DNA of 64,000 bases from Chloroflexota bacterium. Its GTDB lineage: Bacteria; Chloroflexota; UBA6077; JACCZL01. Within the stretch, counting starts at the first letter, position 1, and each line of letters begins with the position of its first letter. The DNA lies in contig JADZEM010000022.1 of assembly GCA_020850535.1 (NCBI GenBank), positions 1 through 64,000 on the forward strand. Direction: 5' to 3'. The notes under the pieces are model-generated. The model ran no database searches, had not been told where the DNA came from, and saw nothing but the letters and a program-made list of their open reading frames with translations. Position numbers and translations under genes: made by a program. Below are positions 1 to 64,000 of the stretch, one piece after another.

Positions 1-115
1 GCCCACGGCCCACGGCCCACGGCCCACGGCCCACGGCCCACGGCCCACGGCCCACGGCCCACGGCCCACGGCCCACGGCCCACGGCCCACGGCCCACGGC
101 CCACGGCCCACGGCC
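1..115. repeat. heptanucleotide tandem array (GCCCACG)n
   Basis: Sixteen perfect copies of the 7-bp unit GCCCACG plus a partial copy run from the window edge to three bases before the stop codon of the next (minus-strand) gene. The array may continue outside the window. A 7-bp unit cannot stay in one reading frame, so it is not part of a protein repeat. Confidence 0.95.
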
Positions 116-118
116 TGC

Positions 119-1573
119 TCAGGGGCGGCCGGCGCCGCTCCCGAGCGTCGTGTAGCCAGACCCGCCCGGCAGGTACGCCGTCCGCTCCACCACCACGTTC
201 TGGTCAGCCGAGAAGCGCGCCGCGAACACCCCTTCGCCAACGGTGTCGTTGGCGCGCACGGCCAGCCGCTGGCCGGCCGGCAGGGTCAGGGTCTGCTCGC
301 GCGTGCCGGCCCCCTCCACGTAGTAGGTGCCCCGAACCTGGGTGTCGCGCTCACTCAGGTTGAACAGCACGAAATACTGCTGAATCTGGCTCGTCGTGTT
401 GCCCTCGGCGAAGTACCAGTCGCGCGCGTCCTTGCTCGCCGTCCGAACGGTGTGCCCCAGCGCGCCGTAGACCCCGTCGCCGCTGGAGAGGTAGGCCCGC
501 TCGGCGACAATCGGCCGGTCCGCCAGGATGGTCGTGGCGAAGTCGGCGGCCGGCACGATGTCGCGCGGATCCACCGCCACGCGACTCTGTGCCGGCGCCT
601 GCACGGTGTGCTCGCGGACGCCGCCCGGCTCCAGGCGGAAGATCAGCCGCACGGTGGTCGGCTGCTGCCCTGGATTGAACAGCACAAAGTTGGTCGAATA
701 CGGCGCGCGCGTGCTGCCCTCCGCGAACTCCCAGGTCCGGAGGCCCGGCTCGGCGCTGCTCCCGAGGTAGCCCAGACCGCCGTAGATACCGGTCGCGTTG
801 CGGGCCATCGCGAAGTTGTCGTCGGTCTGGCCGTTCGTCTGGACGTTCGGCCCCTTGTCCTCGCGTGAGCGGCGAGCCGTCGGCGGACGCTCACCCTCGG
901 TCATGATGGTGCGCTCAACGACGATGTCCTGGTCCGCCGTGAAGCTGGCGCTGAACGCGGCATCCGGCAGCAGGTCGTTCACCCGGAAGGCGTCACGGGC
1001 GCGGGGCGCGAGCCAGAACTGCCGCTGGGCCGGCTTGCCATCGTCGCGCATGAAGGCGGCGGTCACCACGGCCGGCAGGTCGGTCAGGTTCTGGGTCACG
1101 AAGTAGGTGGTGGCCCTGCCGCGCGTGGTCCCCTCCGCGAAGTACCAGCGCTGGCCGCCGTCCGGCGCAAACCCGACCGTCGTCTCGCCGTTCTGGCCCG
1201 GCCCCCAGATGGTGGTCCGCTCCACCACGATATCCTGGTCTGCCAGGAACGTCGCGCCGAACGCCCGCGCCCCGACGATGTCGTTGGCGTTCAGGCTCAG
1301 CCGGGCACGTGGCTCGATCCCGATCCACTGGGTGAGCCGAATGCCATCGTCGCGGCTGTACAGGGCCGTGACGGCGGCCGGCTCGTCGGCAAGGTTTCGG
1401 AGGGTGAAGTAGGTCTCGAAGCCGTTGCGGCTGTTCCCCTCCGCGAAGTACCAGGCCCGCAGCGGGTTGACCGGCGCTCCGGGCGCTTCAGCGGGCTCGG
1501 CCAGGGCCGGGGGCGGGGACACGGCAGGCAGCGCGAGGGTCAGGAGGAGCAGCAGGGAGATGGTGGCGCGCAT
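119..1573 (-). CDS. secreted WYFAEG-repeat protein
   Basis: A 484-residue exported protein of unknown function. The start is taken at 1573 because it places a classic signal peptide (MRATISLLLLLTLALPAVS) at the N terminus; a longer frame to 1699 has no signal. The mature part holds four repeats of roughly 100 residues. Each begins W(Y/E)FAEG(N/T/S) and is followed by a YF or NF strand and an N(L/P) turn; each ends near ADQ(D/N)(I/V)VVER or a close variant. Repeats with WYFAEG are common in secreted Chloroflexota proteins and look like beta-sandwich modules, but no catalytic motif is visible. A cell-surface or extracellular binding role is inferred only. It is followed at its 3' side by the heptamer array. 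Confidence 0.8.
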   Translation of the reverse strand: MRATISLLLLLTLALPAVSPPPALAEPAEAPGAPVNPLRAWYFAEGNSRNGFETYFTLRNLADEPAAVTALYSRDDGIRLTQWIGIEPRARLSLNANDIVGARAFGATFLADQDIVVERTTIWGPGQNGETTVGFAPDGGQRWYFAEGTTRGRATTYFVTQNLTDLPAVVTAAFMRDDGKPAQRQFWLAPRARDAFRVNDLLPDAAFSASFTADQDIVVERTIMTEGERPPTARRSREDKGPNVQTNGQTDDNFAMARNATGIYGGLGYLGSSAEPGLRTWEFAEGSTRAPYSTNFVLFNPGQQPTTVRLIFRLEPGGVREHTVQAPAQSRVAVDPRDIVPAADFATTILADRPIVAERAYLSSGDGVYGALGHTVRTASKDARDWYFAEGNTTSQIQQYFVLFNLSERDTQVRGTYYVEGAGTREQTLTLPAGQRLAVRANDTVGEGVFAARFSADQNVVVERTAYLPGGSGYTTLGSGAGRP

Positions 1574-1791
1574 GGCAGCGCCCACACCCCGCGGCGTTGG
1601 AAAGGCGGCGCGGCGGCCTCCTGCGCGTTCGGACCAGGGGATCATCAAGGCACATCCAGTGCGCGGGAGCGAGCCGCGCGGCGTCTCGCACACGCCCACG
1701 GACGGCGGGGCGCTCGGCGACTATACGGCTGGATGTGGATCCGGTGCGGGGATTTAGCTACGGCGCGCCACGCACACGCGACTACACGATC

Positions 1792-1822
1792 GGTTCTGGG
1801 GGCGGTGGCCACCCCCAGAACC
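1792..1822 (-). terminator. hairpin downstream of the sugar-binding lipoprotein gene
   Basis: An 11-bp perfect inverted repeat (GGTTCTGGGGG at 1792-1802, CCCCCAGAACC at 1812-1822) with a 9-base loop lies 20 bases past the stop of the minus-strand gene ending at 1842. There is no T-tract, so it may be a Rho-type 3' end or an RNA-stabilising hairpin. A second CCAGAACCC copy at 1829-1838 extends the element. Confidence 0.5.
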
Positions 1823-1841
1823 CGAAGCCCAGAACCCAGGA

Positions 1842-3251
1842 CTACGATTTGAGGTACGTCGCCAATTGCTCGCCGGCCGCCTTCGTGGCCTGCGCCGCCG
1901 TCTGCTGCCCGGACAGGATCGCCGTCGACATGTCGACGATGGCCGTCTGGATGGCCGTCCAGTGCGGCGTCTGCGGGCGGGCCTTCGAGCCTTCCAGCGC
2001 CTTGGTCAGGTCTGGCGCCCACGGGTACTTCTTCACGAAGTCGGCACTCTTGAGCACCTCGGTGGCCGCCGAGTGGCCACCGCCAGCGTTCGTGAACGGC
2101 AGGCTGCCGGCCGGGCCGGTCTGCCACTTCATGTACTCCCAGGCCGCTTCGATGTTCTTGCTCGACTTCGGGATGCCCAGCACCCAGACGCCGCTCATGG
2201 CGTTCGGGATGCTCGTCCAGCCCACCTTGTCGGCAATCTTCGACTTGGCCGGGTCGATGGCGTTCGGGCCAGCCGACGCCCAGTAGAGGATCGTCGCGAC
2301 CTTGCCCTGGTAAAAGGAGTCAAGCTGCTCGGCGCCGCCGTAGGCCAGCGAGCCCTGTGGAGCCACCTTCAGGATGCGCTGGTAGGTCTCGAACGCCTTG
2401 AGGCCGGCCGGGCTGTCGAACCCGAACTTCCCGTCTGGCGTGATGACCTCGCCGCCCTCCTTCCAGAGCAGCGTGATCGCCGCGACCATCGTCTGGGCTT
2501 CCTTCTTGGCCGAGATGGAGATGCCCGAGACGTCGTTGGCCGGATCGTGCAGCTTCTCGGCCGCCGCGATCAGGTCGTCCAGGTTAGTCGGCGGCTTCAG
2601 GCCCTTGGCGTCCAGCAGATCCTTGCGGTACCAGACCATCTGGACGTTCGGATCCAGCGGGAACGCCACCTTCGCGTTCTTGTAGGTGCCGGCGCCCAGG
2701 GCCTTCGCCACGAACATGCCGGTATCGAACTTGTCCTTCGTGGCCAGCTCGTCCAGCGGCTGCAGGTACGGCGAGAGTCCCGCCACCCACGGCTCGTCGA
2801 TCATCGCGATGTCGTAGTCGGTGCTGCCGCCAGCCAGCGACACCGTCAGTTTGTCGACAAGGTTCTCCAGCGGCAGCTTGTCAAGCTGCACCTTGATGCC
2901 CGACGCCTGCTCGAAGGCCGGGATCGACTTCTCGAGCGCATCGCCCTTGAAGTTTGCCAGCGCACCGAACTTGATGGTCTTGCCGGCCTGCGCCTTGGAG
3001 ACGGCCGGGGCCTGCGCGCCAGCGGGCGCGGCAGCAGCCGGTGCGGCGGCAGTGGTGGCAGCCGGCTGCGCGGCCGGGGCTGCCGGCTTGGACTCTGCCG
3101 GCTTGGACTCTGCTGGCTTCGACTCGGCCGGCTTGGCCGGGGCAGCCGGCTGGGCGCCGCCGCAGGCCGCCAGCAGCGCGCCGGCTGCCGACAGGGACAT
3201 CACTTGCAGAACCTGGCGGCGGCTCACCCGCCTCGACAACTGATCAGACAT
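1842..3251 (-). CDS. ABC transporter sugar-binding lipoprotein (family 1)
   Basis: A 469-residue extracellular solute-binding protein of the MalE-like family. The start at 3251 follows a strong GAGGGAG ribosome site and gives a twin-arginine signal (RRVSRRQVLQ) ending in the lipobox LLAAC, so export as a Tat lipoprotein is likely. A low-complexity linker of repeated ESKPA and Ala/Pro residues (about 35-75) tethers the binding domain, which carries the usual family features such as KIKFGALAN-type strand 1, an MIDEPW segment and a W(E)YMKW hinge helix. No permease or ATPase lies next to it in this window, so its transporter partner must be encoded elsewhere. The substrate is unknown; a carbohydrate is the family norm. 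A consensus-like promoter lies upstream at 3382-3410. Confidence 0.88.
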   Translation of the reverse strand: MSDQLSRRVSRRQVLQVMSLSAAGALLAACGGAQPAAPAKPAESKPAESKPAESKPAAPAAQPAATTAAAPAAAAPAGAQAPAVSKAQAGKTIKFGALANFKGDALEKSIPAFEQASGIKVQLDKLPLENLVDKLTVSLAGGSTDYDIAMIDEPWVAGLSPYLQPLDELATKDKFDTGMFVAKALGAGTYKNAKVAFPLDPNVQMVWYRKDLLDAKGLKPPTNLDDLIAAAEKLHDPANDVSGISISAKKEAQTMVAAITLLWKEGGEVITPDGKFGFDSPAGLKAFETYQRILKVAPQGSLAYGGAEQLDSFYQGKVATILYWASAGPNAIDPAKSKIADKVGWTSIPNAMSGVWVLGIPKSSKNIEAAWEYMKWQTGPAGSLPFTNAGGGHSAATEVLKSADFVKKYPWAPDLTKALEGSKARPQTPHWTAIQTAIVDMSTAILSGQQTAAQATKAAGEQLATYLKS

Positions 3252-3381
3252 CGCTCGCTCCCTCGCGGTACACGTCCGGAGCCCCGTCCTCGAAGGCTCG
3301 CAGCGGGACTGACGCACCCGTGCCGGTCAGCGCCAAAGACGGCTGCTGGCTCCCTCTGGCGACGGGCGCAAATCGATTAGA

Positions 3382-3410
3382 ATGCTACCGAACTCAATTC
3401 TGGCTGTCAA
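3382..3410 (-). promoter_or_regulatory. sigma70-type promoter for the sugar-binding lipoprotein gene
   Basis: Read on the minus strand, a perfect -35 (TTGACA, 3405-3410) is followed after exactly 17 bases by a -10 of TAGCAT (3382-3387, 4/6 matches). It sits in a locally AT-rich patch and would give a 5' leader of about 120 bases before the ATG at 3251. Confidence 0.6.
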
Positions 3411-3525
3411 TGGCTCGGCGGCCTTCCCGGCGATGCGTTGCCCCGGCCCCGGCCGGATTGCAGCCGCACGCCGTTCGCGCGCTCCGCCGCCGCTGTGCTG
3501 CCAGCATCCGTGTGCGAGGATCACG

Positions 3526-5865
3526 ATGACGACCACCACGGCGCCGTTGCCGAAGCTCCTCGGGCAGCCCGTGCGCCGCCGCGAGGACGCCCGCCTGCTG
3601 ACCGGAACCGCCACCTACGTCGACGATCTCCAGCTGCCGGGCATGCTCTACCTGCACGTCGTCCGCAGCCCGTATGCCCACGCGCGCATCCTGTCCATCG
3701 ACCCCGCCGCAGCCCTGGCCCAGCCCGACGTGGTAGCCGTGTACACCGCTGCAGACTTCGCCGATGCCGTCAAGGCCCCGCTCCCGCTGGAGATCAGCCT
3801 CGACCCGTTCGACAACGTCCACGTCATGGAACGCGGGCCGCTCGCCACGGACCGGGCGCGCTACGTGGGCGACCCGGTCGCCATCGTGGTCGCCGGGACG
3901 CGCTACGGCGCGCGTGACGCCGCCGACCTCGTCGCCGTAGACTACGAACCGCTGCCCGTGGTGGTCGATCCCGAGCGCGCCATGGACCCCGACGCCCCCC
4001 TGTTGTACGACGCGTGGGGCACAAACGTCGGGCTGACCCAGAGCCTCGCCTGTGGGGATCCCGACGGCGCGTTCGCCGCCGCTCCCCGCGCCGTCCGTTT
4101 CCGGATCCACAACCAGCGCGTCCTGCCGGCCGCCATGGAGTGTCGAGGCTGTCTCGCAGACTGGCGCCCGGCCCGGCCCGGCGACGAGGGCGAGCTGACG
4201 ATCTGGTCATCCACCCAGATTCCGCACGGCCTGCGTACCCGCCTCGCCGTGATCCTGGACCTGCCCGAGAACAAGATCCGCGCGATTGCGCCAGAGGTCG
4301 GCGGCGGGTTCGGCAACAAGGTAGACATCGCACCCGAGGAAGTCGCGGCGTCCATCGTCGCGATGCGGCTGGGCCGGCCCGTCAAATGGTCGGAGACACG
4401 CTCCGAGAACTTCCTGGCAGCGGCGCACGCCCGCGACCAGATCGACGTTGTTGAGGCGGCCGTCGAGCCGAACGGCAAGGTGACCGCGCTCAGCGTCACC
4501 GCCATCTGCGACCTGGGCGGCTACTACCAGTACGTCAACCCGGTCATGGGCATGCTGACCGGCATGATGCTGCCCGGCACCTACGATATCCCCAACTGCC
4601 GCTACGAGCTACGCAGCGTCATGACCAACAAGACGCCCGTCGGGGCGTACCGGGGAGCCGGCCGCCCCGAAGCGACGTTCCTGCTCGAATGCCTGATGGA
4701 CCGCGTCGCCCACGAGCTGGGGCTGGACCCGGCCGAGGTCCGGCGCGTCAACTTCGTCCCGAAGGATCGCTTCCCCCACAAGACGCCGTTTGGCGCGGAC
4801 TACGACTCCGGCGATTATGAGCTGGCGTTGAACGCGGCGCTCGACGCCGCCGGCTACGCCAGGCTTCGGGAGGAGCAGGCGCAGGCCCGCGCCGGGGGCC
4901 GGCTGGTCGGGATCGGGCTGGCGGCCTACGTCGAGGTCTGTGGCCCCGGTCCCTGGGAGAGCGCCACCGCCCGCGTCGAGCCGACCGGGACCGTCACGAT
5001 CTACACCGGCCTCTCGCCGCACGGGCAGGGCACCGCCACGTCGCTGGCGCAGATCGTCGGCGACACGCTCGGCGTGCCCATCGACCGGATCGTGGTCGAG
5101 CACGGCGACACGGCGAAGACCGCCACCGGCGTCGGCACGTTCGGCAGCCGTGGCGCGGCGGTCGGCGGCGGCGCGATGGCGATCACGGCCGGCCACCTCC
5201 GCGAGAAGGTGCTGAGGATCGCCGCCCACCTGCTGGAGGCGTCGGCCGAGGACATCGAGCTGCAGGACGGCCTGTGGACGGTCGCCGGCACCGACCGCGC
5301 GCGCACGCTGCGGGAGATCGCCCAGGCGGCCTACGGGGGGAACGTCCCGGCCGGCGACGAGCCGGGCCTGGAGTCCACCCGCTTCTTCAAGCCGACCGGC
5401 TCGGTCTACCCGTTCGGCGTCCACATCGCCGTGGTCGAGATCGACCGTGAGACGGGCCGGGTGGACTGGCAGCGCTTCCTGGCCGTGGACGACGTCGGCA
5501 ACGTCATCAACCCGCTGCTGCTCGACGGCCAGCGCCACGGTGGCATCGTGCAGGGGTACGGGCAGGCGTTCTGCGAGCGCGTCGCCTACGACGATGAGGG
5601 GCAACTGATCACCGGCACGATGGGCGACTACGCCATGCCCACCGCCCACGGGCTGCCCCCGTTCGAACTGCACCGCACGGTGACGCTGACAGACCGCAAT
5701 CCGCTCGGCGTGAAGGGGGTCGGCGAGGCCGGCACCATCGGCTCGACGCCGACCCTCCGGAGCGCCGTGCTGGACGCGCTGCTGCCGCTGGGCATCCGGG
5801 ACTTCGACATGCCCGCAACATCGGGCCGGGTCTGGCAGGCGATCCAGGCCGCCGGGAAGAAGTAG
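3526..5865 (+). CDS. xanthine dehydrogenase/aldehyde oxidase-family Mo-binding subunit (CoxL-like)
   Basis: A 779-residue molybdopterin-cytosine-dinucleotide hydroxylase large subunit. The start at 3526 (MTTTTAPLPKLLGQPV) gives the usual N terminus, with the family signature GQPVRRREDARLLTG at the front. The hammerhead domain (about 15-130) precedes the Mo-binding domains. Residues near 372 read AYRGAGRPE, typical of aldehyde/xanthine-type enzymes, not the AYRCSFR loop of true form I CO dehydrogenase. The catalytic base is Glu734 in GVGEAGTIGS. No FAD (CoxM) or 2Fe-2S (CoxS) subunit genes adjoin it, so it either pairs with subunits encoded elsewhere or works differently. The substrate is unknown. 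Confidence 0.88.
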   Translation: MTTTTAPLPKLLGQPVRRREDARLLTGTATYVDDLQLPGMLYLHVVRSPYAHARILSIDPAAALAQPDVVAVYTAADFADAVKAPLPLEISLDPFDNVHVMERGPLATDRARYVGDPVAIVVAGTRYGARDAADLVAVDYEPLPVVVDPERAMDPDAPLLYDAWGTNVGLTQSLACGDPDGAFAAAPRAVRFRIHNQRVLPAAMECRGCLADWRPARPGDEGELTIWSSTQIPHGLRTRLAVILDLPENKIRAIAPEVGGGFGNKVDIAPEEVAASIVAMRLGRPVKWSETRSENFLAAAHARDQIDVVEAAVEPNGKVTALSVTAICDLGGYYQYVNPVMGMLTGMMLPGTYDIPNCRYELRSVMTNKTPVGAYRGAGRPEATFLLECLMDRVAHELGLDPAEVRRVNFVPKDRFPHKTPFGADYDSGDYELALNAALDAAGYARLREEQAQARAGGRLVGIGLAAYVEVCGPGPWESATARVEPTGTVTIYTGLSPHGQGTATSLAQIVGDTLGVPIDRIVVEHGDTAKTATGVGTFGSRGAAVGGGAMAITAGHLREKVLRIAAHLLEASAEDIELQDGLWTVAGTDRARTLREIAQAAYGGNVPAGDEPGLESTRFFKPTGSVYPFGVHIAVVEIDRETGRVDWQRFLAVDDVGNVINPLLLDGQRHGGIVQGYGQAFCERVAYDDEGQLITGTMGDYAMPTAHGLPPFELHRTVTLTDRNPLGVKGVGEAGTIGSTPTLRSAVLDALLPLGIRDFDMPATSGRVWQAIQAAGKK

Positions 5866-5901
5866 CGCGATCGCCTGCACCCGTTGCGGGGTGCGGGCGA
5901 T

Positions 5902-7221
5902 CTACCGGCCCATCACGACGTACTCGATGCCGGCCATCTCGGCGCGGCGCTTCTGGAGCACCCCGACCGTATCGATCACCAGCGGACGGCGCATCCGCGT
6001 CCGGATCGCGTCGAGGTCCGCCTGCCCGAACGTGTCCCAGTCCGCCATGATCGCCAGGCAGTCGGCGTCGTCGAGGGCGGCATCGCGCGACTTCACCACC
6101 ATCAGCGGCGTGCTGATGCCGTTCGCGCGGACCTCGTCCAGCCCGACGGCCGGGTCCCAGGCCTTGAGCGTCAGGCGCGGATCGATCTCCGCGAGCAGCC
6201 GCAACGCCGGCGAGTTCTTGGTGGATTTCGTGTCCTTCTTGTAGGTCAGGCCCCAGATCGCCACCGTGCCGGTCGCGCCGCCTCGGGCCAGCAGCCGCTC
6301 GGTCAGCTTGCGGTGCACCCAGTCGAAGCGCGAGTTGTTCGCCGCCTGGAGGGCGTCCAGGTACAACGTCTCGACATCGTGCGTCGCGCCAAGCTGCCGG
6401 AGCGTCACCAGATCCCGTTCGAGGTTGCCGCCGGCCACCCCGAGGCTCGGACGGATGTACGCCGACTGCCCGATCCGCCTGTCGAGCCGCAGGGCCGGCA
6501 CCATCTCGGACCAGTCCGCACCGACCGCCTCGCAGAGGTCGGCCAGCGCGTTGGCGTACGTCACCGCGCCGATCAGGTAGATGTTGATGGCCGTCTTCGT
6601 CAGCTCGGCGCTCTCGAAGCCCATCTTGACGATGGGACAGCCGAACTGCTCCAACCCGGCCTGCAACTGTGGCGGCAGCGGCGCCGACGGATCCTCCGCC
6701 GACACGATCAGCCGCTCCGGCTGCATCGCCCGCTCGACGGCCCACCCGAACGCCAGCGTCTCCACCCAGTAGTAGTTCTTGACGCGCAGATCGGGCCGCT
6801 GGGCGCGGATCTGCTCGCCGAGCTTGCGGTTGAAGCCGGGCGGCACCTGGCACATCACCACCAGCGCCGAGTCTTGCCGCAGATGGGGGATCGCCATGTC
6901 GATCAGCCGCTGCACCGCGCCGATGTCGCTGCGATTCTGCTCGTCCGTGGGGATGTCGCGCGCCACGATGACCAGCGGGCATTCGGCCAGCCGCGAGAAA
7001 TCGTCGGTGTAGGTGACGTACGGGCGCGCCTTCTCCAGGAGCTCCGGCAGCCCCGGCTCCAGCACTATCGGGTCGCCGGACCGGAGCCGCTCGACGGCCT
7101 GCCGGTCGGCGTCCACGGCGATGACCGGCTGCCCGAACGAGGCCCAGGCCGTCCCATACACGATCCCCAGGTGCGACAGGCCGATCACCCCGGTGGGCGG
7201 CGGCGTACTGGCTGCTGACAT
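5902..7221 (-). CDS. UDP-glucose/UDP-ManNAc dehydrogenase homologue lacking the catalytic cysteine
   Basis: A 439-residue nucleotide-sugar dehydrogenase homologue. The N-terminal Rossmann motif (GLSHLGIVYG, 14-23), the central helix with Lys209 and Asn213 (ELTKTAIN) and the C-terminal NAD-type domain (GLTYKKDTKSTKNSPAL) are all present. Family members oxidise an alcohol twice to a uronate through a Cys thioester in a GFGGSCFPKD-type loop. Here the matching loop is GVAGGNLERD, with Asn266 at the Cys position. It probably cannot perform the second, thioester-dependent oxidation; a single oxidation to an aldehyde or another reaction is inferred. It is the last gene of the nucleotide-sugar operon, 28 bases after the Gfo/Idh gene, with an AAGGA ribosome site. 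Confidence 0.82.
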   Translation of the reverse strand: MSAASTPPPTGVIGLSHLGIVYGTAWASFGQPVIAVDADRQAVERLRSGDPIVLEPGLPELLEKARPYVTYTDDFSRLAECPLVIVARDIPTDEQNRSDIGAVQRLIDMAIPHLRQDSALVVMCQVPPGFNRKLGEQIRAQRPDLRVKNYYWVETLAFGWAVERAMQPERLIVSAEDPSAPLPPQLQAGLEQFGCPIVKMGFESAELTKTAINIYLIGAVTYANALADLCEAVGADWSEMVPALRLDRRIGQSAYIRPSLGVAGGNLERDLVTLRQLGATHDVETLYLDALQAANNSRFDWVHRKLTERLLARGGATGTVAIWGLTYKKDTKSTKNSPALRLLAEIDPRLTLKAWDPAVGLDEVRANGISTPLMVVKSRDAALDDADCLAIMADWDTFGQADLDAIRTRMRRPLVIDTVGVLQKRRAEMAGIEYVVMGR

Positions 7222-7249
7222 GGATGTTCCTTCCGGGGAGTGAGGGTCC

Positions 7250-8206
7250 CTATCTCAACCTGCCAAGAGCAGCTTCCAGGCTCCGCAGCGTCTTCGCGAT
7301 CCACCAGTCGGTCGCCAGATCGGTAGTGGCGCCGCCGGCCGCGCACAGCCGCTCGAAGTACTCGACCTCAAGCTCCCAGGTCACATCAACGCCCTGGTCC
7401 GTTTGCCGCGTCTCCTCCGGCCGACCGCTCGGGAAGACCCGCTTCCGCACGATCAGCTCGCTGCCGCCCCATTTTCGCAGGCCCAGGCAGTGGATCGAGC
7501 CATCGTGGCCGTACAGCTCGAAGGCGAAGTTGTTCCGCCAGGAGTGGTACATCATCTCCAGCACGAACCGGCCGTCCGACGACATGATGATCGCCCGGTC
7601 TGGGGCGACCGTCTCGATGCTCAGCGCGGAGACCAGCTGCATACCCAGGCCGCCCTCGCCGCCGGCCGTGCCAGCCCCCGGCCTGACCTCGGCGATACCC
7701 GTGAACGCCATCAGATCGAGCAGGTGGCAGCTCAGGTCCTGGATCGCGCCGAGGCCCTGGTCCCGCCAGGTGCCGGCGACGTGCTTGACGGTCCCGTTCC
7801 CATAGAACAGCCGCCCGTGGTAGACCTCGCCGATCGCCCCGGCGTCCATCTGCTCCTTGAACGCGACCAGCATCGGCTCGAAGCGATGGTTGTACGCGGT
7901 GTACAGGGCCACGCCGTGCCCGTGCGCCAGCGACTCCAGCCGAGCCACCGTCTCCGCATCTGGCAGCGGCAGCGGCTTCTCGACCAGGACGTGCTTGCCG
8001 TGCTCCAGCAAGTAGGTGACCAGGTCGATTTTGTCGTCGTCAGGGATCGCCAGCACCGCCGCGTCAAACGCGTTGAGCGGCGCATCCTTCACCGAGCGAT
8101 AGTCGGCAATCGGGTTGAACGGGTCAGCCGTCGCAACGCACCGCGCGCCAAGCAGCGCCGTGCGCCGCTGCCCGATGTTGCCCAGGCCGGCAACGAGGTA
8201 CCGCAA
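7250..8206 (-). CDS. Gfo/Idh/MocA-family sugar oxidoreductase
   Basis: A 318-residue NAD(P)-dependent oxidoreductase acting on sugars or sugar nucleotides. The start codon is TTG at 8206, preceded by AAGGA. The Rossmann domain opens with VAGLGNIGQRR. The family signature EKP lies in the segment HVLVEKPLPLP, and the C-terminal domain holds a DLSCHLLDLM segment matching the catalytic D-x3-H region. Members usually oxidise or reduce a hydroxyl of UDP-hexoses or inositols. It lies between the fused cytidylyltransferase-kinase and the dehydrogenase homologue in the same operon, which suggests a step on the same nucleotide sugar. Confidence 0.85.
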   Translation of the reverse strand: MRYLVAGLGNIGQRRTALLGARCVATADPFNPIADYRSVKDAPLNAFDAAVLAIPDDDKIDLVTYLLEHGKHVLVEKPLPLPDAETVARLESLAHGHGVALYTAYNHRFEPMLVAFKEQMDAGAIGEVYHGRLFYGNGTVKHVAGTWRDQGLGAIQDLSCHLLDLMAFTGIAEVRPGAGTAGGEGGLGMQLVSALSIETVAPDRAIIMSSDGRFVLEMMYHSWRNNFAFELYGHDGSIHCLGLRKWGGSELIVRKRVFPSGRPEETRQTDQGVDVTWELEVEYFERLCAAGGATTDLATDWWIAKTLRSLEAALGRLR

Positions 8207-8253
8207 TCGACACCGTCCTTCTTGCAGGCCCTCGCGAGCCGGGGCGGGAGGCC

Positions 8254-9822
8254 CTACGCGTGCGTGAACGCCGCCCGCCGCTCCAGCGCCGAGATCTTCT
8301 CGTCCACCTCGTGCGGGGTGACTGGCGTGTTCCCCTGCCGCTCGCAGACCACCGCCGCGCCAATCGCGCCGAGGATCGACGCGATCACGATGTTGTTGGT
8401 GCGGGCAATCGCCATCGACGCGTAGGAGAGCAGCGCGTCGCCGGCCCCGATGGGGTCTTCGAGGTGCTCCACGAAGTTGTCGATGGTGAAGAACTCGCGC
8501 GGCTGCGGCCCGGGACTGCGGTAGGAGATCAGCCCGCGCTCGCCCAGCTTGAGGATCAGGTAGCGCGACTGCGAGCGCCGGAACAGCTCCATCGCCAGCG
8601 GCCGGACCACCGAGTCCTGGTCTCCAAGGGCGAAGCGCGCCTCGCGCTCGTTCGGAGTGATCAGGTCGAAGCCCACAAAGTCGAGGATGTTGCCCCAGCG
8701 ATTCGACACCTGGCTGTCGGCAGCCTTGAGCACCCCTTCAGGGATCGCCGCCGTCAGCTCGCCGATGGTCTGGCGGTTGAAGATGCCGTGGCGGAAGTCG
8801 CTGAAGATGACGAGGTCGCTGTCGGCCTCCCGAATCGACTTCGTCAGCGACTCCATCGCGCGCGGCCCGACGCTCCGGTTGTCCACCCGGTCCACCTGGA
8901 GCATCTTGTAGCCGTCGGTCAGGAAACGCTCCTTGTGGGTTGTGGGGCGGGTCGGGTCGATGTAGGCGTGGACCTTGATGCCGGCCCGGTCCAGATCGTC
9001 CAGCACGAACTGGCGCAGCTCGTCGTTCCCGAGGACCGTCGTGAAGGTCACGTCGGCCCCGGCCGTCTTCATGTGGCGCGCCACGACCGCCGCGCCGCCC
9101 GCGAACCGCTCGCTCTGATCCAGCTTGACGCTGAACGTCGGCGACTTGGCCGTCGCCCCGAGCAACGAGCAGTACGAGTAGGTGTCCACGATGGTGTCGC
9201 CGATGACGTGCACCTTCAGGCCGGTCAGACCGTGCAGCGTGTTCCGCAGGTCGTCGAAGCCGATGCCCTCGGAGTCCATCAGCGCCAGCAGCTTCTCGAT
9301 GCCCAGGTTCGGCGGCGACGACTCGATCAGCGCCGACGACGAGTAGACCACGTCGCCCGGCGTGAACACCATCTCGCCGCCGTACTCGGCCAGGGTGTCG
9401 AGCTCTTCCTGCGTCTTCGGCGGGACGCCGTTCGCGAAGTACTCGTACCCCTTGGCGAAGTAGTCAGGCTGGAGGAAGCGCATCTGCTCGATGGGCGTCG
9501 GGTTCGGATCGACGATGACGAAGTCGACCATCTCCAGGGCCGCGAGGTTCGCCGCGCGCAGCTCCTGCGGCACATACGGCCGGTGGTTCGCCTTCATGAT
9601 GTGCACGTCCGCCGTCACGCTCGCGATCAGGAGATCAGCCTTCTCCTTCGCGTACATCAGGTGACGAAGATGCCCCGGATGCACGATGTCGAACGTGCCA
9701 TGGCACATGATGACGGACTTCTTGCGAGGGCGCGGGCCGATTGCCTCGCGCAGCTCCTGCAGGTTCTTGATCTTGTGTCCGTACTGCGTCTTGAGCTTCA
9801 GCGCGTCAGGAATTTGAACCAC
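8254..9822 (-). CDS. fused cytidylyltransferase-like / PfkB-like sugar kinase (HldE-like, domains reversed)
   Basis: A bifunctional protein of 522 residues from a GTG at 9822; an ATG at 9876 is possible but would overlap the upstream gene by 79 bases and lacks a ribosome site. The N-terminal domain is a nucleotidyltransferase with GTFDIVHPGHLRHL (HPGH near residue 48), the motif of RfaE/TagD enzymes. The C-terminal half, from about residue 200, is a PfkB kinase with a GGAA substrate loop and DPIGAGDALLSY as the catalytic Asp/anion hole near residue 470. E. coli HldE joins the same two activities in the opposite order. It likely phosphorylates and nucleotidylates a sugar phosphate such as a heptose; the substrate is inferred. 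It overlaps the upstream epimerase gene by 25 bases. Confidence 0.85.
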   Translation of the reverse strand: MVQIPDALKLKTQYGHKIKNLQELREAIGPRPRKKSVIMCHGTFDIVHPGHLRHLMYAKEKADLLIASVTADVHIMKANHRPYVPQELRAANLAALEMVDFVIVDPNPTPIEQMRFLQPDYFAKGYEYFANGVPPKTQEELDTLAEYGGEMVFTPGDVVYSSSALIESSPPNLGIEKLLALMDSEGIGFDDLRNTLHGLTGLKVHVIGDTIVDTYSYCSLLGATAKSPTFSVKLDQSERFAGGAAVVARHMKTAGADVTFTTVLGNDELRQFVLDDLDRAGIKVHAYIDPTRPTTHKERFLTDGYKMLQVDRVDNRSVGPRAMESLTKSIREADSDLVIFSDFRHGIFNRQTIGELTAAIPEGVLKAADSQVSNRWGNILDFVGFDLITPNEREARFALGDQDSVVRPLAMELFRRSQSRYLILKLGERGLISYRSPGPQPREFFTIDNFVEHLEDPIGAGDALLSYASMAIARTNNIVIASILGAIGAAVVCERQGNTPVTPHEVDEKISALERRAAFTHA

Positions 9823-10790
9823 GTCTCCGTCGCCTTCTCGATTGAGTCTGGGGTCCAGACCGGGGCATCCTTCCAATCGTCAATGTGCCGCAGCATGTTC
9901 GCCACGCCGTCCTCGAACGAGACGACGGGCTTCCAGCCGAGCACCCGCTGAATCTTCGAAATGTCTGCCCACGTGCAATCGGGCTCACCGGGCCGCTTCG
10001 GGATGTACGTGATCTCCCCGCCGATCAACTCTACCAGCCGGTTGACGGCCTGGGGGTTTCCCGCACCGAGGTTGAACACCTCGCCGGTCACATCTGATTC
10101 TGCCGCCAGCAGGAACGCCCGGGCGACGTCCGTGACGTACACGAAGTCGCGCGTCTGCGTGCCGTCGCCCACCACCGTGAACGGTTTGCCGTCGAGCTTC
10201 TGCGCCAGGAAGACGCCGAAGACCGCGCCGTAGACGCCGGTGGTGCGGACGCGCGGCCCGTACACATTGAACATCCGGATCGAGGCCACCGGCAAGCCGT
10301 AGACTTTGCCCCAGTGGAACACCGCTTCCTCGCCGGCCCACTTGCTGAAGGCGTACGGGTACTCCGGCTGGATGGTGGCCGATTCAGGTGTCGGCACGAC
10401 CGGGTTGGCCCCGTAGCACGACGACGAGGCGGCGTACACGAACTTCTTGACCTGATGGTGCCGAGCCGCTTCGAGGACGCTCAGCGTGCCGGTGATGTTC
10501 GCGTGAGTGTACTCTAGCGGGTGCTCGATAGACGGGACGATGTCCCCGAGGCCGCCGAAGTGGAAGACGTAGTCGACGCCCGCGAAGATCGGCGAGTCAG
10601 CGGGCAGCGTCGCCATGTCAATCTGGTGGATCTCGAGCCGAGGCTCATCTTTATGGTGGGCCAGCTTCCGGAGGTCGCCCCGACTCAGGTTGTCGATCAC
10701 GGCGACGTGGAAGCCGCGCTCGATCAGCAGATCCACCATGTGGCTGCCGATGAACCCGGCCCCACCGGTGACAATTGCGCGCTGGGTCAC
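9798..10790 (-). CDS. NAD-dependent sugar nucleotide epimerase/dehydratase (extended SDR)
   Basis: A 330-residue extended short-chain dehydrogenase of the GalE/RmlB type. The start is GTG at 10790 with AGGGAG six bases upstream. TGGAGFIGSHM at 8-18 is the NAD-binding glycine motif; ASSSCYG and the catalytic YAFSK (Tyr-x3-Lys) follow, then the SDR-typical GPRVRTTG region and a late GDGTQTRDFVYV segment. It is probably an epimerase or dehydratase on an NDP-hexose. It overlaps the following kinase-nucleotidyltransferase gene and is preceded by a hairpin repeat. Confidence 0.87.
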   Translation of the reverse strand: MTQRAIVTGGAGFIGSHMVDLLIERGFHVAVIDNLSRGDLRKLAHHKDEPRLEIHQIDMATLPADSPIFAGVDYVFHFGGLGDIVPSIEHPLEYTHANITGTLSVLEAARHHQVKKFVYAASSSCYGANPVVPTPESATIQPEYPYAFSKWAGEEAVFHWGKVYGLPVASIRMFNVYGPRVRTTGVYGAVFGVFLAQKLDGKPFTVVGDGTQTRDFVYVTDVARAFLLAAESDVTGEVFNLGAGNPQAVNRLVELIGGEITYIPKRPGEPDCTWADISKIQRVLGWKPVVSFEDGVANMLRHIDDWKDAPVWTPDSIEKATETWFKFLTR

Positions 10791-10802
10791 TGTCGCTCCC
10801 TG

Positions 10803-10888
10803 GCGAGTTGTCGGTGATCAGCCTTCAGGTATCAGAGGGGAATCTCCAGATGCGGCCTACCTCTGACAACTGAAAGCTGACAACTCGC
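10803..10888. repeat. intergenic imperfect palindrome, GAGTTGTCGG family (copy 1)
   Basis: The left arm (10803-10838) and right arm (10860-10888) both begin or end with GCGAGTTGTC/GACAACTCGC and close with CAGAGG/CCTCTG, with several mismatches in the middle of the stem. It starts three bases after the 3' end of the minus-strand SDR gene at 10892. The left arm matches the reverse complement of the right arm of the next copy (11959-11991) at about 29 of 34 positions, so this is a dispersed repeat. Confidence 0.65.
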
Positions 10889-10891
10889 AAC

Positions 10892-11893
10892 TTACTTCAG
10901 GCCTGCCGCCTGGACCGTCTTCACGTTGATGTACTTCGTGTCGGCCAGGGCGTCCATCGGGATGCGGCCGTCCTTGAACGCCTGGCACAGCCCGACCACC
11001 GCATCGTCGATGGTCCGCTTCGGCTCCCAGCCCAGCTTGTTCTTGATCTTGGCGGAGGAGACGTGATAGCTGCGGAGATCGTTGCTCGGCGTCGTCGTGA
11101 TCGAGATCTCGCCGAGGTCCGGCATCTCGCGCATGACCGTGCTCCGCACGATCTCGGCCAGCTGCGCGACGGTGTGGTTCTCATACGCCGCGTTGAAGGT
11201 CTCGCCGCTGATCTGCTCCTTCGGGCGGGTCAGCAGGTCGATGTACAGCTCGGCGATGTCGTCAACGTGGATGTTCGGGCGCTTCTGGCTGCCGCCGAAG
11301 ACCGTCACTTCCTTCGTCGTCACGGCCTTGGCGGTCAGGATGTTGACCGTCAGATCCAGCCGCAGGCGCGGCGAGTAGCCGCAGACCGTCGCCGGGCGGA
11401 TGATCACCGGCGTGAAGTCGTCCGACTGGTACTTGAGCACGTGCGGCTCGCTGAGCCCCTTGTACTTGTTGTAGTCGGTCAGGGGGATCAGCGGATGATC
11501 CTCCGTCACCTCGGGGGCCTCGCTGACGCCGTACACGCTGGAGGTCGAGGCGTAGACGTAGCGGCTCGCACCGAACTCACGGGCGAAGGCCACGGTCGGC
11601 TCGATGGCGTCGAAGTTGATCGACTTGCTCAGCTCAGGGTCGAGCTCGAAGCTCGGATCGTTCGAGATACAGGCGAGCTGAATCACGGCGTCCATGTTCT
11701 TGTTCGCCGCCGCCAGCACGTCCTTGTCGCGCATGTCGCCCTTGATGACGTCCAGCTTCGGGTGCCGCGGGAGCACGTCCTCGCCGAAGAGCATCAGGTC
11801 CAGCACGCGAACGGCGTACCCCTGGTCGAGCAGCTTGGGTACCAGAACAGCGCCGACGTAGCCGGCCCCGCCGATCACCAGGATGTTCTGCAT
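10892..11893 (-). CDS. NAD-dependent epimerase/dehydratase (extended SDR)
   Basis: A 333-residue extended SDR protein. The start at 11893 (MQNILVIGGAGYVG) is chosen because GGAG lies five bases upstream; an ATG 18 bases earlier has none. GGAGYVG at the N terminus binds NAD; STSSVYG and the Tyr-x3-Lys pair in DYNKYKGLSE form the active site. It resembles UDP-glucose/UDP-galactose epimerase relatives but has VCGYSPRLRLD in place of the usual GP-x-R loop, so the substrate may differ. It lies between the E1 beta gene and the second SDR gene, with about 100-base gaps on each side filled by related palindromic repeats. Confidence 0.86.
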   Translation of the reverse strand: MQNILVIGGAGYVGAVLVPKLLDQGYAVRVLDLMLFGEDVLPRHPKLDVIKGDMRDKDVLAAANKNMDAVIQLACISNDPSFELDPELSKSINFDAIEPTVAFAREFGASRYVYASTSSVYGVSEAPEVTEDHPLIPLTDYNKYKGLSEPHVLKYQSDDFTPVIIRPATVCGYSPRLRLDLTVNILTAKAVTTKEVTVFGGSQKRPNIHVDDIAELYIDLLTRPKEQISGETFNAAYENHTVAQLAEIVRSTVMREMPDLGEISITTTPSNDLRSYHVSSAKIKNKLGWEPKRTIDDAVVGLCQAFKDGRIPMDALADTKYINVKTVQAAGLK

Positions 11894-11901
11894 GGTCACT
11901 C

Positions 11902-11991
11902 CATCAGTCATCAGTCGTCAGTGATCAGTCGTCAGAGATTGCCCGTCAGCAGCGTCCACCTCTGAGAACTGACGACTGATAACCGACAACT
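11902..11991. repeat. intergenic imperfect palindrome, GAGTTGTCGG family (copy 2)
   Basis: The left arm (11902-11937) is a run of degenerate ATCAGTCG/GTCAG units and the right arm (11959-11991) carries their complement, CTGACGACTGAT. It lies directly 3' of the E1 beta stop codon (11997-11999). It could form a 3'-end hairpin, but the left arm also holds the ribosome site region of the downstream SDR gene's leader. Confidence 0.6.
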
Positions 11992-11996
11992 CGTCC

Positions 11997-13031
11997 TTAG
12001 TATGGTCCCGCGAACGCTTCCTGGACATCCCGCACGTGCGAGGTGACCTGGACCTCCTGACGCAGCACGCCGAGGCAGGCCTGGGCAATCGACATCGGGG
12101 TGGGGTGGAAGGCGTCCTCCAGTGGCTTGGAGACCGGGGCCGGCGAGTCCGGCAGCGTCACGCGGCGGACGGGCGCTTGCAGGTCCGCAAAGCCCTTCTC
12201 CGAAGCCACCGCCGCAACCTCGGCCGCGAAGCCGTAGGTCGCCCAACTGGTGTCCGCCACCACAAGGTGCCGCGTCTTGGCGATCGACTTGAGGATGATC
12301 TCCTCGTCCAGCGGGCGGATGCTGCGCGGGTCGATGACCTCCGCGCTGATGCCGTGCTGCTCGGAGAGGATCGCGGCGGCCCGCAGCGCCTCGTACGCCA
12401 TCAGCGACGCCCCGACGATGGTCACGTCCGTGCCCTCGCGGATGATCCGTCCCTTGCCGAACGGGATCGCGACGGGCTCCTCCGGAACCTCGTCCTCCAG
12501 CCCGTACACCGCCCGGCTCTCCAGGATCACCACCGGCACATCGCCGGTCAGCGCCGTCACCATCAGGCCCTTGATGTCGGAGGGGAAGGCCGGCGTGGCA
12601 ACGTACAGGCCCGGGAAGTGCGCGAACAGCGCGTGCGTGCTCTGGGAGTGGGTCGCGCCCTGGCCCCAGCCACGCCCCACGACGGCCCGCGTGACGACCG
12701 GCACGCTGGTGCCATTCTGGTACATGTACTTCCACTTGGCCGCCAGGTTGATCAGCATGTCTGTGGACAGGAACATGAAGTCGTTGCGGGGGTGGACGAT
12801 CAACGGGCGCTTCCCGACGGCCGCCGCGCCGATAGTGATGCCGGCGAAGGCGTTCTCACAGTTTGGGATGTCGAAGACCCGATCCGGAAACAGCTCGTTC
12901 GCTTCCTCGGTCGTGCCGAAGATGCCGCCCGGGTCCTTCACGCCGATGCCGGCCACGAAGACGTTCGGGTCGTTCTTCATGCACTGAACGGTGGCTTCGC
13001 TGATCGCCTGGTTGTACTTCAGTGTTCGCAT
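11997..13031 (-). CDS. TPP-dependent 2-oxoacid dehydrogenase E1 component, beta subunit
   Basis: A 344-residue E1 beta (transketolase pyrimidine-binding plus C-terminal) subunit like AcoB/PdhB. It begins MRTLKYNQAISEAT, the family-typical N terminus, and carries the PNCENAFAGITIGAA segment that binds the TPP pyrimidine ring with its conserved Glu. The C-terminal transketolase domain holds GTDVTIVGASLMAYEAL and VIDPRSIRPLDEE. It forms an alpha2-beta2 decarboxylase with the product of the gene just upstream (14-base gap; AGGAG overlaps the E1 alpha stop). No E2 or E3 genes are nearby. In this sugar operon a role in making a branched or acyl sugar substituent is possible, but unproven. Confidence 0.88.
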   Translation of the reverse strand: MRTLKYNQAISEATVQCMKNDPNVFVAGIGVKDPGGIFGTTEEANELFPDRVFDIPNCENAFAGITIGAAAVGKRPLIVHPRNDFMFLSTDMLINLAAKWKYMYQNGTSVPVVTRAVVGRGWGQGATHSQSTHALFAHFPGLYVATPAFPSDIKGLMVTALTGDVPVVILESRAVYGLEDEVPEEPVAIPFGKGRIIREGTDVTIVGASLMAYEALRAAAILSEQHGISAEVIDPRSIRPLDEEIILKSIAKTRHLVVADTSWATYGFAAEVAAVASEKGFADLQAPVRRVTLPDSPAPVSKPLEDAFHPTPMSIAQACLGVLRQEVQVTSHVRDVQEAFAGPY

Positions 13032-13045
13032 CGTGCAGTGCTCTC

Positions 13046-14014
13046 CTAGTACGCGCCGACGAGCAGCTGATCGACCGTTGGGAACGGGCTCGCCTTGGCC
13101 TGGACGACCACGTCCTCAACCTCGCGCACCATCGCCGCCGTCCACTCGTCAACCTCGGCCTGGGTGCAGATGCCGTCCGCGATCATCTTCCGGGTCGCCT
13201 TCAGGACCGGGTCCAGCGCCTTGCCCGCCTCGACGGTCTCCTTCGAGCGGAAGAGGTAGTTCTTCATCTCGTCGGTCTCGTAGCCGACGTGGACGCGGGT
13301 GCGATAGTACGGCGCTTCGATGAAGTATGGCCCCTTGCCCGCACGCAGGTGCGCCACGGCCCGCAGCGCGGCCTTGTGCACCGCGAACACATCGCTGCCG
13401 TCCACGTGCTCCGAGGCGATGTTGTAGCCGGCCGCCCACTTCCAGATCTGGTGGCCCCTGGGCTGGCGCACCGAGAGGGGCGTGTTCGTCGAGAGGCCGT
13501 TGTTGGCGCACACGAAGAGCACCGGCACGTTCATGACCGAGGCGAAATTCAGCGACTCGTGCATGATGCCTTCTTCGGTGACGCCGTCCCCGAAGAAGGT
13601 CACTGCCACCCGGTCGGAGCCGTCCATCTTGAAGGCCCAGGCCGCACCCACCCCGGCCGCGATCATCTCGCCGAGAATCGCGGACGAGGCGATCATCCCG
13701 ACCGACGGGTCGTTCAGGTGGACGGAGCCGCCACGGCCCTTGCAGCAGCCGTCAACGCGGCCATACAGCTCGGCAAACATCCCCAGCAGGCTGCCGCCCT
13801 TCGCCAGGTACTCCGCATGGCAGCGGTGGCCGCTGAAGGCCGCATCCGTCTGCTCCAGCGCCTGACACACGCCGACCGAGATCGCTTCCTGACCGATCGA
13901 GAAGTGCGTTGGCGTCCGCATCTCCTGCTCGGGGTAGTAGCGGCCAACCGTCTCTTCCGCCACTCTGATGCGGATCATCTCCCGCAGCAGCGTCTTCGCA
14001 TCTCTCGCGGTCAT
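13046..14014 (-). CDS. TPP-dependent 2-oxoacid dehydrogenase E1 component, alpha subunit
   Basis: A 322-residue E1 alpha subunit of the AcoA/PdhA type. The TPP-Mg motif is visible as FFGDGVTEEG followed by LNFASV and an ANN turn. The GKGRGGSVHLND segment matches the phosphorylation-loop region that binds TPP diphosphate in E1 alpha proteins. It is the first gene of the seven-gene operon, with GAGG ahead of its ATG. It pairs with the adjacent beta subunit. The absence of lipoyl E2/E3 genes leaves open whether it feeds a complex encoded elsewhere or acts as a stand-alone carboligase. Confidence 0.88.
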   Translation of the reverse strand: MTARDAKTLLREMIRIRVAEETVGRYYPEQEMRTPTHFSIGQEAISVGVCQALEQTDAAFSGHRCHAEYLAKGGSLLGMFAELYGRVDGCCKGRGGSVHLNDPSVGMIASSAILGEMIAAGVGAAWAFKMDGSDRVAVTFFGDGVTEEGIMHESLNFASVMNVPVLFVCANNGLSTNTPLSVRQPRGHQIWKWAAGYNIASEHVDGSDVFAVHKAALRAVAHLRAGKGPYFIEAPYYRTRVHVGYETDEMKNYLFRSKETVEAGKALDPVLKATRKMIADGICTQAEVDEWTAAMVREVEDVVVQAKASPFPTVDQLLVGAY

Positions 14015-14365
14015 ACGTCCTCACATGTTCCTGGTACCGCTGGAGCGCCCGTCCGGCCTCGGCGGCCACATGACCGTTCAGGGGGTCCGATAAGCGGGCG
14101 GGAGTATATCCGAATGCCTCACACCCGAGGCCGTCTGCACCGCTTGACTGCACGATCGTGCGCGCCGCGGGCACGCTATTCTGTCACGTCTTGCTCGGAA
14201 GTCATGCCTGCGTCATCTGCCCGCCGGCAGCCTGTGTGCCCCGTCAACCTGTGTGCCCCGTCAAGGCCAGCAGCCTCAGCGTCCGCGGCCACAAGAACAG
14301 CGGCCACAAGCACTGTGCTTCTCTCTCACGTAACGGAGCCAGGGGACGGGCCAGGCCCGGCACGC
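14015..14365. other. intergenic region upstream of the nucleotide-sugar operon
   Basis: This gap holds no convincing gene. It includes a minus-strand TATACT (14103-14108), a possible -10 element for the operon that starts at 14014; no good -35 is seen. It also holds a perfect 17-bp direct duplication, CCTGTGTGCCCCGTCAA, at 14231-14264 and a GCGGCCACAAG duplication at about 14286-14310. Confidence 0.45.
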
Positions 14366-14824
14366 TCAGGCGAACGGATTCCAGCCGAGGCGAATGCCGG
14401 CCTGGATCGCCGCGCTGGCGCCGCAGGCCAGGCCATGCTCGCTGCAGCCCTGCGTCGCCTCGACCTCGTGCATGACGCTCTCGGTGTACGGCTCCCACGG
14501 GTGGTGCTCCACCAGCACCGTGCGGACGCTCGGCCGCTCCAGAAACTCGTACTGCGAGCGCGGCGGGTACACGATCCAGCTCTCACGGCGGTCCGCCACG
14601 AAGAGGATCAGCTCGTTGTCGGTGCGCCGGCGGACCTCGAACCGGCGCGGCGGCTCCGTCTTCTGGGCCGCCTTCGCCAGGCGCGCCGTGTGCTCGGCAA
14701 GCTCTTCGCGGCTCCCGACCGGCGACGCCGCGATCTTCCCGTCACGGCGCACGCGCACCAGCTCGCCATCCGGCGGCACGTCGCGCTCGGAGCGCAGCAT
14801 CCGGCCGCGCTGCTCCTCAGACAC
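14366..14824 (-). CDS. conserved hypothetical protein
   Basis: I do not recognise this 152-residue protein. It is soluble and charged, with no signal peptide or membrane segment. The middle (FEVRRRTDNELILFVADRRE) looks like a short beta-rich module and the end is Gly/Ala-rich with two Cys (CSEHGLACGA). It starts 97 bases from the divergent NadD-like gene and its codon use is like that of its neighbours, so it is probably real. Confidence 0.55.
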   Translation of the reverse strand: MSEEQRGRMLRSERDVPPDGELVRVRRDGKIAASPVGSREELAEHTARLAKAAQKTEPPRRFEVRRRTDNELILFVADRRESWIVYPPRSQYEFLERPSVRTVLVEHHPWEPYTESVMHEVEATQGCSEHGLACGASAAIQAGIRLGWNPFA

Positions 14825-14920
14825 AGATCACCCCCGCGTGGACGCTACGAGATTGTACGTGGCAGTGTGCAAGCGGGGCGGCTACAGTGGTCGCATCGGG
14901 GTTGGGGGGGTGAGGGCGCC

Positions 14921-15721
14921 GTGCGCGAGCGATTCGACGATTTCATGCGGCTGGCCGAGCACGGGCGGGCGCTGCGGTCGCTGGCCAGCGATCCTGCCCC
15001 GAGCCTGCGCCTGCTGGCTGGCCCCCCGCCTGCGCCCGGCGAGCGCCTGGGCCTGCTGGCCGGCTCGTTCAACCCGCCGACGCTCGCTCACACATCGCTC
15101 GCCGAGGCCGGGCTGGCGAGCGGCGCACTCGACCGCGTCTGGTTCTCGCTGAGCACGCGCACCGTGGACAAGGAGGTCGTCAGCGGCGCGCTGTTGGAGG
15201 ACCGCCTGCTGCTGCTCGACCTGCTGGTGGACGAGAACGCGCGCCTGGGAACGGTGGGCCTGAATCGCGGGCTGTACGTGGATCAAGCCCGCATCCTGCG
15301 CGCCGCCTATCCAGACATCGGCGCGCTGGTCTTCCTGGTCGGCCACGACAAGATCGTGCAGATCTTCGATCCGCGCTACTACGACGACCGCGACGCCGCC
15401 CTGGCAGCGCTCTTCGAGTTGTCCACGTTCATGGTCGCGCCGCGCGGCGACGGCGAGGGGCCAGCCCTGGCCGCCCTGCTGGATCAGCCGGAGAATCGCC
15501 GGTTCGCGCACGCCGTCCAGCCACTCGATCTCCCGCCGGCGCTCAGGGACGTCGCGTCGAGCAGCGTGCGGACAGACCTGGCTGACGGCAGCCTGCCGTC
15601 CGGAATGCATGAGCGCGTGCCGCCCGTCGTGGCGCGGTTCATCGCGGCCACCGGCGTCTACGCCGACGAGGATCGCTACCGCCAGCGCGCCGCCCGGATC
15701 GAGCAGGCTACGCCCGAGTGA
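14921..15721 (+). CDS. nicotinate-nucleotide adenylyltransferase-like protein
   Basis: A 266-residue HxGH-superfamily nucleotidyltransferase related to NadD. The start is GTG at 14921 with GAGG upstream. GLLAGSFNPPTLAH (44-57) is the NadD-type phosphate-binding motif, with the second His replaced in the usual NadD pattern; near the C terminus DVASSSVRTDLADG matches the ISSSxxR-like signature. NadD transfers AMP from ATP to nicotinate mononucleotide in NAD synthesis. This protein is longer than typical NadD (about 200 residues), with about 40 extra N-terminal residues, so it may be a paralogue acting on another mononucleotide. Confidence 0.75.
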   Translation: MRERFDDFMRLAEHGRALRSLASDPAPSLRLLAGPPPAPGERLGLLAGSFNPPTLAHTSLAEAGLASGALDRVWFSLSTRTVDKEVVSGALLEDRLLLLDLLVDENARLGTVGLNRGLYVDQARILRAAYPDIGALVFLVGHDKIVQIFDPRYYDDRDAALAALFELSTFMVAPRGDGEGPALAALLDQPENRRFAHAVQPLDLPPALRDVASSSVRTDLADGSLPSGMHERVPPVVARFIAATGVYADEDRYRQRAARIEQATPE

Positions 15722-16053
15722 GACCTTCGGAACGGTCGCCCAGACATCCGTGTCATCCTGAACGGACCGAGCTTGCAAGGGGCGTGAAGGACCTCACCCG
15801 CTGACCGTCAACGCTCGCGTCAGCGGGTGAGGTCCTTCGCAAGCTCAGGACGACAGGTGCATCGCTGTAGCATGCCGCCCTCGACTCCCCCTGTCATCCC
15901 GACCGACGCGAGGAACGAGCGGAGTGGGATCTTCTGTTGACGGTCAGCGGGTGAGGTCCTTCGCAAGCTCAGGACGACAAGCGCAAGCTCAGGACGACAA
16001 GCGCAAGCTCAGGGCGACAAGCGCAAGCTCAGGACGACAAGGCATCGTGTGCG
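15722..16053. repeat. repeat-rich intergenic region (GTCATCC/AAGCTCAGGA family)
   Basis: No gene is seen. The region holds two degenerate copies of the TGTCATCC...GCAAGCTCAGGACGACA palindromic repeat. A perfect 20-bp inverted repeat (15786-15805 with 15819-15838, core ACCTCACCCGCTGAC) forms a hairpin with a 13-base loop. The end of the region carries the 20-bp tandem array listed separately. Confidence 0.75.
15961..16040. repeat. 20-bp tandem repeat, four copies
   Basis: Four contiguous copies of GCGCAAGCTCAGGACGACAA; the first begins T in place of G and the third has one substitution. It looks like local amplification of one arm of the surrounding palindromic repeat. There are no spacers, so it is not CRISPR. 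Confidence 0.9.
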
Positions 16054-16608
16054 CTACGCCGTCGGCAGCGCTGGCGCATCCTTTCGGGCGCCCAGGCCGT
16101 GCGCTGCCAGCCCGATCCCCCACCCGAGCGCCGGCCAGATCGGCCAGAAGTAGCCGCCCGGCGACGTGAGCGCCCAGATCACCACCAGCAGCCCGATCAC
16201 CAGCACGTAGGAGGTCAGGTGCGCGCGGAACGGCCTCTCGCCGCGCGCCGTGCACCGGCCAGCCCGCGCCAGCTTGCGAGCCTCCCGACGCCCCGCCCGC
16301 GACGAGGGCGCAGGCGTTGACGTAGAGGAGGTGGGCGGCAGCGGAGCCAGTGGCGGCAGATCGGCCTGCACGGCGTCGAGGTCGGCCAGGGTCACCGCCG
16401 CCAGTGCCCGCTCCACCCGGGCCTCAAGCTCCGTCGTGTCCAGCCGACCGGCCACGTAGTGCGCCTGCAAGCTGTCCACCACCCGCTGCCGATCCTCGTT
16501 GCTGGCGCGGTAGGTGCGCGTCGACGGCCGCGGCGTCGGTGACGACGTGGACTGGGTGAGCGACGTCGGGCGAAGGACCGTCGTGTTCGAAGAGTCGTGC
16601 TGCATCAT
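16054..16608 (-). CDS. DUF1707 and 2TM domain membrane protein
   Basis: A 184-residue protein. From the ATG at 16608 (GGAG seven bases upstream) it begins MMQHDSSNTT. Residues about 33-85 form a DUF1707 domain (RASNEDRQRVVDSLQ, then AGRLDTTELEARV and DLDAVQADLP). A Pro/Ser/Thr linker leads to a C-terminal two-helix membrane domain containing VLVIGLLVVIWAL and YFWPIWPALGWGIGLAAHG, the usual companion of DUF1707. The function is unknown; such proteins resemble cell-envelope regulators. It is divergent from a TetR regulator with a shared control region, so it may be a target of that regulator. Confidence 0.8.
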   Translation of the reverse strand: MMQHDSSNTTVLRPTSLTQSTSSPTPRPSTRTYRASNEDRQRVVDSLQAHYVAGRLDTTELEARVERALAAVTLADLDAVQADLPPLAPLPPTSSTSTPAPSSRAGRREARKLARAGRCTARGERPFRAHLTSYVLVIGLLVVIWALTSPGGYFWPIWPALGWGIGLAAHGLGARKDAPALPTA

Positions 16609-16665
16609 GCTGTCGCTCCGGAGGCCGCGAACGGCGATATACTTACACGCGTTCACAATCATAAG

Positions 16666-16679
16666 CTAACAGGTGTTAG
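16666..16679. promoter_or_regulatory. candidate TetR operator in divergent promoter region
   Basis: A perfect palindrome with 6-base arms, CTAACA-GG-TGTTAG, ends two bases before the ATG of the TetR gene at 16681. A TATACT at 16638-16643 is a possible -10 for the same gene. Position and symmetry suit an autoregulatory operator that could also control the divergent DUF1707 gene. Confidence 0.5.
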
Positions 16680-16680
16680 G

Positions 16681-17544
16681 ATGTCTGTCAAGCGGCCGGC
16701 ACTTTCTGGCGCGGCGGATGCATCTGATTCCACGACCGCTCCCGATGCGCCGCCCACCGCCCGGCGAAGCCGCAATCCCCACGGGCAGGGCGCTCGCCTG
16801 CGCGAGGAGCTGATCGCGGCGGCCGACCGCATCCTGGCCGAGACCGGCGACCTTGAGGCGATGTCGCTGCGGGGCGTCGCGCGGGCGGCCGGCGTCGCCG
16901 CTCCCTCGATCTACCTGCACTTCCCGGACAAGTACGCGTTGCTCCACGCCGTGCTGGGCCGCCGCTTCGCCCAGCTTGGGGCCGCTGTCCGCGAGGCCGC
17001 CATGCAGCCAGACGCACCCGCCGAGATGCTCCGCGCCGGCTGCCTCGCCTACTGCCGCTTCGCCACCGAGCACCCGAACGCCTACCGCGTCCTCTTCGGC
17101 CGCCGGCCAGCCGCGCCCTCCCCGGCAGTCCTGAACAGCGGCTTCGGAACGCCCCCCACCCCCCAACCCCCTTCCCCGCCCCCGCGTGCGGCAGAGGGGG
17201 AACAGGGAGACGAGGCTCTCTCTAGGGAGCGAGCAGACTCGGTTCCGCCGATCCCGGTCGGTGCGGAGGCGTTCGGCTTCCTCGCCGAGGGCATCGCCGC
17301 CTGCATCGACGCCGGGGCCGCCCCGCCGTCAGATCCGTTCCGCGCGGCCATCGGCGTCTGGACAGCCCTGCACGGGATCGTTGCGCTGCGCGGCTCGGTC
17401 GGCGCGTTCCCCTGGCCGCCCCTCGACGAGCAGGTGGACGACGTGCTGCGCGGACTGGTCGGCCTCGAACTGCGCGGCACGCCTCACAGTCGCGTGACAG
17501 CCGCGCCCGCCCAACGCGCCCAACCCGAGGAACCGGCCGAATAG
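16681..17544 (+). CDS. TetR/AcrR-family transcriptional regulator
   Basis: A 287-residue regulator. The start at 16681 lies right after a palindromic site. After a 38-residue polar leader, the helix-turn-helix reads AAGVAAPSIYLHFPDKYALL, the standard TetR recognition helix region. The C-terminal half matches a WHG-type ligand domain (AYRVLFGRRP, WTALHGIVALRG). Its ligand domain is interrupted by a low-complexity stretch (about 160-185; PPTPQPPSPPPRAAEG) whose DNA is a copy of the CCCTCACCCC/GGGAGAGGGG repeat, read in frame. It may regulate itself and the divergent DUF1707 gene. Confidence 0.87.
   Translation: MSVKRPALSGAADASDSTTAPDAPPTARRSRNPHGQGARLREELIAAADRILAETGDLEAMSLRGVARAAGVAAPSIYLHFPDKYALLHAVLGRRFAQLGAAVREAAMQPDAPAEMLRAGCLAYCRFATEHPNAYRVLFGRRPAAPSPAVLNSGFGTPPTPQPPSPPPRAAEGEQGDEALSRERADSVPPIPVGAEAFGFLAEGIAACIDAGAAPPSDPFRAAIGVWTALHGIVALRGSVGAFPWPPLDEQVDDVLRGLVGLELRGTPHSRVTAAPAQRAQPEEPAE
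17146..17214. repeat. palindromic repeat (DUF559-element family) inside the TetR gene
   Basis: The DNA reads C-rich (ACCCCCCAACCCCCTTCCCC) and then G-rich (GCAGAGGGGGAACAGGG), a degenerate copy of the palindrome seen at 46114-46226 and around the DUF559 gene. It is in frame with the regulator. Confidence 0.6.
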
Positions 17545-17756
17545 TCGGTATACTTCTCCTGTCAAGCGACGACGCAGGGGGTGGTCCCATCGACCAGCCC
17601 TTGTTTTGCATGCCCGCTACCTTCGGAACGCCCGTGTGTGCGTCCCCCGGGGATGAGATGTCGACGTTTCAACGCTGGCTCGACCAACTGCGGGGCCGCA
17701 CCACCGGCCCGCTCGATCCTGCGCTGTCTGCCGAGAAGGAAGAGTCTGAAGACGGT

Positions 17757-18326
17757 ATGGGACCGAGCACGCTGATCGTCGGGCTGGGCAATCCCGGGCT
17801 GGAGTACTCCGCGACGCGCCACAACGTCGGGTTTCTCTGCCTGGACCGGCTGGCCACCAAACACCGCCTCCGCTTCACGGGCAAGAAGGGCAAGAGCCTG
17901 CTGGCGCGCGGCGCGATCAACAGCCACGACGTGGCCCTCGCCAAGCCGCAGACCTACATGAACCTCTCCGGCGAGGCCGCCCGCGAGCTGCTTCGCATCT
18001 ACAAGCTGCCCGTCACCTCCCTCCTGGTGGTCTACGACGACGTTGACCTGCCGGTCGGGACCGTCCGGCTCCGCGAGCGCGGCGGCCCGGGCACCCACAA
18101 TGGCATGCGCTCGCTGGTGGACGAGCTGGACTCGACGGACTTCGCCCGGCTGCGTATCGGCGTCGGCGCCCCAACCGATGGCCAGCGTCTTGCGGACTAC
18201 GTGTTAGGTCTCCCCTCCCCCGAAGAGCGGACCGAGCTCGATGCGGCCATCGATCGAGCCGTCGAGGCCATCGAGATCGTCGCGCGGCGGGGAATCGGTG
18301 CAGCCATGAACCAGTGCAACAAGTGA
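17757..18326 (+). CDS. pth: peptidyl-tRNA hydrolase
   Basis: A 189-residue enzyme that releases tRNA from stalled peptidyl-tRNA. From the ATG at 17757 it has the family-normal length and start, MGPSTLIVGLGNPG, with catalytic His22 in TRHNVGF, the KPQTYMNLSG strand and DDVDLPVG and GGPGTHNGMRS motifs that bind the tRNA. An in-frame ATG at 17658 would add 33 mostly polar residues not typical of the family. The stop overlaps the GTG of mfd in a GTGA, so the two genes are translationally coupled. A TATACT at about 17549 may be part of its promoter. Confidence 0.93.
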   Translation: MGPSTLIVGLGNPGLEYSATRHNVGFLCLDRLATKHRLRFTGKKGKSLLARGAINSHDVALAKPQTYMNLSGEAARELLRIYKLPVTSLLVVYDDVDLPVGTVRLRERGGPGTHNGMRSLVDELDSTDFARLRIGVGAPTDGQRLADYVLGLPSPEERTELDAAIDRAVEAIEIVARRGIGAAMNQCNK

Positions 18327-21300
18327 GCGTCCAGACGAAGCCGCCCGCCGCCGGGGCAGCCCCATCCCCCAGCCCCCTTTCCGGCGCGGAACGGGGAAGT
18401 AGTGGTCTGGCGAGTCTCGCCGCGCTGCTGCCGGCCGTCCAGCGCCAGCCGGCCTTCGCCGAGGCCGCCCGGGCGATCCTGGCCGCCGCGCCGACCTCCG
18501 ACCCGATCCGCCTCTCGCTGGCCGATCCGGCCAAACCGTACACCGTCGCCGCCCTCCACGAGGCGCTGGGTCGCACGGTCGTGCTGCTCACCGCCCGGCC
18601 GGGCAACGCCCGCCAGTCGTGGGACGATCTCCTGGTCTGGGCGCGCCAGCCGGCCGACGTGCTCCACTTCCCGGCCCCGGACGCCCTCCCCTACGAGAAG
18701 CTGACCGAAGACCCGACGATGGTCGCCCGGCGGGTGGACGTGCTGGCGCGCCTGGCGGACACCGTCCAGGGCGGCCGGCCGCCGCTGGTGGTGGCCTGCC
18801 TGCGCGCCGTCATGGATCAGCTTGACCCGCCGGCCCACTTCCGCGCCGCGTCGCGCACGCTGAAGGTGGGCGACCGCGTCGGGATGAGCGCCCTGCTGGC
18901 CTCCTGGGTCGAGGCCGGCTACGAGCCAGGGCCACTCGTCGATGGCCCCGGGCAGGTCAGCCGGCGCGGCGGCATCCTGGATGTCTACCCGCCGTCCGGG
19001 CCGCCCTGCCGCATCGAGCTGTTCGGCGACGAGATCGAGTCGATCCGCATCTTCGACGTGGAGACGCAGCGGTCCTCCGAGCGGATCAGGGAGCTACGCG
19101 TCACCCCGGCCCGCGAGCGACCGTCCGGCGCGCCGGGCGGCCAGACCGCCACCTTCTTCGACCATCTCCCCGAGGACGCCGTCATCCTGGTGGACGAGGC
19201 GTACCAGTTGGAGATGATCTCCCGCGATCTGGAGGCCCAGGCCGAAGAGGTCCGGATGCGGCTGCAATCGCTTGGGGAGCTGTCGGACGAGGTCGAGAAA
19301 GCCTACCTGACCTGGCCGGAGCTGCGCTCGTCGCTGAACACGGTGACGCCGCGCGCGGTGGTCGACCTGACCCACGATGCCAACCGCGAGCTGCTCCAGT
19401 TCGGGCATCCTCCCGCCTTTGCCGGCCGCCTCAAAGCGTTCCTCGACCGCGTGGCCCGCCCGGCGATGCGCGGCGGCGAGTCGATCGTCGTCGTCTCGCA
19501 GCAGACGGCCCGCCTGCGGGAGCTGCTGGCCGAGCGGAATGTCGAGGTCGCGGCGACCATGCGCCTGCCCGCCGAGTGGGAGCGTCCGCTGGCGGCCGGC
19601 GAGCATGGCCGGCTGGCGCTGATCCACGGCTCGCTGCCGGAGGGCTGGCGCTCGGAAGACCTGGGCATCGCCGTCTACACGGATGGCGAGCTGTTCGGCT
19701 GGCGCAAGGTCCGCCGTCCTGTCCGGCAGACGCGCACCGCCGCCCGCGACGCCTTCCTCAGCGATCTTCAGCCCGGCGAGCTGGTGGTGCACGTCGATCA
19801 CGGCATCGGCAAGTTCCGGGGACTCTACCGCACCGGCGGCTCAGACGCGCCGAACGGTGCGACGAACTCGGTCCGCGAGTTCCTGCTGATCGAGTACGAC
19901 GGCGCAGACCGCCTGTACGTCCCCAGCGAGCAGGCCGACCGTGTCACTCGCTATGTCGGCGGCGGCGACGACGCGCCCAGCCTGACGCGCCTCGGCACCC
20001 AGGAGTGGAGCCGTGCCAAGGCCCGCGCCCGCCGCGCCGTCCGCGACATCGCCAAGGATCTGGTGGAGCTGTACGCGGCCCGCAAGCTGGCGCAGGGGCA
20101 CGCCTTCGCCCCGGACTCGGTCTGGCAGAACGAGCTGGAGGACAGCTTCCCCTACGCCGAGACGCCGGACCAGTTGACGGCCATCACCGAGGTCAAGGGC
20201 GACATGGAGCAGGCCATTCCGATGGACCGACTGCTGGTCGGGGATGTCGGCTACGGCAAGACCGAGGTCGCCCTGCGCGCTGCCTTCAAGGCGGTCATGG
20301 ACGGCAAGCAGGTGGCCGTCCTCGTCCCCACGACGGTGCTCGCCCAGCAGCACTTCACCACATTCAAGGAGCGCTTCGGGGCGTTCCCCGTCAAAGTCGA
20401 GGTGCTCTCCCGCTTCCGCTCCCCAAAGGAGCAGCAGGCAGTCGTCGAGGCGTGCAGCATGGGCGGCGTGGACGTGGTGATCGGCACCCATCGGCTGGTC
20501 TCGAAGGACGTGCGCTTCAAGGATCTCGGGCTCTTGATCGTGGACGAGGAGCAGCGCTTCGGCGTGGCGCACAAGGAGCGGCTGAAGCAGCTTCGCAAGG
20601 AGGTGGACGTCCTGACGCTGACGGCCACCCCGATCCCACGCACCCTTCACATGTCGCTGGCGGGCGTCCGCGACATGAGCGTCATGGAGACGCCGCCCGA
20701 GGAGCGCCTGCCGATCCGCACCTACGTGGCCGAGTACGACGACGGCCTGGTGCGTGAGGCGATCCTCCGCGAGCTGGACCGGGGCGGTCAGGTCTACTAC
20801 GTGCACAACCGCGTCCAGAGCATCGAGATCGTGCAGCGACGCCTGCGTGAGCTGGTGCCGGAGGCTCGCTTCATCGTCGGGCACGGCCAGATGCACGAGG
20901 ATCAGCTCGAAAAGGTGATGCTCGCCTTCTCAGAGGGCAAGGCCGACGTGCTGCTCTGCACCACCATCATCGAGTCTGGCCTGGACATCTCGAACGCCAA
21001 CACGATCATCATCGACAACGCCCATCGGCTCGGGCTGGCGCAGCTCTATCAGCTGCGGGGGCGGGTCGGGCGCGGCCCGGTCCGCGCCTACGCCTACTTC
21101 CTGTACGCTCGCGACACCCAGCTCAACGAGCAGGCCGAGGCGCGTCTTCGCACCATCTACGAGGCGACCGAGCTTGGCGCCGGCTTCCGCATCGCCATGA
21201 AAGACCTGGAGATCCGTGGGGCCGGCAACCTGCTGGGGGCGGAGCAGTCAGGCCAGATCGCGGCGGTCGGGTTCGACCTGTACACCCGCCTGCTCGGGGA

Positions 21301-21793
21301 GGCCGTGGACCTGATGAGCGCCGCCCAGACCGGCGCTCCGCCGCCGCTGCACGACGCCGCGGGTCCGGACCGGCGGCCGTCGCTCGACCTGCCGCTCGAC
21401 GCCTTCCTGCCGGCCGACTACGTGTCTGACGAAGCGGCCCGCTTGAACCTCTACCAGCGGTTCGCGACGGCCACCAGCGGCGAGCAGGTCGGCGGGCTGA
21501 TCGGCGAGCTGGAGGACCGCTTCGGGCCGCTGCCGGCCCAGGCCCAGAACCTCGTCTATCAGGTGGGGCTGCGCCTGGAGGCCCAGCGGGCAGGCGTCAG
21601 CCAGATCACCGCCACCGAGAATGAGATCGTGGTCAAGCTGCACGGCCGGCCGCCCGCCGACGTCAGCCGGCTCAGCCGGGAGATTGGCATGACGCTGCGG
21701 GCCGGCTCGAATCAGCTACGGCTGGCGCGCGGCAAGGGCGAAGCGTGGCTGGTGACGCTCCAGCGGCTCATCGACCTGCTGCCGGCCGTCTGA
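18323..21793 (+). CDS. mfd: transcription-repair coupling factor Mfd
   Basis: An 1156-residue ATP-dependent translocase that removes RNA polymerase stalled at DNA lesions and recruits UvrA. The GTG at 18323 overlaps the pth stop (GTGA). Order: UvrB-like damage module (about 30-440), the RNA polymerase-interacting domain (about 475-545, GELVVHVDHGIGKF), RecG-like helicase domains with Walker A GDVGYGKTE near residue 640 and DEEQ near 740, then the C-terminal TRCF domain. Residues about 10-27 (SPSPLSGAERGSS) are encoded by a copy of the CCCTCACCCC-type repeat, matching the translation of that repeat in other places. Length is normal for Mfd. Confidence 0.96.
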   Translation: MSVQTKPPAAGAAPSPSPLSGAERGSSGLASLAALLPAVQRQPAFAEAARAILAAAPTSDPIRLSLADPAKPYTVAALHEALGRTVVLLTARPGNARQSWDDLLVWARQPADVLHFPAPDALPYEKLTEDPTMVARRVDVLARLADTVQGGRPPLVVACLRAVMDQLDPPAHFRAASRTLKVGDRVGMSALLASWVEAGYEPGPLVDGPGQVSRRGGILDVYPPSGPPCRIELFGDEIESIRIFDVETQRSSERIRELRVTPARERPSGAPGGQTATFFDHLPEDAVILVDEAYQLEMISRDLEAQAEEVRMRLQSLGELSDEVEKAYLTWPELRSSLNTVTPRAVVDLTHDANRELLQFGHPPAFAGRLKAFLDRVARPAMRGGESIVVVSQQTARLRELLAERNVEVAATMRLPAEWERPLAAGEHGRLALIHGSLPEGWRSEDLGIAVYTDGELFGWRKVRRPVRQTRTAARDAFLSDLQPGELVVHVDHGIGKFRGLYRTGGSDAPNGATNSVREFLLIEYDGADRLYVPSEQADRVTRYVGGGDDAPSLTRLGTQEWSRAKARARRAVRDIAKDLVELYAARKLAQGHAFAPDSVWQNELEDSFPYAETPDQLTAITEVKGDMEQAIPMDRLLVGDVGYGKTEVALRAAFKAVMDGKQVAVLVPTTVLAQQHFTTFKERFGAFPVKVEVLSRFRSPKEQQAVVEACSMGGVDVVIGTHRLVSKDVRFKDLGLLIVDEEQRFGVAHKERLKQLRKEVDVLTLTATPIPRTLHMSLAGVRDMSVMETPPEERLPIRTYVAEYDDGLVREAILRELDRGGQVYYVHNRVQSIEIVQRRLRELVPEARFIVGHGQMHEDQLEKVMLAFSEGKADVLLCTTIIESGLDISNANTIIIDNAHRLGLAQLYQLRGRVGRGPVRAYAYFLYARDTQLNEQAEARLRTIYEATELGAGFRIAMKDLEIRGAGNLLGAEQSGQIAAVGFDLYTRLLGEAVDLMSAAQTGAPPPLHDAAGPDRRPSLDLPLDAFLPADYVSDEAARLNLYQRFATATSGEQVGGLIGELEDRFGPLPAQAQNLVYQVGLRLEAQRAGVSQITATENEIVVKLHGRPPADVSRLSREIGMTLRAGSNQLRLARGKGEAWLVTLQRLIDLLPAV

Positions 21794-21798
21794 AGCGA

Positions 21799-21816
21799 CC
21801 TCACCCCGGGGCGAGG
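21799..21816. terminator. short bidirectional hairpin between mfd and a convergent gene
   Basis: CCTC-A-CCCC GGGG-C-GAGG forms an 18-base near-perfect palindrome in the 23-base gap between two convergent stop codons. There is no T-tract. Confidence 0.4.
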
Positions 21817-22365
21817 TTAGGCACACGAGCACCGGAACGCCTGCGCCGCCCCGCACCAGACGCAGAACTGCGCGCCGTCCGGCAGCGCCCGCTCGCAGTC
21901 GCTGCAACGAATGGGTCCCGGCTCTCCTGACGCCCGCCGCTCGGCACGGACCTGCTCGGCCGCCTGATCGATCCAGGCGCCGCCGTCCTCGTCGCGGAGC
22001 GGATGCAGCGCCCGCGTCTCATCCACGAGCGTATCCACGCGCTTCGCCACCTCTGGCGATGACGTGTACTTCCAGGACTCAGGCCACGCCTGCACCTGGA
22101 GGTAGCCCGCGTTCGTCAGCGCCGTCTCGAGCGACGCCCAGACATTCAGGCAGTCGTGCGGCTCGTCCCGCGGCGGCGTGCCCACCGAGTACGGTACCTC
22201 AAGAGCGTCACGCGTCCTGGTCATCAGCGTGACGACCGTCGAGCGATTAACCCGGCCGCGCGTCGTCAGGCAGCCGGCGAGCCGAAGCAGATCGTACAGG
22301 TCGCCGGCCGAGGTCGCAGCGTATACCAGCCGTCGCAGGGCGGTCTCTGGGCGCGCCACACTCAC
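21817..22365 (-). CDS. zinc-ribbon protein of unknown function
   Basis: A 182-residue protein from a GTG at 22365; the exact start is uncertain because no ATG with a ribosome site is present. Its last 30 residues are a zinc ribbon: CSDC at one end and CVWC at the other (IRCSDCERALPDGAQFC). The body is mostly alpha-helical with conserved-looking RRLVYAATSAGDLYDLLRLAG at the N terminus. No enzyme motif is visible. It converges on mfd. Confidence 0.65.
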   Translation of the reverse strand: MSVARPETALRRLVYAATSAGDLYDLLRLAGCLTTRGRVNRSTVVTLMTRTRDALEVPYSVGTPPRDEPHDCLNVWASLETALTNAGYLQVQAWPESWKYTSSPEVAKRVDTLVDETRALHPLRDEDGGAWIDQAAEQVRAERRASGEPGPIRCSDCERALPDGAQFCVWCGAAQAFRCSCA

Positions 22366-22500
22366 GCTCTCAATGCAACAAATGGTCTGGGGCGGCCTAA
22401 GCGTATCACGAGTCCCGCTGCTCAGGGTGCCTGGCCGGCCGCCCAGCGCACACCGGTGAGCGGGTAGACTCCAGCACCACGTCCCGGCACGGCCCACAAC

Positions 22501-22546
22501 ATCTGGCAACCTGCAGACACGCTATCTGGCAACCTGCAGACACGCT
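22501..22546. repeat. perfect 23-bp tandem duplication
   Basis: Two exact copies of a 23-bp unit beginning ATCTGGCAACCTGCAGACAC, directly upstream of the cyclase-family gene at 22586. The duplication separates that gene from the divergent zinc-ribbon gene. Confidence 0.95.
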
Positions 22547-22585
22547 GCCCTGCGTGGCCACACGCGGCAGGAGGGGACTCAGCCG

Positions 22586-23254
22586 ATGCGCCTGATCGAT
22601 CTCTCGCACACGATCACCTTCCCGCACTGGCGCTGGAAGCCGGAGCGGCACATCACCTCCTCCCACGCGAACGGCGACCTGTTCACCTCCAGCCGTCTGC
22701 ACACGCCGCTGCACGGGTTCACCCACGTCGATGCGCCCGCGCACTTCCTGCCCGGCGCCCGGACCATCACCGAGATGCCGCTCGACCAGTGGTGCGGCCC
22801 GGCCGCCGTGGTCGATCTCTCCCACCGAGGAGCCGACGACGGCATCACCGCCGCCGACCTCGACCAGCATGGTCAGCATATCCAGGCCGGCGACATCGTG
22901 CTGTTGCGGACGGACTGGGACCAGAAGACGGCTATCAACACCCGCGAGTTCTGGACAACCGCGCCCTGGACCACTCGCGAGGCCGCCGAGTGGCTGGCCG
23001 CCCGCGATGTCCGTGCCGTCGGCTACGACTACCCGCCCGATCCGTCCCTGCGGATGAATCCCGAGCACCCGGGCAGCATCCCGCGCGACCAGCACGTCAC
23101 CCACGATGTCTTCTTCCCGCGTGGCATCACCGTCATCGAGTACCTCGCCAACCTGCGCGCCATCCCGACGCCCCGCACGATCTTCATGGCGCTGCCGCTC
23201 AAGGTGGACGGCGGCGACGGCTCGCCGGTGCGGGCGGTCGCGCTGGAGCTGTGA
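22586..23254 (+). CDS. cyclase family protein (kynurenine formamidase-like metal hydrolase)
   Basis: A 222-residue metal-dependent hydrolase of the cyclase/KynB superfamily. The ATG follows a strong AGGAGG site. The metal-binding signature HxxTHxDxPxH reads HGFTHVDAPAHF, preceded by IDLSHTI at the N terminus; VVDLSHRG and LLRTDW are further family segments. Members hydrolyse amides such as N-formylkynurenine or cyclic imides. The substrate cannot be told here. The stop overlaps the GTG of a ligase-like membrane protein (GTGA), which is an unusual partner. Confidence 0.85.
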   Translation: MRLIDLSHTITFPHWRWKPERHITSSHANGDLFTSSRLHTPLHGFTHVDAPAHFLPGARTITEMPLDQWCGPAAVVDLSHRGADDGITAADLDQHGQHIQAGDIVLLRTDWDQKTAINTREFWTTAPWTTREAAEWLAARDVRAVGYDYPPDPSLRMNPEHPGSIPRDQHVTHDVFFPRGITVIEYLANLRAIPTPRTIFMALPLKVDGGDGSPVRAVALEL

Positions 23255-24561
23255 CGCCCGCGGAGACCAGCGCGGTGACCGTCCAGCGACTCTGGCAGCG
23301 GCTCCTGCTGGCCATACTGGCGGCGGTGGTGGCGGCGCTCCCGTTCTACCGCTTCGGGCTGAGCCTCGGCGGGCAGAGCCTCGCCCCCCACGAGGTGCTG
23401 CTCCTGCTGGCAGCGGCGGTCCGCGGTGCGCGGTGGGTGGCGCAGCGGAGGGGGTCAGGGGGTGAGGGCCTCCCGGGCGGTGAGGCTATGAATCTCCCCA
23501 TCGTCCTCGTGCTGGCCTCTGCCCTCCTCTCGCTGCTCGCAACCGAGTACCTGCGCCTCAGCCTCCGCGAGCTGCGCACCCTGATCGTCGAGCCGCTGCT
23601 GTTCTGGTACCTCTGCCGCCTGACCGTTCGCTCGGCCAGCGACGTGCTCTGGCTGGTCGGGGCGCTGCTGGTGAGCACCACCGTCGTCGCCATCCTCGGG
23701 CTGGTGCAGTTGGTGGCTGGCGGGGCCGTCACCGACGTGCAAGGTGTCCGGCGAGTGCTCGGAACCTACACCTCGCCGAACCACTTCGCACTGCTGCTCG
23801 GGCGGGCGCTGCCGTTCTGGCTGGCGCTCGGGTGGCAGCTCCCGCGCTGGCGACCGTGGGCCATCGCCGGCGGGCTGCTCTGCGCCGGGGCGCTCGGCGC
23901 GACGTTCTCGGTGGGGGGCTGGCTGGCGAGCGGCCTGGCCCTGCTGGTCGTCGTCGGGCTGCTCGGCGGCCGGCGGCTGTTGCTTGCGCTCGTGCTGGCC
24001 GGCATCGTGGCCGGCGCGGTCGTCTTCCTGGCCGCGCCCGTCGAGCGGCTGGCCGGCCGCCTCGACCCGCGCCAGGGCACCAGTTTCGTGCGGGTCCAGC
24101 TCTGGCAGACGGCCGCCCAGCTGGTCGCGGAGTCGCCGCTGCTCGGCATCGGCCTGGACAACTTCCTCTACCGGTACCCCGCCCTGATGCCGCCCGGCGC
24201 GTCCTTCGAGCCGAACCTGTCGCACCCGCACAACCTGGTGCTCCAGTTCTGGCTGCAGCTCGGCGTCCTCGGTCTCATCGCGCTGATCTGGCTGCTCTGG
24301 CGCTTCCTCCGGCTGACCTGGAGCGCAGCTCGGGCCGACCAGGGCAGTTCCGCCCAGGACGGTACGGCATCATCGCCGATCCAACACGCGCTGGCCGTCG
24401 GCGCGCTCGGCAGCATGACCGACTTCGTGGCGCACGGCCTCGTGGACAACGGCTACTTTCTGCCAGACATGGCGGTCATCTTCTGGCTGACGCTCGCGGT
24501 GGCCGTCGTGGCCGGACGCCGGCCGCCCCCGGCTCCACGGTCCACCCAGGACCTGACCTGA
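23251..24561 (+). CDS. O-antigen ligase-like polytopic membrane protein (Wzy_C family)
   Basis: A 436-residue membrane protein with about ten to twelve hydrophobic segments. The start is GTG at 23251, overlapping the upstream stop. The Wzy_C/O-antigen ligase signature appears as the large periplasmic region: VQLWQTAAQLVAESPLLG, then GIGLDNF and the SHPHNLVLQFWLQLGVLG segment with the conserved His. Family members ligate or polymerise lipid-linked glycans outside the membrane. Residues about 65-78 (RRGSGGEGLPGGE) are encoded by a copy of the GGGTGAGGGCC repeat. Confidence 0.86.
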   Translation: MTPAETSAVTVQRLWQRLLLAILAAVVAALPFYRFGLSLGGQSLAPHEVLLLLAAAVRGARWVAQRRGSGGEGLPGGEAMNLPIVLVLASALLSLLATEYLRLSLRELRTLIVEPLLFWYLCRLTVRSASDVLWLVGALLVSTTVVAILGLVQLVAGGAVTDVQGVRRVLGTYTSPNHFALLLGRALPFWLALGWQLPRWRPWAIAGGLLCAGALGATFSVGGWLASGLALLVVVGLLGGRRLLLALVLAGIVAGAVVFLAAPVERLAGRLDPRQGTSFVRVQLWQTAAQLVAESPLLGIGLDNFLYRYPALMPPGASFEPNLSHPHNLVLQFWLQLGVLGLIALIWLLWRFLRLTWSAARADQGSSAQDGTASSPIQHALAVGALGSMTDFVAHGLVDNGYFLPDMAVIFWLTLAVAVVAGRRPPPAPRSTQDLT

Positions 24562-24898
24562 CCTGACAAGGCGATGGCATGTTCGTTGCTATTCCCGAGA
24601 CGCCGTCAAGCGGTCGGGGCTTTCAAGCCTCGACGATGCCGCACGACGCGCTCACCATGCGATTGCCCTGCCTGACCCGATCGTCGCCCTGACTCGACAG
24701 AGGGAACTCGTGTACAATCTCCACCCGCCGCGCCCACCAGCGGTCGAGCGGCTCGCGTGACCCCGGCTGGCCCATACCTATCGGCTCGGGCTCGTCCAGC
24801 GTGTCGCGCACACGCTCCCAGCGGGAGGCTGACAGCTTGCGAGCTTTGATGCGCCGCGCGGCACCGGAGGACCGTCGCCCTGCAGGCCGGCTGGCCCC
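24562..24898. other. intergenic region between two O-antigen ligase-like genes
   Basis: No gene is supported. At 24577-24619 it carries a sequence shared with 46018-46064 (see the repeat entries). The remainder is unstructured to the eye. Confidence 0.4.
24577..24619. repeat. dispersed ~45-bp conserved motif, copy A
   Basis: GCATGTTCGTTGCTATTCCC and the following GAGACGCCGTCAAG-CGGTCGGGGCT match 46018-46064 at all but five positions apart from a 4-base gap. Both copies are intergenic. It could be a regulatory RNA element or a decayed repeat. Confidence 0.6.
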
Positions 24899-26443
24899 GT
24901 GTACGACGGCCCATCGTCCTGCCTCCGCGCCAACCAACGCCTCCGTGGACGCCCGTTGAGCACATCGCTATCCCACCGCGCCACGAACGGGCTGACGTTC
25001 AGCGCGGCGCCGCCGGTCGTCAACGGCCCGCTCAGCCGCCCGACGCTCGTCAAGGCGCTTCTTGGCCTGATCCTCGTCCTGGTCGTCGGGGTGATCCCGC
25101 TGCCGTGGATGGTGGCGGTCTACGGCGCGCTCGTGCTGCTGATCGCCATGGTGATCTCGCCGATGATCGGCCTCTACGCCGTCCTGTCGGCGATCCCGTT
25201 CTCGCCCACCTTTGGCCTGGAGGACGCCGCCTTCAGCATCTCGGCCTTCGAGCCGCTGTTGCTGCTGGTCATCCTGTTCTGGCTGCTCCAGGGGCTGGCC
25301 CGCAAGCAGATCGAGCTGCCGCGCGAGGGGCTGTTCGGCAGCATGGCCCTGCTCCTGGCCCTGCTCTTCCTGGCGGGCGGGTTCGCGGAGAGCCTCCCGC
25401 TGGCCTTCAAGGAGACCCTCAAATGGGTGCTCCTGGTGCTGGCCTACGTCTACACCCGCGTCACCATCCGCGACGAGCAGGCGGCCCGGGCCGTCCTGGC
25501 CGCCCTCTTCTTTGCCGGGGCCGGGCAAGCCTTCATGGGGCTGGTGCAGTTCGCGGTGCCGCTGGGGCCGCCCGGGTTCGCCATCGGGCCGTTCATGCGG
25601 GCGCACGGCATGTTCGGCCAACCGAACCCGTTTGCCGGCTACCTCGGCACGATCTTCCCCATCGCCCTGGCGATGGTGCTGATCCCCCATCCTGGCCGCT
25701 TCCGCTGGATCGCCGTCGGCTGCGCCGCGATGATCGGCCTGGGCATCTTCCTCAGCCTCTCGCGCGGCTCCTGGCTCGGCCTGGCGATCTCGCTCGGCAT
25801 CATGGGGCTGGTCTGGAGTCCGCGGGCGCGCCGGCTGGTGCCGCCGCTGATCGGCATCCTGGCCCTGACGGTGGTGCTCTCGATCCTCGGGCTGCTGCCG
25901 CCGGCCATCGCCTCGCGCATTACGTCGGTCACCGAGAATTTCGGCATCTTCGACGTGCGCGACGTGCCGCCGACCTCCGACAACTTCGCGGTAGTCGAGC
26001 GGATGGCGCACTGGCAGGCCGGCTGGTACATCCTTCGAGACTACCCGTTCCTCGGCGTCGGCCCTGGCAACTACCCCACCGCGTATGAACGGTATTACAT
26101 CCCGCCCTGGCGCGAAGCACTCGGCCACGCCCACAACTACTATCTCAACATGGCAGCCGAGGCGGGCATACCCGGTATGCTCGCACTGCTCCTGGTGCTC
26201 GGCATGGCGTTCCGAGGCCTGAAACGTCGGATCCAGGCGACGAGTCCCTCAGCGCTGGCACGCGGGGATGTCGCGCTGGATCCACCATATGCGCCAGCCT
26301 TCACCCGTGCGCTGGCCCTGGGACTGCTTGGCAGTCTTGCGGTCTTCTGCATCCACAACCTGTTCGACAACCTGCTGGTACACGGCGTCGGCATCCAGAT
26401 CGGCGTCTTGCTCGGGCTCATCGGAGGCGTTTCACATCGGTGA
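24899..26443 (+). CDS. O-antigen ligase-like polytopic membrane protein (second copy)
   Basis: A protein of up to 514 residues with about twelve membrane segments. The start is uncertain: GTG at 24899 and TTG at 24956 are both possible and neither has a good ribosome site. The Wzy_C region reads HWQAGWYILRDYPFLGVGPG, then NYPTAYERYY and EALGHAHNYYLNMAAEAGIPG, with the conserved HAHN. It is clearly related to the protein upstream. Two such proteins in one cluster suggest a polymerase and a ligase for the same glycan, as inferred from the family. The stop overlaps the next gene's GTG (GTGA). Confidence 0.85.
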   Translation: MYDGPSSCLRANQRLRGRPLSTSLSHRATNGLTFSAAPPVVNGPLSRPTLVKALLGLILVLVVGVIPLPWMVAVYGALVLLIAMVISPMIGLYAVLSAIPFSPTFGLEDAAFSISAFEPLLLLVILFWLLQGLARKQIELPREGLFGSMALLLALLFLAGGFAESLPLAFKETLKWVLLVLAYVYTRVTIRDEQAARAVLAALFFAGAGQAFMGLVQFAVPLGPPGFAIGPFMRAHGMFGQPNPFAGYLGTIFPIALAMVLIPHPGRFRWIAVGCAAMIGLGIFLSLSRGSWLGLAISLGIMGLVWSPRARRLVPPLIGILALTVVLSILGLLPPAIASRITSVTENFGIFDVRDVPPTSDNFAVVERMAHWQAGWYILRDYPFLGVGPGNYPTAYERYYIPPWREALGHAHNYYLNMAAEAGIPGMLALLLVLGMAFRGLKRRIQATSPSALARGDVALDPPYAPAFTRALALGLLGSLAVFCIHNLFDNLLVHGVGIQIGVLLGLIGGVSHR

Positions 26444-27552
26444 CTGAAGAGACGTTGACCAAGGTGCGGACGCCCCTGAGCGCCGCCCCAGCACACCCCA
26501 CGCTGCCCACCGCCGAGGTTTCCGCCGCCGAGCCCGACCCGCTCGCCCGGCGCTTCCTCAACATCCGCACTGCCGCATCGTTCGTCATCGGCCTCGCGAT
26601 TCTCGGCTTCGTGCTCTCACGCGTGGACGTGAACGTCGGGGAGATTACGGCTCGGCTCGCCCAGACGAATGTCAGCCTGTTCGCCGCTGCCATGGCGCTC
26701 TACTACCTGACGTTCCCGGTCCGGGCGCTCCGCTGGCAGCAACTGCTGGCGAACGTCGGCTACACCAACGGCGACGACGGCACCGGCGCCGACAACGGGC
26801 GCGTTTTCCGCCTCCCCTCGATGATGGGCCTCGCGGAGATCGTGCTGCTCTCCTGGTTCGCGAACTGCATCGTGCCCGCCAAGCTCGGGGATGCCTACCG
26901 CGCCTACCTGCTCAAGAGTACGTCTGGCGTCTCCTTCTCGAAGACGTTCGGCACCATCCTCGCCGAGCGCATCATCGACACGCTGCTGCTGTTCTCGCTG
27001 CTGGCCCTCTCGGTGCTGCTGGCGTTCTCGGGCGCGCTGCCGCCGGAGATTCTCAGCATCATGCAGGCCGGCCTGGTGCTGGTGGCGCTGGTCATCGGCG
27101 GCCTGATGGTGATGCGGAACCTGGGCGGGTTCATCGCGCGGCTGGTGCCGAGGCGCTTCCGGGGCCACTACGCCATGTTCGAGCAGGGCACCCTCGGCTC
27201 GTTCCGCGCGATGCCCCTGGTGCTGACCTATTCGATCGTCGGCTGGGCCATCGAAGCCGGGCGACTCTACCTCGTCTGCCTCTCGCTCGGGCTGACCAGC
27301 CTCTCGCCGGCCATCATCCTGTTCGTGGCACTGGCCTCGGCGCTGTTGACGACCCTCCCGATCACGCCGGCCGGCCTCGGCTTCGTCGAGTCGGCCATCG
27401 TCGGCATCCTGCTGCTGGCGGCCAACTTCGGGCTGGCCCCGGGCGTTGACCAGAACATGGCCGCGTCGGTCGCCATCCTCGACCGGGTCATCAGCTACTG
27501 GAGCCTGATTGTGACCGGGGTCGTCGTCTATCTCCTGACGAAAAAACGGTAA
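26440..27552 (+). CDS. flippase-like/lysylphosphatidylglycerol synthase transmembrane family protein (UPF0104)
   Basis: A 370-residue integral membrane protein starting at a GTG that overlaps the previous stop. After a 45-residue polar leader there are about eight membrane helices. The family hallmarks are present: FPVRALRWQQLL, NCIVPAKLGDAYRAYLL, ILAERIIDTLLLF and TPAGLGFVESAIVG. Relatives include AglD and the membrane domain of MprF, proposed to move lipid-linked groups across the membrane. Between ligases and a glycosyltransferase it probably handles lipid-linked sugars. Confidence 0.85.
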   Translation: MTEETLTKVRTPLSAAPAHPTLPTAEVSAAEPDPLARRFLNIRTAASFVIGLAILGFVLSRVDVNVGEITARLAQTNVSLFAAAMALYYLTFPVRALRWQQLLANVGYTNGDDGTGADNGRVFRLPSMMGLAEIVLLSWFANCIVPAKLGDAYRAYLLKSTSGVSFSKTFGTILAERIIDTLLLFSLLALSVLLAFSGALPPEILSIMQAGLVLVALVIGGLMVMRNLGGFIARLVPRRFRGHYAMFEQGTLGSFRAMPLVLTYSIVGWAIEAGRLYLVCLSLGLTSLSPAIILFVALASALLTTLPITPAGLGFVESAIVGILLLAANFGLAPGVDQNMAASVAILDRVISYWSLIVTGVVVYLLTKKR

Positions 27553-27561
27553 CCTTTCCGT

Positions 27562-28758
27562 ATGGTGCTCTCGACTCCGACCGCTTCCCCGCCGGTGGCA
27601 TCCCGGCCGCTGAAGATCGCCATCGACTACACCTCGGCGATCAACCAGAACGCCGGCATCGGGCGGTTCGTGCGGAGCCTCGTCAGGTCCGTCGTCGCGC
27701 GGGACACGACCGACAGTTTCCTGCTGATGCATGCCACGCCGAACCCCGGGCGGGCCGCCGTCTACCCGGCCGGCCAGCGCATCTCGAAGCGCGTGCTGCG
27801 GGTCAACGAGCGCTGGATGAACATCCTGTGGCACCGGCTCCAGGTGCCGCTGCCGGTGGACTGGCTCACCGGGCCGGTCGACATCTACCACTCGCCGGAC
27901 TTCGTGATGCCGCCGGTCCGCGCCGCGAAGTCGATCCTGACCGTCCACGACCTGGCCTTCCTGCTCTACCCGGAGTGCGCCGACGCCCGGCTGCGCGCCT
28001 ACCTTGAGCGCACCGTCCCGCGCTCGGTCCAGCGGGCCGACTACGTGGTCGCAGACTCCGAGAACACCCGCAACGACGTGATCTGCCTGCTGGGCATGCC
28101 GGCCGAGCGGGTGACGGTGGTCCCGGGCGGCGTCGATCCGAGCTTCCAGCCCGTCACCGACCCGGCCCGCATCGCTGCGTTCCGCCAGAGCATCGGCCTG
28201 GACGAGTCAACGCCGTACATCCTGTTCGTCGGCGTCATCGAGCCGCGCAAGAACCTCGTCGGGCTGATCGAGGCGTTCGATCTGCTCAAGGCCCGCCGCC
28301 AGTTGCCACACAAGCTGGTGGTGGTCGGGCGGCGTGGCTGGCTCTCGGACGGCACCATGCAGCGGGCGGACCGCTCGCCCTACCGCAACGACATCGTCTT
28401 CCCAGGCTTCATCCCGGACGGCGAGCTTGCCACGCTCTACTCAGCCGCCGAGTCGTTCGCGTTCCCATCCCACTACGAGGGCTTCGGGCTGCCGGTCCTG
28501 GAGGCGATGGCCTGCGGGACGCCGGTCGTCGCCTCGCGGGCCAGCTCCCTGCCGGAGGTCGTCGGCGATGCCGGCATGCAGGTGGACCCGGACGACACCG
28601 AGCGGCTGGCCTCGGCGCTGGAGCTGCTGGCCCTGAATCCGGAGATGCGCGCCGACTTCAGCGCGCGCGGCCTGGAGCGCGCGGCGACGTTCACCTGGGA
28701 AGCCGCCGCCGACGTCATGATCGACGTGTACCGCCGGGTGGGCGCCGGACTGCCGTAG
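27562..28758 (+). CDS. glycosyltransferase family 4 (GT-B)
   Basis: A 398-residue GT-B glycosyltransferase starting nine bases after the flippase-like gene. The C-terminal donor domain shows GVIEPRKNLVGLIEAFDLL, and SHYEGFGLPVLEAMACGTPV contains the E-x7-E nucleotide-sugar motif; the acceptor domain has IDYTSAINQNAGIGRFVRS. It is cytoplasmic and most like mannosyl/rhamnosyl transferases. It closes a four-gene run likely to build and export a surface glycan. Confidence 0.88.
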   Translation: MVLSTPTASPPVASRPLKIAIDYTSAINQNAGIGRFVRSLVRSVVARDTTDSFLLMHATPNPGRAAVYPAGQRISKRVLRVNERWMNILWHRLQVPLPVDWLTGPVDIYHSPDFVMPPVRAAKSILTVHDLAFLLYPECADARLRAYLERTVPRSVQRADYVVADSENTRNDVICLLGMPAERVTVVPGGVDPSFQPVTDPARIAAFRQSIGLDESTPYILFVGVIEPRKNLVGLIEAFDLLKARRQLPHKLVVVGRRGWLSDGTMQRADRSPYRNDIVFPGFIPDGELATLYSAAESFAFPSHYEGFGLPVLEAMACGTPVVASRASSLPEVVGDAGMQVDPDDTERLASALELLALNPEMRADFSARGLERAATFTWEAAADVMIDVYRRVGAGLP

Positions 28759-28893
28759 CGCCCTCGGCAGGGCGCGCCGGGGCTGGCCGCGCACCAGACC
28801 ATCTGAGCTAAGCTACGCGCACACACGCCGCGCGGCCAGCGGACTCGGCATCGTCCCTGACCGTGCGCGGGGCGCTGCACAAGGGAGGGGACC

Positions 28894-30156
28894 ATTCCGA
28901 CGGACGTCGGGCGGCTGCGCGTCGCCCTGGCCACGCCGTGGGTGCGTATCGCCGCCGTACTGATCGCAGCTCAGGTGGTCTCTGAGATCGCGTTCAGCTT
29001 CGCGATGCCCTTCACCCCGCTCTATCTGCAGCAGCTCGGCGTGACCGACCTGGCCGAGGTGGGGTTGTGGGCCGGCGTCCTGGCCGGCTGCTTCGCCGTG
29101 GCGATGGGCGGGATGGCGCCGATCTGGGGCATCCTGGCAGACCGCTTCGGGCATCGGCGGATGATCCAGCGCGCCCTCTTCGGGGCCGGCACGGTCATCG
29201 GGTTGGTGGCGTTCGTCCAGACGCCCGAGCAGTTGCTGGTCCTGCGCATCCTGCACGGCGCGATGACCGGCGTCGTGACGGCCATCGCCACGATGGTCTC
29301 GCTGACGACGCCGCGCCAGCACCTCAGCACGGTGCTCGGGCTGCTCCAGGCGGCGATCTACCTGGGGATCACCCTCGGACCGCTGCTCGGCGGGGCCTTT
29401 GCCGACCACTTCGGGCTGCGGGCGTCGTTCGGCTGCACCGGCGTGTTGCTGGTCTCGCTGGGGCTGGCGGTGACGTTCCTGGTGCCAGATCTCAGCAAGG
29501 AGCAGGTCCGCACTGAAGCGGGCCGGGCCGGCGCTGGCGGCGCGGGACGCCAGAGGCTGATGACGCGCGAACTGCTGGCCGTCATCCTGCTGATGGCGCT
29601 GACCAGACTGGCACAGAACGGACCGCAGCCGTTCCTGCCGCTGTTCGTCCAGACGCTGGTTCACACCGAGGAGGGGTTGGCGACGACGGTCGGCATCCTC
29701 CTGGCGGCGACGGGCGCGGCATCGGTTGTCTCGGCGCTGCTGATCGGCCGCCTGAACGACAGGTTCGGTGCGCGCACGGTGCTGGTGTGCGGCCTCCTGC
29801 TCTCGGCTGGCCTCTCGGCGGTCCACGCGCTGGCCGGCACGGTCTGGCAGCTGCTGGTGCTTCGCATCGCGCTGGGGCTGGCGCAGGGCGGCAGTGGCCC
29901 TGCCATCCAGGCGCTGATGATCGATGTGACGCCTCCCGGCAAGCGTGGGGCGGCGTTCGGCGTGTTGACCACGGCCAACGCTGTCGGGAGCGGTGGCGGC
30001 CCGATCCTCGGCAGCTTCGTGGCGGCAGCCTTCAGCATCCCGGCCGTCTTCCTGGCGACTGCGCCGGTGCTCGGCGTCGCCGGCTGGCTGGCGGCCCGCC
30101 TGCGCCCGACCGGCCGCTCGGAGACGGCGACGCCCGCGGCCGCTGCCGCCCGCTGA
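28894..30156 (+). CDS. MFS transporter with probable ATT start (first paralogue)
   Basis: A major facilitator transporter of 420 residues with twelve membrane helices. In this frame a stop lies at 28858-28860 and no ATG, GTG or TTG occurs before 28942, which would cut off the conserved TPWVR and part of helix 1. An ATT at 28894 has a near-perfect AAGGGAGGGG five bases upstream. The resulting N terminus (IPTDVGRLRVALATPWVR) aligns without gaps to the paralogue at 30423. The A-motif region reads GILADRFGHRRMIQR. Substrate unknown; likely a drug or sugar exporter. Confidence 0.85.
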   Translation: MPTDVGRLRVALATPWVRIAAVLIAAQVVSEIAFSFAMPFTPLYLQQLGVTDLAEVGLWAGVLAGCFAVAMGGMAPIWGILADRFGHRRMIQRALFGAGTVIGLVAFVQTPEQLLVLRILHGAMTGVVTAIATMVSLTTPRQHLSTVLGLLQAAIYLGITLGPLLGGAFADHFGLRASFGCTGVLLVSLGLAVTFLVPDLSKEQVRTEAGRAGAGGAGRQRLMTRELLAVILLMALTRLAQNGPQPFLPLFVQTLVHTEEGLATTVGILLAATGAASVVSALLIGRLNDRFGARTVLVCGLLLSAGLSAVHALAGTVWQLLVLRIALGLAQGGSGPAIQALMIDVTPPGKRGAAFGVLTTANAVGSGGGPILGSFVAAAFSIPAVFLATAPVLGVAGWLAARLRPTGRSETATPAAAAAR

Positions 30157-30161
30157 CACGT

Positions 30162-30180
30162 GTGCGCTGTGAAAGCGCAC
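30162..30180 (+). terminator. hairpin after the first MFS gene
   Basis: GTGCGCT-GTGAA-AGCGCAC, a 7-bp stem, lies five bases after the MFS stop. The bases that follow (GGTTTGACG) give only a weak T run. Confidence 0.5.
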
Positions 30181-30422
30181 GGTTTGACGCTGTCATGGAC
30201 ACTTCATGAAAGCACGCTGGTCGGGACCGCTGGCACGCGCCCTGCAGGGCGGGCCACCGCCCAGAATTCCTGGGGTATGATCGCTCATCTGCTACGATGG
30301 TGCGCTTCGCCTGTTTGCCTCGTGCGGCGACAGTCGGCTGGCGGACCGATCCACGGTTTTCCCGCCGGGCGGCCACCTGGCGATGCGTCCAGGTCCGCCC
30401 GGCCACGAAGGACAGCACAGCC

Positions 30423-31700
30423 ATTCTGACGCCAATCGAGAAGTTCAGGCGCGGCCTTTCGACGCCGTGGGTGCGAACGGTGGCCGTTCTCTGGGTGGCG
30501 CAGGTCATCTCGGAGATCGGCTTCGGCTTCGCGCTGCCGTTCACGCCGCTGTTCGTGCAGCAACTGGGCGTCACGGACGTGAAGGAGGCCGGCCTGTGGG
30601 CCGGCTTTGCGGCGGCTTCCTTCGCCATCGCGATGGGCCTGATGGCCCCGCTCTGGGGCCATCTCGCAGACCGCTTCGGCTACCGGCTGATGATTCAGCG
30701 GGCGTTCTTCGGCGCGGGCATCTCGCTCGGCTGCATCGCCTTCGTGCAGACTCCCGAGCAGATGATCGTCCTGCGGATCCTGCACGGCGCGCTGACGGGC
30801 GTCTTCACGGGCATCGCGACGCTGGTCTCGCTGACCACGCCGCAGCACCATCTGGGGACAGTCCTCGGCATCATGCAGTCCGCACTGTTCCTGGGCATCG
30901 CGCTCGGGCCGCTGCTCGGCGGGGTGTTCGCAGACCAGTTCGGGCTGCGGGCGGCGTTCGGCGTGACGGGGCTGGTCCTGAGCCTGTCCGGCATCCTGAT
31001 CGCGTTCGTGGTGCACGAGCCGGAGCGCACCGCCGAGCCGGTCGACGAGGCAGCCGCCGCCGGCGATCCGATCGACGCTGGCCGCCTCCGTCGTCAGTTG
31101 CTCACCGTCGTCGGCCTGATGGCCATCGTGCGGCTGGCGAACGTGGCCCCGAACCCGATCCTGCCACTGTTCGTGCAAAGCTTGGTCCCATCCACCGAGC
31201 ATCTCGCGTCGACGGTCGGGCTGATGCTGGCCGCGACAGGGGTCGCCTCGACGCTGAGCGCCATCGTCGTCGGGCGGCTGGCCGACCAGTACGGTCGGCG
31301 GGCGGCCCTGCTCGGTTGCTGCCTGCTGACGGCGCTGCTCTGCCCGCTGCACGCCTTCGTCGGCTCGGTCTGGCAGCTGATCGCGCTGCGGACGGTGGTC
31401 GGGCTGACCCAGGGCGGCATGGCGACGGCGCTCCAGGCGCTCCTGGTGGACATCACGCCGCCGTCAAAGCGCGGCGCAGCATTCGGTTGGATCACCACGG
31501 CCAGCTCGTTCGGCAACGGAGCGGGGCCGGTCGGCGGCAGCTCGGTGGCAGCCTGGTTCGGCGTGCAGGCCGTCTTCCTGGCGATGACGCCGCTCTACGT
31601 CGTGGCCGCCGCCGCGCTGTCCTGGCTGCGGCCCGGTCGTGCGGGATCGGACGACGGATCGACGCCGGCAGAGGCGACGGCCGCCCGGCCAGCGTCGTAG
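30423..31700 (+). CDS. MFS transporter with probable ATT start (second paralogue)
   Basis: A 425-residue MFS transporter, clearly a tandem paralogue of the preceding one (both have SEIxFxFAxPFTPL and ADRFGxRxMIQRAxFGAG). The frame is open from an ATG at 30297 with no ribosome site. By homology translation begins at ATT 30423 (ILTPIEKFRRGLSTPWVR), which lines up exactly with the ATT of its neighbour and has GAAGGA about ten bases upstream. Twelve helices are visible, with a charged central loop at about 190-215. Confidence 0.85.
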   Translation: MLTPIEKFRRGLSTPWVRTVAVLWVAQVISEIGFGFALPFTPLFVQQLGVTDVKEAGLWAGFAAASFAIAMGLMAPLWGHLADRFGYRLMIQRAFFGAGISLGCIAFVQTPEQMIVLRILHGALTGVFTGIATLVSLTTPQHHLGTVLGIMQSALFLGIALGPLLGGVFADQFGLRAAFGVTGLVLSLSGILIAFVVHEPERTAEPVDEAAAAGDPIDAGRLRRQLLTVVGLMAIVRLANVAPNPILPLFVQSLVPSTEHLASTVGLMLAATGVASTLSAIVVGRLADQYGRRAALLGCCLLTALLCPLHAFVGSVWQLIALRTVVGLTQGGMATALQALLVDITPPSKRGAAFGWITTASSFGNGAGPVGGSSVAAWFGVQAVFLAMTPLYVVAAAALSWLRPGRAGSDDGSTPAEATAARPAS

Positions 31701-31989
31701 CACACCCCTCGTGGCACGGCAGACTCGCACCGCCCACCCTCCAGCCGCCCGGAGCGCCGATCCGCGCCACCAGCCGCCGACGCGAGCCGACCAGCGGAGC
31801 TCGCACGTGCCCTGGCCGCGGCCACTGTACTCCCGGTCGCAGGTGCGCTTCCGCGCGGGGTACGATGCCGTTGCTGGGATCGACGGGGGCGCACCAGCCG
31901 TTGCCTCGGAAGACTGTCTGGGGCGCCACGTTCGCCGTAGTCAGGTCGCTCGACGCGCGGTCCGGGCGACCCGGTGTGGGAGATGACCG

Positions 31990-32754
31990 ATGATTCCGCT
32001 GAGCCGTCGCATTTCGGTCGAAGCGCTTGGTACGTTCTGGCTCGTGTTTGGGGGCTGCGGGAGCGCCGTGCTCGCCGCCGCGTTCCCGCAGGTGGGCATC
32101 GGCCTGCTCGGCGTGTCGTTCGCATTCGGGCTGACGGTACTGACGATGGCCTACGCCATCGGGCACGTCTCGGGCTGCCACCTGAACCCGGCCGTGTCGC
32201 TCGGCCTCTGGGCTGGCAAGCGCTTCCCGACGAAGGAGCTGGCCCCGTACATCGTCGCGCAGGTCGTCGGGGCGATCGTCGCGGCCGGCGTGCTGTACAT
32301 CATCGCCAGCGGCAAGGCCGGCTTCGAGGTGGGCGGCTTCGCGGCCAATGGCTACGGCGAGCACTCGCCGGGCGGCTACTCGCTGGTGTCCGCCCTGGTG
32401 GCTGAGGTCGTGCTGACCTTCATGTTTCTGATCATCATCCTGGGGGCCACGGACGGCCGCGCCCCGAAGGGGTTCGCCCCGATCGCCATCGGCCTGGGGT
32501 TGACGCTGATCCACCTGATCGGCATCCCGGTCACCAATCTCTCGGTGAACCCGGCTCGCAGCACCGGCCCGGCGCTGATCGTCGGCGGGTGGGCGCTGGC
32601 ACAGCTCTGGGCGTTCTGGGTCGCCCCGATTGTCGGCGCGCTCGGGGCGGGCTTCGCCTACTCGTGGCTGGCCTACGAGGTCGGGGAGCCGGTCGTCGGC
32701 GACGCTTCCACCGGCGCCAACTCCCGCCCGAACCAGCGGCGCCGCCGCCGCTAG
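31990..32754 (+). CDS. aqpZ: aquaporin Z
   Basis: A 254-residue water channel. GGGAG precedes the ATG. Both half-helix motifs are intact: HLNPAVS (NPA at 66-68) and SVNPARS (NPA at 187-189). The selectivity filter expected for a strict water channel is present, with Phe in the SFAFG helix, His175, Thr182 and Arg190. Six membrane helices precede a basic tail (QRRRRR). It is monocistronic as far as can be seen, with repeats downstream. Confidence 0.95.
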
Positions 32755-32821
32755 CCCGAACCACATCGCACGCTTCACGGCGAGTGGCTCGGCAGGCGTC
32801 AATCGCAGGATCGCTCGGTGC

Positions 32822-33031
32822 CCATCGTCATCCCGACCGCGGCGAGGAACGCCCTCCCGTCCGTCATCCCGACCCCATTCGGCACGCTCAGGGCAAGCTA
32901 CGCGAGGCACGAGCACACCCCTCTCATCATCCCGACCGCGGCGAGGCACGAGCGGAGGGATCTTCTCCTTCTGTAGCGTGAGGAAGATCCCTCGACTGCG
33001 TTCGCACGCTCACGTCGCTCGGGATGACGGG
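32822..33031. repeat. GTCATCCCGACC-family palindromic repeats
   Basis: Three or more degenerate copies of TCATCCCGACCGCGGCGAGG lie between aqpZ and the convergent B12-binding gene. The last (32926-33031) folds: an 11-bp perfect stem, GAGGGATCTTC (32955-32965) with GAAGATCCCTC (32983-32993), nested inside ATCCCGA/TCGGGAT. Related copies are at 15722-15960 and 55598-55712. Confidence 0.75.
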
Positions 33032-33079
33032 GGAAGCGTCGGCAGTGACTCGGCCCGGTCGTTCACGACGGACAGGCGA

Positions 33080-33487
33080 CTATCGGTCGGCGGTGGCGCG
33101 CTCGCCCTCCAGGCTCCTGAGGAACTCGATGGTGGCCGTTGTCGGGCTGCCAGGGCCGAAGACCGCCCGCACCCCCATCGATTTCAAGGCTGGCATGTCG
33201 TCGTCGGGGATGATGCCGCCGGCCCAGACGGCCACGTCGTCCACGCCGCGCGCCTGCAGCTCCGCGAAGATGCGCGGGAACAGCGTCAGGTGCGCCCCGC
33301 TGAGGATCGAGAGGCCGATGGCGTCCACGTCCTCCTGCAGCGCCGTCTGCGCGATCATCTCGGGCGTCTGTCGGATGCCGGTGTAGATCACCTCGTAGCC
33401 CGCGTCGCGGAGGGCGCGCGCCACCACCTTCGCGCCACGGTCGTGGCCGTCCAGCCCCGGCTTGGCGATCAGGATACGCAGCGTCAT
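33080..33487 (-). CDS. methylmalonyl-CoA mutase C-terminal-type B12-binding protein
   Basis: A 135-residue stand-alone cobalamin-binding domain. The base-off/His-on signature DxHxxG reads [20 protein letters not shown], with SILSGAH and [10 protein letters not shown](D) completing the nucleotide-tail pocket. It equals the small B12 module of acyl-CoA mutases such as methylmalonyl- or 2-hydroxyisobutyryl-CoA mutase, but no large TIM-barrel subunit gene adjoins it. GGAGG precedes the ATG. It lies 23 bases downstream of the acyl-CoA dehydrogenase/epimerase fusion, which fits a role in methylmalonyl-CoA metabolism. Confidence 0.9.
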
Positions 33488-33510
33488 GACGATCCCTCCG
33501 CGTCGAGGTG

Positions 33511-35664
<2,154 letters not shown>

Positions 35665-35786
35665 CAGTGCCTCCTGTCGGCCGCTTCCCGGCCACCAGGA
35701 TTATAGTTGCCGGAGAGCGCCGCCTCGGATGCAGCAGGCGGCGTGCCGGGCTGCGTACCTACCGATCAGCCCTACCCGCGAACGGG

Positions 35787-36917
35787 TCAGCCGCAGCCCC
35801 AGACCATCTGGAACATCGGCGCGGGGGTCCCCTCGCCAATGGTGATCAGCGCCTTGCCGTCCGCCCGGTAGGTCACCCCTTCAGACTGCACGCCATCGTT
35901 CAGCCTGGAGACGCGCGGCTTGCTGTTCCAGATACTGGCCAGCGTGGCGTCTGGCGGAACGTCGTACTCCAGGCTGCTGCCGTAGGTGCGGATCACGACG
36001 CGACTGGCGTCCGGGGCCACTGCGCCGTCGTTCACCACATCCACCTTGACGCCAGCATCACTGATGTCCAGGTTCGCCACCCGTTCGAGCATCAGTTTCT
36101 TGCGTGGCTCCAGCGGGACCGGCAGACGATAGACTATCGCTCGGCCGATGTGCTCCTTGGTCACGATCAGCAGCTCGCCGGTCCTCGGGTGGATCAGCAG
36201 CGCTTCGGCGTCGTGGGCGCTGTCAGGGTAGGTCAGGGTGAACGCCTCGGCGTCGTCGGTCCGCCCGCTGCTGGCCTTCGCGTTGAGCGGGAACGGCTCT
36301 GGCTCGGACACGCGGTAGATCGTGATCTCCTTGCGCTTGCGGTCGTTGTCCCCGATGTCCCCGATGTACAGCGCTGGCGCGCCGTCCTTGCCCGGCCCAA
36401 GCTGGAGCGCTTCCCAGTCCTCATTCTCAGCGCCGGAGACGCGGAAGCTGCCACGATTCCGGCCCTCGTCGTCCAGGGCGTAGAGCGTCGGGCTGTTCCC
36501 CGAGTCGTTGAGGGTCCAGTAGACCCCCGGCCAGCGCTGACTCGCCACCAGCGCCGAGGCCTCCTTGATCGCCCGATCCTGGGCCTGGGCCAGCCGTTGG
36601 GCGGGGGCGTACTGGCAGCCGAGCGCCCCCGGCGAGACTGTGGCGGCCGGCTTCGCAGCGGCCGGCGAGGCGGGCGCTGCAGTCGGTGCGGACGCGGTGG
36701 TCGGGGGAGCCGGCGGCGACGTCGGCTTTGCTGGGGCCGCCGTCGGCGCGGGCGGGCTGGTCGGCGGGGCAGGCGCAGTCATCGTCGGCGGTGGCGGCGC
36801 GACGGTCGGCGCCGGGCGGGCGCCCAGGCCAGGAAGGCTGCACGCGGTCAAGAGCACGGACGCCACTACACCCAGATACGCCAGCCGCCTCGGCAACAGT
36901 CGCCCCCATCCCAACAT
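35787..36917 (-). CDS. secreted lipoprotein, esterase-like/beta-propeller
   Basis: A 376-residue lipoprotein. The signal peptide ends in LLTAC (Cys about 26). A long Pro/Ala/Thr linker (about 35-97) follows, then a domain with repeated beta-propeller-like blades: VYWTLNDSGNSPTLYALDD, LYIGDIGDNDRKRKEITIYR and DAEALLIHPRTGELLIVTKE. The DxGDN and DAEAxxxHP motifs suggest a calcium-stabilised propeller as in phytase-like/SdiA-type lactonase folds. Catalytic activity is not established. Confidence 0.7.
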   Translation of the reverse strand: MLGWGRLLPRRLAYLGVVASVLLTACSLPGLGARPAPTVAPPPPTMTAPAPPTSPPAPTAAPAKPTSPPAPPTTASAPTAAPASPAAAKPAATVSPGALGCQYAPAQRLAQAQDRAIKEASALVASQRWPGVYWTLNDSGNSPTLYALDDEGRNRGSFRVSGAENEDWEALQLGPGKDGAPALYIGDIGDNDRKRKEITIYRVSEPEPFPLNAKASSGRTDDAEAFTLTYPDSAHDAEALLIHPRTGELLIVTKEHIGRAIVYRLPVPLEPRKKLMLERVANLDISDAGVKVDVVNDGAVAPDASRVVIRTYGSSLEYDVPPDATLASIWNSKPRVSRLNDGVQSEGVTYRADGKALITIGEGTPAPMFQMVWGCG

Positions 36918-36980
36918 CCGGTGGTTCCTGACAATGATGGTGACAGGGCGGGCTGCCAGGCGTCGAACGTTCCGCGCCGC

Positions 36981-37487
36981 TCACTCGCCGAGCGGACGCC
37001 CTTCCATGACCACCAGCGGCTCGCGGATCAACTCGATCTGGATACCGTCCGGATCCTTGAAATAGAGCGAGTTGTCCGCGCCGCGATCTGGCCCGATGTA
37101 CGGAATCTCCTGCTCTTCGAGCTTCGCCTTCAGCGTCTCGAACGGCTCCGGCGCCACCGAGATCGCGATGTGCTGCACCGCCCCGATGGTCTCAATAATC
37201 GGGGCGAGCCCCAGCCCGGGAAAGTCGAAGAACGCCAGGAGGTTGTCGTTCCCGATGTCGAAGAACAGGTGCGACGATCCCTTGTAGTCGCGGTTCTCCA
37301 TCAGCTCGATCAGCGGAAACCCGAGCACGCCCTGGTAGAACTGAATGGTCCGCTCGACATCGCTGCAGATCAGCGCCATATGATGCAGGCCGCGCGCCGT
37401 CGAGGCCGGCCTCTCACCTCGCGGCCTCAGGTAGGCGGCCCGGATCGGTGCGGCCTTCTGCTCGAACTCACTCTGCTGGGCCGTCAT
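36981..37487 (-). CDS. VOC family protein (glyoxalase/dioxygenase superfamily)
   Basis: A 168-residue protein from the ATG at 37487 (GGGGAG seven bases upstream; the frame extends upstream but is not plausible there). One vicinal-oxygen-chelate module: GLHHMALICSDVERTIQFYQ at the start and AVQHIAISV then DPDGIQIELI at the end. The ligand triad His/His/Glu is kept. Such proteins range from glyoxalases to antibiotic-resistance binders; the substrate is unknown. Confidence 0.82.
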   Translation of the reverse strand: MTAQQSEFEQKAAPIRAAYLRPRGERPASTARGLHHMALICSDVERTIQFYQGVLGFPLIELMENRDYKGSSHLFFDIGNDNLLAFFDFPGLGLAPIIETIGAVQHIAISVAPEPFETLKAKLEEQEIPYIGPDRGADNSLYFKDPDGIQIELIREPLVVMEGRPLGE

Positions 37488-37561
37488 GCTGCGCTCCCCT
37501 GTCCTGTCACTCAGACGCCGTTGTCGCTCTCTCGCTGAGTGTACCGCGCTCACAGGGGAGG

Positions 37562-38089
37562 CTACACCGGCGCCTGCATCTCCTGCTCGTGCAGGGCCGG
37601 ATCGTTCGGGTACGGCTCGGTCCGGCCGGTCAGGCGGAACCCGGCCCGCTCGTACAGCATGCGAGCGCTGTCGTTGGTATTCGACACGAACAGCCGCTGC
37701 TCGGACATCCCGCGCGTCCGCGCCCACTCTCGCGCCGCCGCCAGCAACGCCAGCCCCACGCCGCGCCGCCGGGCCTCGGGGGCCGTCCACACCGACACGA
37801 CGTGCGCCGTCTCTGGTTGGTGTGGCTCAACGTAGCTGCCGGTGATCCCCAGCCACGCCCCAGTCACCGCGTCCTCGGCCACCAGCAGCACGGACTCCTC
37901 ACCGGCCGCCCCGCGTGTCACCCGGTCCACCCAGCTGCTCCAGGGCATCGCCTCGGCCTGGGCGAGCGTCGTGGAGAAGGCGTCTGGCGCATCGGCCAGC
38001 GCGCGCAGCCGGAACGCCTTGAAGTCGGCCACCTCGTCCGCACGAATCCGCCGCACCTGGATCCCCGATTCGCCGCCGCGCTCGCCCAT
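37562..38089 (-). CDS. GNAT family N-acetyltransferase
   Basis: A 175-residue GNAT enzyme from the ATG at 38089, with GGGAG five bases upstream; a GTG twelve bases earlier is possible. The acetyl-CoA motif is RRRGVGLALL after WTAPEA, and the NTNDSARMLYERAGFRLTG segment is the C-terminal motif B. It follows the amidohydrolase gene by 17 bases. The acceptor is unknown. Confidence 0.83.
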   Translation of the reverse strand: MGERGGESGIQVRRIRADEVADFKAFRLRALADAPDAFSTTLAQAEAMPWSSWVDRVTRGAAGEESVLLVAEDAVTGAWLGITGSYVEPHQPETAHVVSVWTAPEARRRGVGLALLAAAREWARTRGMSEQRLFVSNTNDSARMLYERAGFRLTGRTEPYPNDPALHEQEMQAPV

Positions 38090-38106
38090 GCCCGCTCCCA
38101 CCCCTG

Positions 38107-39312
38107 TCAGCCCCTGGCCAGCCCGAGATCATCTCGGCGCACCTGTCCGCCCTGCACCACCATCCGGATGCCCGTCCGCAGCCGGCTGATATCGTCAAGC
38201 GGGCTGCCCTCCACGACGATCAGGTCGGCCGCCTTGCCCGGCTCCAGCGTGCCGACCGCTGGCAGGATTCTGGTCAGCCGAGCCGCCTCACGGGTCGCCG
38301 CCAGGATCGCTGCCATCGGCGTCATCCCGTTCTGCACCATCAACTCGATCTCCAGCGCGTTCTCGCCGTTCGGCATCCTGGACTGCGCCCCGCAGTCACA
38401 CCCCAGCGCTATCGGCACTCCGATGTCGAGTGCGAGCTTGAACGCTGCCGCGTGGATCGGCTCGACCTGCTCGGCCCGCGCGATGCGCCACGGCTCAGCC
38501 TGCCGCTTGTGCACGTAGTAGTGGGTCGGCCCGAAGGTCGGCACCAGGTAGATGCCCTTTGCCTTCATTCTGTGAGCCTGCTCCTCGTCCAGGTAGTGCC
38601 CGTGATCGATGGAGTCCACGCCGGCTTCGACGCCGTTGCGGATGCCACCGATCCCGATGGCGTGACTCAGGACACTCCTGCCCACTTTGTGGGCCTCGTA
38701 GACCGCCGCCTGGACCTCGTCGAGCGCGAACTGCTCGGTGCTGACGTCCGCACCCTCGGTGGCGATGCCCGGCGAGAGCATCAGCTTGATGCTGTCCACG
38801 CCACGCTTGATGTGCTGGCGAACTTCCTTCCGCACGGCGTCAACCCCATCCACCTCGACGGCGCACCAGTTGTAGTAGTGGCCCCCGGTCGTGGTCAGGC
38901 CGCGCCCGCTCGCCAGGATCCTGGGGCCGAGGATCGCGCCCTCGTTGATGGCGTCCCGCAGATCGACATCCAGGAAGTCGCGCGAGCCGGCCACGCGGAT
39001 CGTCGTGAAGCCAGCCATCAAGGTGCGGTGTGCCACCGGCGCCGTCCGCAGCGCCGCCAGCCCGATAGGGTCCGACTCACGATTCGGCGCGAAGTCGCCG
39101 CCAGCCAGGTGGACGTGTGTGTCAATCAGCCCTGGCAGCAGCGTCCGGCCGTCGAGGTCGATGACCTGCACGCCATCGTCGCTGCGCCGCGCTTCGAGCG
39201 CCGTCGTCGGCCCGACCGCCTCGATCCGGCCGCCCCCGGCCAGCAGCGCCCCATCCTCGATCAGGCCACCCTGGCCGTCGATCACCGTGCCGTTGAGGAA
39301 AAGCAAGGCCAT
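38107..39312 (-). CDS. amidohydrolase family protein (imidazolonepropionase/prolidase-like)
   Basis: A 401-residue metal hydrolase. The first metal site is DTHVHLAGG, followed by a carbamylated-lysine-type segment DSIKLMLSPG, a His in VLSHAIGIG, and GCDCGA where members have the catalytic G-x-D. The family member closest by pattern is the Xaa-Pro/prolidase or aryldialkylphosphatase-like group. It ends DLIVVEGSPLDDI, the usual C-terminal strand. Role: hydrolysis of an amide or ester, substrate unknown. It starts a two-gene run with the GNAT gene. Confidence 0.86.
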   Translation of the reverse strand: MALLFLNGTVIDGQGGLIEDGALLAGGGRIEAVGPTTALEARRSDDGVQVIDLDGRTLLPGLIDTHVHLAGGDFAPNRESDPIGLAALRTAPVAHRTLMAGFTTIRVAGSRDFLDVDLRDAINEGAILGPRILASGRGLTTTGGHYYNWCAVEVDGVDAVRKEVRQHIKRGVDSIKLMLSPGIATEGADVSTEQFALDEVQAAVYEAHKVGRSVLSHAIGIGGIRNGVEAGVDSIDHGHYLDEEQAHRMKAKGIYLVPTFGPTHYYVHKRQAEPWRIARAEQVEPIHAAAFKLALDIGVPIALGCDCGAQSRMPNGENALEIELMVQNGMTPMAAILAATREAARLTRILPAVGTLEPGKAADLIVVEGSPLDDISRLRTGIRMVVQGGQVRRDDLGLARG

Positions 39313-39585
39313 GTCGCCTCCGAGCGCGCCACGTTGCGCGGCAGCCGATTCTGTACGTCACCAAAGAACCGGCTGCACACGCTGGGTCCGATTCGTGCGT
39401 TGTGGGCGTCATGTGTCCGTGGGGCTGCATCTCGGCCCGGCAGGACGCACACGCAGTATAGGCCCGGGTCTGGCAGCGCAGGTCTGGGGGTAGGTCGCCC
39501 CGGCGTCGCGCTGCATTGTCCGAGTGTCGCGCCGGACCACGCACGCCTGACGAGCTGTCGGAGCCTGACACGGAGAAGCACCAGC

Positions 39586-40005
39586 ATGACACGCAGCGGG
39601 AGCACCAGGACCGAGGGCCGGCCCCGCGTCATCGTCATCAACGACGATACGGACTTCCTGTCGTTGATGAGCGAGCTGCTCACCGACATCGAGGGGTACA
39701 ACGTCGAGGTCTGCCGCGAAGGCAACCACGCCTACCAGTTCGTGAAGGAGCGGCAGCCGGACCTCGTGATCCTCGACATCCGCATCGAAGGGCAGGACGT
39801 CGGCTGGGCGATTCTGGAGTGTCTGACGCTCGATCCGAAGACCGCGCAGATCCCGCTGATCGTCTGCTCGGCGGCGATCCGCGAGCTGCAGGCCCACGAG
39901 GAGCTGCTGGAACGCTACGGCATCGAGGTGCTGACCAAGCCGTTCGACCTCGACGCCCTGCTGGAAAAGGTCGCATCCGCGCTGGCACGGGGGAATCGGC
40001 ACTGA
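39586..40005 (+). CDS. receiver-only response regulator
   Basis: A 139-residue protein that is just one CheY-like receiver domain, from the ATG at 39586 (GGAG about ten bases upstream). The acidic pocket is INDD, the phospho-acceptor is Asp in VILDIRIEG, the switch Ser is in VCSAAIRE, and the conserved Lys is in LTKPFD. It has no output domain and no adjacent histidine kinase, so it presumably acts by protein contact with a partner encoded elsewhere. Confidence 0.87.
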   Translation: MTRSGSTRTEGRPRVIVINDDTDFLSLMSELLTDIEGYNVEVCREGNHAYQFVKERQPDLVILDIRIEGQDVGWAILECLTLDPKTAQIPLIVCSAAIRELQAHEELLERYGIEVLTKPFDLDALLEKVASALARGNRH

Positions 40006-40070
40006 CAGGCGTGGTAGCATCCGCCGATGCCATCGCGCCTGACACCACCTGAGCTTGACCGATCCCCTGC

Positions 40071-41108
40071 ATGCCCGCCGCAACGGTCAGCAGGGAGATG
40101 AGCGCAGCCCTGCCGCCGGCCCTGGCGGACGCCGTCGATGCGCTCCTGGCCGAGGTCTCGCCGCCAGACCTTGCGCGCGCAAGGGCAGCCCTGACGGCGC
40201 GCTATCGCGATCCTCATCCGCGATCACGAGGTGGACCCGTCGCTCGGACGCAGGCCGACGTGCTGGCCTATCTCGCTGCCCGGTTGCCGGCCACGTTCGC
40301 CGCCGTCGGCGCCGCCCTCGCCGCGGTGGGGGAGCAGCGGCCAGGCTGGCAGCCCCGAACGCTGCTCGATCTCGGCACCGGGCCGGGCACGGCCCTCTGG
40401 GCTGCCGTCGCACGCTGGTCTTCTGTCGAACGGACCGTGGCGCTGGAAGCCGAGCCGCGGATGCTGGCGCTGGGCAGACGACTCGCCGCCTCAGCGCCAG
40501 CACCCGCCATGCGAGACGCCGCGTGGCTCCACGCCGACCTCGCGGCGGTGTCTGATGGCCTGCTTGCCGAGGCCGGCGCGCCGTTCGACCTCGTCATGCT
40601 GGCTTACGTCCTGGGCGAGCTGCCGCCGGAGCGTCTCACGGAGGCCGTCGCGCTGGCCCACGAGGCCACCACACCGGGCGGCGTCACCCTCATCATCGAG
40701 CCGGGCACCCCGGCCGGCTTCGCCCGGGTCCGCGACGCCCGCGCCCTGCTCGTCGGCGAGGGCGGCCATGTGGTTGCGCCGTGCCCCCACGACGCTCCCT
40801 GCCCCGTCGTCACGGGCGACTGGTGCCACTTCTCGGCGCGGCTCGCACGCACGGCCGGGCACCGGGCGGCCAAAGGCGGTGCGCTCGGCTACGAGGACGA
40901 GAAGTACGCCTACATCGCCGTCTCGCACACGCCCGTCGCCCCGGCGCCTGCACGGATCATCCGTCATCCGCGGGTGCGCCCCCGCCTGATCGAGCTCTCG
41001 CTCTGCACGCCCGACGGCCTGGACACTCGCGTTGTCACGAAGTCTGACCGCGAAGGCTTCCGGCTGGCGCGCAAGGCGGCCTGGGGCGCCGCCTGGAGCG
41101 GAGAGTAA
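40071..41108 (+). CDS. Rsm22-type small ribosomal subunit methyltransferase-like protein
   Basis: A 345-residue SAM-fold protein of the Rsm22/METTL17 family. The SAM-binding loop reads LLDLGTGPGTALWAA; VALEAEPRMLALG follows as the acidic strand. The Cys-rich family signature is present as CPHDAPCP followed by DWCHF. In the mitochondrial relatives these Cys bind a 4Fe-4S cluster. It probably assists small-subunit assembly. The start is uncertain between 40071 and an ATG at 40098 whose GGGAG is too close to be a normal ribosome site. Confidence 0.82.
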   Translation: MPAATVSREMSAALPPALADAVDALLAEVSPPDLARARAALTARYRDPHPRSRGGPVARTQADVLAYLAARLPATFAAVGAALAAVGEQRPGWQPRTLLDLGTGPGTALWAAVARWSSVERTVALEAEPRMLALGRRLAASAPAPAMRDAAWLHADLAAVSDGLLAEAGAPFDLVMLAYVLGELPPERLTEAVALAHEATTPGGVTLIIEPGTPAGFARVRDARALLVGEGGHVVAPCPHDAPCPVVTGDWCHFSARLARTAGHRAAKGGALGYEDEKYAYIAVSHTPVAPAPARIIRHPRVRPRLIELSLCTPDGLDTRVVTKSDREGFRLARKAAWGAAWSGE

Positions 41109-41181
41109 CTCCACGAGACGGCCCGGACGTTAGCCGCCAATGAGCCGCCAGTGCCGTTCAGAGAGGACGCCATCCTCACCG

Positions 41182-41233
41182 CGAGCGTCAGCGAGTCAAA
41201 CCTTCGCCATTCGGGTCCACTCGCTGACGCTCG
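41182..41233. terminator. bidirectional hairpin between convergent genes
   Basis: A perfect 15-bp inverted repeat, CGAGCGTCAGCGAGT (41182-41196) and its complement (41219-41233) with a 22-base loop, lies between the convergent Rsm22-like and agmatinase genes. It resembles the GTCAGCG palindrome at 15786-15838. Confidence 0.5.
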
Positions 41234-41308
41234 TGGCACCGAAGCGCGACGCGTGCCAAGCTGAACAGCATGAGGCGCCAGCCGCCCCTCACCAGGCGGT
41301 GACGGCCC

Positions 41309-42163
41309 TCACCGCCCGAGCTGGATCGCCGCCTCGCGGATCAGCTTTGCCCCGGTGATCGCCGTGATACCGGCCGGGTCGACCTCCGGCAGGATCTCGT
41401 TCACGTCCATCGCGACCACGTTCAGCCCGCGCAGGCTGTACAGAAAGCTGAACAGCTCCCGCGAGGTGATCCCCGGCGGCTCCGGCGTGCCCGTTCCGGG
41501 CGCGGCCGACGGGTCCAGCACGTCGATGTCCACGCTCAGGTAGATCGGGCGGTCAGCGACAACGGCCCGAAGGTGATCGGGCAGGATGACCTCAGGCGAG
41601 ACCCACCGGCACCCCAGCGAGCGCTGCCACTCGTCGCGCGTGCCGGAGCGCATCCCGAGCATGATGAAATCCTCGTAGTCGCCCAGCTCCTCGCCCAGCC
41701 GACAGACCCAGGTGCCGTGCGCCACCTTGAGGTCGTTCAGCTCGTCGGCAAGGTCGAGGTGGGCATCCAGCGAGACGATCAGCGCATCGGGATGGCGCTG
41801 CTTGACGGCGCGGCCAATCGCCAGCGCGATGGTGTGCTCGCCACCGACCACGATCGGCACACCGTTTGCCAGCACCAGGGCCGCCTGCCGCTCGATCTCC
41901 GTGAGCGCAGCCTCCATCGCGAGGCCGTCCAATCGGAGATCGCCCAGGTCAGCGAAGCCACAGTCCGCGAGGTCGGCGTCCTGGCGCGGGCTGTAGCTCT
42001 CGATGTTGTGGGAGGCCCGGCGGACGGCCGACGGCGCCTGGCCGGTCCCGAGGCGTCCGGAACCGGTCAGGTCGAGCGGCGCCCCAAACAGGAAGGAGCG
42101 TGCGCCCTGCTCGGAGCCGCTACCCCAGAATCGGGCCTCGGGTGGCGGCGCCTGCAGCGGCAT
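41309..42163 (-). CDS. speB: agmatinase
   Basis: A 284-residue ureohydrolase that would turn agmatine into putrescine and urea. From the ATG at 42163 (GAGGGAG seven bases upstream) it keeps every manganese ligand: His110 in GGEHTIALA, the DAHLD at 133-137, and DIDVLDP near 214-220. The last gene of the polyamine operon, it overlaps speE by 44 bases. Length matches agmatinases, and the upstream arginine decarboxylase supports agmatine as the substrate. Confidence 0.9.
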   Translation of the reverse strand: MPLQAPPPEARFWGSGSEQGARSFLFGAPLDLTGSGRLGTGQAPSAVRRASHNIESYSPRQDADLADCGFADLGDLRLDGLAMEAALTEIERQAALVLANGVPIVVGGEHTIALAIGRAVKQRHPDALIVSLDAHLDLADELNDLKVAHGTWVCRLGEELGDYEDFIMLGMRSGTRDEWQRSLGCRWVSPEVILPDHLRAVVADRPIYLSVDIDVLDPSAAPGTGTPEPPGITSRELFSFLYSLRGLNVVAMDVNEILPEVDPAGITAITGAKLIREAAIQLGR

Positions 42164-43052
42164 GGTCGGCTCCCTCGGAGGACGCGGCAAGGTACGGCGG
42201 CAGCGCGAACGCGCCGCGGTGCACGTCTGGCGTGTAGAAGCGCAGCCCGGCCGGCGGCGTCCGACGCGGCTCGCTCGGGTCGAGCGACTTGGAGCCGGCC
42301 GTCCAGCTCCAGAGCACGCCCGGGTAGGCCGGTACATGCCCCAGGTAGGTCCGCACGATCGGGAAGACGTTGCTCATCCGCCCGGCCGCGCTCTCCAGCT
42401 CATCTCGCATCAGCAGCGGCGAGCCGGTCTGCATCGCGAAGATGCCGTGCTCCGACAGCGCCCCGAACGCCAGACGGTAGAACTCCTCGGAGATCAGCCC
42501 CTCGGCCGGCCCGACCGGGTCCGTCGAGTCCACCAGGATCACGTCGAACGGCTCCGACACGTCCCGCATGTACGCGAGGCCATCCCCGATAATCAGCTCG
42601 GCGCGCGGGTGCTCGAACGCCCCGCCTGCCAGCGACGGCAGCCACTCCTGGCAGGCCCGCACCACCAGCTCGTCGATCTCGACCATCACGGCCTTCTCGA
42701 TGGACGCATGCAGCAGGACGTGCCGCAACGCGCCGCCGTCGCCCCCGCCGACCACCAGCACCCGGCGCGGGTTCGGGTGGGCCAGCAGCGGGATGTGCAC
42801 CAGCGGCTCGTGGTACAGGAACTCGTCAGCCTCGGTGGTCTGCATCGCGTCGTCCAGGACGAGCGCCTTGCCAAACGCCACCGTGTCGACGATCTCGACG
42901 TGCTGGTACTCGGAGCGGCCCTCCCAGAGGTGGGCCTTCAGGTGAAAGCGCTGCTGGAAGCCGCTCCGCGAGACTTCCGCGAAGACCAGCCCGTCGCCAA
43001 CACGGGTCGTGCTGGCGAACGGCTGGCCTGATGATGGGGTGGCCTCAGACAC
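42120..43052 (-). CDS. speE: spermidine synthase
   Basis: A 310-residue aminopropyltransferase that joins decarboxylated SAM and putrescine. GGGDGG at 102-107 is the SAM-type loop; EYQHVEIVDT and YHEPLVHIPLL are the substrate entry segments; DSTDPVGPAEGLISEEFY holds the catalytic Asp. Overlaps speD by 8 bases and speB by 44. About 20 extra residues at the C terminus are Ala/Gly-rich. Confidence 0.94.
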   Translation of the reverse strand: MSEATPSSGQPFASTTRVGDGLVFAEVSRSGFQQRFHLKAHLWEGRSEYQHVEIVDTVAFGKALVLDDAMQTTEADEFLYHEPLVHIPLLAHPNPRRVLVVGGGDGGALRHVLLHASIEKAVMVEIDELVVRACQEWLPSLAGGAFEHPRAELIIGDGLAYMRDVSEPFDVILVDSTDPVGPAEGLISEEFYRLAFGALSEHGIFAMQTGSPLLMRDELESAAGRMSNVFPIVRTYLGHVPAYPGVLWSWTAGSKSLDPSEPRRTPPAGLRFYTPDVHRGAFALPPYLAASSEGADHAAAGAATRGPILG

Positions 43053-43392
43053 CGACCAGCCCCCGCGTCATCTCCATGATCTGGATGCGCTCCGGCGAGA
43101 AGTGCTCCCGCAGGATCGGCACAGCATCATCAGGATCGCGCTGCTCGCCGCAGGTGAACACGTCCACGGCAGCGTAGCCCAGCTCCGGCCAGGTGTGGAT
43201 CACCACATGGGACTCGGACACAATCGCCACGCCAGTCACGCCAATTGGACTGAACGGATGCACGTTGAGGCTGAGGAGCGTCAGGCTGAGCGCTTCCACG
43301 ATATCCAACAAGGCCCGTTCGACGATCTCTGGGGAATTGAGATTCTCACAACCCCACAGCTCGAGGACCAGATGCCGACCGACACTCTTCAC
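43045..43392 (-). CDS. speD: S-adenosylmethionine decarboxylase proenzyme (bacterial type)
   Basis: A 115-residue pyruvoyl-dependent proenzyme. Self-cleavage occurs at Glu60-Ser61 in VSESHVVIHTWPE, with catalytic His66 and Cys81 (FTCG) in their usual places. It supplies the aminopropyl donor for SpeE. It starts six bases after the arginine decarboxylase gene and overlaps speE. Confidence 0.95.
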   Translation of the reverse strand: MKSVGRHLVLELWGCENLNSPEIVERALLDIVEALSLTLLSLNVHPFSPIGVTGVAIVSESHVVIHTWPELGYAAVDVFTCGEQRDPDDAVPILREHFSPERIQIMEMTRGLVGV

Positions 43393-43398
43393 GTTCAG

Positions 43399-43878
43399 TT
43401 ACCCCCACCAGAGAACGACAGCCGCAACCGCGCAGCCGAGTCGTTCGACTCGGTGCTCGGCGAGCGTGACCGTCACCCGCTCCAGCGGAAGACCTCGCCG
43501 CGCGAATCCCTCTTCGACCATCCCCCGCACGACGCGTTCCGCGACTTCGCGCGAGTTGGCGTGATACTCGAAGATCATCCCGTGGCTGTCTCTCCCGATT
43601 CCAATACCCAACGCCGCGCAGACCGTCTCGCCTGCCGTATCACTGTGCATCACCGAGTACACGCACGGGACCAGCGATCCAGGCGTGATCTTCGGGGGGA
43701 TCTCCAGAAACTCCGCCCCTTCCGGCACGATGCTGCTGACCTTGATCAGGTTCAGATTGCCGATGCCCGCGTCAAGCAAGGCGTTGTCAAAGGCGTTCAG
43801 CTCGGTCGTGCCCTCGGCAGCCCCCGCTGACAGCCAGAGCCGGTTCGGCGTCGGCCACGGATTCAACGGACGACTCAT
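43399..43878 (-). CDS. pyruvoyl-dependent arginine decarboxylase
   Basis: A 159-residue PvlArgDC proenzyme from the ATG at 43878 (GGAGG seven bases upstream). The cleavage pair is Ser48-Ser49 in KVSSIVPEGA, and the family segments LNLIKVSSI, GSLVPCVYSVM and GMIFEYHA are present. It decarboxylates arginine to agmatine, the first step of the operon. This small enzyme is typical of archaea, chlamydiae and some deep-branching bacteria, in contrast to the PLP-dependent SpeA. Confidence 0.93.
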   Translation of the reverse strand: MSRPLNPWPTPNRLWLSAGAAEGTTELNAFDNALLDAGIGNLNLIKVSSIVPEGAEFLEIPPKITPGSLVPCVYSVMHSDTAGETVCAALGIGIGRDSHGMIFEYHANSREVAERVVRGMVEEGFARRGLPLERVTVTLAEHRVERLGCAVAAVVLWWG

Positions 43879-44018
43879 TGGCCCGCCTCCGTGCCGGCCG
43901 CACCCTGCTGCTTCACGTGCATCCTCATCAGCCCGATCATCGAGATTCTCAGTCACTCCCGCCCGTGTCGCATGCCCGCATGCTCAGACGGCAGACCCCG
44001 GCCTGAAAACGGGCAACG

Positions 44019-44098
44019 AAAAAGCACCACCCCAAGGCGGCCCCGCCTGAAACTCTTCAGGCAGCACTGGTGGTCAGCCGGCCCCAGCTAATGGTGCT
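44019..44098 (-). promoter_or_regulatory. structured leader with terminator-like hairpin upstream of the polyamine operon
   Basis: On the minus strand a run of five T (44019-44023) follows AGCACCA. Its segment (44026-44031) can pair with GGTGGT at 44069-44074, enclosing a hairpin GCCTGAA-loop-TTCAGGC (44045-44062); or 44023-44029 can pair with TGGTGCT at 44092-44098. Two mutually exclusive pairings before a T-run look like an attenuator. A minus-strand TATACT (44169-44174) lies upstream. It could instead terminate transcripts from the purine permease gene. Confidence 0.4.
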
Positions 44099-44208
44099 GG
44101 TATGTGGTTCTTTCGCGATCCTGGGCGGCGCTTGCAGCCCCAACCACGAGCAGCGCGAACAACCCAGGAGTATAGCAGGCAAACACGCCAACTGCCCACT
44201 GCGCGCCC

Positions 44209-44312
44209 GGTTTCAGGTTCTGGGTTTCAGGGTTTCAGGGATCGCGGCGGCGATGCTCCTACCCCGCCCCAAAACTCGAACCCTGACACCTGAAACCCGA
44301 CACCCAGAACCC
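44209..44312. repeat. long imperfect hairpin of GGTTCTGGGTTTCAGG type
   Basis: The left arm (44209-44240) has three TTTCAGG-type units; the right arm (44281-44312) is close to its complement, with CCAGAACCC at its end. The stem is about 24 bp with a few mismatches and a 40-base loop. It lies six bases past the permease stop and resembles the hairpin at 1792-1841. Confidence 0.6.
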
Positions 44313-44318
44313 TCGCCG

Positions 44319-45794
44319 CTACCTGGTGCCGATCACGAAGTACACCACGAACGCTGCCGACACGATCCACAACGGCAGCGCCGCCGCCCGCGCGTTCAGC
44401 AGCGTGTACAGGATCACCCCCGCCCCGATGCCGTTCGTGATGCTCCAGGTCAGCGGCATCATCATCAGCGCAAAGAGCGCCGGCAGCCCCACTGCCAGGT
44501 TCTTCCAGGGGATCTCGGCGGCCGTCGCCGCCATCATCAGCAGCCCCACGATCATCAGCGCGCCGGCCGTCGCCTCCTGCGGCACCACCGCGAAGATCGG
44601 GCTGAGCAGCATCGCCAGCAGGAACGGGATCGCCACGACCACCGTCGTCAGGCCGGTCCGGCCCCCCTCGGCGATGCCCGCGCCGCTCTCGATGTACGTC
44701 GTCGCGCTGGAGGAGCCGAAGACGCCCCCCGCCAGCGCCCCGATGGAGTCGATCAGGTACGCCTTGTCCTCGTTCTCGCGCAGGTTGCCGTTGTCGTCCA
44801 CCAGCCCGGCCTCGGTCCCGAGCGCGGTGAACGTCCCCGCCGTGTCGAAGAAGTCGCTCAGCATGATCGAGAGCGTCGCCAGCAGGCCGGCCAGCAGCGC
44901 GTTCGCCCCGCCACGCCCCAGGAAGCTCAACCCGACGATGCCGCTCCCGAAGTTGCTGAGGTCCGGCACGCTGATCAGTTGGGACGGAAGCTGCAGCTTG
45001 TCAGGGATCACCGAAAGCGGCACCCTCAGCGTCAGGTGCACCACGATCCCGACGGCCGTCGTCAGCAGGATGCCGATCAGCAGCGCGCCATGCACCCGCT
45101 GGTGCATCAACACCGCCGTCAGCACCAGGCCGAACACGGCGTAGAGCGTCGGCGGCGCCAGGAAGTTGCCAAGCGCGCCGGCCGTTGGCGGTGGCACGGT
45201 CCCGCCCTGGGTCGCCCCGAGCGGCACGACGAACAGGCCCGCTTCGTACGCCCCGATGGCGAACAGGAACAGCCCGATGCCCGCCCCGATGGCGAGCTTG
45301 AGCGGCACCGGCAGCGCACGGATGATCGCCTGACGCAGCCCGGTCAGCACAAGGATCGTGATGATGATGCCTTCGAGAGCGATGACCCCCATCGCCTCCG
45401 AGAAGCTGTACTGCATGCCGACCATGAGCTGAAACGCCACCACGGCGTTGAGGCCCATCCCCGGGGCCATCGCAAAGGGCAGGTTCGCCACCAGCCCCAT
45501 CGCGGCGCACATCAAGCCAGCCACGAGGCAGGTGCTGGTGACCAGCGCGGAAAACGTCACGTTCTGCCCGGCGATGGCGGCGCCGGTGCTGATGATGCCG
45601 GCATTCACGACGATGATGTAGCTCATCACCATGAAGGTGGTCAGGCCCGCACGCACTTCGGTGGCCACGTCGGTGCCGCGTGCCGTCAGCTTGAAGAGCC
45701 GTTCGAGCAGCGTGTCCGGGCCGACCGGACGGCTCGGCGCCGCGGCCTCTCCACGCCGCTGCCGTGTGGAACCGGATCGCTTCTGACGCGCCAT
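44319..45794 (-). CDS. NCS2/AzgA-type purine permease
   Basis: A 491-residue membrane protein with about twelve to fourteen helices and a strong AGGAGG six bases upstream of its ATG. AzgA-type hallmarks: ATEVRAGLTTFMVMSYI, ANLPFAMAPGMGLNAVVAF, FDTAGTFTALGTEAGL and SSATTYIESGAGIAEGGRTG. The family imports adenine, guanine or hypoxanthine by proton symport. Its N-terminal 30 residues are basic and Ser/Arg-rich. Confidence 0.9.
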   Translation of the reverse strand: MARQKRSGSTRQRRGEAAAPSRPVGPDTLLERLFKLTARGTDVATEVRAGLTTFMVMSYIIVVNAGIISTGAAIAGQNVTFSALVTSTCLVAGLMCAAMGLVANLPFAMAPGMGLNAVVAFQLMVGMQYSFSEAMGVIALEGIIITILVLTGLRQAIIRALPVPLKLAIGAGIGLFLFAIGAYEAGLFVVPLGATQGGTVPPPTAGALGNFLAPPTLYAVFGLVLTAVLMHQRVHGALLIGILLTTAVGIVVHLTLRVPLSVIPDKLQLPSQLISVPDLSNFGSGIVGLSFLGRGGANALLAGLLATLSIMLSDFFDTAGTFTALGTEAGLVDDNGNLRENEDKAYLIDSIGALAGGVFGSSSATTYIESGAGIAEGGRTGLTTVVVAIPFLLAMLLSPIFAVVPQEATAGALMIVGLLMMAATAAEIPWKNLAVGLPALFALMMMPLTWSITNGIGAGVILYTLLNARAAALPLWIVSAAFVVYFVIGTR

Positions 45795-46017
45795 GCAGTC
45801 CCTCCTAAGCGTGGTGCGATCTGGGTCACGTCGCCGGTCAGGTGTCGCCGCTGACGGAGCCCGGCTGCCGCGTCCGCGCGTGGGGCGGGGGCGCGTCGCT
45901 CTCTTGTACTCGGAAGCACGGCTCCTGGCAAGTGCCCCGCGGCCATCCGCTCCTGCGAGCGTCCCATGAGGACAGGGTCAGACGCGGCGGCGCAGGCTGG
46001 CCCCTGGCAGGGCACGT

Positions 46018-46064
46018 GCATGTTCATTGGTGTTCCCGAAACGCGGTCAAGCGAGCGGTCGGGG
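46018..46064. repeat. dispersed ~45-bp conserved motif, copy B
   Basis: Matches 24577-24619 with five substitutions and four extra bases (GCGA). It contains GCATGTTCATTGGTGTTCCC and GCGGTCGGGGCT. Both copies are in long intergenic regions near membrane-protein genes. Confidence 0.6.
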
Positions 46065-46113
46065 CTCAATGGCGTTTGAAGAAATAACCAGGTAGTCCAT
46101 GCGCCAGCCGGGA

Positions 46114-46226
46114 GGCCCTCACCCCCCGCCCCCCTCTCCCTGTGCGCGGGAGAGGGGGAGGAACGACAGTCTCGTGGGCCTCCCCCTCTCCCTGTGCGCG
46201 GGAGAGGGGGGCGGGGGGTGAGGGCC
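46114..46226. repeat. MITE-like palindrome of the DUF559-element family
   Basis: Perfect 27-bp terminal inverted repeats (46114-46140 and 46200-46226; GGCCCTCACCCCCCGCCCCC and on) enclose two head-to-head copies of CTCTCCCTGTGCGCGGGAGAG with a roughly 20-base spacer. The same arms flank the DUF559 gene at 62 kb, but here there is no gene inside. Confidence 0.85.
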
Positions 46227-46406
46227 CTTACCGCGGTCGTTCGTCAAGCTTCATCATGCGCGCTCCCCAGGCAGTCTGCACGTCGCCGGCCGCCCCTGGT
46301 AGCGATGTCCACCGTCTGGTGATACTGGTGTATCGCCCGGTTCGATCAACGGTGTCCACCGGCCGGTACACTCTCCCTGCTGGCAAGCATTGCACCGGAG
46401 GCGGGC

Positions 46407-47036
46407 ATGTCGCCGTTCCAGATACTCCCGGCCGAACGCGGCTTCTTTGATTGGTTCGAGAAGGGGGCTGTCACGGCCCGCGACGCCGCGCGCGCCCTGT
46501 CCGACCTCTTACACGACTACCGGGATGCCGAGGGCCGCGTCCTCAACATCACCGAGCTGGAGCACCAGGGCGACTTTATCGTGCACGAGACGCTGAACCT
46601 GCTCTCACGCACGTTCATCACGCCGCTCGAAGGCGACGAGATCCGCGCCCTGGTCAGCGCCATCGACGACGTCACGGACTGGATCGAGGACGCGGCGGAC
46701 GCCCTGCTCCTCTACGAGGTGCAGACCCCCATCCCGGAGGTGCAGTTGCTGGCCAAGCTGCTGGTGCAGTCCGCCGAGCAGATGGTCGAGGCGATGCCGC
46801 TGCTCCGGGACAAGAAGCACTACCCACGCATCAAGGCGTACACCGTCGAGATCAACCGCCTGGAAAACGAGGCCGACCGCGTCCTTCGCAACGCATTGAC
46901 CCGGCTCGTCCGCGAGCGCGACGACTGGTTCGAGTTCATGCGCTGGAAGGAGATCCTCGAGAAGATCGAGGAGGCGACGGACAAGTGTGAGGACGCCGCC
47001 GACATCCTCGAAGCGGTGGTCGTCAAGAACGCCTGA
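46407..47036 (+). CDS. DUF47/PhoU-like phosphate transport accessory protein
   Basis: A 209-residue all-helical protein with a GGAGG site before its ATG. It shows the DUF47 (Pit accessory) pattern: FFDWFEKGA near the start, the metal-site-like ELEHQGDFIVHE segment, IDDVTDWIEDAAD, and KEILEKIEEATDKCEDAADI at the end. DUF47 proteins usually sit next to a PiT phosphate transporter and modulate it. None is adjacent here, so its partner is encoded elsewhere or lost. Confidence 0.9.
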   Translation: MSPFQILPAERGFFDWFEKGAVTARDAARALSDLLHDYRDAEGRVLNITELEHQGDFIVHETLNLLSRTFITPLEGDEIRALVSAIDDVTDWIEDAADALLLYEVQTPIPEVQLLAKLLVQSAEQMVEAMPLLRDKKHYPRIKAYTVEINRLENEADRVLRNALTRLVRERDDWFEFMRWKEILEKIEEATDKCEDAADILEAVVVKNA

Positions 47037-47223
47037 CGCAACCAGGCGACAGCCAGCAAGAGCGCTCTGCCTGCTCGTCTGCACACATCGTCTACAAAAC
47101 CGCGCAGCGTTTTGTGCGGCCTGACCGTGTTCGGCACGCCGGTTGCTTTGTACCCTGGTGTCCAGGATCGCCGTTGCCCGGCAGACCTGGGGATCCTCCT
47201 GCCAGGAACCGGTGAGAACCACG

Positions 47224-48234
47224 ATGCGTGTACGAGTAGGCTGCGAGTTTCGCTACCAGACCCCGGCGCCCGTGCCCATGCTGGTGCTGGTGCGGGCCCG
47301 TCCTGATGCCGAGCACCGGACGCTGTACGAATCCCAGTGGACGGAGCCACAGTTCCGGCTGCGCGAGTACCAGGACAGCTTCGGCAACCCCTGCTGGCGG
47401 CTGATGCTGCCGGCCGGCGGCTCGCTCATTCGGTACGATGCCGTGGTCGAGGTCAGCTCGGAGCCGGATCTCGTGAGGCCAGACGCGCCGCTCGTGCCCG
47501 TGCAGGCGCTGCCGGACGAGACGCTGGCGTTCACGCTGCCCAGCCGCTGCATCGAGTCCGACCTGCTGCTGGATGACGCCTGGAGGCTGTTCGGAGACAC
47601 CCCGCCGACCTGGGCGCGCGTCCAGGCGGTCTGCGACTGGGTCCACCAGCACATCGAGTACGGCTACGGCAGCAGCGGCCCCACCACGACGGCGCTGGAC
47701 GTCTACCAACAGCGGAAGGGCGTCTGCCGCGACTTCGCACAACTCAGCGTTGCGTTCTGCCGCACGCTCAACATCCCTGCCCGCTACACGTTCGGCTACT
47801 TCCCCGATATCGCCGTCGAGCCGCCAGACATCCCGATGGACTTCCACGCCTGGTTCGAGGCGTACCTGGGCGACCGCTGGTACACCTTCGACGCGCGCCA
47901 CAACACGCCCCGCATCGGACGGGTCAAGATCGCGCATGGGCGGGACGCCGTGGACGTGGCCCTCTCGACGGCCTACGGCTCCGCCGCGTTGACGAGTATG
48001 GTAGTCTGGGCCGACGAGATCGACGAGCAGGGCCAGCCGACCAACCAGCCGCCGGTGGTGGCCGAGATGGCGCTCGACCTGCCGCCGATCCCCGTCCCGC
48101 CACCGGGCACGGTCTCCGTTGAGACAGTATCACGGTTCAACGGGATGTCGTCCGGCGGCGTGGCCGCCGAGCATGCCCATCATGACGAGAGCAGCCCAGA
48201 GGTTGCGCTGGCCTCCGGGCCGGCTCGGGGCTGA
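47224..48234 (+). CDS. transglutaminase-like protein (first of three)
   Basis: A 336-residue transglutaminase-like cysteine peptidase-fold protein from the ATG at 47224. The N-terminal beta domain reads MRVRVGCEFRYQTPAPVPM. The catalytic triad is intact: Cys168 in KGVCRDFAQL, His208 in MDFHAWFEAY, Asp223 in TFDARH. The C-terminal 100 residues are Pro/Gly/His-rich and poorly conserved. No signal peptide is present. It starts a five-gene run in which later genes follow within about ten bases. Confidence 0.88.
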   Translation: MRVRVGCEFRYQTPAPVPMLVLVRARPDAEHRTLYESQWTEPQFRLREYQDSFGNPCWRLMLPAGGSLIRYDAVVEVSSEPDLVRPDAPLVPVQALPDETLAFTLPSRCIESDLLLDDAWRLFGDTPPTWARVQAVCDWVHQHIEYGYGSSGPTTTALDVYQQRKGVCRDFAQLSVAFCRTLNIPARYTFGYFPDIAVEPPDIPMDFHAWFEAYLGDRWYTFDARHNTPRIGRVKIAHGRDAVDVALSTAYGSAALTSMVVWADEIDEQGQPTNQPPVVAEMALDLPPIPVPPPGTVSVETVSRFNGMSSGGVAAEHAHHDESSPEVALASGPARG

Positions 48235-48246
48235 GCGAGGCGCAGG

Positions 48247-49221
48247 ATGCGGACATCGGAAGGCGCGGGCGTGCCCAGAGGACAGGAGCTCGACTGGCGG
48301 TCGGTGGACTGGCCACGAGCCCGCCGGGCCGTCTACGCCGTCCATCAGCGCTACACCTACGCCTACAGCGCGCCCGTCTCCTCGATCCGCCAGCGGCTGG
48401 TGATGGTCCCCCGCGAGCGCCACGGCGATCAGCGGCTGCTCGAACAGGAGCTGACCGTCGCCGGGGCCGAGGGCGCCGTGCTGACCTGGCAGGAAGACGT
48501 CTTCGGGAACCGCGTCGGCCGCATGCGGGCCACGCGCGTCGAGGAGTCGCTGGCGTTCACGGCAGCGTACCGCGTCGAGCGGCAGGCCGATCCGCGCCAG
48601 CACCCCGGCATCCTGCTGGCCCAGTCCTGGGAAGACGGCGTCTACCTCGATCCGACCGCCCTGACGGCCCCGGACATCAGTCTGCGGAACGTGGCCGCGC
48701 GCATGGATGAGCGCGGGCTGCGGCAGGTCGATCTGGCCGAACGGGTACACACCTGGGCCGCCCAGGCGATCACCTACCAGATCGGCGTGACCGGCGTGCA
48801 GACACCGGCCGCGATGGCGCTCCACCTGGGGCGGGGCGTCTGCCAGGACTACGCCCACATGATGCTGGCGGTCCTGCGGCTGGTCGGCATCCCCGCCCGC
48901 TACGTCTCAGGGCACCTGCTCGGAGAGGGTGCGCCGCACGCCTGGGTCGAGGCGCTGGTGGACGATGCCAACGAGCACGGCATCCCCGAGGTGCTCGCGT
49001 TCGATCCGACGCACCATCGGCGGGCCGGCCTGAACTACATCACGGTGGCCGTGGGGCGGGACTACGCCGACATTGCGCCGACCTCCGGCACGTTCGTCGG
49101 GCCGGCCACCGGGCGGCTCTCTCCCAGCAAGCAGGCCGAGATCATCGAGGTCGAGTACGAGGACGGCACGGTCTGGACGGCCGCACGGGCTGCGGCGGCC
49201 GGGAAGGAATCTGCTGCTTGA
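48247..49221 (+). CDS. transglutaminase-like protein (second of three)
   Basis: A 324-residue paralogue. Cys199 ([13 protein letters not shown]), His231 (APHAWVEAL) and Asp253 (AFDPTHH) make the triad. It begins with the beta-sandwich N-domain of this group ([15 protein letters not shown]) and ends with [14 protein letters not shown], the conserved tail. Twelve bases follow the first copy. It likely cleaves or crosslinks a peptide; the substrate is unknown. Confidence 0.88.
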
Positions 49222-49231
49222 GGCTGGCGCG

Positions 49232-50779
49232 ATGACCTCGGTTCCCGCTGATCCCCGTCAGACCGACGGCATGTCTCCCGAGATGCCGCCCTACGACCCG
49301 AGCGGCTTCTGGGACGAGATGTTCGCCGGGCCGGGCCGCGTCCGGCCGCACTACACGGCGCTGGCCCGCCGGCTCGCGACGCTCGGGCCGGCCGATGTGG
49401 CGCGGCGACAGCAGGCGGCGGACCGCTCGTTCCAGGCGCGGGGCATCACCTTCGCGGTGAACCAGGGGGCCGAGGGCATCGAGAAGATCATGCCGTTCGA
49501 CCTTGTGCCCCGCATGATCACCCCGGACGAGTGGTCACAGATCGAGCGCGGGCTTGAGCAGCGGGTTCGCGCCCTCAACCTCTTCCTGCACGACATCTAC
49601 CACGACCAGCACATCCTCGAACACGGCGTGGTGCCGTGGGAGCTGGTGCTCGGCGCATCCGGCTACCGCCGTGAGTTCCGAGGCGTCGATCCACCTCTCG
49701 GCGTCTACACCCACGTCGTCGGCAGCGACCTCGTGCGGGACGCCAGCGGCGCGTTCTACGTGCTGGAGGACAACCTCCGCACCCCCTCGGGTGTCTCGTA
49801 CCTCGTCGAGAACCGCCGCGTGCTCAAGCGCACCTGGCCGCAGATCTTCCAGACGTACGACGTGCGGCCCGTCGAGCAGTACCCCCAGGACCTGCTCGAA
49901 GTGCTGCTGGCGATCGCGCCGCCCGTCGTCGACGAGCCGAACGTGGTGGTGCTGACGCCGGGCGTCTTCAACTCGGCCTACTACGAGCACGTCTTCCTGG
50001 CGAAGGCGATGGGCGTCGAGCTGGTGCACGGCTCCGACCTGTTCGTGGACGACGCCACCATCTACATGCGCACCACGCGCGGCCGGCGGCGCGTGGACGT
50101 GATCTACCGCCGCGTGGACGACGACTTCCTGGACCCGCTCACGTTCAAGCCGGACTCGCTGCTCGGGGTGGCCGGGCTGGTGGCAACCTACCGCCTCGGG
50201 CGCGTCAGCCTTGCCAACGGCATCGGCACCGGCGTGGCGGACGACAAGGCGATCTACGCCTACGTTCCCCGCATCATCCAGTACTACCTGGGCGAAGACC
50301 CGATCATCCCGAACGTCAAGACGTACCTCGCCTCGGAGGACGACGAGCGCCAGTACATCCTGGAGCACCTGGGCGAGCTGGTGGTCAAGTCCGTCAACGA
50401 GAGCGGCGGCTACGGCATGCTGATCGGGCCCCACTCGACCGCCGCCGAGCGCGAGCAGTTCCGCCAGCAGATCCTCGCCAACCCGCGTTCCTACATCGCG
50501 CAGCCGACGCTGGCGCTGTCACGGCACCCCTGCTGGGTCGATGACCACTTCGAGGGGCGCCATGTCGATCTGCGGCCGTTCGTGCTGTTCGGGAAAGAGG
50601 TCAAGGTCACGCCGGGCGGGCTGACACGCGTCGCGCTGCGGCGCGGCTCGCTGGTGGTCAACTCGTCGCAGGGCGGCGGCGGCAAGGATACCTGGGTGCT
50701 GGGGAGCCTGCCGACGCCTGCCGGGCAGGCTGGCCGACCGGACGTGGCTGGCGCCGCTGAGAGAAGAGAGGACGCCTGA
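49232..50779 (+). CDS. circularly permuted ATP-grasp type 2 protein
   Basis: A 515-residue ATP-grasp amidoligase of the permuted DUF404/DUF407 group, from the ATG at 49232. Family segments: [20 protein letters not shown], then [31 protein letters not shown], and [17 protein letters not shown] as the nucleotide-binding glycine segment. It would ligate an amine to a carboxylate with ATP, or phosphorylate one. The next gene, alpha-E, overlaps it by one base, the standard arrangement of this gene pair. Confidence 0.92.
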
Positions 50780-51804
50780 TGCTCTGTCGCGTGGCCGACG
50801 ACATCTTCTGGATGAGCCGCTACGTCGAGCGGGCCATCGCCGTGGGGCGGCTGATCGACGTGGTCTGGCACTTCGAGCTTGACGCCGGCGAGCAGGACGA
50901 CGACGGCGCGTTCTGGCTGCCGCTGCTCGGGACGGAGGGCAGCCGCCCGTACCTGCGAGGCGGAAAGCCGACCCCGCGCGATGTGCGCCACTACCTCGCG
51001 CTGGCCCCCGAGAACGGCAGCTCGCTGGTCTCCTGCATCCGCAAGGCCCGCGCCGCCGCCCAGGGCGTGCGTGAGTCGATCTCCTCCGAGATGTGGGAGC
51101 AGCTCAACACCGTCTACCTGTCCCTCAACTCGGCCCGCATCATGGCCGAGGCCGAAGACGACCCCTACGCCTTCTACCGCCGCATCCGAGACGGCATGTG
51201 GTTCGTACAGGGCCTGGCAGACAGCACCCTGCTGCGAAACGAGTCCTGGCTGTTCTTCTGCCTGGGCCGCTCGCTGGAGCGGGCCGACTCGCTGGCGCGC
51301 ATCCTGACGCTGCAGGCGCCCCTGTTGCAGGAGGCGGCCACGGCCAGCCAGGATGACGTCGTGCGGTGGCTCGCCGTGCTGCGCTCCTGTGGCGCTGCCG
51401 AGGCCTACAGCCACTACTACGCCCTCCGCATCGAGCCGGCTCGCGTTATCGAGTTCCTGCTGCTGAACCCGCTGTTCCCGCAGTCGATCCGCTTCTGCCT
51501 GGAATCGGCGATGACCGCCCTGGAGGCCATCGCCGGGCCGGTGACGGTCGGGATGCCGGGGGTCGGCAAGGGCGACCTTGCCGTGCGGGCGCTGGGCCTG
51601 CTCGAAGCCCGCTTGCGGCACACCGCCGTGGACGAGGTGCTGGAAGAGGGCCTGGAGCCGTTCCTCGACGACATCCAGCAGCGCGTACGGACCGTCTCCG
51701 AGCACGTGACGGCCGGCTACCTCCGGGACGAGCCGCAGCCCGGGCGGCTGGTCGCCGTGGCCCGCGCAGCGATGATCATGGCCACGCAGCAGCAGCAGCA
51801 GTGA
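50779..51804 (+). CDS. alpha-E domain protein (DUF403)
   Basis: A 341-residue helical protein. It begins [19 protein letters not shown], the family hallmark, with a second (FFCLGRSLERADSLARIL) half-repeat. The ATG overlaps the ATP-grasp stop. Alpha-E proteins are the fixed partners of permuted ATP-grasp enzymes; their own activity is unknown. It ends in a Gln tract (ATQQQQQ). Confidence 0.92.
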   Translation: MLCRVADDIFWMSRYVERAIAVGRLIDVVWHFELDAGEQDDDGAFWLPLLGTEGSRPYLRGGKPTPRDVRHYLALAPENGSSLVSCIRKARAAAQGVRESISSEMWEQLNTVYLSLNSARIMAEAEDDPYAFYRRIRDGMWFVQGLADSTLLRNESWLFFCLGRSLERADSLARILTLQAPLLQEAATASQDDVVRWLAVLRSCGAAEAYSHYYALRIEPARVIEFLLLNPLFPQSIRFCLESAMTALEAIAGPVTVGMPGVGKGDLAVRALGLLEARLRHTAVDEVLEEGLEPFLDDIQQRVRTVSEHVTAGYLRDEPQPGRLVAVARAAMIMATQQQQQ

Positions 51805-51814
51805 GCGCCGTCTG

Positions 51815-52726
51815 ATGCGCGTCTCTGTCGTCCACACGACCCACCTCAGCTACGGCACGCATGTCGTGGAAGGGGTCATGGATGTGCGGCTCGGGCCGCG
51901 TTCCGACCACGATCAGCGGTGGCAGGAGTACGATCTCCGCGCCACGCCGAGCGCCGCCATCCGTCGCTACTACGACGGCTTCGGGAACGCCGCGCACCTC
52001 GTCACCATCGCCCGGCCGCACGAGTCCGTGGAGCTGGTCTCGCGGGGCGTCATCGACACCCTGCTGACGGACCCGTTCGCGCTGCCGGACTACCGTCCCG
52101 TCGCGCTGGGGCCGTCCGAGCTGGCGGACTACCTCTCGCCGTCGGTCATCGTGCCGAGCGACCCCGAAACGAGGCGGCTGGCCGAGCCGTTCCGCCCAGT
52201 CTCTCCCGATGCAACCTTCGAGGCCGTCCAGGGGCTGATGGCGCTCGTCTACGACGGCTTCCAGTACGAGCAGCACGTCACCACCGTCGCCACCACCGTG
52301 CCAGAGGTGCTGAAGGGGCGGACGGGCGTCTGCCAGGACTTCGCGCACGTCCTCATCGGGCTGTGCCGAGCCATCGGGATCCCTGCACGCTACGTCAGCG
52401 GGTACATCGTGCCGTCCCGCTCGGGCCAGCAGCAGACACAGGCGCTCGGCACGATGACCCAGTCACAGGGCTACGGCTCACAGACCTATGGCGACGCCCA
52501 CGGGCCAAGCCGAGGGGCCGGCGCGTCGCACGCCTGGATCGAGGCGTTCACGCCGACGCACGGCTGGCGCGGCTTCGACCCGACCAACAACCTGCTGGCG
52601 AGCACCTACCACGTCAAGATGGGCATCGGGCGGGACTACAATGACGTCCCGCCCACCCGGGGCACCTTCCGGGGGCTGGCCGAGGAGAAGCTGACCGTCG
52701 AGGTTGTGGCGCGCATCCTCGACTGA
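51815..52726 (+). CDS. transglutaminase-like protein (third of three)
   Basis: A 303-residue transglutaminase-like protein starting ten bases after alpha-E. Triad: Cys173 (GVCQDFAHVL), His239 (ASHAWIEAF) and Asp255 (GFDPTNN). Between Cys and His lies a Gln/Ser/Gly-rich insert (about 201-235) absent from the second copy. This gene with ATP-grasp and alpha-E is the classic trio. A 15-bp tandem repeat overlaps its stop codon. Confidence 0.9.
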   Translation: MRVSVVHTTHLSYGTHVVEGVMDVRLGPRSDHDQRWQEYDLRATPSAAIRRYYDGFGNAAHLVTIARPHESVELVSRGVIDTLLTDPFALPDYRPVALGPSELADYLSPSVIVPSDPETRRLAEPFRPVSPDATFEAVQGLMALVYDGFQYEQHVTTVATTVPEVLKGRTGVCQDFAHVLIGLCRAIGIPARYVSGYIVPSRSGQQQTQALGTMTQSQGYGSQTYGDAHGPSRGAGASHAWIEAFTPTHGWRGFDPTNNLLASTYHVKMGIGRDYNDVPPTRGTFRGLAEEKLTVEVVARILD

Positions 52727-52765
52727 CGTCCAGGTGACTGACGTCCAGGTGACTGACGTCCAGGT
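52721..52765 (+). repeat. 15-bp tandem repeat carrying in-frame stops
   Basis: Three exact copies of GACTGACGTCCAGGT begin inside the last codon of the third transglutaminase-like gene. Because 15 bases are five codons, each copy repeats the same in-frame TGA (52724, 52739, 52754). Confidence 0.95.
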
Positions 52766-53011
52766 GACTGGCGGGGAGTCGGCGCTCGTGCTTGACGGTC
52801 TGCTGACCTGGACCGTGCGGTCCGTGCAGGTGCCTGGCGCAGCTGCCAATCGTTTCATGACTGTGCTGTCCCGGCAACCCTTCGGAGCATCCTGCCCCGT
52901 TTTCATCTACCGGAAGCAGCGTCGCGCCGCGCGCGGGGTTGTGCCCAGGCGCCCACGGCGACCATCATCCGGTCGCCCGCATCATCAGCGAACCCTCCAC
53001 TCCGAGCGTAT

Positions 53012-54292
53012 ATGAACCGCCAACAGCCTGCCAGCACCACCAGCGCCTCGCCGATCCGTCGCGTACTCTACATTTTGCAGAGCACCGCCATCGGCGGCAT
53101 GGAGTCGTTCTGCGGCGACATGGCGCACGATCTGGCCGGGCGCGGCATCGAGGTGCGGATCATCGTACCAGTGGCGAAGCGCTTCGACGTGTTGGAGCGC
53201 CGCCTCACGGCCGGCGGTGCGAAAGTCCACCGCATCGACGTGTACGCTGACCGGACGGGTGGACAACGGTATCCGAGCCTGGGCTACTGGCGCGGGCTGC
53301 TGACCCGTTACATCCCCTTGCTGCGCTCCTGGCAGCCAGACGTGGTGCACCTGCACCGTGGTAACGTCATCGGCGGCATGCCGATGCTCGGGCTGGCGCG
53401 CCTGCTGACCGACGCCTCGGTGCTGTACACCGATCACGACGTCCCCTTCCCCGGCCTGAAGCGGCGTCACCAGATCGGCACCTGGATCACGGACCACATC
53501 GTCCACGGCATCGTGGCCGTCTCGCGACGCAACGCCCATCTTCGCTACACCAAGCTGGGTGCCGTCGAGGACCGGTTCGCCTCGATCCTCAACGGCATCC
53601 CCATCGTCGAGCCGAAGCCGGGGGAGCAGGCCGCCAATCGCGCCACGACGCGCCAGCAGCTTGGCATCCCAACCGACGCGCCGGTCGTCGGCTGCGTGGT
53701 GCGGCTGGTCGAGGGGAAGGGGCTGGAGACGCTGCTCGACGCCTTCGCGCTGGTCCGCGCCGAGCAGCAGGCGACCCTCCTGCTGGTGGGCGAGGGGCCA
53801 CTGCGCGCGGGCCTGGAGCGGCGCGCGGCCGACCTCGGCATCGCCGATTCGGTGGTCTTCGCCGGCTTTCACCCCGATCCGTTCCCCTTCATGGACGCGA
53901 TGGACATCTTCGCGCTGGCCGTCCCGGCCGGCTCGATGTCGATCGCGCTGCTGGAGGCGATGGCGCGCGGCCTGACGCCGGTCATCACCTTCTGTGGACC
54001 GGAGGAGGCCGTCATCAACGACCAGACCGGCCTCTGCGCCCCGCCGAACGATCCGCCAGCCCTGGCCCGCGCGCTCGGGCGGCTGGTGGCCGATGGCGCG
54101 CTGCGGGAACACCTGGGGCGGACGGCGGCCTTGCACGTCCGGACGCACTTCTCCATCGCGCGGGCGGCCAGCGATCACCTGGAGCTGTACGCGGCGGTGC
54201 GCCACGGACCTGTTCCCAGCCGGCTCCGCGCCGATGGCCCCCCGAACCCGCGTCCGGGCGGGTGCCCCGGCTCGGCCGGCTGCATCTCGTAG
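53012..54292 (+). CDS. glycosyltransferase family 4 (GT-B)
   Basis: A 426-residue GT-B glycosyltransferase. RRVLYILQSTAIGGMESF is the acceptor-side glycine-rich start; the donor domain shows VVRLVEGKGLETLLDAFALV and the E-x7-E-like region IALLEAMARGLTPV. The tail (last 35 residues) is Pro/Gly/Cys-rich. It is separated from the upstream operon by 285 bases without a gene. It likely builds a surface polysaccharide. Confidence 0.87.
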   Translation: MNRQQPASTTSASPIRRVLYILQSTAIGGMESFCGDMAHDLAGRGIEVRIIVPVAKRFDVLERRLTAGGAKVHRIDVYADRTGGQRYPSLGYWRGLLTRYIPLLRSWQPDVVHLHRGNVIGGMPMLGLARLLTDASVLYTDHDVPFPGLKRRHQIGTWITDHIVHGIVAVSRRNAHLRYTKLGAVEDRFASILNGIPIVEPKPGEQAANRATTRQQLGIPTDAPVVGCVVRLVEGKGLETLLDAFALVRAEQQATLLLVGEGPLRAGLERRAADLGIADSVVFAGFHPDPFPFMDAMDIFALAVPAGSMSIALLEAMARGLTPVITFCGPEEAVINDQTGLCAPPNDPPALARALGRLVADGALREHLGRTAALHVRTHFSIARAASDHLELYAAVRHGPVPSRLRADGPPNPRPGGCPGSAGCIS

Positions 54293-54302
54293 GCCGGGAG
54301 AT

Positions 54303-54347
54303 CTCACCCCCAACCCCCTCTCCGGCGCGGCGAGGGGGGCAGGGTCA
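54303..54347. repeat. DUF559-element-family repeat between convergent glycosyltransferase genes
   Basis: CTCACCCCCAACCCCCTCTC followed by CGGCGCGGCGAGGGGGGCAGG. This form translates to LTPNPLSGAARG and is the same version found inside mfd at about 18358-18400. Confidence 0.7.
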
Positions 54348-55355
54348 CCCAGGGTGGGCGTAGGTTGCGTGTGCGCCCTGGCCGTACAGCGGACGGCGCA
54401 AGCCAGCCATCAGCCCCGGCAGGCCACTCCGGACCAGGGTCAGGGCCATACTCAGTCCGTAGGGCCGTTTGCGGCGCAGCACGCGGCGGATCGCGCGCCA
54501 CACGATGCCGCCCAGAAAGCCGACCAGGGCGATCGCCCCGTCGCGATGCCGGATGCGGACCTGCTTGGCGATCACCACGCCGATGGCGAAGCCGTCGCGC
54601 TGCCACAGCGTCGTCGAGCTGTCCCCGGCCGGGCGCACGCCGCCCGCATGGATGATGACCGGCCGCTCGTCGGCGATGACCCGCACGCCCGCTGCCGAGG
54701 CCCGCAGCGCGAAGTCGAAATCGTCGCCGCTCTGGAGCGGCCCGCCAGGACCGAGCTGCTCGTCGTACAGGCCGATGCGCTCCAGCGCTGACCGGCGGAC
54801 CGCCATATTGGCCCCGATGCCGAATGCGATCCGCCCGCGCAGGCGCGCCGTGCCACGCTCCTGGACCGGATCGAAGGTCGGGACCATACCATCCGACTCG
54901 ACGTACCCGCGGGGCGGCGCGACCTTCCCGAAGATCACGCCCACCGCTGGCTGCTGCATGAAGATGGCGGCGTGCGCGGCGATCCAGTCTGGCGCGGCCT
55001 CACAGTCGTCGTCGGTGAAGAGGATCAGGCTGCCCGTCGTCGCACGGATCCCGATGTTCCGCGCGCGTGACAGGCCGCACCCATCGTCCTCGACCACCCG
55101 CAGACGGGCATCCCCCGCGAAGTCGCGGAGATCGTCATGCACCCAGCCGGGCCGTCCACCCTGCGCGATCACCGTAAGATCGAAGGGCGGCTCATGCATG
55201 GCCAGGACGCTGGCGACTGCGTCGTGCAGGTGACCCGGTCGGTTCGTGCAGATGACGACGGAGATCGATGGCGGACCCTCGGCCTGTCGAGCGTCACCCG
55301 CGGACGCGGGTGACGCCCTCGTCACCATCGTGGTCTCGCCGTGTGTGTCATCCAT
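54345..55355 (-). CDS. glycosyltransferase family 2 (GT-A)
   Basis: A 336-residue GT-A glycosyltransferase. From the ATG at 55355 it reads ISVVICTNRPGHLHDAVASV, FTDDDCEAAPDWI (the DxD) and IFGKVAPP, then NMAVRRSALERIGLYDE and SGDDFDFALR, the catalytic ED-like motif. The C-terminal 80 residues hold hydrophobic helices, so membrane association is likely. An ATG at 55328 is an alternative start. Confidence 0.87.
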   Translation of the reverse strand: MDDTHGETTMVTRASPASAGDARQAEGPPSISVVICTNRPGHLHDAVASVLAMHEPPFDLTVIAQGGRPGWVHDDLRDFAGDARLRVVEDDGCGLSRARNIGIRATTGSLILFTDDDCEAAPDWIAAHAAIFMQQPAVGVIFGKVAPPRGYVESDGMVPTFDPVQERGTARLRGRIAFGIGANMAVRRSALERIGLYDEQLGPGGPLQSGDDFDFALRASAAGVRVIADERPVIIHAGGVRPAGDSSTTLWQRDGFAIGVVIAKQVRIRHRDGAIALVGFLGGIVWRAIRRVLRRKRPYGLSMALTLVRSGLPGLMAGLRRPLYGQGAHATYAHPG

Positions 55356-55807
55356 GCTGCGAGACGCAGTGTACTGGGGCGGCTGCCGCGTTGTCAGGCC
55401 CCGCCGAATGAGGATCTGGCGGCCGGCTGCGCCTGCATCGGCGGGAAAGGCCCTCACCCCCCAGCCCAGTCGGGCCACCGGGCCGGTGCGCGGGAGAGGG
55501 GGAGGAACACCTGCAACGACACGACACGACACGACACGACACGACACGTCACGTCACGACACGTCACGGACGCAGCATGCCGCGCTCGACTCCTCATGTC
55601 ATCCTGAGCAGAGCGGGCCTGCGAGCAAAGCGAAGGATCTCACCCGCTGACGCGACAGTTGGCGCCCAGCAGGAGAGATCCTTCGCAAGCTCAGGATGAG
55701 AGTGCATCTTGCACGCAGTACATGGGGTTGCGGTACACGTCAGCCGGAACCTATCCGCCCTCAGCCTGCGTGCGGAAGCGGGGTGAGGGCCTGCCCGGCG
55801 TCGACGG
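55356..55807. other. repeat-filled intergenic region
   Basis: This 452-base gap has no supported gene. It contains a half copy of the DUF559-element repeat (about 55450-55510), a pentanucleotide microsatellite (55516-55570) and a GTCATCCTGAGC palindrome (about 55598-55712) with an 11-bp stem GCGAAGGATCT/AGATCCTTCGC. Confidence 0.7.
55516..55570. repeat. pentanucleotide microsatellite (ACGAC/ACGTC)n
   Basis: Eleven 5-bp units, the first six exact ACGAC, then ACGTC, ACGTC, ACGAC, ACGTC and a final ACGGA. It lies upstream of the GT2 gene on the minus strand. Confidence 0.95.
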
Positions 55808-56797
55808 TCAGACGGCGACGGGCTGCACGTCGAAGTTGCGCGCGTACAGCTCCGCCACCCGAACCAGCTCGGCCGCCGTCAGGTCCGGCAGGTCTGGGGC
55901 CGCCGCGAACTCTTCGAGCTGCTCGACGTTGTAGATGTTCGGCTGGGCCGAGGTGATGATCGGGTCGGCCAACACCCACTTCAGCGCCGCCTGCCCCAGC
56001 GTCATATTGCGGCCCTCGTGGAGGAACTTCAGCGTCTCGACCTTCTGCAGCCCCTCGATCAGCCACGAGCGCGGGCGGTGGTTGCGGTGGTCGTTCTTCG
56101 GGAACGTCGTCTCGGGCGTGTACTTGCCCTCCAGCATCCCCGAGGAGTGCGGCACGCGTACCAGGAGGCCGACGTTCTTCTCGCGCGCCACCGGCAGGAA
56201 GCGGCGGCCAGGATCCTGCTCCAAGAGGTTGTAGATGATCTGGAGCGCGTCCATGTTGCGCGCCTTCAGCACGTCGTCGCCGTGCTCGGTGCCGCCAATG
56301 GCCGGCCCCAGCGATGCGCCGTACGCCCGGATCTTGCCCTGGGCCTTCAGGTCTTCCAGCAGTGCGAAGACGTCGTCCTTCTGAATGGCGTCCAGACGCG
56401 GGTTGTGGAGCATCCAGAGGTCGATATAGTCCGTCTCCAGCCGCTTGAGGCTCTGCTCCAGGGCAAACCGGATGAACTTCGGCGACCAGTCGTGCGGGCG
56501 CTCGCGCTGGCCCCGGCGCTGGTCTGGGTCGGAGTAGAAGTCGTAGCCAAACTTGGTGCCGATGACGATCTTGTCGCGCTGGCCCCCGAAGGCCTTCGCC
56601 ATGACCGTCTCGCCGCGACCGTTGCCGTAGGTATCGCCGGTATCGAAGAAGGTGACGCCCAGGTCAAGCGCCCGCCGCAGCAGGTCGGCGGCCTGGTCGT
56701 CGGAGAAGTCCCCCCACCAGCCGGCGGAGACGGTCCAGACGCCAAAGCCGACTTCGCTCAGGGTGACGTCGGTATCGGCGAGCTTGCGGTATCGCAT
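55808..56797 (-). CDS. aldo/keto reductase
   Basis: A 329-residue NADPH-dependent oxidoreductase from the ATG at 56797 (the frame goes on upstream without support). The catalytic tetrad is visible: Asp and Tyr in FFDTGDTYGNGRGETVMAKA, Lys in VIGTKFGYD, and His in LWMLHNP. The C-terminal NADP segment reads ALKWVLADP and SAQPNIYNVEQLEE. Substrate is unknown. Confidence 0.88.
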   Translation of the reverse strand: MRYRKLADTDVTLSEVGFGVWTVSAGWWGDFSDDQAADLLRRALDLGVTFFDTGDTYGNGRGETVMAKAFGGQRDKIVIGTKFGYDFYSDPDQRRGQRERPHDWSPKFIRFALEQSLKRLETDYIDLWMLHNPRLDAIQKDDVFALLEDLKAQGKIRAYGASLGPAIGGTEHGDDVLKARNMDALQIIYNLLEQDPGRRFLPVAREKNVGLLVRVPHSSGMLEGKYTPETTFPKNDHRNHRPRSWLIEGLQKVETLKFLHEGRNMTLGQAALKWVLADPIITSAQPNIYNVEQLEEFAAAPDLPDLTAAELVRVAELYARNFDVQPVAV

Positions 56798-56911
56798 CTG
56801 CAACTTTCCCTCATCCGCTGCCTCCACCCTCTCCACGGTTGAGAGCGAGCCAGCACGAAACCCACGCCCAGCCACCGGTCTCGGGGCTGGGCGCGACCTC
56901 GACCTCGTGAA

Positions 56912-57493
56912 TCAGACGGCGGCGGGCGTCGCCCGCTCCAGCGCGGCCCGGACGGCTGCGATCTGCTCGGCGTAGGTGGCGTCGTCCAGGGCTGCCGTCA
57001 GGCCGCCGACCGCCAGATCGTCGTCCAGGGTCAGCCAGGACTTGCAGCCGCCAAACTCCTTCCGCATCGGCAGGGTCAGCGGGGTGTCCAGCCGGTAGGC
57101 GCGCACCGCCATCACCAGCAGCGGATGCCGGGGCTTCCAGCGCAGCCGCTCCTCGGCGTAGCCCGTCGAGAAGCAGTAGAACGGGGCCAACGCCTCGACC
57201 TGGGCCGGCTCGGTGATCTCCCAGAGGTCGGTCATCTCGCCCCAGGTGTCGAAGCGCACGACGCTCGGATCGCTCGGCGCGGCCAGGACGGCCGCCAGAT
57301 CGTCCTGGAACGCGGGCTGGAGCAGATCGGCGCGCTGGTGCTCGCGGGTGGGGAAGAGCAGGAAGCGCTCGGCGCTGATGCGGAAGTGGCGCGTCTCCTC
57401 GCTGATGCCGCCCTTGCGGACCAGCAGCACCTGACGCCCCTCGCGGAGCGCCTTGACGGCAACGGCCCACTCTTTGAGTGCTGTGATCGCCAT
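56912..57493 (-). CDS. DUF1802 family protein
   Basis: A 193-residue protein of unknown function. It opens MAITALKEWAVAVKALREGR and continues VLLVRKGGISEE with FLLFPTREHQR, the DUF1802 signature; the rest is alpha/beta with no catalytic motif known to me. It starts 19 bases after the cytochrome c gene (stop 57513) on the same strand and may be in that operon. Confidence 0.82.
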   Translation of the reverse strand: MAITALKEWAVAVKALREGRQVLLVRKGGISEETRHFRISAERFLLFPTREHQRADLLQPAFQDDLAAVLAAPSDPSVVRFDTWGEMTDLWEITEPAQVEALAPFYCFSTGYAEERLRWKPRHPLLVMAVRAYRLDTPLTLPMRKEFGGCKSWLTLDDDLAVGGLTAALDDATYAEQIAAVRAALERATPAAV

Positions 57494-57512
57494 GCGGGTG
57501 CCTCCCCGACGC

Positions 57513-57959
57513 CTACTTGAGCGTCATCAGCAGCGCCGTCAGGTCGTCTGCTTCCTTGTCGGTCAACTGGAGGTTCGGCATCATCGTGCCGGGCTTCAGC
57601 TTCTGCGGATCCTTGATCCACTCGCGGACGTGCTCCGGCGAGTTCGACGCGCCATCCGCCAGCTTCGGCCGCTTGGCCATGTCGCCGATGCCGTTCAGGT
57701 TCGGGCCGATGGTGCCCGTCGCCCCCTGGACGCCCTGCGCGACGTGGCAGGCGATGCACCCCTTGCGGACGAACAAGTCCTTGCCGGCGTTCGCGTCACC
57801 AGCAACCGCCGCGCCGCCGCCGGAAGCGGCGGCAGCGGCCGGCTTCTCTTCCTTCGCGGAAGCAGCCGGGGCGGCCGGCGGCGGGGCAGCGCAGGCGCCA
57901 AGCACGAGCGTTGAGGCGGCGAGTCCGAGCAGCGCCATCTTCAGCGTACGAGATGTCAC
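57513..57959 (-). CDS. class I cytochrome c lipoprotein
   Basis: A 148-residue exported monoheme cytochrome. The signal ends in LVLGAC (Cys23 lipidation); an Ala/Pro/Lys linker follows; heme attaches at CIACH (68-72); the axial Met is in PGTMMPN and the closing helix is DDLTALLMTL. The GTG start overlaps the hemQ stop (GTGA), so heme supply and a heme protein are translationally coupled. It probably shuttles electrons at the outer face of the membrane. Confidence 0.9.
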   Translation of the reverse strand: MTSRTLKMALLGLAASTLVLGACAAPPPAAPAASAKEEKPAAAAASGGGAAVAGDANAGKDLFVRKGCIACHVAQGVQGATGTIGPNLNGIGDMAKRPKLADGASNSPEHVREWIKDPQKLKPGTMMPNLQLTDKEADDLTALLMTLK

Positions 57960-58771
57960 GACGGTGCTCCCGCAAGCTGGGCCTCGGCCGGGGTAGCTGA
58001 GACAGACGTGCTGGCAGCCAACGCCTCGAGGGCGGCCGGCGCCGACATCGAGATGCAGGTGAAGATCGGCGTGTCACGCAGCGTGTACATGCTGGACTGC
58101 GTCTCGCGCAGGTGCATGACCAGATCCAGGAAGTCGGACGGCGAGTCGCTCTCGAACGCGACCACGAACTCCTGGTCGTCCAGCCCGAACGAGTACGCGG
58201 TGTTGATGCGGACGCTCGGGAAGTCGTGGCCGACGGCGATATGGACGTCCATGATCGTCTGCCGCTCCTCCAGCGGGAGCAGGTACCAGGCGCGCGTCTT
58301 CACGAACGGGTAGACGAACAGGTACTTCGCGCCGCCGGGCTGCACCTTGAGGCGCGCGCCCTCCTGGCCCTCGTGGGTGTGGTTGTCGATGTACTGGGAG
58401 CGCCGCGTCATGGCGAGGTAGGAGTACGGCATCTCCAGGTAGACGCCCATGCGCGAGCCGAAGAGCTGCGCAGTCAGCTCCTGGAAGTCCTCCAGGCGGT
58501 CGCTGACGGTCCAGAGCATCAGGTCGCAGTCGCCGCGCGTCCCGACCGTCGAGTAGATCCGGACGAGCATCTTCGCGGCAAACGTTTCGAGGATGGTGAC
58601 GACTTCCTGATTGATCGACCCGCGCTCGGCGGCGGACAGGCCCCGCCAGGCCGTCGCGACCTTGAAGAACGTGTATTTGACGAACTGGCGTCGAACGGGA
58701 GCGCCGCCCTGCGACGAGCCTCCGTGTCCAGCACCGTGCGGTCTGCCTGTTGACTGTGGTCTACCTGACAT
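57956..58771 (-). CDS. hemQ: coproheme decarboxylase / chlorite dismutase-family protein (HemQ)
   Basis: A 271-residue heme enzyme of the Cld/HemQ family, last step of the coproporphyrin-dependent heme route. The heme-side segment VYPFVKTRAWYLLP contains a Tyr154 and Lys158 like the catalytic pair of HemQ; the proximal His is His177 in QTIMDVHIAVGHDFP. DDQEFVVAFES is the family's C-terminal strand. The distal Arg of chlorite dismutase cannot be placed by eye. The N-terminal 25 residues are Gly/Ser/His-rich; the C-terminal 25 are Ala-rich. Coupled to the cytochrome c gene. Confidence 0.85.
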   Translation of the reverse strand: MSGRPQSTGRPHGAGHGGSSQGGAPVRRQFVKYTFFKVATAWRGLSAAERGSINQEVVTILETFAAKMLVRIYSTVGTRGDCDLMLWTVSDRLEDFQELTAQLFGSRMGVYLEMPYSYLAMTRRSQYIDNHTHEGQEGARLKVQPGGAKYLFVYPFVKTRAWYLLPLEERQTIMDVHIAVGHDFPSVRINTAYSFGLDDQEFVVAFESDSPSDFLDLVMHLRETQSSMYTLRDTPIFTCISMSAPAALEALAASTSVSATPAEAQLAGAPS

Positions 58772-59017
58772 TCCTGATAAGCCCCTTTTCCCTGTTCGGG
58801 CGCCTCTCGGCGGTGGCGGGAGCGCAACAACTCGCGCCGGCGGGGAGGTGCCGGCGTGCGGCGTTCACGAACGGGCAAGAGGGGAGGCCCTGGAACGCCC
58901 CAGAACGTATTGTACCGGTGCAGCGCGTCCTGCCGTCTCCGTTGTGCGAGCCTCGCCGGGGTAATTGCATCGTGGGCGCATCGTGCAGCCTCGCCGGGGG
59001 TTGGTGCGTCCGCACGA

Positions 59018-59623
59018 TCAGACCGCGTGGTCGTCGAGGCCGATGCTCCGCAGCAGCAGCGCCCGCAGGTGCGGGTACATCTCCTCCAGCGGACGGGGCC
59101 GCTCGGCCAGCGCCCAGCCGATCACCACCTGGTTGAGCGCACCAAACCACGCCTGACTGGCAACTTCCACATCGAACGGCGACACCCGCCCCTGGCTGAC
59201 CGCCTCCTGGAGCTGCTGCTGCAGGAACAGGACAAACCGGGTCTGGACCTCCGCGAGCTGGGCGTGGAAGCGCGGGCCGGCCCCGCGCGCCTCGACCAGG
59301 AACAGCCGCGCCAGCGAGCGGTGCGCCCCGAAGGTCTGGGCCAGCGTCAGCAGGGCCGCATCCACCTTGCGGATCGGGTCGGACTCGCGGGCGACACGCT
59401 CCCCCACCCGCGCCAGCAGCTGTTTCGCCGAGCGGTCCAGCAAGGCCAGGAAGATGGCATCCTTGCCCGGGAAGTGAAAGTAGATCCCGCCCTTGGAGGT
59501 CTGGGCCGAGGAGGCGATGTCATCGACGGTCGCCTGCTGGTAGCCCTGCTCGGCAAAGACGTCGAGCGCAGCATCGAGAATGCGCTCCTGACGGGTGACC
59601 GCACGATCCTGGCGAGCCGGCAC
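59018..59623 (-). CDS. TetR/AcrR-family transcriptional regulator
   Basis: A 201-residue repressor. The GTG at 59623 is chosen because GGAG lies six bases upstream and it leaves the palindrome at 59642-59663 outside the gene; an ATG at 59671 is the alternative. Helix-turn-helix: ASSAQTSKGGIYFHFPGKDA. The ligand domain ends ERPRPLEEMYPHLRALLLRS. It diverges from a binding-protein gene. Confidence 0.88.
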   Translation of the reverse strand: MPARQDRAVTRQERILDAALDVFAEQGYQQATVDDIASSAQTSKGGIYFHFPGKDAIFLALLDRSAKQLLARVGERVARESDPIRKVDAALLTLAQTFGAHRSLARLFLVEARGAGPRFHAQLAEVQTRFVLFLQQQLQEAVSQGRVSPFDVEVASQAWFGALNQVVIGWALAERPRPLEEMYPHLRALLLRSIGLDDHAV

Positions 59624-59641
59624 GGCTGACTCCGGACGCGG

Positions 59642-59663
59642 AAACCGACTGGCGAGTCGGTTT
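59642..59663. promoter_or_regulatory. TetR operator candidate
   Basis: A perfect 9-bp inverted repeat, AAACCGACT-GGCG-AGTCGGTTT, is centred about 30 bases upstream of the tetR GTG and about 120 bases before the divergent binding-protein ATG. The ACCGACT arm with a four-base spacer is typical of TetR-family sites. Confidence 0.65.
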
Positions 59664-59770
59664 TCCGGCATACTAGGTTGTGGCGTTCTTGATGATCGCT
59701 CACCGTGGCCGTTTTTGTCCCCTTCCTCGTGAATCCCCCGCCCCACAATCCCCAGCAGTGGAGTTGTCGG

Positions 59771-60859
59771 ATGACTGCCCTTCCCTCGTCCGCCGGCCAG
59801 TCCCACCTGTCGCGGCGCTCGGCCCTCAAGCGCATGCTTGCCGCCACCGGCGTTGCCATTGCCGCGCCCGTGCTCGCCACAAGCCTGCCAGTCAGGACGC
59901 TCTCGCCGCTGGTCGCGGCGCAGACGCCGCTCAAGATCAAGATGGCGGTCCTGCCGATCTTCATCTCGGCCCCGCTGTTCATCGCCCAGCAGAAGGGCTA
60001 CTTCGAGCAGGCCGGCATCGACTTCGAGATGACGACGCTCTGGCAGGCCAGCGAGATCATCGCGGCGTTCGCCTCCGGCGACATCGACGCGTCGGCGGGC
60101 GGCTTCGGGCCGGCCCAGATGAACGCCGTGTCGCAGGGCGCGCTCGACGTGCGGCTGGTGGCCCCGCTCCACAGCGAGAAGCCGCCGGTCGCCACGCCGC
60201 TGGTAGTCCGCAAGGCCCTGTACGACGATGGGACCGTCCGCTCGGTGGCCGAGTTGAAGGGGCGGCGGGTGGCGATCAACTCGAAGGGCTCGGCGGTCGA
60301 GTACTGGCTGTACGCGGCGCTGGCGACCGGCGGCCTGACCCCGGCCGACATCGACGTGGTGGTGATGTCGTTCCAGGACGCCGCCGTGGCCCTGGCGAAC
60401 GGCTCGATTGACGGCGCGCTGATCGGCGAGCCGGACGTGACCCGCGCCGAATTGGCCGGCGCCATCGTACGGCTCACCGAGGACTTCGTGGACGACATCC
60501 AGGTGACGGCGGTCTACTTCCGGACGGCGTTCCTGGAGCAGAACCGCCCGGCAGTCGAGCGGTTCGTGGCGGCCTACCTGCGCGGCGCGCGGGATCTCGG
60601 CGGCCAGGGCTATCGCGATCCGGCCAACATCGCCATCCTGGAGAAGGCGACCCGTGTCGAGGCCAGCACCATCGCCATCGCGCGGGTGCCCTTCCACGAT
60701 CCAGACGGCGCGGTCCACATCGAGGACTTCCAGAAGCTGCAGGAGTTCTTCGTGCAGCAGGGCGTCGTTCGTTCGCCTATCGACATCCCAAGCGTGGTCG
60801 ACCTGAGCGTTGCCCAGAATGCTCGGCAGATCCTGGCTCAGGGCGGCACTGGCCGCTAG
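59771..60859 (+). CDS. ABC transporter substrate-binding protein (SsuA/NMT1-like)
   Basis: A 362-residue exported binding protein from the ATG at 59771 (GGAG seven bases upstream). The Tat-like signal reads SRRSALKRMLAATGVAI. The binding fold shows KMAVLPIFISAPLFIAQQKG, GDIDASAGGFGPAQ and LKGRRVAINSKGSA, as in sulfonate, nitrate or pyrimidine-precursor binding proteins. No permease or ATPase is nearby. Divergent from tetR with a shared operator; an 11-base gap leads to the prenyltransferase gene. Confidence 0.87.
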   Translation: MTALPSSAGQSHLSRRSALKRMLAATGVAIAAPVLATSLPVRTLSPLVAAQTPLKIKMAVLPIFISAPLFIAQQKGYFEQAGIDFEMTTLWQASEIIAAFASGDIDASAGGFGPAQMNAVSQGALDVRLVAPLHSEKPPVATPLVVRKALYDDGTVRSVAELKGRRVAINSKGSAVEYWLYAALATGGLTPADIDVVVMSFQDAAVALANGSIDGALIGEPDVTRAELAGAIVRLTEDFVDDIQVTAVYFRTAFLEQNRPAVERFVAAYLRGARDLGGQGYRDPANIAILEKATRVEASTIAIARVPFHDPDGAVHIEDFQKLQEFFVQQGVVRSPIDIPSVVDLSVAQNARQILAQGGTGR

Positions 60860-60869
60860 ACTGTCGGAC

Positions 60870-61898
60870 GTGACGACTGCAAACGGGTCGGCCCCACCGC
60901 CCGAGCCTGCCTCCAACGGACCGGCCGCGCCCACGACGGGCGGGCCGGTCTTCAATGCCAGCGGGGTTGCTGTGGGGGCGCCCCGCCCGAGCCTGCCGGT
61001 CATCTGGTACCGCGCGATCCGTCCGTTCTCGTTCACGGCCAGCATCATCCCGGTCCTGGTCGGCGGGGCCTGCGCCCTCGTCGTCGGTGGGTTCTCACCG
61101 GTGGCGTTTCTGCTGTGCCTGGGCGGCGGCATGGCGCTCCAGGCTGGCGTCAACCTGACGAACGACTACTTCGATCACCAGCTGGGTGCGGACCACTCCG
61201 GTTCGCTCGGCCCGAGCCGGGTGATCCAGGAAGGCTGGCTCTCGCCGGGCGCGGTGCTGGCCGGCGGGGTGACGTTCTTCGTGCTGGGCGGGCTGGCCGG
61301 GTTTGCACTGGCCGGCATGGCCGGCTGGCCGATTCTCCTGCTGGGGCTGGTCGGCGTGCCGCTGGCCTACGGCTACACCGCGCCGCCGCTGAAGCTGGCC
61401 TATCGTGGCCTCGGCGAGCTGAACGTCTTCGTCCTGATGGGGCCGATGATGGTGGTCGGCGGGTTTCTGGTACACCGCGTGGCGGGCTGGGGCGTCGCAC
61501 TTACGGCCTCGTTGCCGGTCGGCTGTCTGGTGGCCTCGATCCTCCATGCCAACAACCTCCGAGACCTTGACGACGACCGCGCCCTGGGCAAGAAGACGCT
61601 GGCGACCATCGTCGGGCCGTGGTGGGGCAAGGCGGAGATGCTGGCCTTGCTCTGGGGGGCGTACGCGGCGCTGATCGCGAGCGTCTGGCTGCGCGTGCTG
61701 CCGCGTGCGGCCCTGCTGGCGCTCCTGAGCGCCCCTGCCGCGCTGACGGTCAGCAAGACGGTAGTCAGAGGGCAGACGCCGCTGGAGCTTGCGCCTTCCG
61801 TGCGGCAGGCCGCGAAGCTGCACACGCAGTTCGGGTTGCTGCTGGCGCTCGGGCTGGTGGTGGGGGCCGGCTGGCGCTGGCTCAAGCGCCGGGGGTAG
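60870..61898 (+). CDS. menA: MenA-like prenyltransferase
   Basis: A 342-residue UbiA-superfamily membrane enzyme, from a GTG at 60870. Motif one is NLTNDYFDHQLGADHSG and motif two is NLRDLDDDRALGKKTLA, the pair that binds Mg-prenyl-diphosphate in 1,4-dihydroxy-2-naphthoate prenyltransferase. About eight to nine helices follow a Pro/Ala-rich leader. It makes demethylmenaquinone, so the organism probably uses menaquinone. Other UbiA enzymes are possible but the motif pattern favours MenA. Confidence 0.86.
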   Translation: MTTANGSAPPPEPASNGPAAPTTGGPVFNASGVAVGAPRPSLPVIWYRAIRPFSFTASIIPVLVGGACALVVGGFSPVAFLLCLGGGMALQAGVNLTNDYFDHQLGADHSGSLGPSRVIQEGWLSPGAVLAGGVTFFVLGGLAGFALAGMAGWPILLLGLVGVPLAYGYTAPPLKLAYRGLGELNVFVLMGPMMVVGGFLVHRVAGWGVALTASLPVGCLVASILHANNLRDLDDDRALGKKTLATIVGPWWGKAEMLALLWGAYAALIASVWLRVLPRAALLALLSAPAALTVSKTVVRGQTPLELAPSVRQAAKLHTQFGLLLALGLVVGAGWRWLKRRG

Positions 61899-61910
61899 TC
61901 GGCGAAATGA

Positions 61911-62052
61911 GGGAAGCCCTTACCCTCCGACCTTCCGACAACGGCCCTCACCCTCCGACCTTCCGGCAGCGGCCCTCACCCCCCGACCTTCCGACAGCGG
62001 CCCTCACCCCCCGACCCCCGGTAACGGCCCTCACCCCCCGACCTTCCGACAG
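61911..62052. repeat. left array of 27-bp repeats beside the DUF559 gene
   Basis: Five degenerate tandem units of about 27 bp, each GGCCCTCACC(C/T)(C/T)CCGACC-TTCCG-ACAGC, follow the menA stop. The sixth unit begins the left terminal inverted repeat (62053). Units CCGACCTTCCGGCAGCGG match the reverse complement of the right-hand array. Confidence 0.85.
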
Positions 62053-62646
62053 CGGCCCTCACCCCCCGACCCCCTCTCCCTGTGCGCGGGAGAGGGGGAG
62101 TTGTGGAACAACCCATTGGACACTCTGAGCGCCCCTCACAGATTGTGGGACCGAAGCGAATCACCGCATGAACGACACGGACAGGGCTGAACTGCCAGTG
62201 AGTCCGACCCGGCGAGTGTGGACGACCGGGCGGGCCAGAGAGCTACGCCGCGAAGCTACCCCGAGTGAAGCACTTCTGTGGACGCATCTGCGTGGCCGGA
62301 CGCTGGATGGCGCGCGGTTCCGACGGCAGCAGCCAATCGGCCCCTTCGTCGTTGATTTCTTCTGCGCGGAGGTGGGACTCGTCATCGAGGTCGATGGCGG
62401 TGTCCACGAACAACAGCGGGAGTACGACGAAGCTCGTCAGGCGCAGCTTGAAGGCGCCGGGTACACGGTGATGCGGATCGTTGCCACCGACGTCCTGGGT
62501 GACATTGCAGGTGTGCTTGCGCTGATCCGCGCTGAACTACAGCGTTCCAAGGCCAACGTGATGCGAGCACAACCCCAGACCCGCGACATCTGATCTGACT
62601 CCCCCTCTCCCGCGCACAGGGAGAGGGGGTTGGGGGGTGAGGGCCG
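62053..62646. mobile_element. candidate mobile element: DUF559 nuclease gene between 49-bp inverted repeats
   Basis: Left arm 62053-62101 and right arm 62598-62646 are 49-bp inverted repeats with one mismatch (48/49). Each arm itself contains the palindrome CTCTCCCTGTGCGCGGGAGAG and the outer GGCCCTCACCCCCCGACCCC. They enclose only the DUF559 gene. No target duplication is obvious. Outside lie tandem arrays in matching opposite orientations. A gene-less version of the arms is at 46114-46226. Confidence 0.6.
62168..62593 (+). CDS. DUF559 endonuclease-fold protein
   Basis: A 141-residue protein of the DUF559 family, a restriction-endonuclease/Vsr-like fold. Family pattern: RARELRREATPSEALLW, then LDGARFRRQQPIGPFVVDF and LVIEVDGGVHEQQREYDEAR. 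Candidate catalytic residues are Asp63, Glu74, Asp76 and His80. DUF559 proteins are usually single and of unknown role. Here it lies between near-perfect inverted repeats and no partner gene, so it may move or maintain that repeat. No strong ribosome site precedes the ATG. Confidence 0.88.
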   Translation: MNDTDRAELPVSPTRRVWTTGRARELRREATPSEALLWTHLRGRTLDGARFRRQQPIGPFVVDFFCAEVGLVIEVDGGVHEQQREYDEARQAQLEGAGYTVMRIVATDVLGDIAGVLALIRAELQRSKANVMRAQPQTRDI

Positions 62647-62750
62647 TTGCCGGGGGTCGGGGGGTGAGGGCCGCTGCCGGAAGGTCGGGGGTGAGGGCCG
62701 CTACCGGGGGTCCGGGGGGTGAGGGCCTTCCGGGCGTGAAGGCCGTCCCG
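62647..62750. repeat. right array of inverted 27-bp repeats beside the DUF559 gene
   Basis: Four degenerate units of GGGGGTGAGGGCCGCTGCCG with GAAGGTCGG or GGGGTCGG, the reverse complement of the units left of the gene. It ends 13 bases before the stop of the C39-type peptidase gene. Confidence 0.85.
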
Positions 62751-62762
62751 GCACCCGACGGG

Positions 62763-63998
62763 CTACCGCCGGCGCAGTCGGCGGCGGATCACGGCCGGCA
62801 CGCGCGCCCAGCCCGGTCGCCGGGTGGTCCCCCGGCCGACCGCCGCCAGCATCACGCCGAAGCCCATCAGCCCCAGGCCGACGGGGCTGAGCCAGAGCGC
62901 CAGTCTTGCACCCTGCGGCTCCGCTGACGCACCATCCTGCGCCGCGGACGGAGCGAGCGCCGCGCGGTCAGCGTCCTGAGCGCTGCCACGCGCGTCGGCG
63001 ACGGCGTCCGCGTCACGGTCTGCGATGGCAGCGTCGGCTACCGGCGCGCCCGATGGGTGCTCCTCGATGGCCTGCGCCGCCGGGGGCAGATCGGCCGGCG
63101 TCAGGCGGGTACGCGGAGCCGTCAGCTCGGCGGGCGGGATGTCCAGCCCGATAGCCGTCCGCGCCCCGAGCTTGTCCAACATCTGCTCGCGCAGCCACTC
63201 GGCGGCAGCGCCACGATTGACGCGCACCGGCGCAGCAGGAGCGGCGGCCTGCACGTCGTCCACGGGCGCGGTAGCGGCGAGGCTCTCGGCCGTCAGCCGG
63301 CGCGGCACGATCGGCAGCGGCTTGAGGCTGTCCCCGAATCCGACGGCGACCGCGTGGCGCGGAACCGAGCTGGCGGCCCACGCCCGCTCAAGCTGCGAGG
63401 GGCTGATGAGCAGGTTGTAGCCATACTCCGTGGAGTAGGCGGCGTCGTTGTAGACGAAGTCCTCGCCAGCCAGCCCAGTGATCACGATGTAGTGGTCGAA
63501 GTCCGTCACCGAGCCGAAGTGCCCAGGCAGGAACCGGTACTTGGTCAGCGTGATGACCGGGTGCCCCGCGCGGACCTGCTCGCGGACCGCTTCGACGGTC
63601 CAGCCCTGCAAGCCGGCCGAGGTGCCAAAGGTCGTCAGGCCGGCCTCACGGGCGATGCGCGCCAGGACGTAGAGGCTGGTGCCCTGCTCGGTGTCGAAGT
63701 TGCCGACAAGGTGGTTGAGGTAGTCGCGAACGGACGGCGGATCGACATCCATCCCGAACGCCATCAGCACCATCGTCAGCGAGGCCGGCCCACAGTTCAC
63801 CAGCGAGAACGACGTGCCGTCGATCTGGGTGCGGAACGGCACGCCGAGCACCAGCGACGTATCGGTCGCCCAGCTCTTGAGCTGTGACGTGGACGTACCG
63901 CCGGCGGTCTGCCGCAACGCCTCGAAGCTGGTGATCAGGCGGCGCGGCGGGCCGGCCGCCAGCGTCTCGTCGCCGGCCGTGGGCGTGCGTGTGCCCAC
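62763..63998 (-). CDS. C39-type papain-fold peptidase, C-terminally anchored (possibly partial)
   Basis: At least 411 residues; the frame is open to the window edge, so the true start may lie outside (a GTG is at 63998). Residues about 50-200 are a Peptidase_C39-like domain: VPFRTQIDGTSFSLVNCGPAS with the catalytic Cys, FDHYIVITG with the His, and VYNDAAYS with the Asp/Asn. A long Ala/Pro/Asp-rich spacer leads to one membrane helix (LALWLSPVGLGLMGFGVMLA) and a basic tail. It looks like a surface-anchored or secreted cysteine protease or amidase. Confidence 0.8.
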   Translation of the reverse strand: MGTRTPTAGDETLAAGPPRRLITSFEALRQTAGGTSTSQLKSWATDTSLVLGVPFRTQIDGTSFSLVNCGPASLTMVLMAFGMDVDPPSVRDYLNHLVGNFDTEQGTSLYVLARIAREAGLTTFGTSAGLQGWTVEAVREQVRAGHPVITLTKYRFLPGHFGSVTDFDHYIVITGLAGEDFVYNDAAYSTEYGYNLLISPSQLERAWAASSVPRHAVAVGFGDSLKPLPIVPRRLTAESLAATAPVDDVQAAAPAAPVRVNRGAAAEWLREQMLDKLGARTAIGLDIPPAELTAPRTRLTPADLPPAAQAIEEHPSGAPVADAAIADRDADAVADARGSAQDADRAALAPSAAQDGASAEPQGARLALWLSPVGLGLMGFGVMLAAVGRGTTRRPGWARVPAVIRRRLRRR

Positions 63999-64000
63999 GG

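Follow-up and report, generated by a model that had tools for sequence, protein, structure and literature searches.

Why should a small nuclease-fold gene lie between two inverted copies of a hairpin repeat? We asked this of a DUF559 gene in the window (the whole 64,000-nucleotide stretch of Chloroflexota DNA analysed here), for which an earlier note, made from the sequence alone, had proposed a minimal mobile or self-maintaining element whose only protein is a DUF559 endonuclease. The question has several parts: whether the gene and its repeats are associated beyond chance, whether the arrangement recurs in other bacteria, whether sites with and without it can be found in relatives, and which enzyme might act on the repeats.

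Structure of the DUF559 locus

The features of the locus are as follows.

62168 to 62593, + strand: DUF559 gene, 141 aa, EDxHD/Vsr-type nuclease fold (Pfam PF04480, E 6.5e-34; AlphaFold2; Foldseek)
62054 to 62101, + strand: left arm, the tag GGCCCTCACCCCCC followed by the hairpin CCCTCTCCC-TGTGCGC-GGGAGAGGG, matching the right arm at 47 of 48 positions
62598 to 62648, - strand: right arm, an inverted copy of the left arm (repeat and palindrome searches)
61907 to 62053, + strand: array outside the left arm, made of degenerate units of 27-28 bp that repeat the tag (start-to-start spacing 28, 28, 28, 27)
62649 to 62727, - strand: array outside the right arm, made of tag units of 27 bp in the opposite orientation (start-to-start spacing 27, 27)

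The palindrome of the arms occupies positions 62072-62096 and recurs in inverted form at 62603-62627, and the near-identity of the extended arms includes their outer tag, GGCCCTCACCCCC; GTAG is absent from the arm. The gene therefore does lie between inverted repeats, as the earlier note had it, and the 48 of 49 matching bases given there describe the same feature as our 47 of 48. The 27-bp units that it had placed beyond the arms in opposed orientation were also recovered, as 27-28 bp units, five on the left and three on the right. The exact gapped palindrome was found four times in the window, against an expectation of 0.00 from 100 dinucleotide shuffles, and a search of Rfam returned only sub-threshold matches to a microRNA family, which we took to be chance. 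Elsewhere in the window, at 55449-55792, remnants of the tag and of a half-hairpin bound, on either side, a stretch poor in genes that contains CACGA repeats and another inverted repeat; this stretch may be a decayed copy of a DUF559 element.

The window protein exceeded the curated PF04480 cut-off by a wide margin (116.5 against 20.6 bits, residues 21-124); the related family MTES_1575 was its only other match, below cut-off, and no known transposase domain was detected. Its AlphaFold2 model (pLDDT 90) matched in Foldseek the DUF559 protein NGO0050 (3hrl) and the catalytic domain of I-Bth0305I (3r3p; TM 0.81 on the target, E 5e-4), and a profile search returned the same two structures (E 3.9e-5 for I-Bth0305I), while Vsr was matched by fold and profile with weaker scores. 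I-Bth0305I is an EDxHD homing endonuclease (PMC3943268). The residues invariant in 29 diverse DUF559 members include, in window numbering, E34, D63, E74, D76, H80 and D87, and such conservation fits an active nuclease.

Gene-free copies in the window genome

The repeat described in the earlier note is thus real and beyond chance, and it is also dispersed. The genome from whose contig 22 the window comes (a 7.65 Mb draft, 96% complete with 4.6% contamination) contains 131 palindromes of the CTCTCCC type, as compared with 3 for a backward-pattern control, and many of these form gene-free inverted pairs that resemble REPINs. Among the matches listed, paired palindromes were 50-52 or 98-100 bp apart, whereas those of the DUF559 pair are separated by 531 bp. 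Three gene-free copies (L003, L007 and L016) are identical to the left arm of the DUF559 gene at 47 of 47 positions, and one pair lies in the window itself.

46116 to 46224, no strand assigned: gene-free REPIN-like pair of the arm repeat (arm match 46 of 47; palindrome search)

This pair folds into a single long hairpin (z -12.9) and is presumed to be a non-autonomous derivative of the DUF559 element. Outer tandem tag arrays are present at gene-free copies too (L007, L014 and L016) and are therefore not special to the copy that carries the gene.

Association of DUF559 genes with hairpin arms

The earlier note had said that its proposal would fail if the repeat were not enriched near other DUF559 genes; strong enrichment was observed in two samples, in which a gene was scored as having arms when an inverted repeat scoring at least 16 lay within 250 bp on each side. 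The Chloroflexota set comprised 59 DUF559 genes, each taken with some 5 kb of sequence on either side, and the cross-phylum set comprised 80 loci from named genomes, mostly of Proteobacteria and otherwise of several other phyla; draft genomes in the samples may be mis-binned. Inverted hairpin arms flanked 66 of 79 DUF559 genes in the cross-phylum set as against 7 of 332 neighbouring ORFs (Fisher p 1e-54), where the loci were best tblastn matches, so that short standalone DUF559 genes were favoured, and the control ORFs, in both sets, were mechanical and uncurated. Among the short neighbouring ORFs of this set, arms were found at 1 of 73. The corresponding counts in Chloroflexota were 31/59 and 9/365 (p 7e-23), about half of the DUF559 genes there being armless at the threshold. 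Inspected singly, the locus of Neisseria gonorrhoeae had an inverted-repeat score of 16.0, and that of Azospirillum, with a score of 14.0, was unconvincing.

The arms in other lineages are likewise hairpins with a tag, but their sequence varies by lineage (for example, CCTTCTCCC, CTCCCCTCCCGC and CCTTCCCCC); the motif CTCTCCC-GGGAGAG put forward in the earlier note is therefore one version of a feature for which other lineages use other hairpins. The left and right arms of one locus had a median similarity of 0.73, as compared with 0.26 between loci, an excess that is partly built in by the choice of loci whose arms match. Loci with more similar arms tended to have more similar proteins (Mantel r 0.39, p 2e-4), a correlation that still contains host phylogeny. 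Chloroflexota genomes with a strong DUF559 match had a median of 24.5 palindromes, and genomes lacking such a match a median of 1 (p 4e-19; family-stratified p 4e-4), although 29 of the 160 genomes without DUF559 still had at least 10 palindromes.

Three further observations concern the copy number and arrangement of these repeats. One genome (G294) contains 813 CTCTCCC-type palindromes in 4.5 Mb, far above the rest of the sample. A locus of Mesorhizobium atlanticum (L175) has two DUF559 elements that are nearly identical and lie some 1.1 kb from each other, at 3627-3998 and 4712-5083, each with matching arms, which possibly represent a tandem duplication of the segment. On one side of the DUF559 gene of genome G098 (L108), at about 4760-4985, the entire repeat unit occurs as four 60-bp copies in tandem.

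Filled and empty sites in related genomes

The earlier note had looked to empty sites and target duplications in close relatives for signs of mobility, and the former were found at other DUF559 loci in two groups, while no clear target duplication was seen in either. In one genus (g53), the site occupied by the element in G098 corresponds to one plain REPIN in G126, with flanks that are 94% identical; the element of G126 lies elsewhere and is absent from G098 at that place, where orthology holds for the right flank only. When 360 kb of G098 was set against 400 kb of G126, no clean insertions or target duplications emerged; the two regions are heavily rearranged, and only 84 kb aligns. The loci L249-L286 of these two congeners contain a second dispersed repeat (CCCTTCCGTCCCGCCTCAAGGCGGGAAACGCAGGGGGC...) alongside the heavy rearrangement.

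The second group is the genus of Sphingopyxis sp. H053, in which the site at locus L164 is what we take, from our reading of the sequence, to be the gap that separates lpd from an E2 gene of the dihydrolipoamide type. The gap is nearly bare (GGCGTAACATGGCTGAC) in 13 genomes and filled in 21, with elements of subtype D1 in 10, D2 in 9 and D3 in 2, and one genome (G359, locus L363) that is sister to a D2 carrier (L338) has a solo hairpin without the gene. D1 proteins are 44-51% identical to those of D2 and D3, and their arms differ from D2/D3 arms; D2 and D3 proteins are 57-61% identical, and their arms are common to both. On a flank tree of 50 genomes, presence and absence require at least 16 changes, and the presence labels show much the same scatter as shuffled labels on this partly resolved tree, a scatter that fits turnover without giving its direction. 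Unrelated small ORFs, which are likewise scattered on the tree, also occupy the gap (L341, L343-L345, L353, L354 and L364-L372), so that small genes in general turn over at this site. In this genus the exact D1 hairpin is found almost nowhere but at the element's own ends; gene-less amplification is thus not universal. A repeat of 3-5 bp around the ATG could be a target duplication but is confounded by the start codon.

ycjD and box C in Escherichia coli

The DUF559 gene of E. coli is ycjD, located between sapF and fabI. Directly downstream of it stands a box C-like hairpin (CCCTCGCCCCTCTGGGGAGAGGGTTAGGGTGAGGGG), followed by degenerate relatives. No matching arm was found upstream of ycjD (best inverted-repeat score 9.5), the hairpins being on the downstream side only, and the ycjD-less strains examined have in its place an efflux operon described as eefABC; ycjD may therefore be a degenerate or domesticated case. 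A 40-nt box C-like query had a median of 15 matching places per genome, and box C has been described as a repeat family with 22-32 copies in E. coli (PMC2267715). The link between ycjD and box C is suggestive only.

A probable minimal element and the alternatives to it

We consider it probable that the DUF559 gene, together with the pair of inverted hairpin arms around it, constitutes one minimal selfish element, for which we propose the name DUF559-REP element, and that the nuclease acts on the arms. In such an element, the EDxHD/Vsr-type endonuclease would recognise the hairpin of its own arms together with the tag, whether in duplex, cruciform or single-stranded form, and would nick or cut there or close beside it, after which host repair or recombination would copy or move the arms together with the DNA between them. 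Deletion of the gene between the arms, or copying of the ends alone, could then leave solo hairpins and inverted pairs of the REP or REPIN kind, and such gene-less copies may have spread to tens or hundreds in some lineages. The minimal mobile element of the earlier note is upheld in part, namely as regards the enrichment of arms and the filled and empty sites in relatives. These observations, together with the ends common to gene-free copies, the matching of arms to protein subtype and the nuclease fold, are what the sequences show; that the nuclease cuts the hairpin and causes the movement is inferred.

The chief rival is passive movement of a cassette by recombination between repeats, in which DUF559 would be an ordinary accessory or repair (Vsr-like) gene, transferred horizontally, and the hairpins would be cassette ends that recombine without any action of the nuclease. 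The Caulobacter DUF559 protein VsrA is reported as a Vsr-like enzyme (PMC12907096), so that some DUF559 members may serve their host; the L164 site accepts unrelated small genes as well, and the solo hairpin in L363 fits recombination between arms. Neighbouring genes, short ones included, are however seldom bracketed by such arms, so that any cassette would have to be specific to DUF559, the arms track the protein subtype at the single L164 site, and the D1 hairpin is nearly absent elsewhere in that genus as a recombination partner. We regard passive movement as unlikely on balance, while giving it more weight than any other alternative. A restriction-like defence gene whose arms mark a defence hot spot would accord with a PD-(D/E)XK-type nuclease, and a search of the PADLOC defence families gave one weak match (E 0.0097) and nothing convincing. 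The window gene, though, adjoins a UbiA-family gene on one side and a C39-peptidase-like gene on the other, so that neither a methylase nor another defence gene is its neighbour; the minimal one-gene layout is repeated in many lineages; and DUF559 matches occur in few phage (2/50,697) and plasmid (42/72,556) records, all of which makes a defence role very improbable.

The remaining alternatives explain the hairpins by other means. Were these classical REPs moved by RAYT (Y1 tyrosine) transposases, with DUF559 genes trapped between them, a REPIN-like layout would be expected, as is seen, and E. coli does have a Y1_Tnp gene (one was found in our control genome). A profile search nevertheless gave no Y1_Tnp (PF01797) or RAYT match in the window genome with its 131 palindromes, nor any Y1_Tnp match in three others with 226-261 palindromes each (G009, G022 and G049), and the GTAG tag is absent, the tag here being of the CCCTCACCC type. 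A RAYT as mobiliser in the window genome was accordingly rejected, barring recent loss or an assembly gap, and we give the trapped-gene explanation very little credence. Much the same low probability attaches to the view that the hairpins serve a small gene by terminating transcription or by stabilising its mRNA: they are GC-rich and adjoin the gene ends, but they are symmetric upstream and downstream with a common tag, exceed 100 copies in the genome, are rare at neighbouring genes, and are missing along with the gene at empty sites.

Significance and relation to known systems

Extending the DUF559-REP element beyond these lineages, we suggest tentatively, and at slightly less than even confidence, that a class of hairpin-ended selfish elements without a transposase exists throughout bacteria, that short DUF559 proteins serve it as dedicated mobilising nucleases, and that many orphan palindromic repeat families, possibly including box C, are gene-less derivatives of such elements. 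For some palindromic repeat families of bacteria no mobilising enzyme is known, as has been stated explicitly for the CGTC-tagged REPs (PMC3733652), and for some such repeats the present work proposes a mover. A widespread domain of unknown function is now tied to hairpin repeats across phyla, and the titles, abstracts and passages of the open-access literature that we searched contained no link between DUF559 and palindromic repeats. Each genome would offer one testable enzyme-substrate pair, possibly including ycjD in E. coli K-12. The arrangement hints at a kind of small selfish DNA element that has so far been overlooked, and if this is true, the REP world, so far based on RAYTs, gains a nuclease-based element close to the homing endonucleases.

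Like MITEs and insertion sequences, the DUF559 element is bounded by terminal inverted repeats and exists both as a short copy carrying a gene and as copies that share its ends without the gene; it differs from them in having neither a known transposase nor a clear target duplication. The analogy in form with REP elements and RAYTs drawn in the earlier note holds. REPtrons (REPs or REPINs with their RAYT) similarly consist of short hairpins tagged on one side, occurring singly or as inverted pairs, with a small dedicated enzyme gene between inverted repeats and with dispersed gene-less copies. Their enzyme, however, is an HUH tyrosine transposase, whereas DUF559 is an EDxHD/Vsr-type nuclease, and their tag is GTAG, whereas that of the DUF559 element is CCCTCACCC-like and found in a window genome with no RAYT match. 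With the EDxHD homing endonucleases (I-Bth0305I) and Vsr, DUF559 has in common the nuclease fold, profile similarity, and filled and empty sites. Unlike the I-Bth0305I type, the DUF559 protein (141 aa) has no long DNA-binding extension, and its gene is an intergenic ORF outside any intron or intein (in the window and in the L164 genus) that is bracketed by hairpin arms and accompanied by gene-less derivatives of its repeats.
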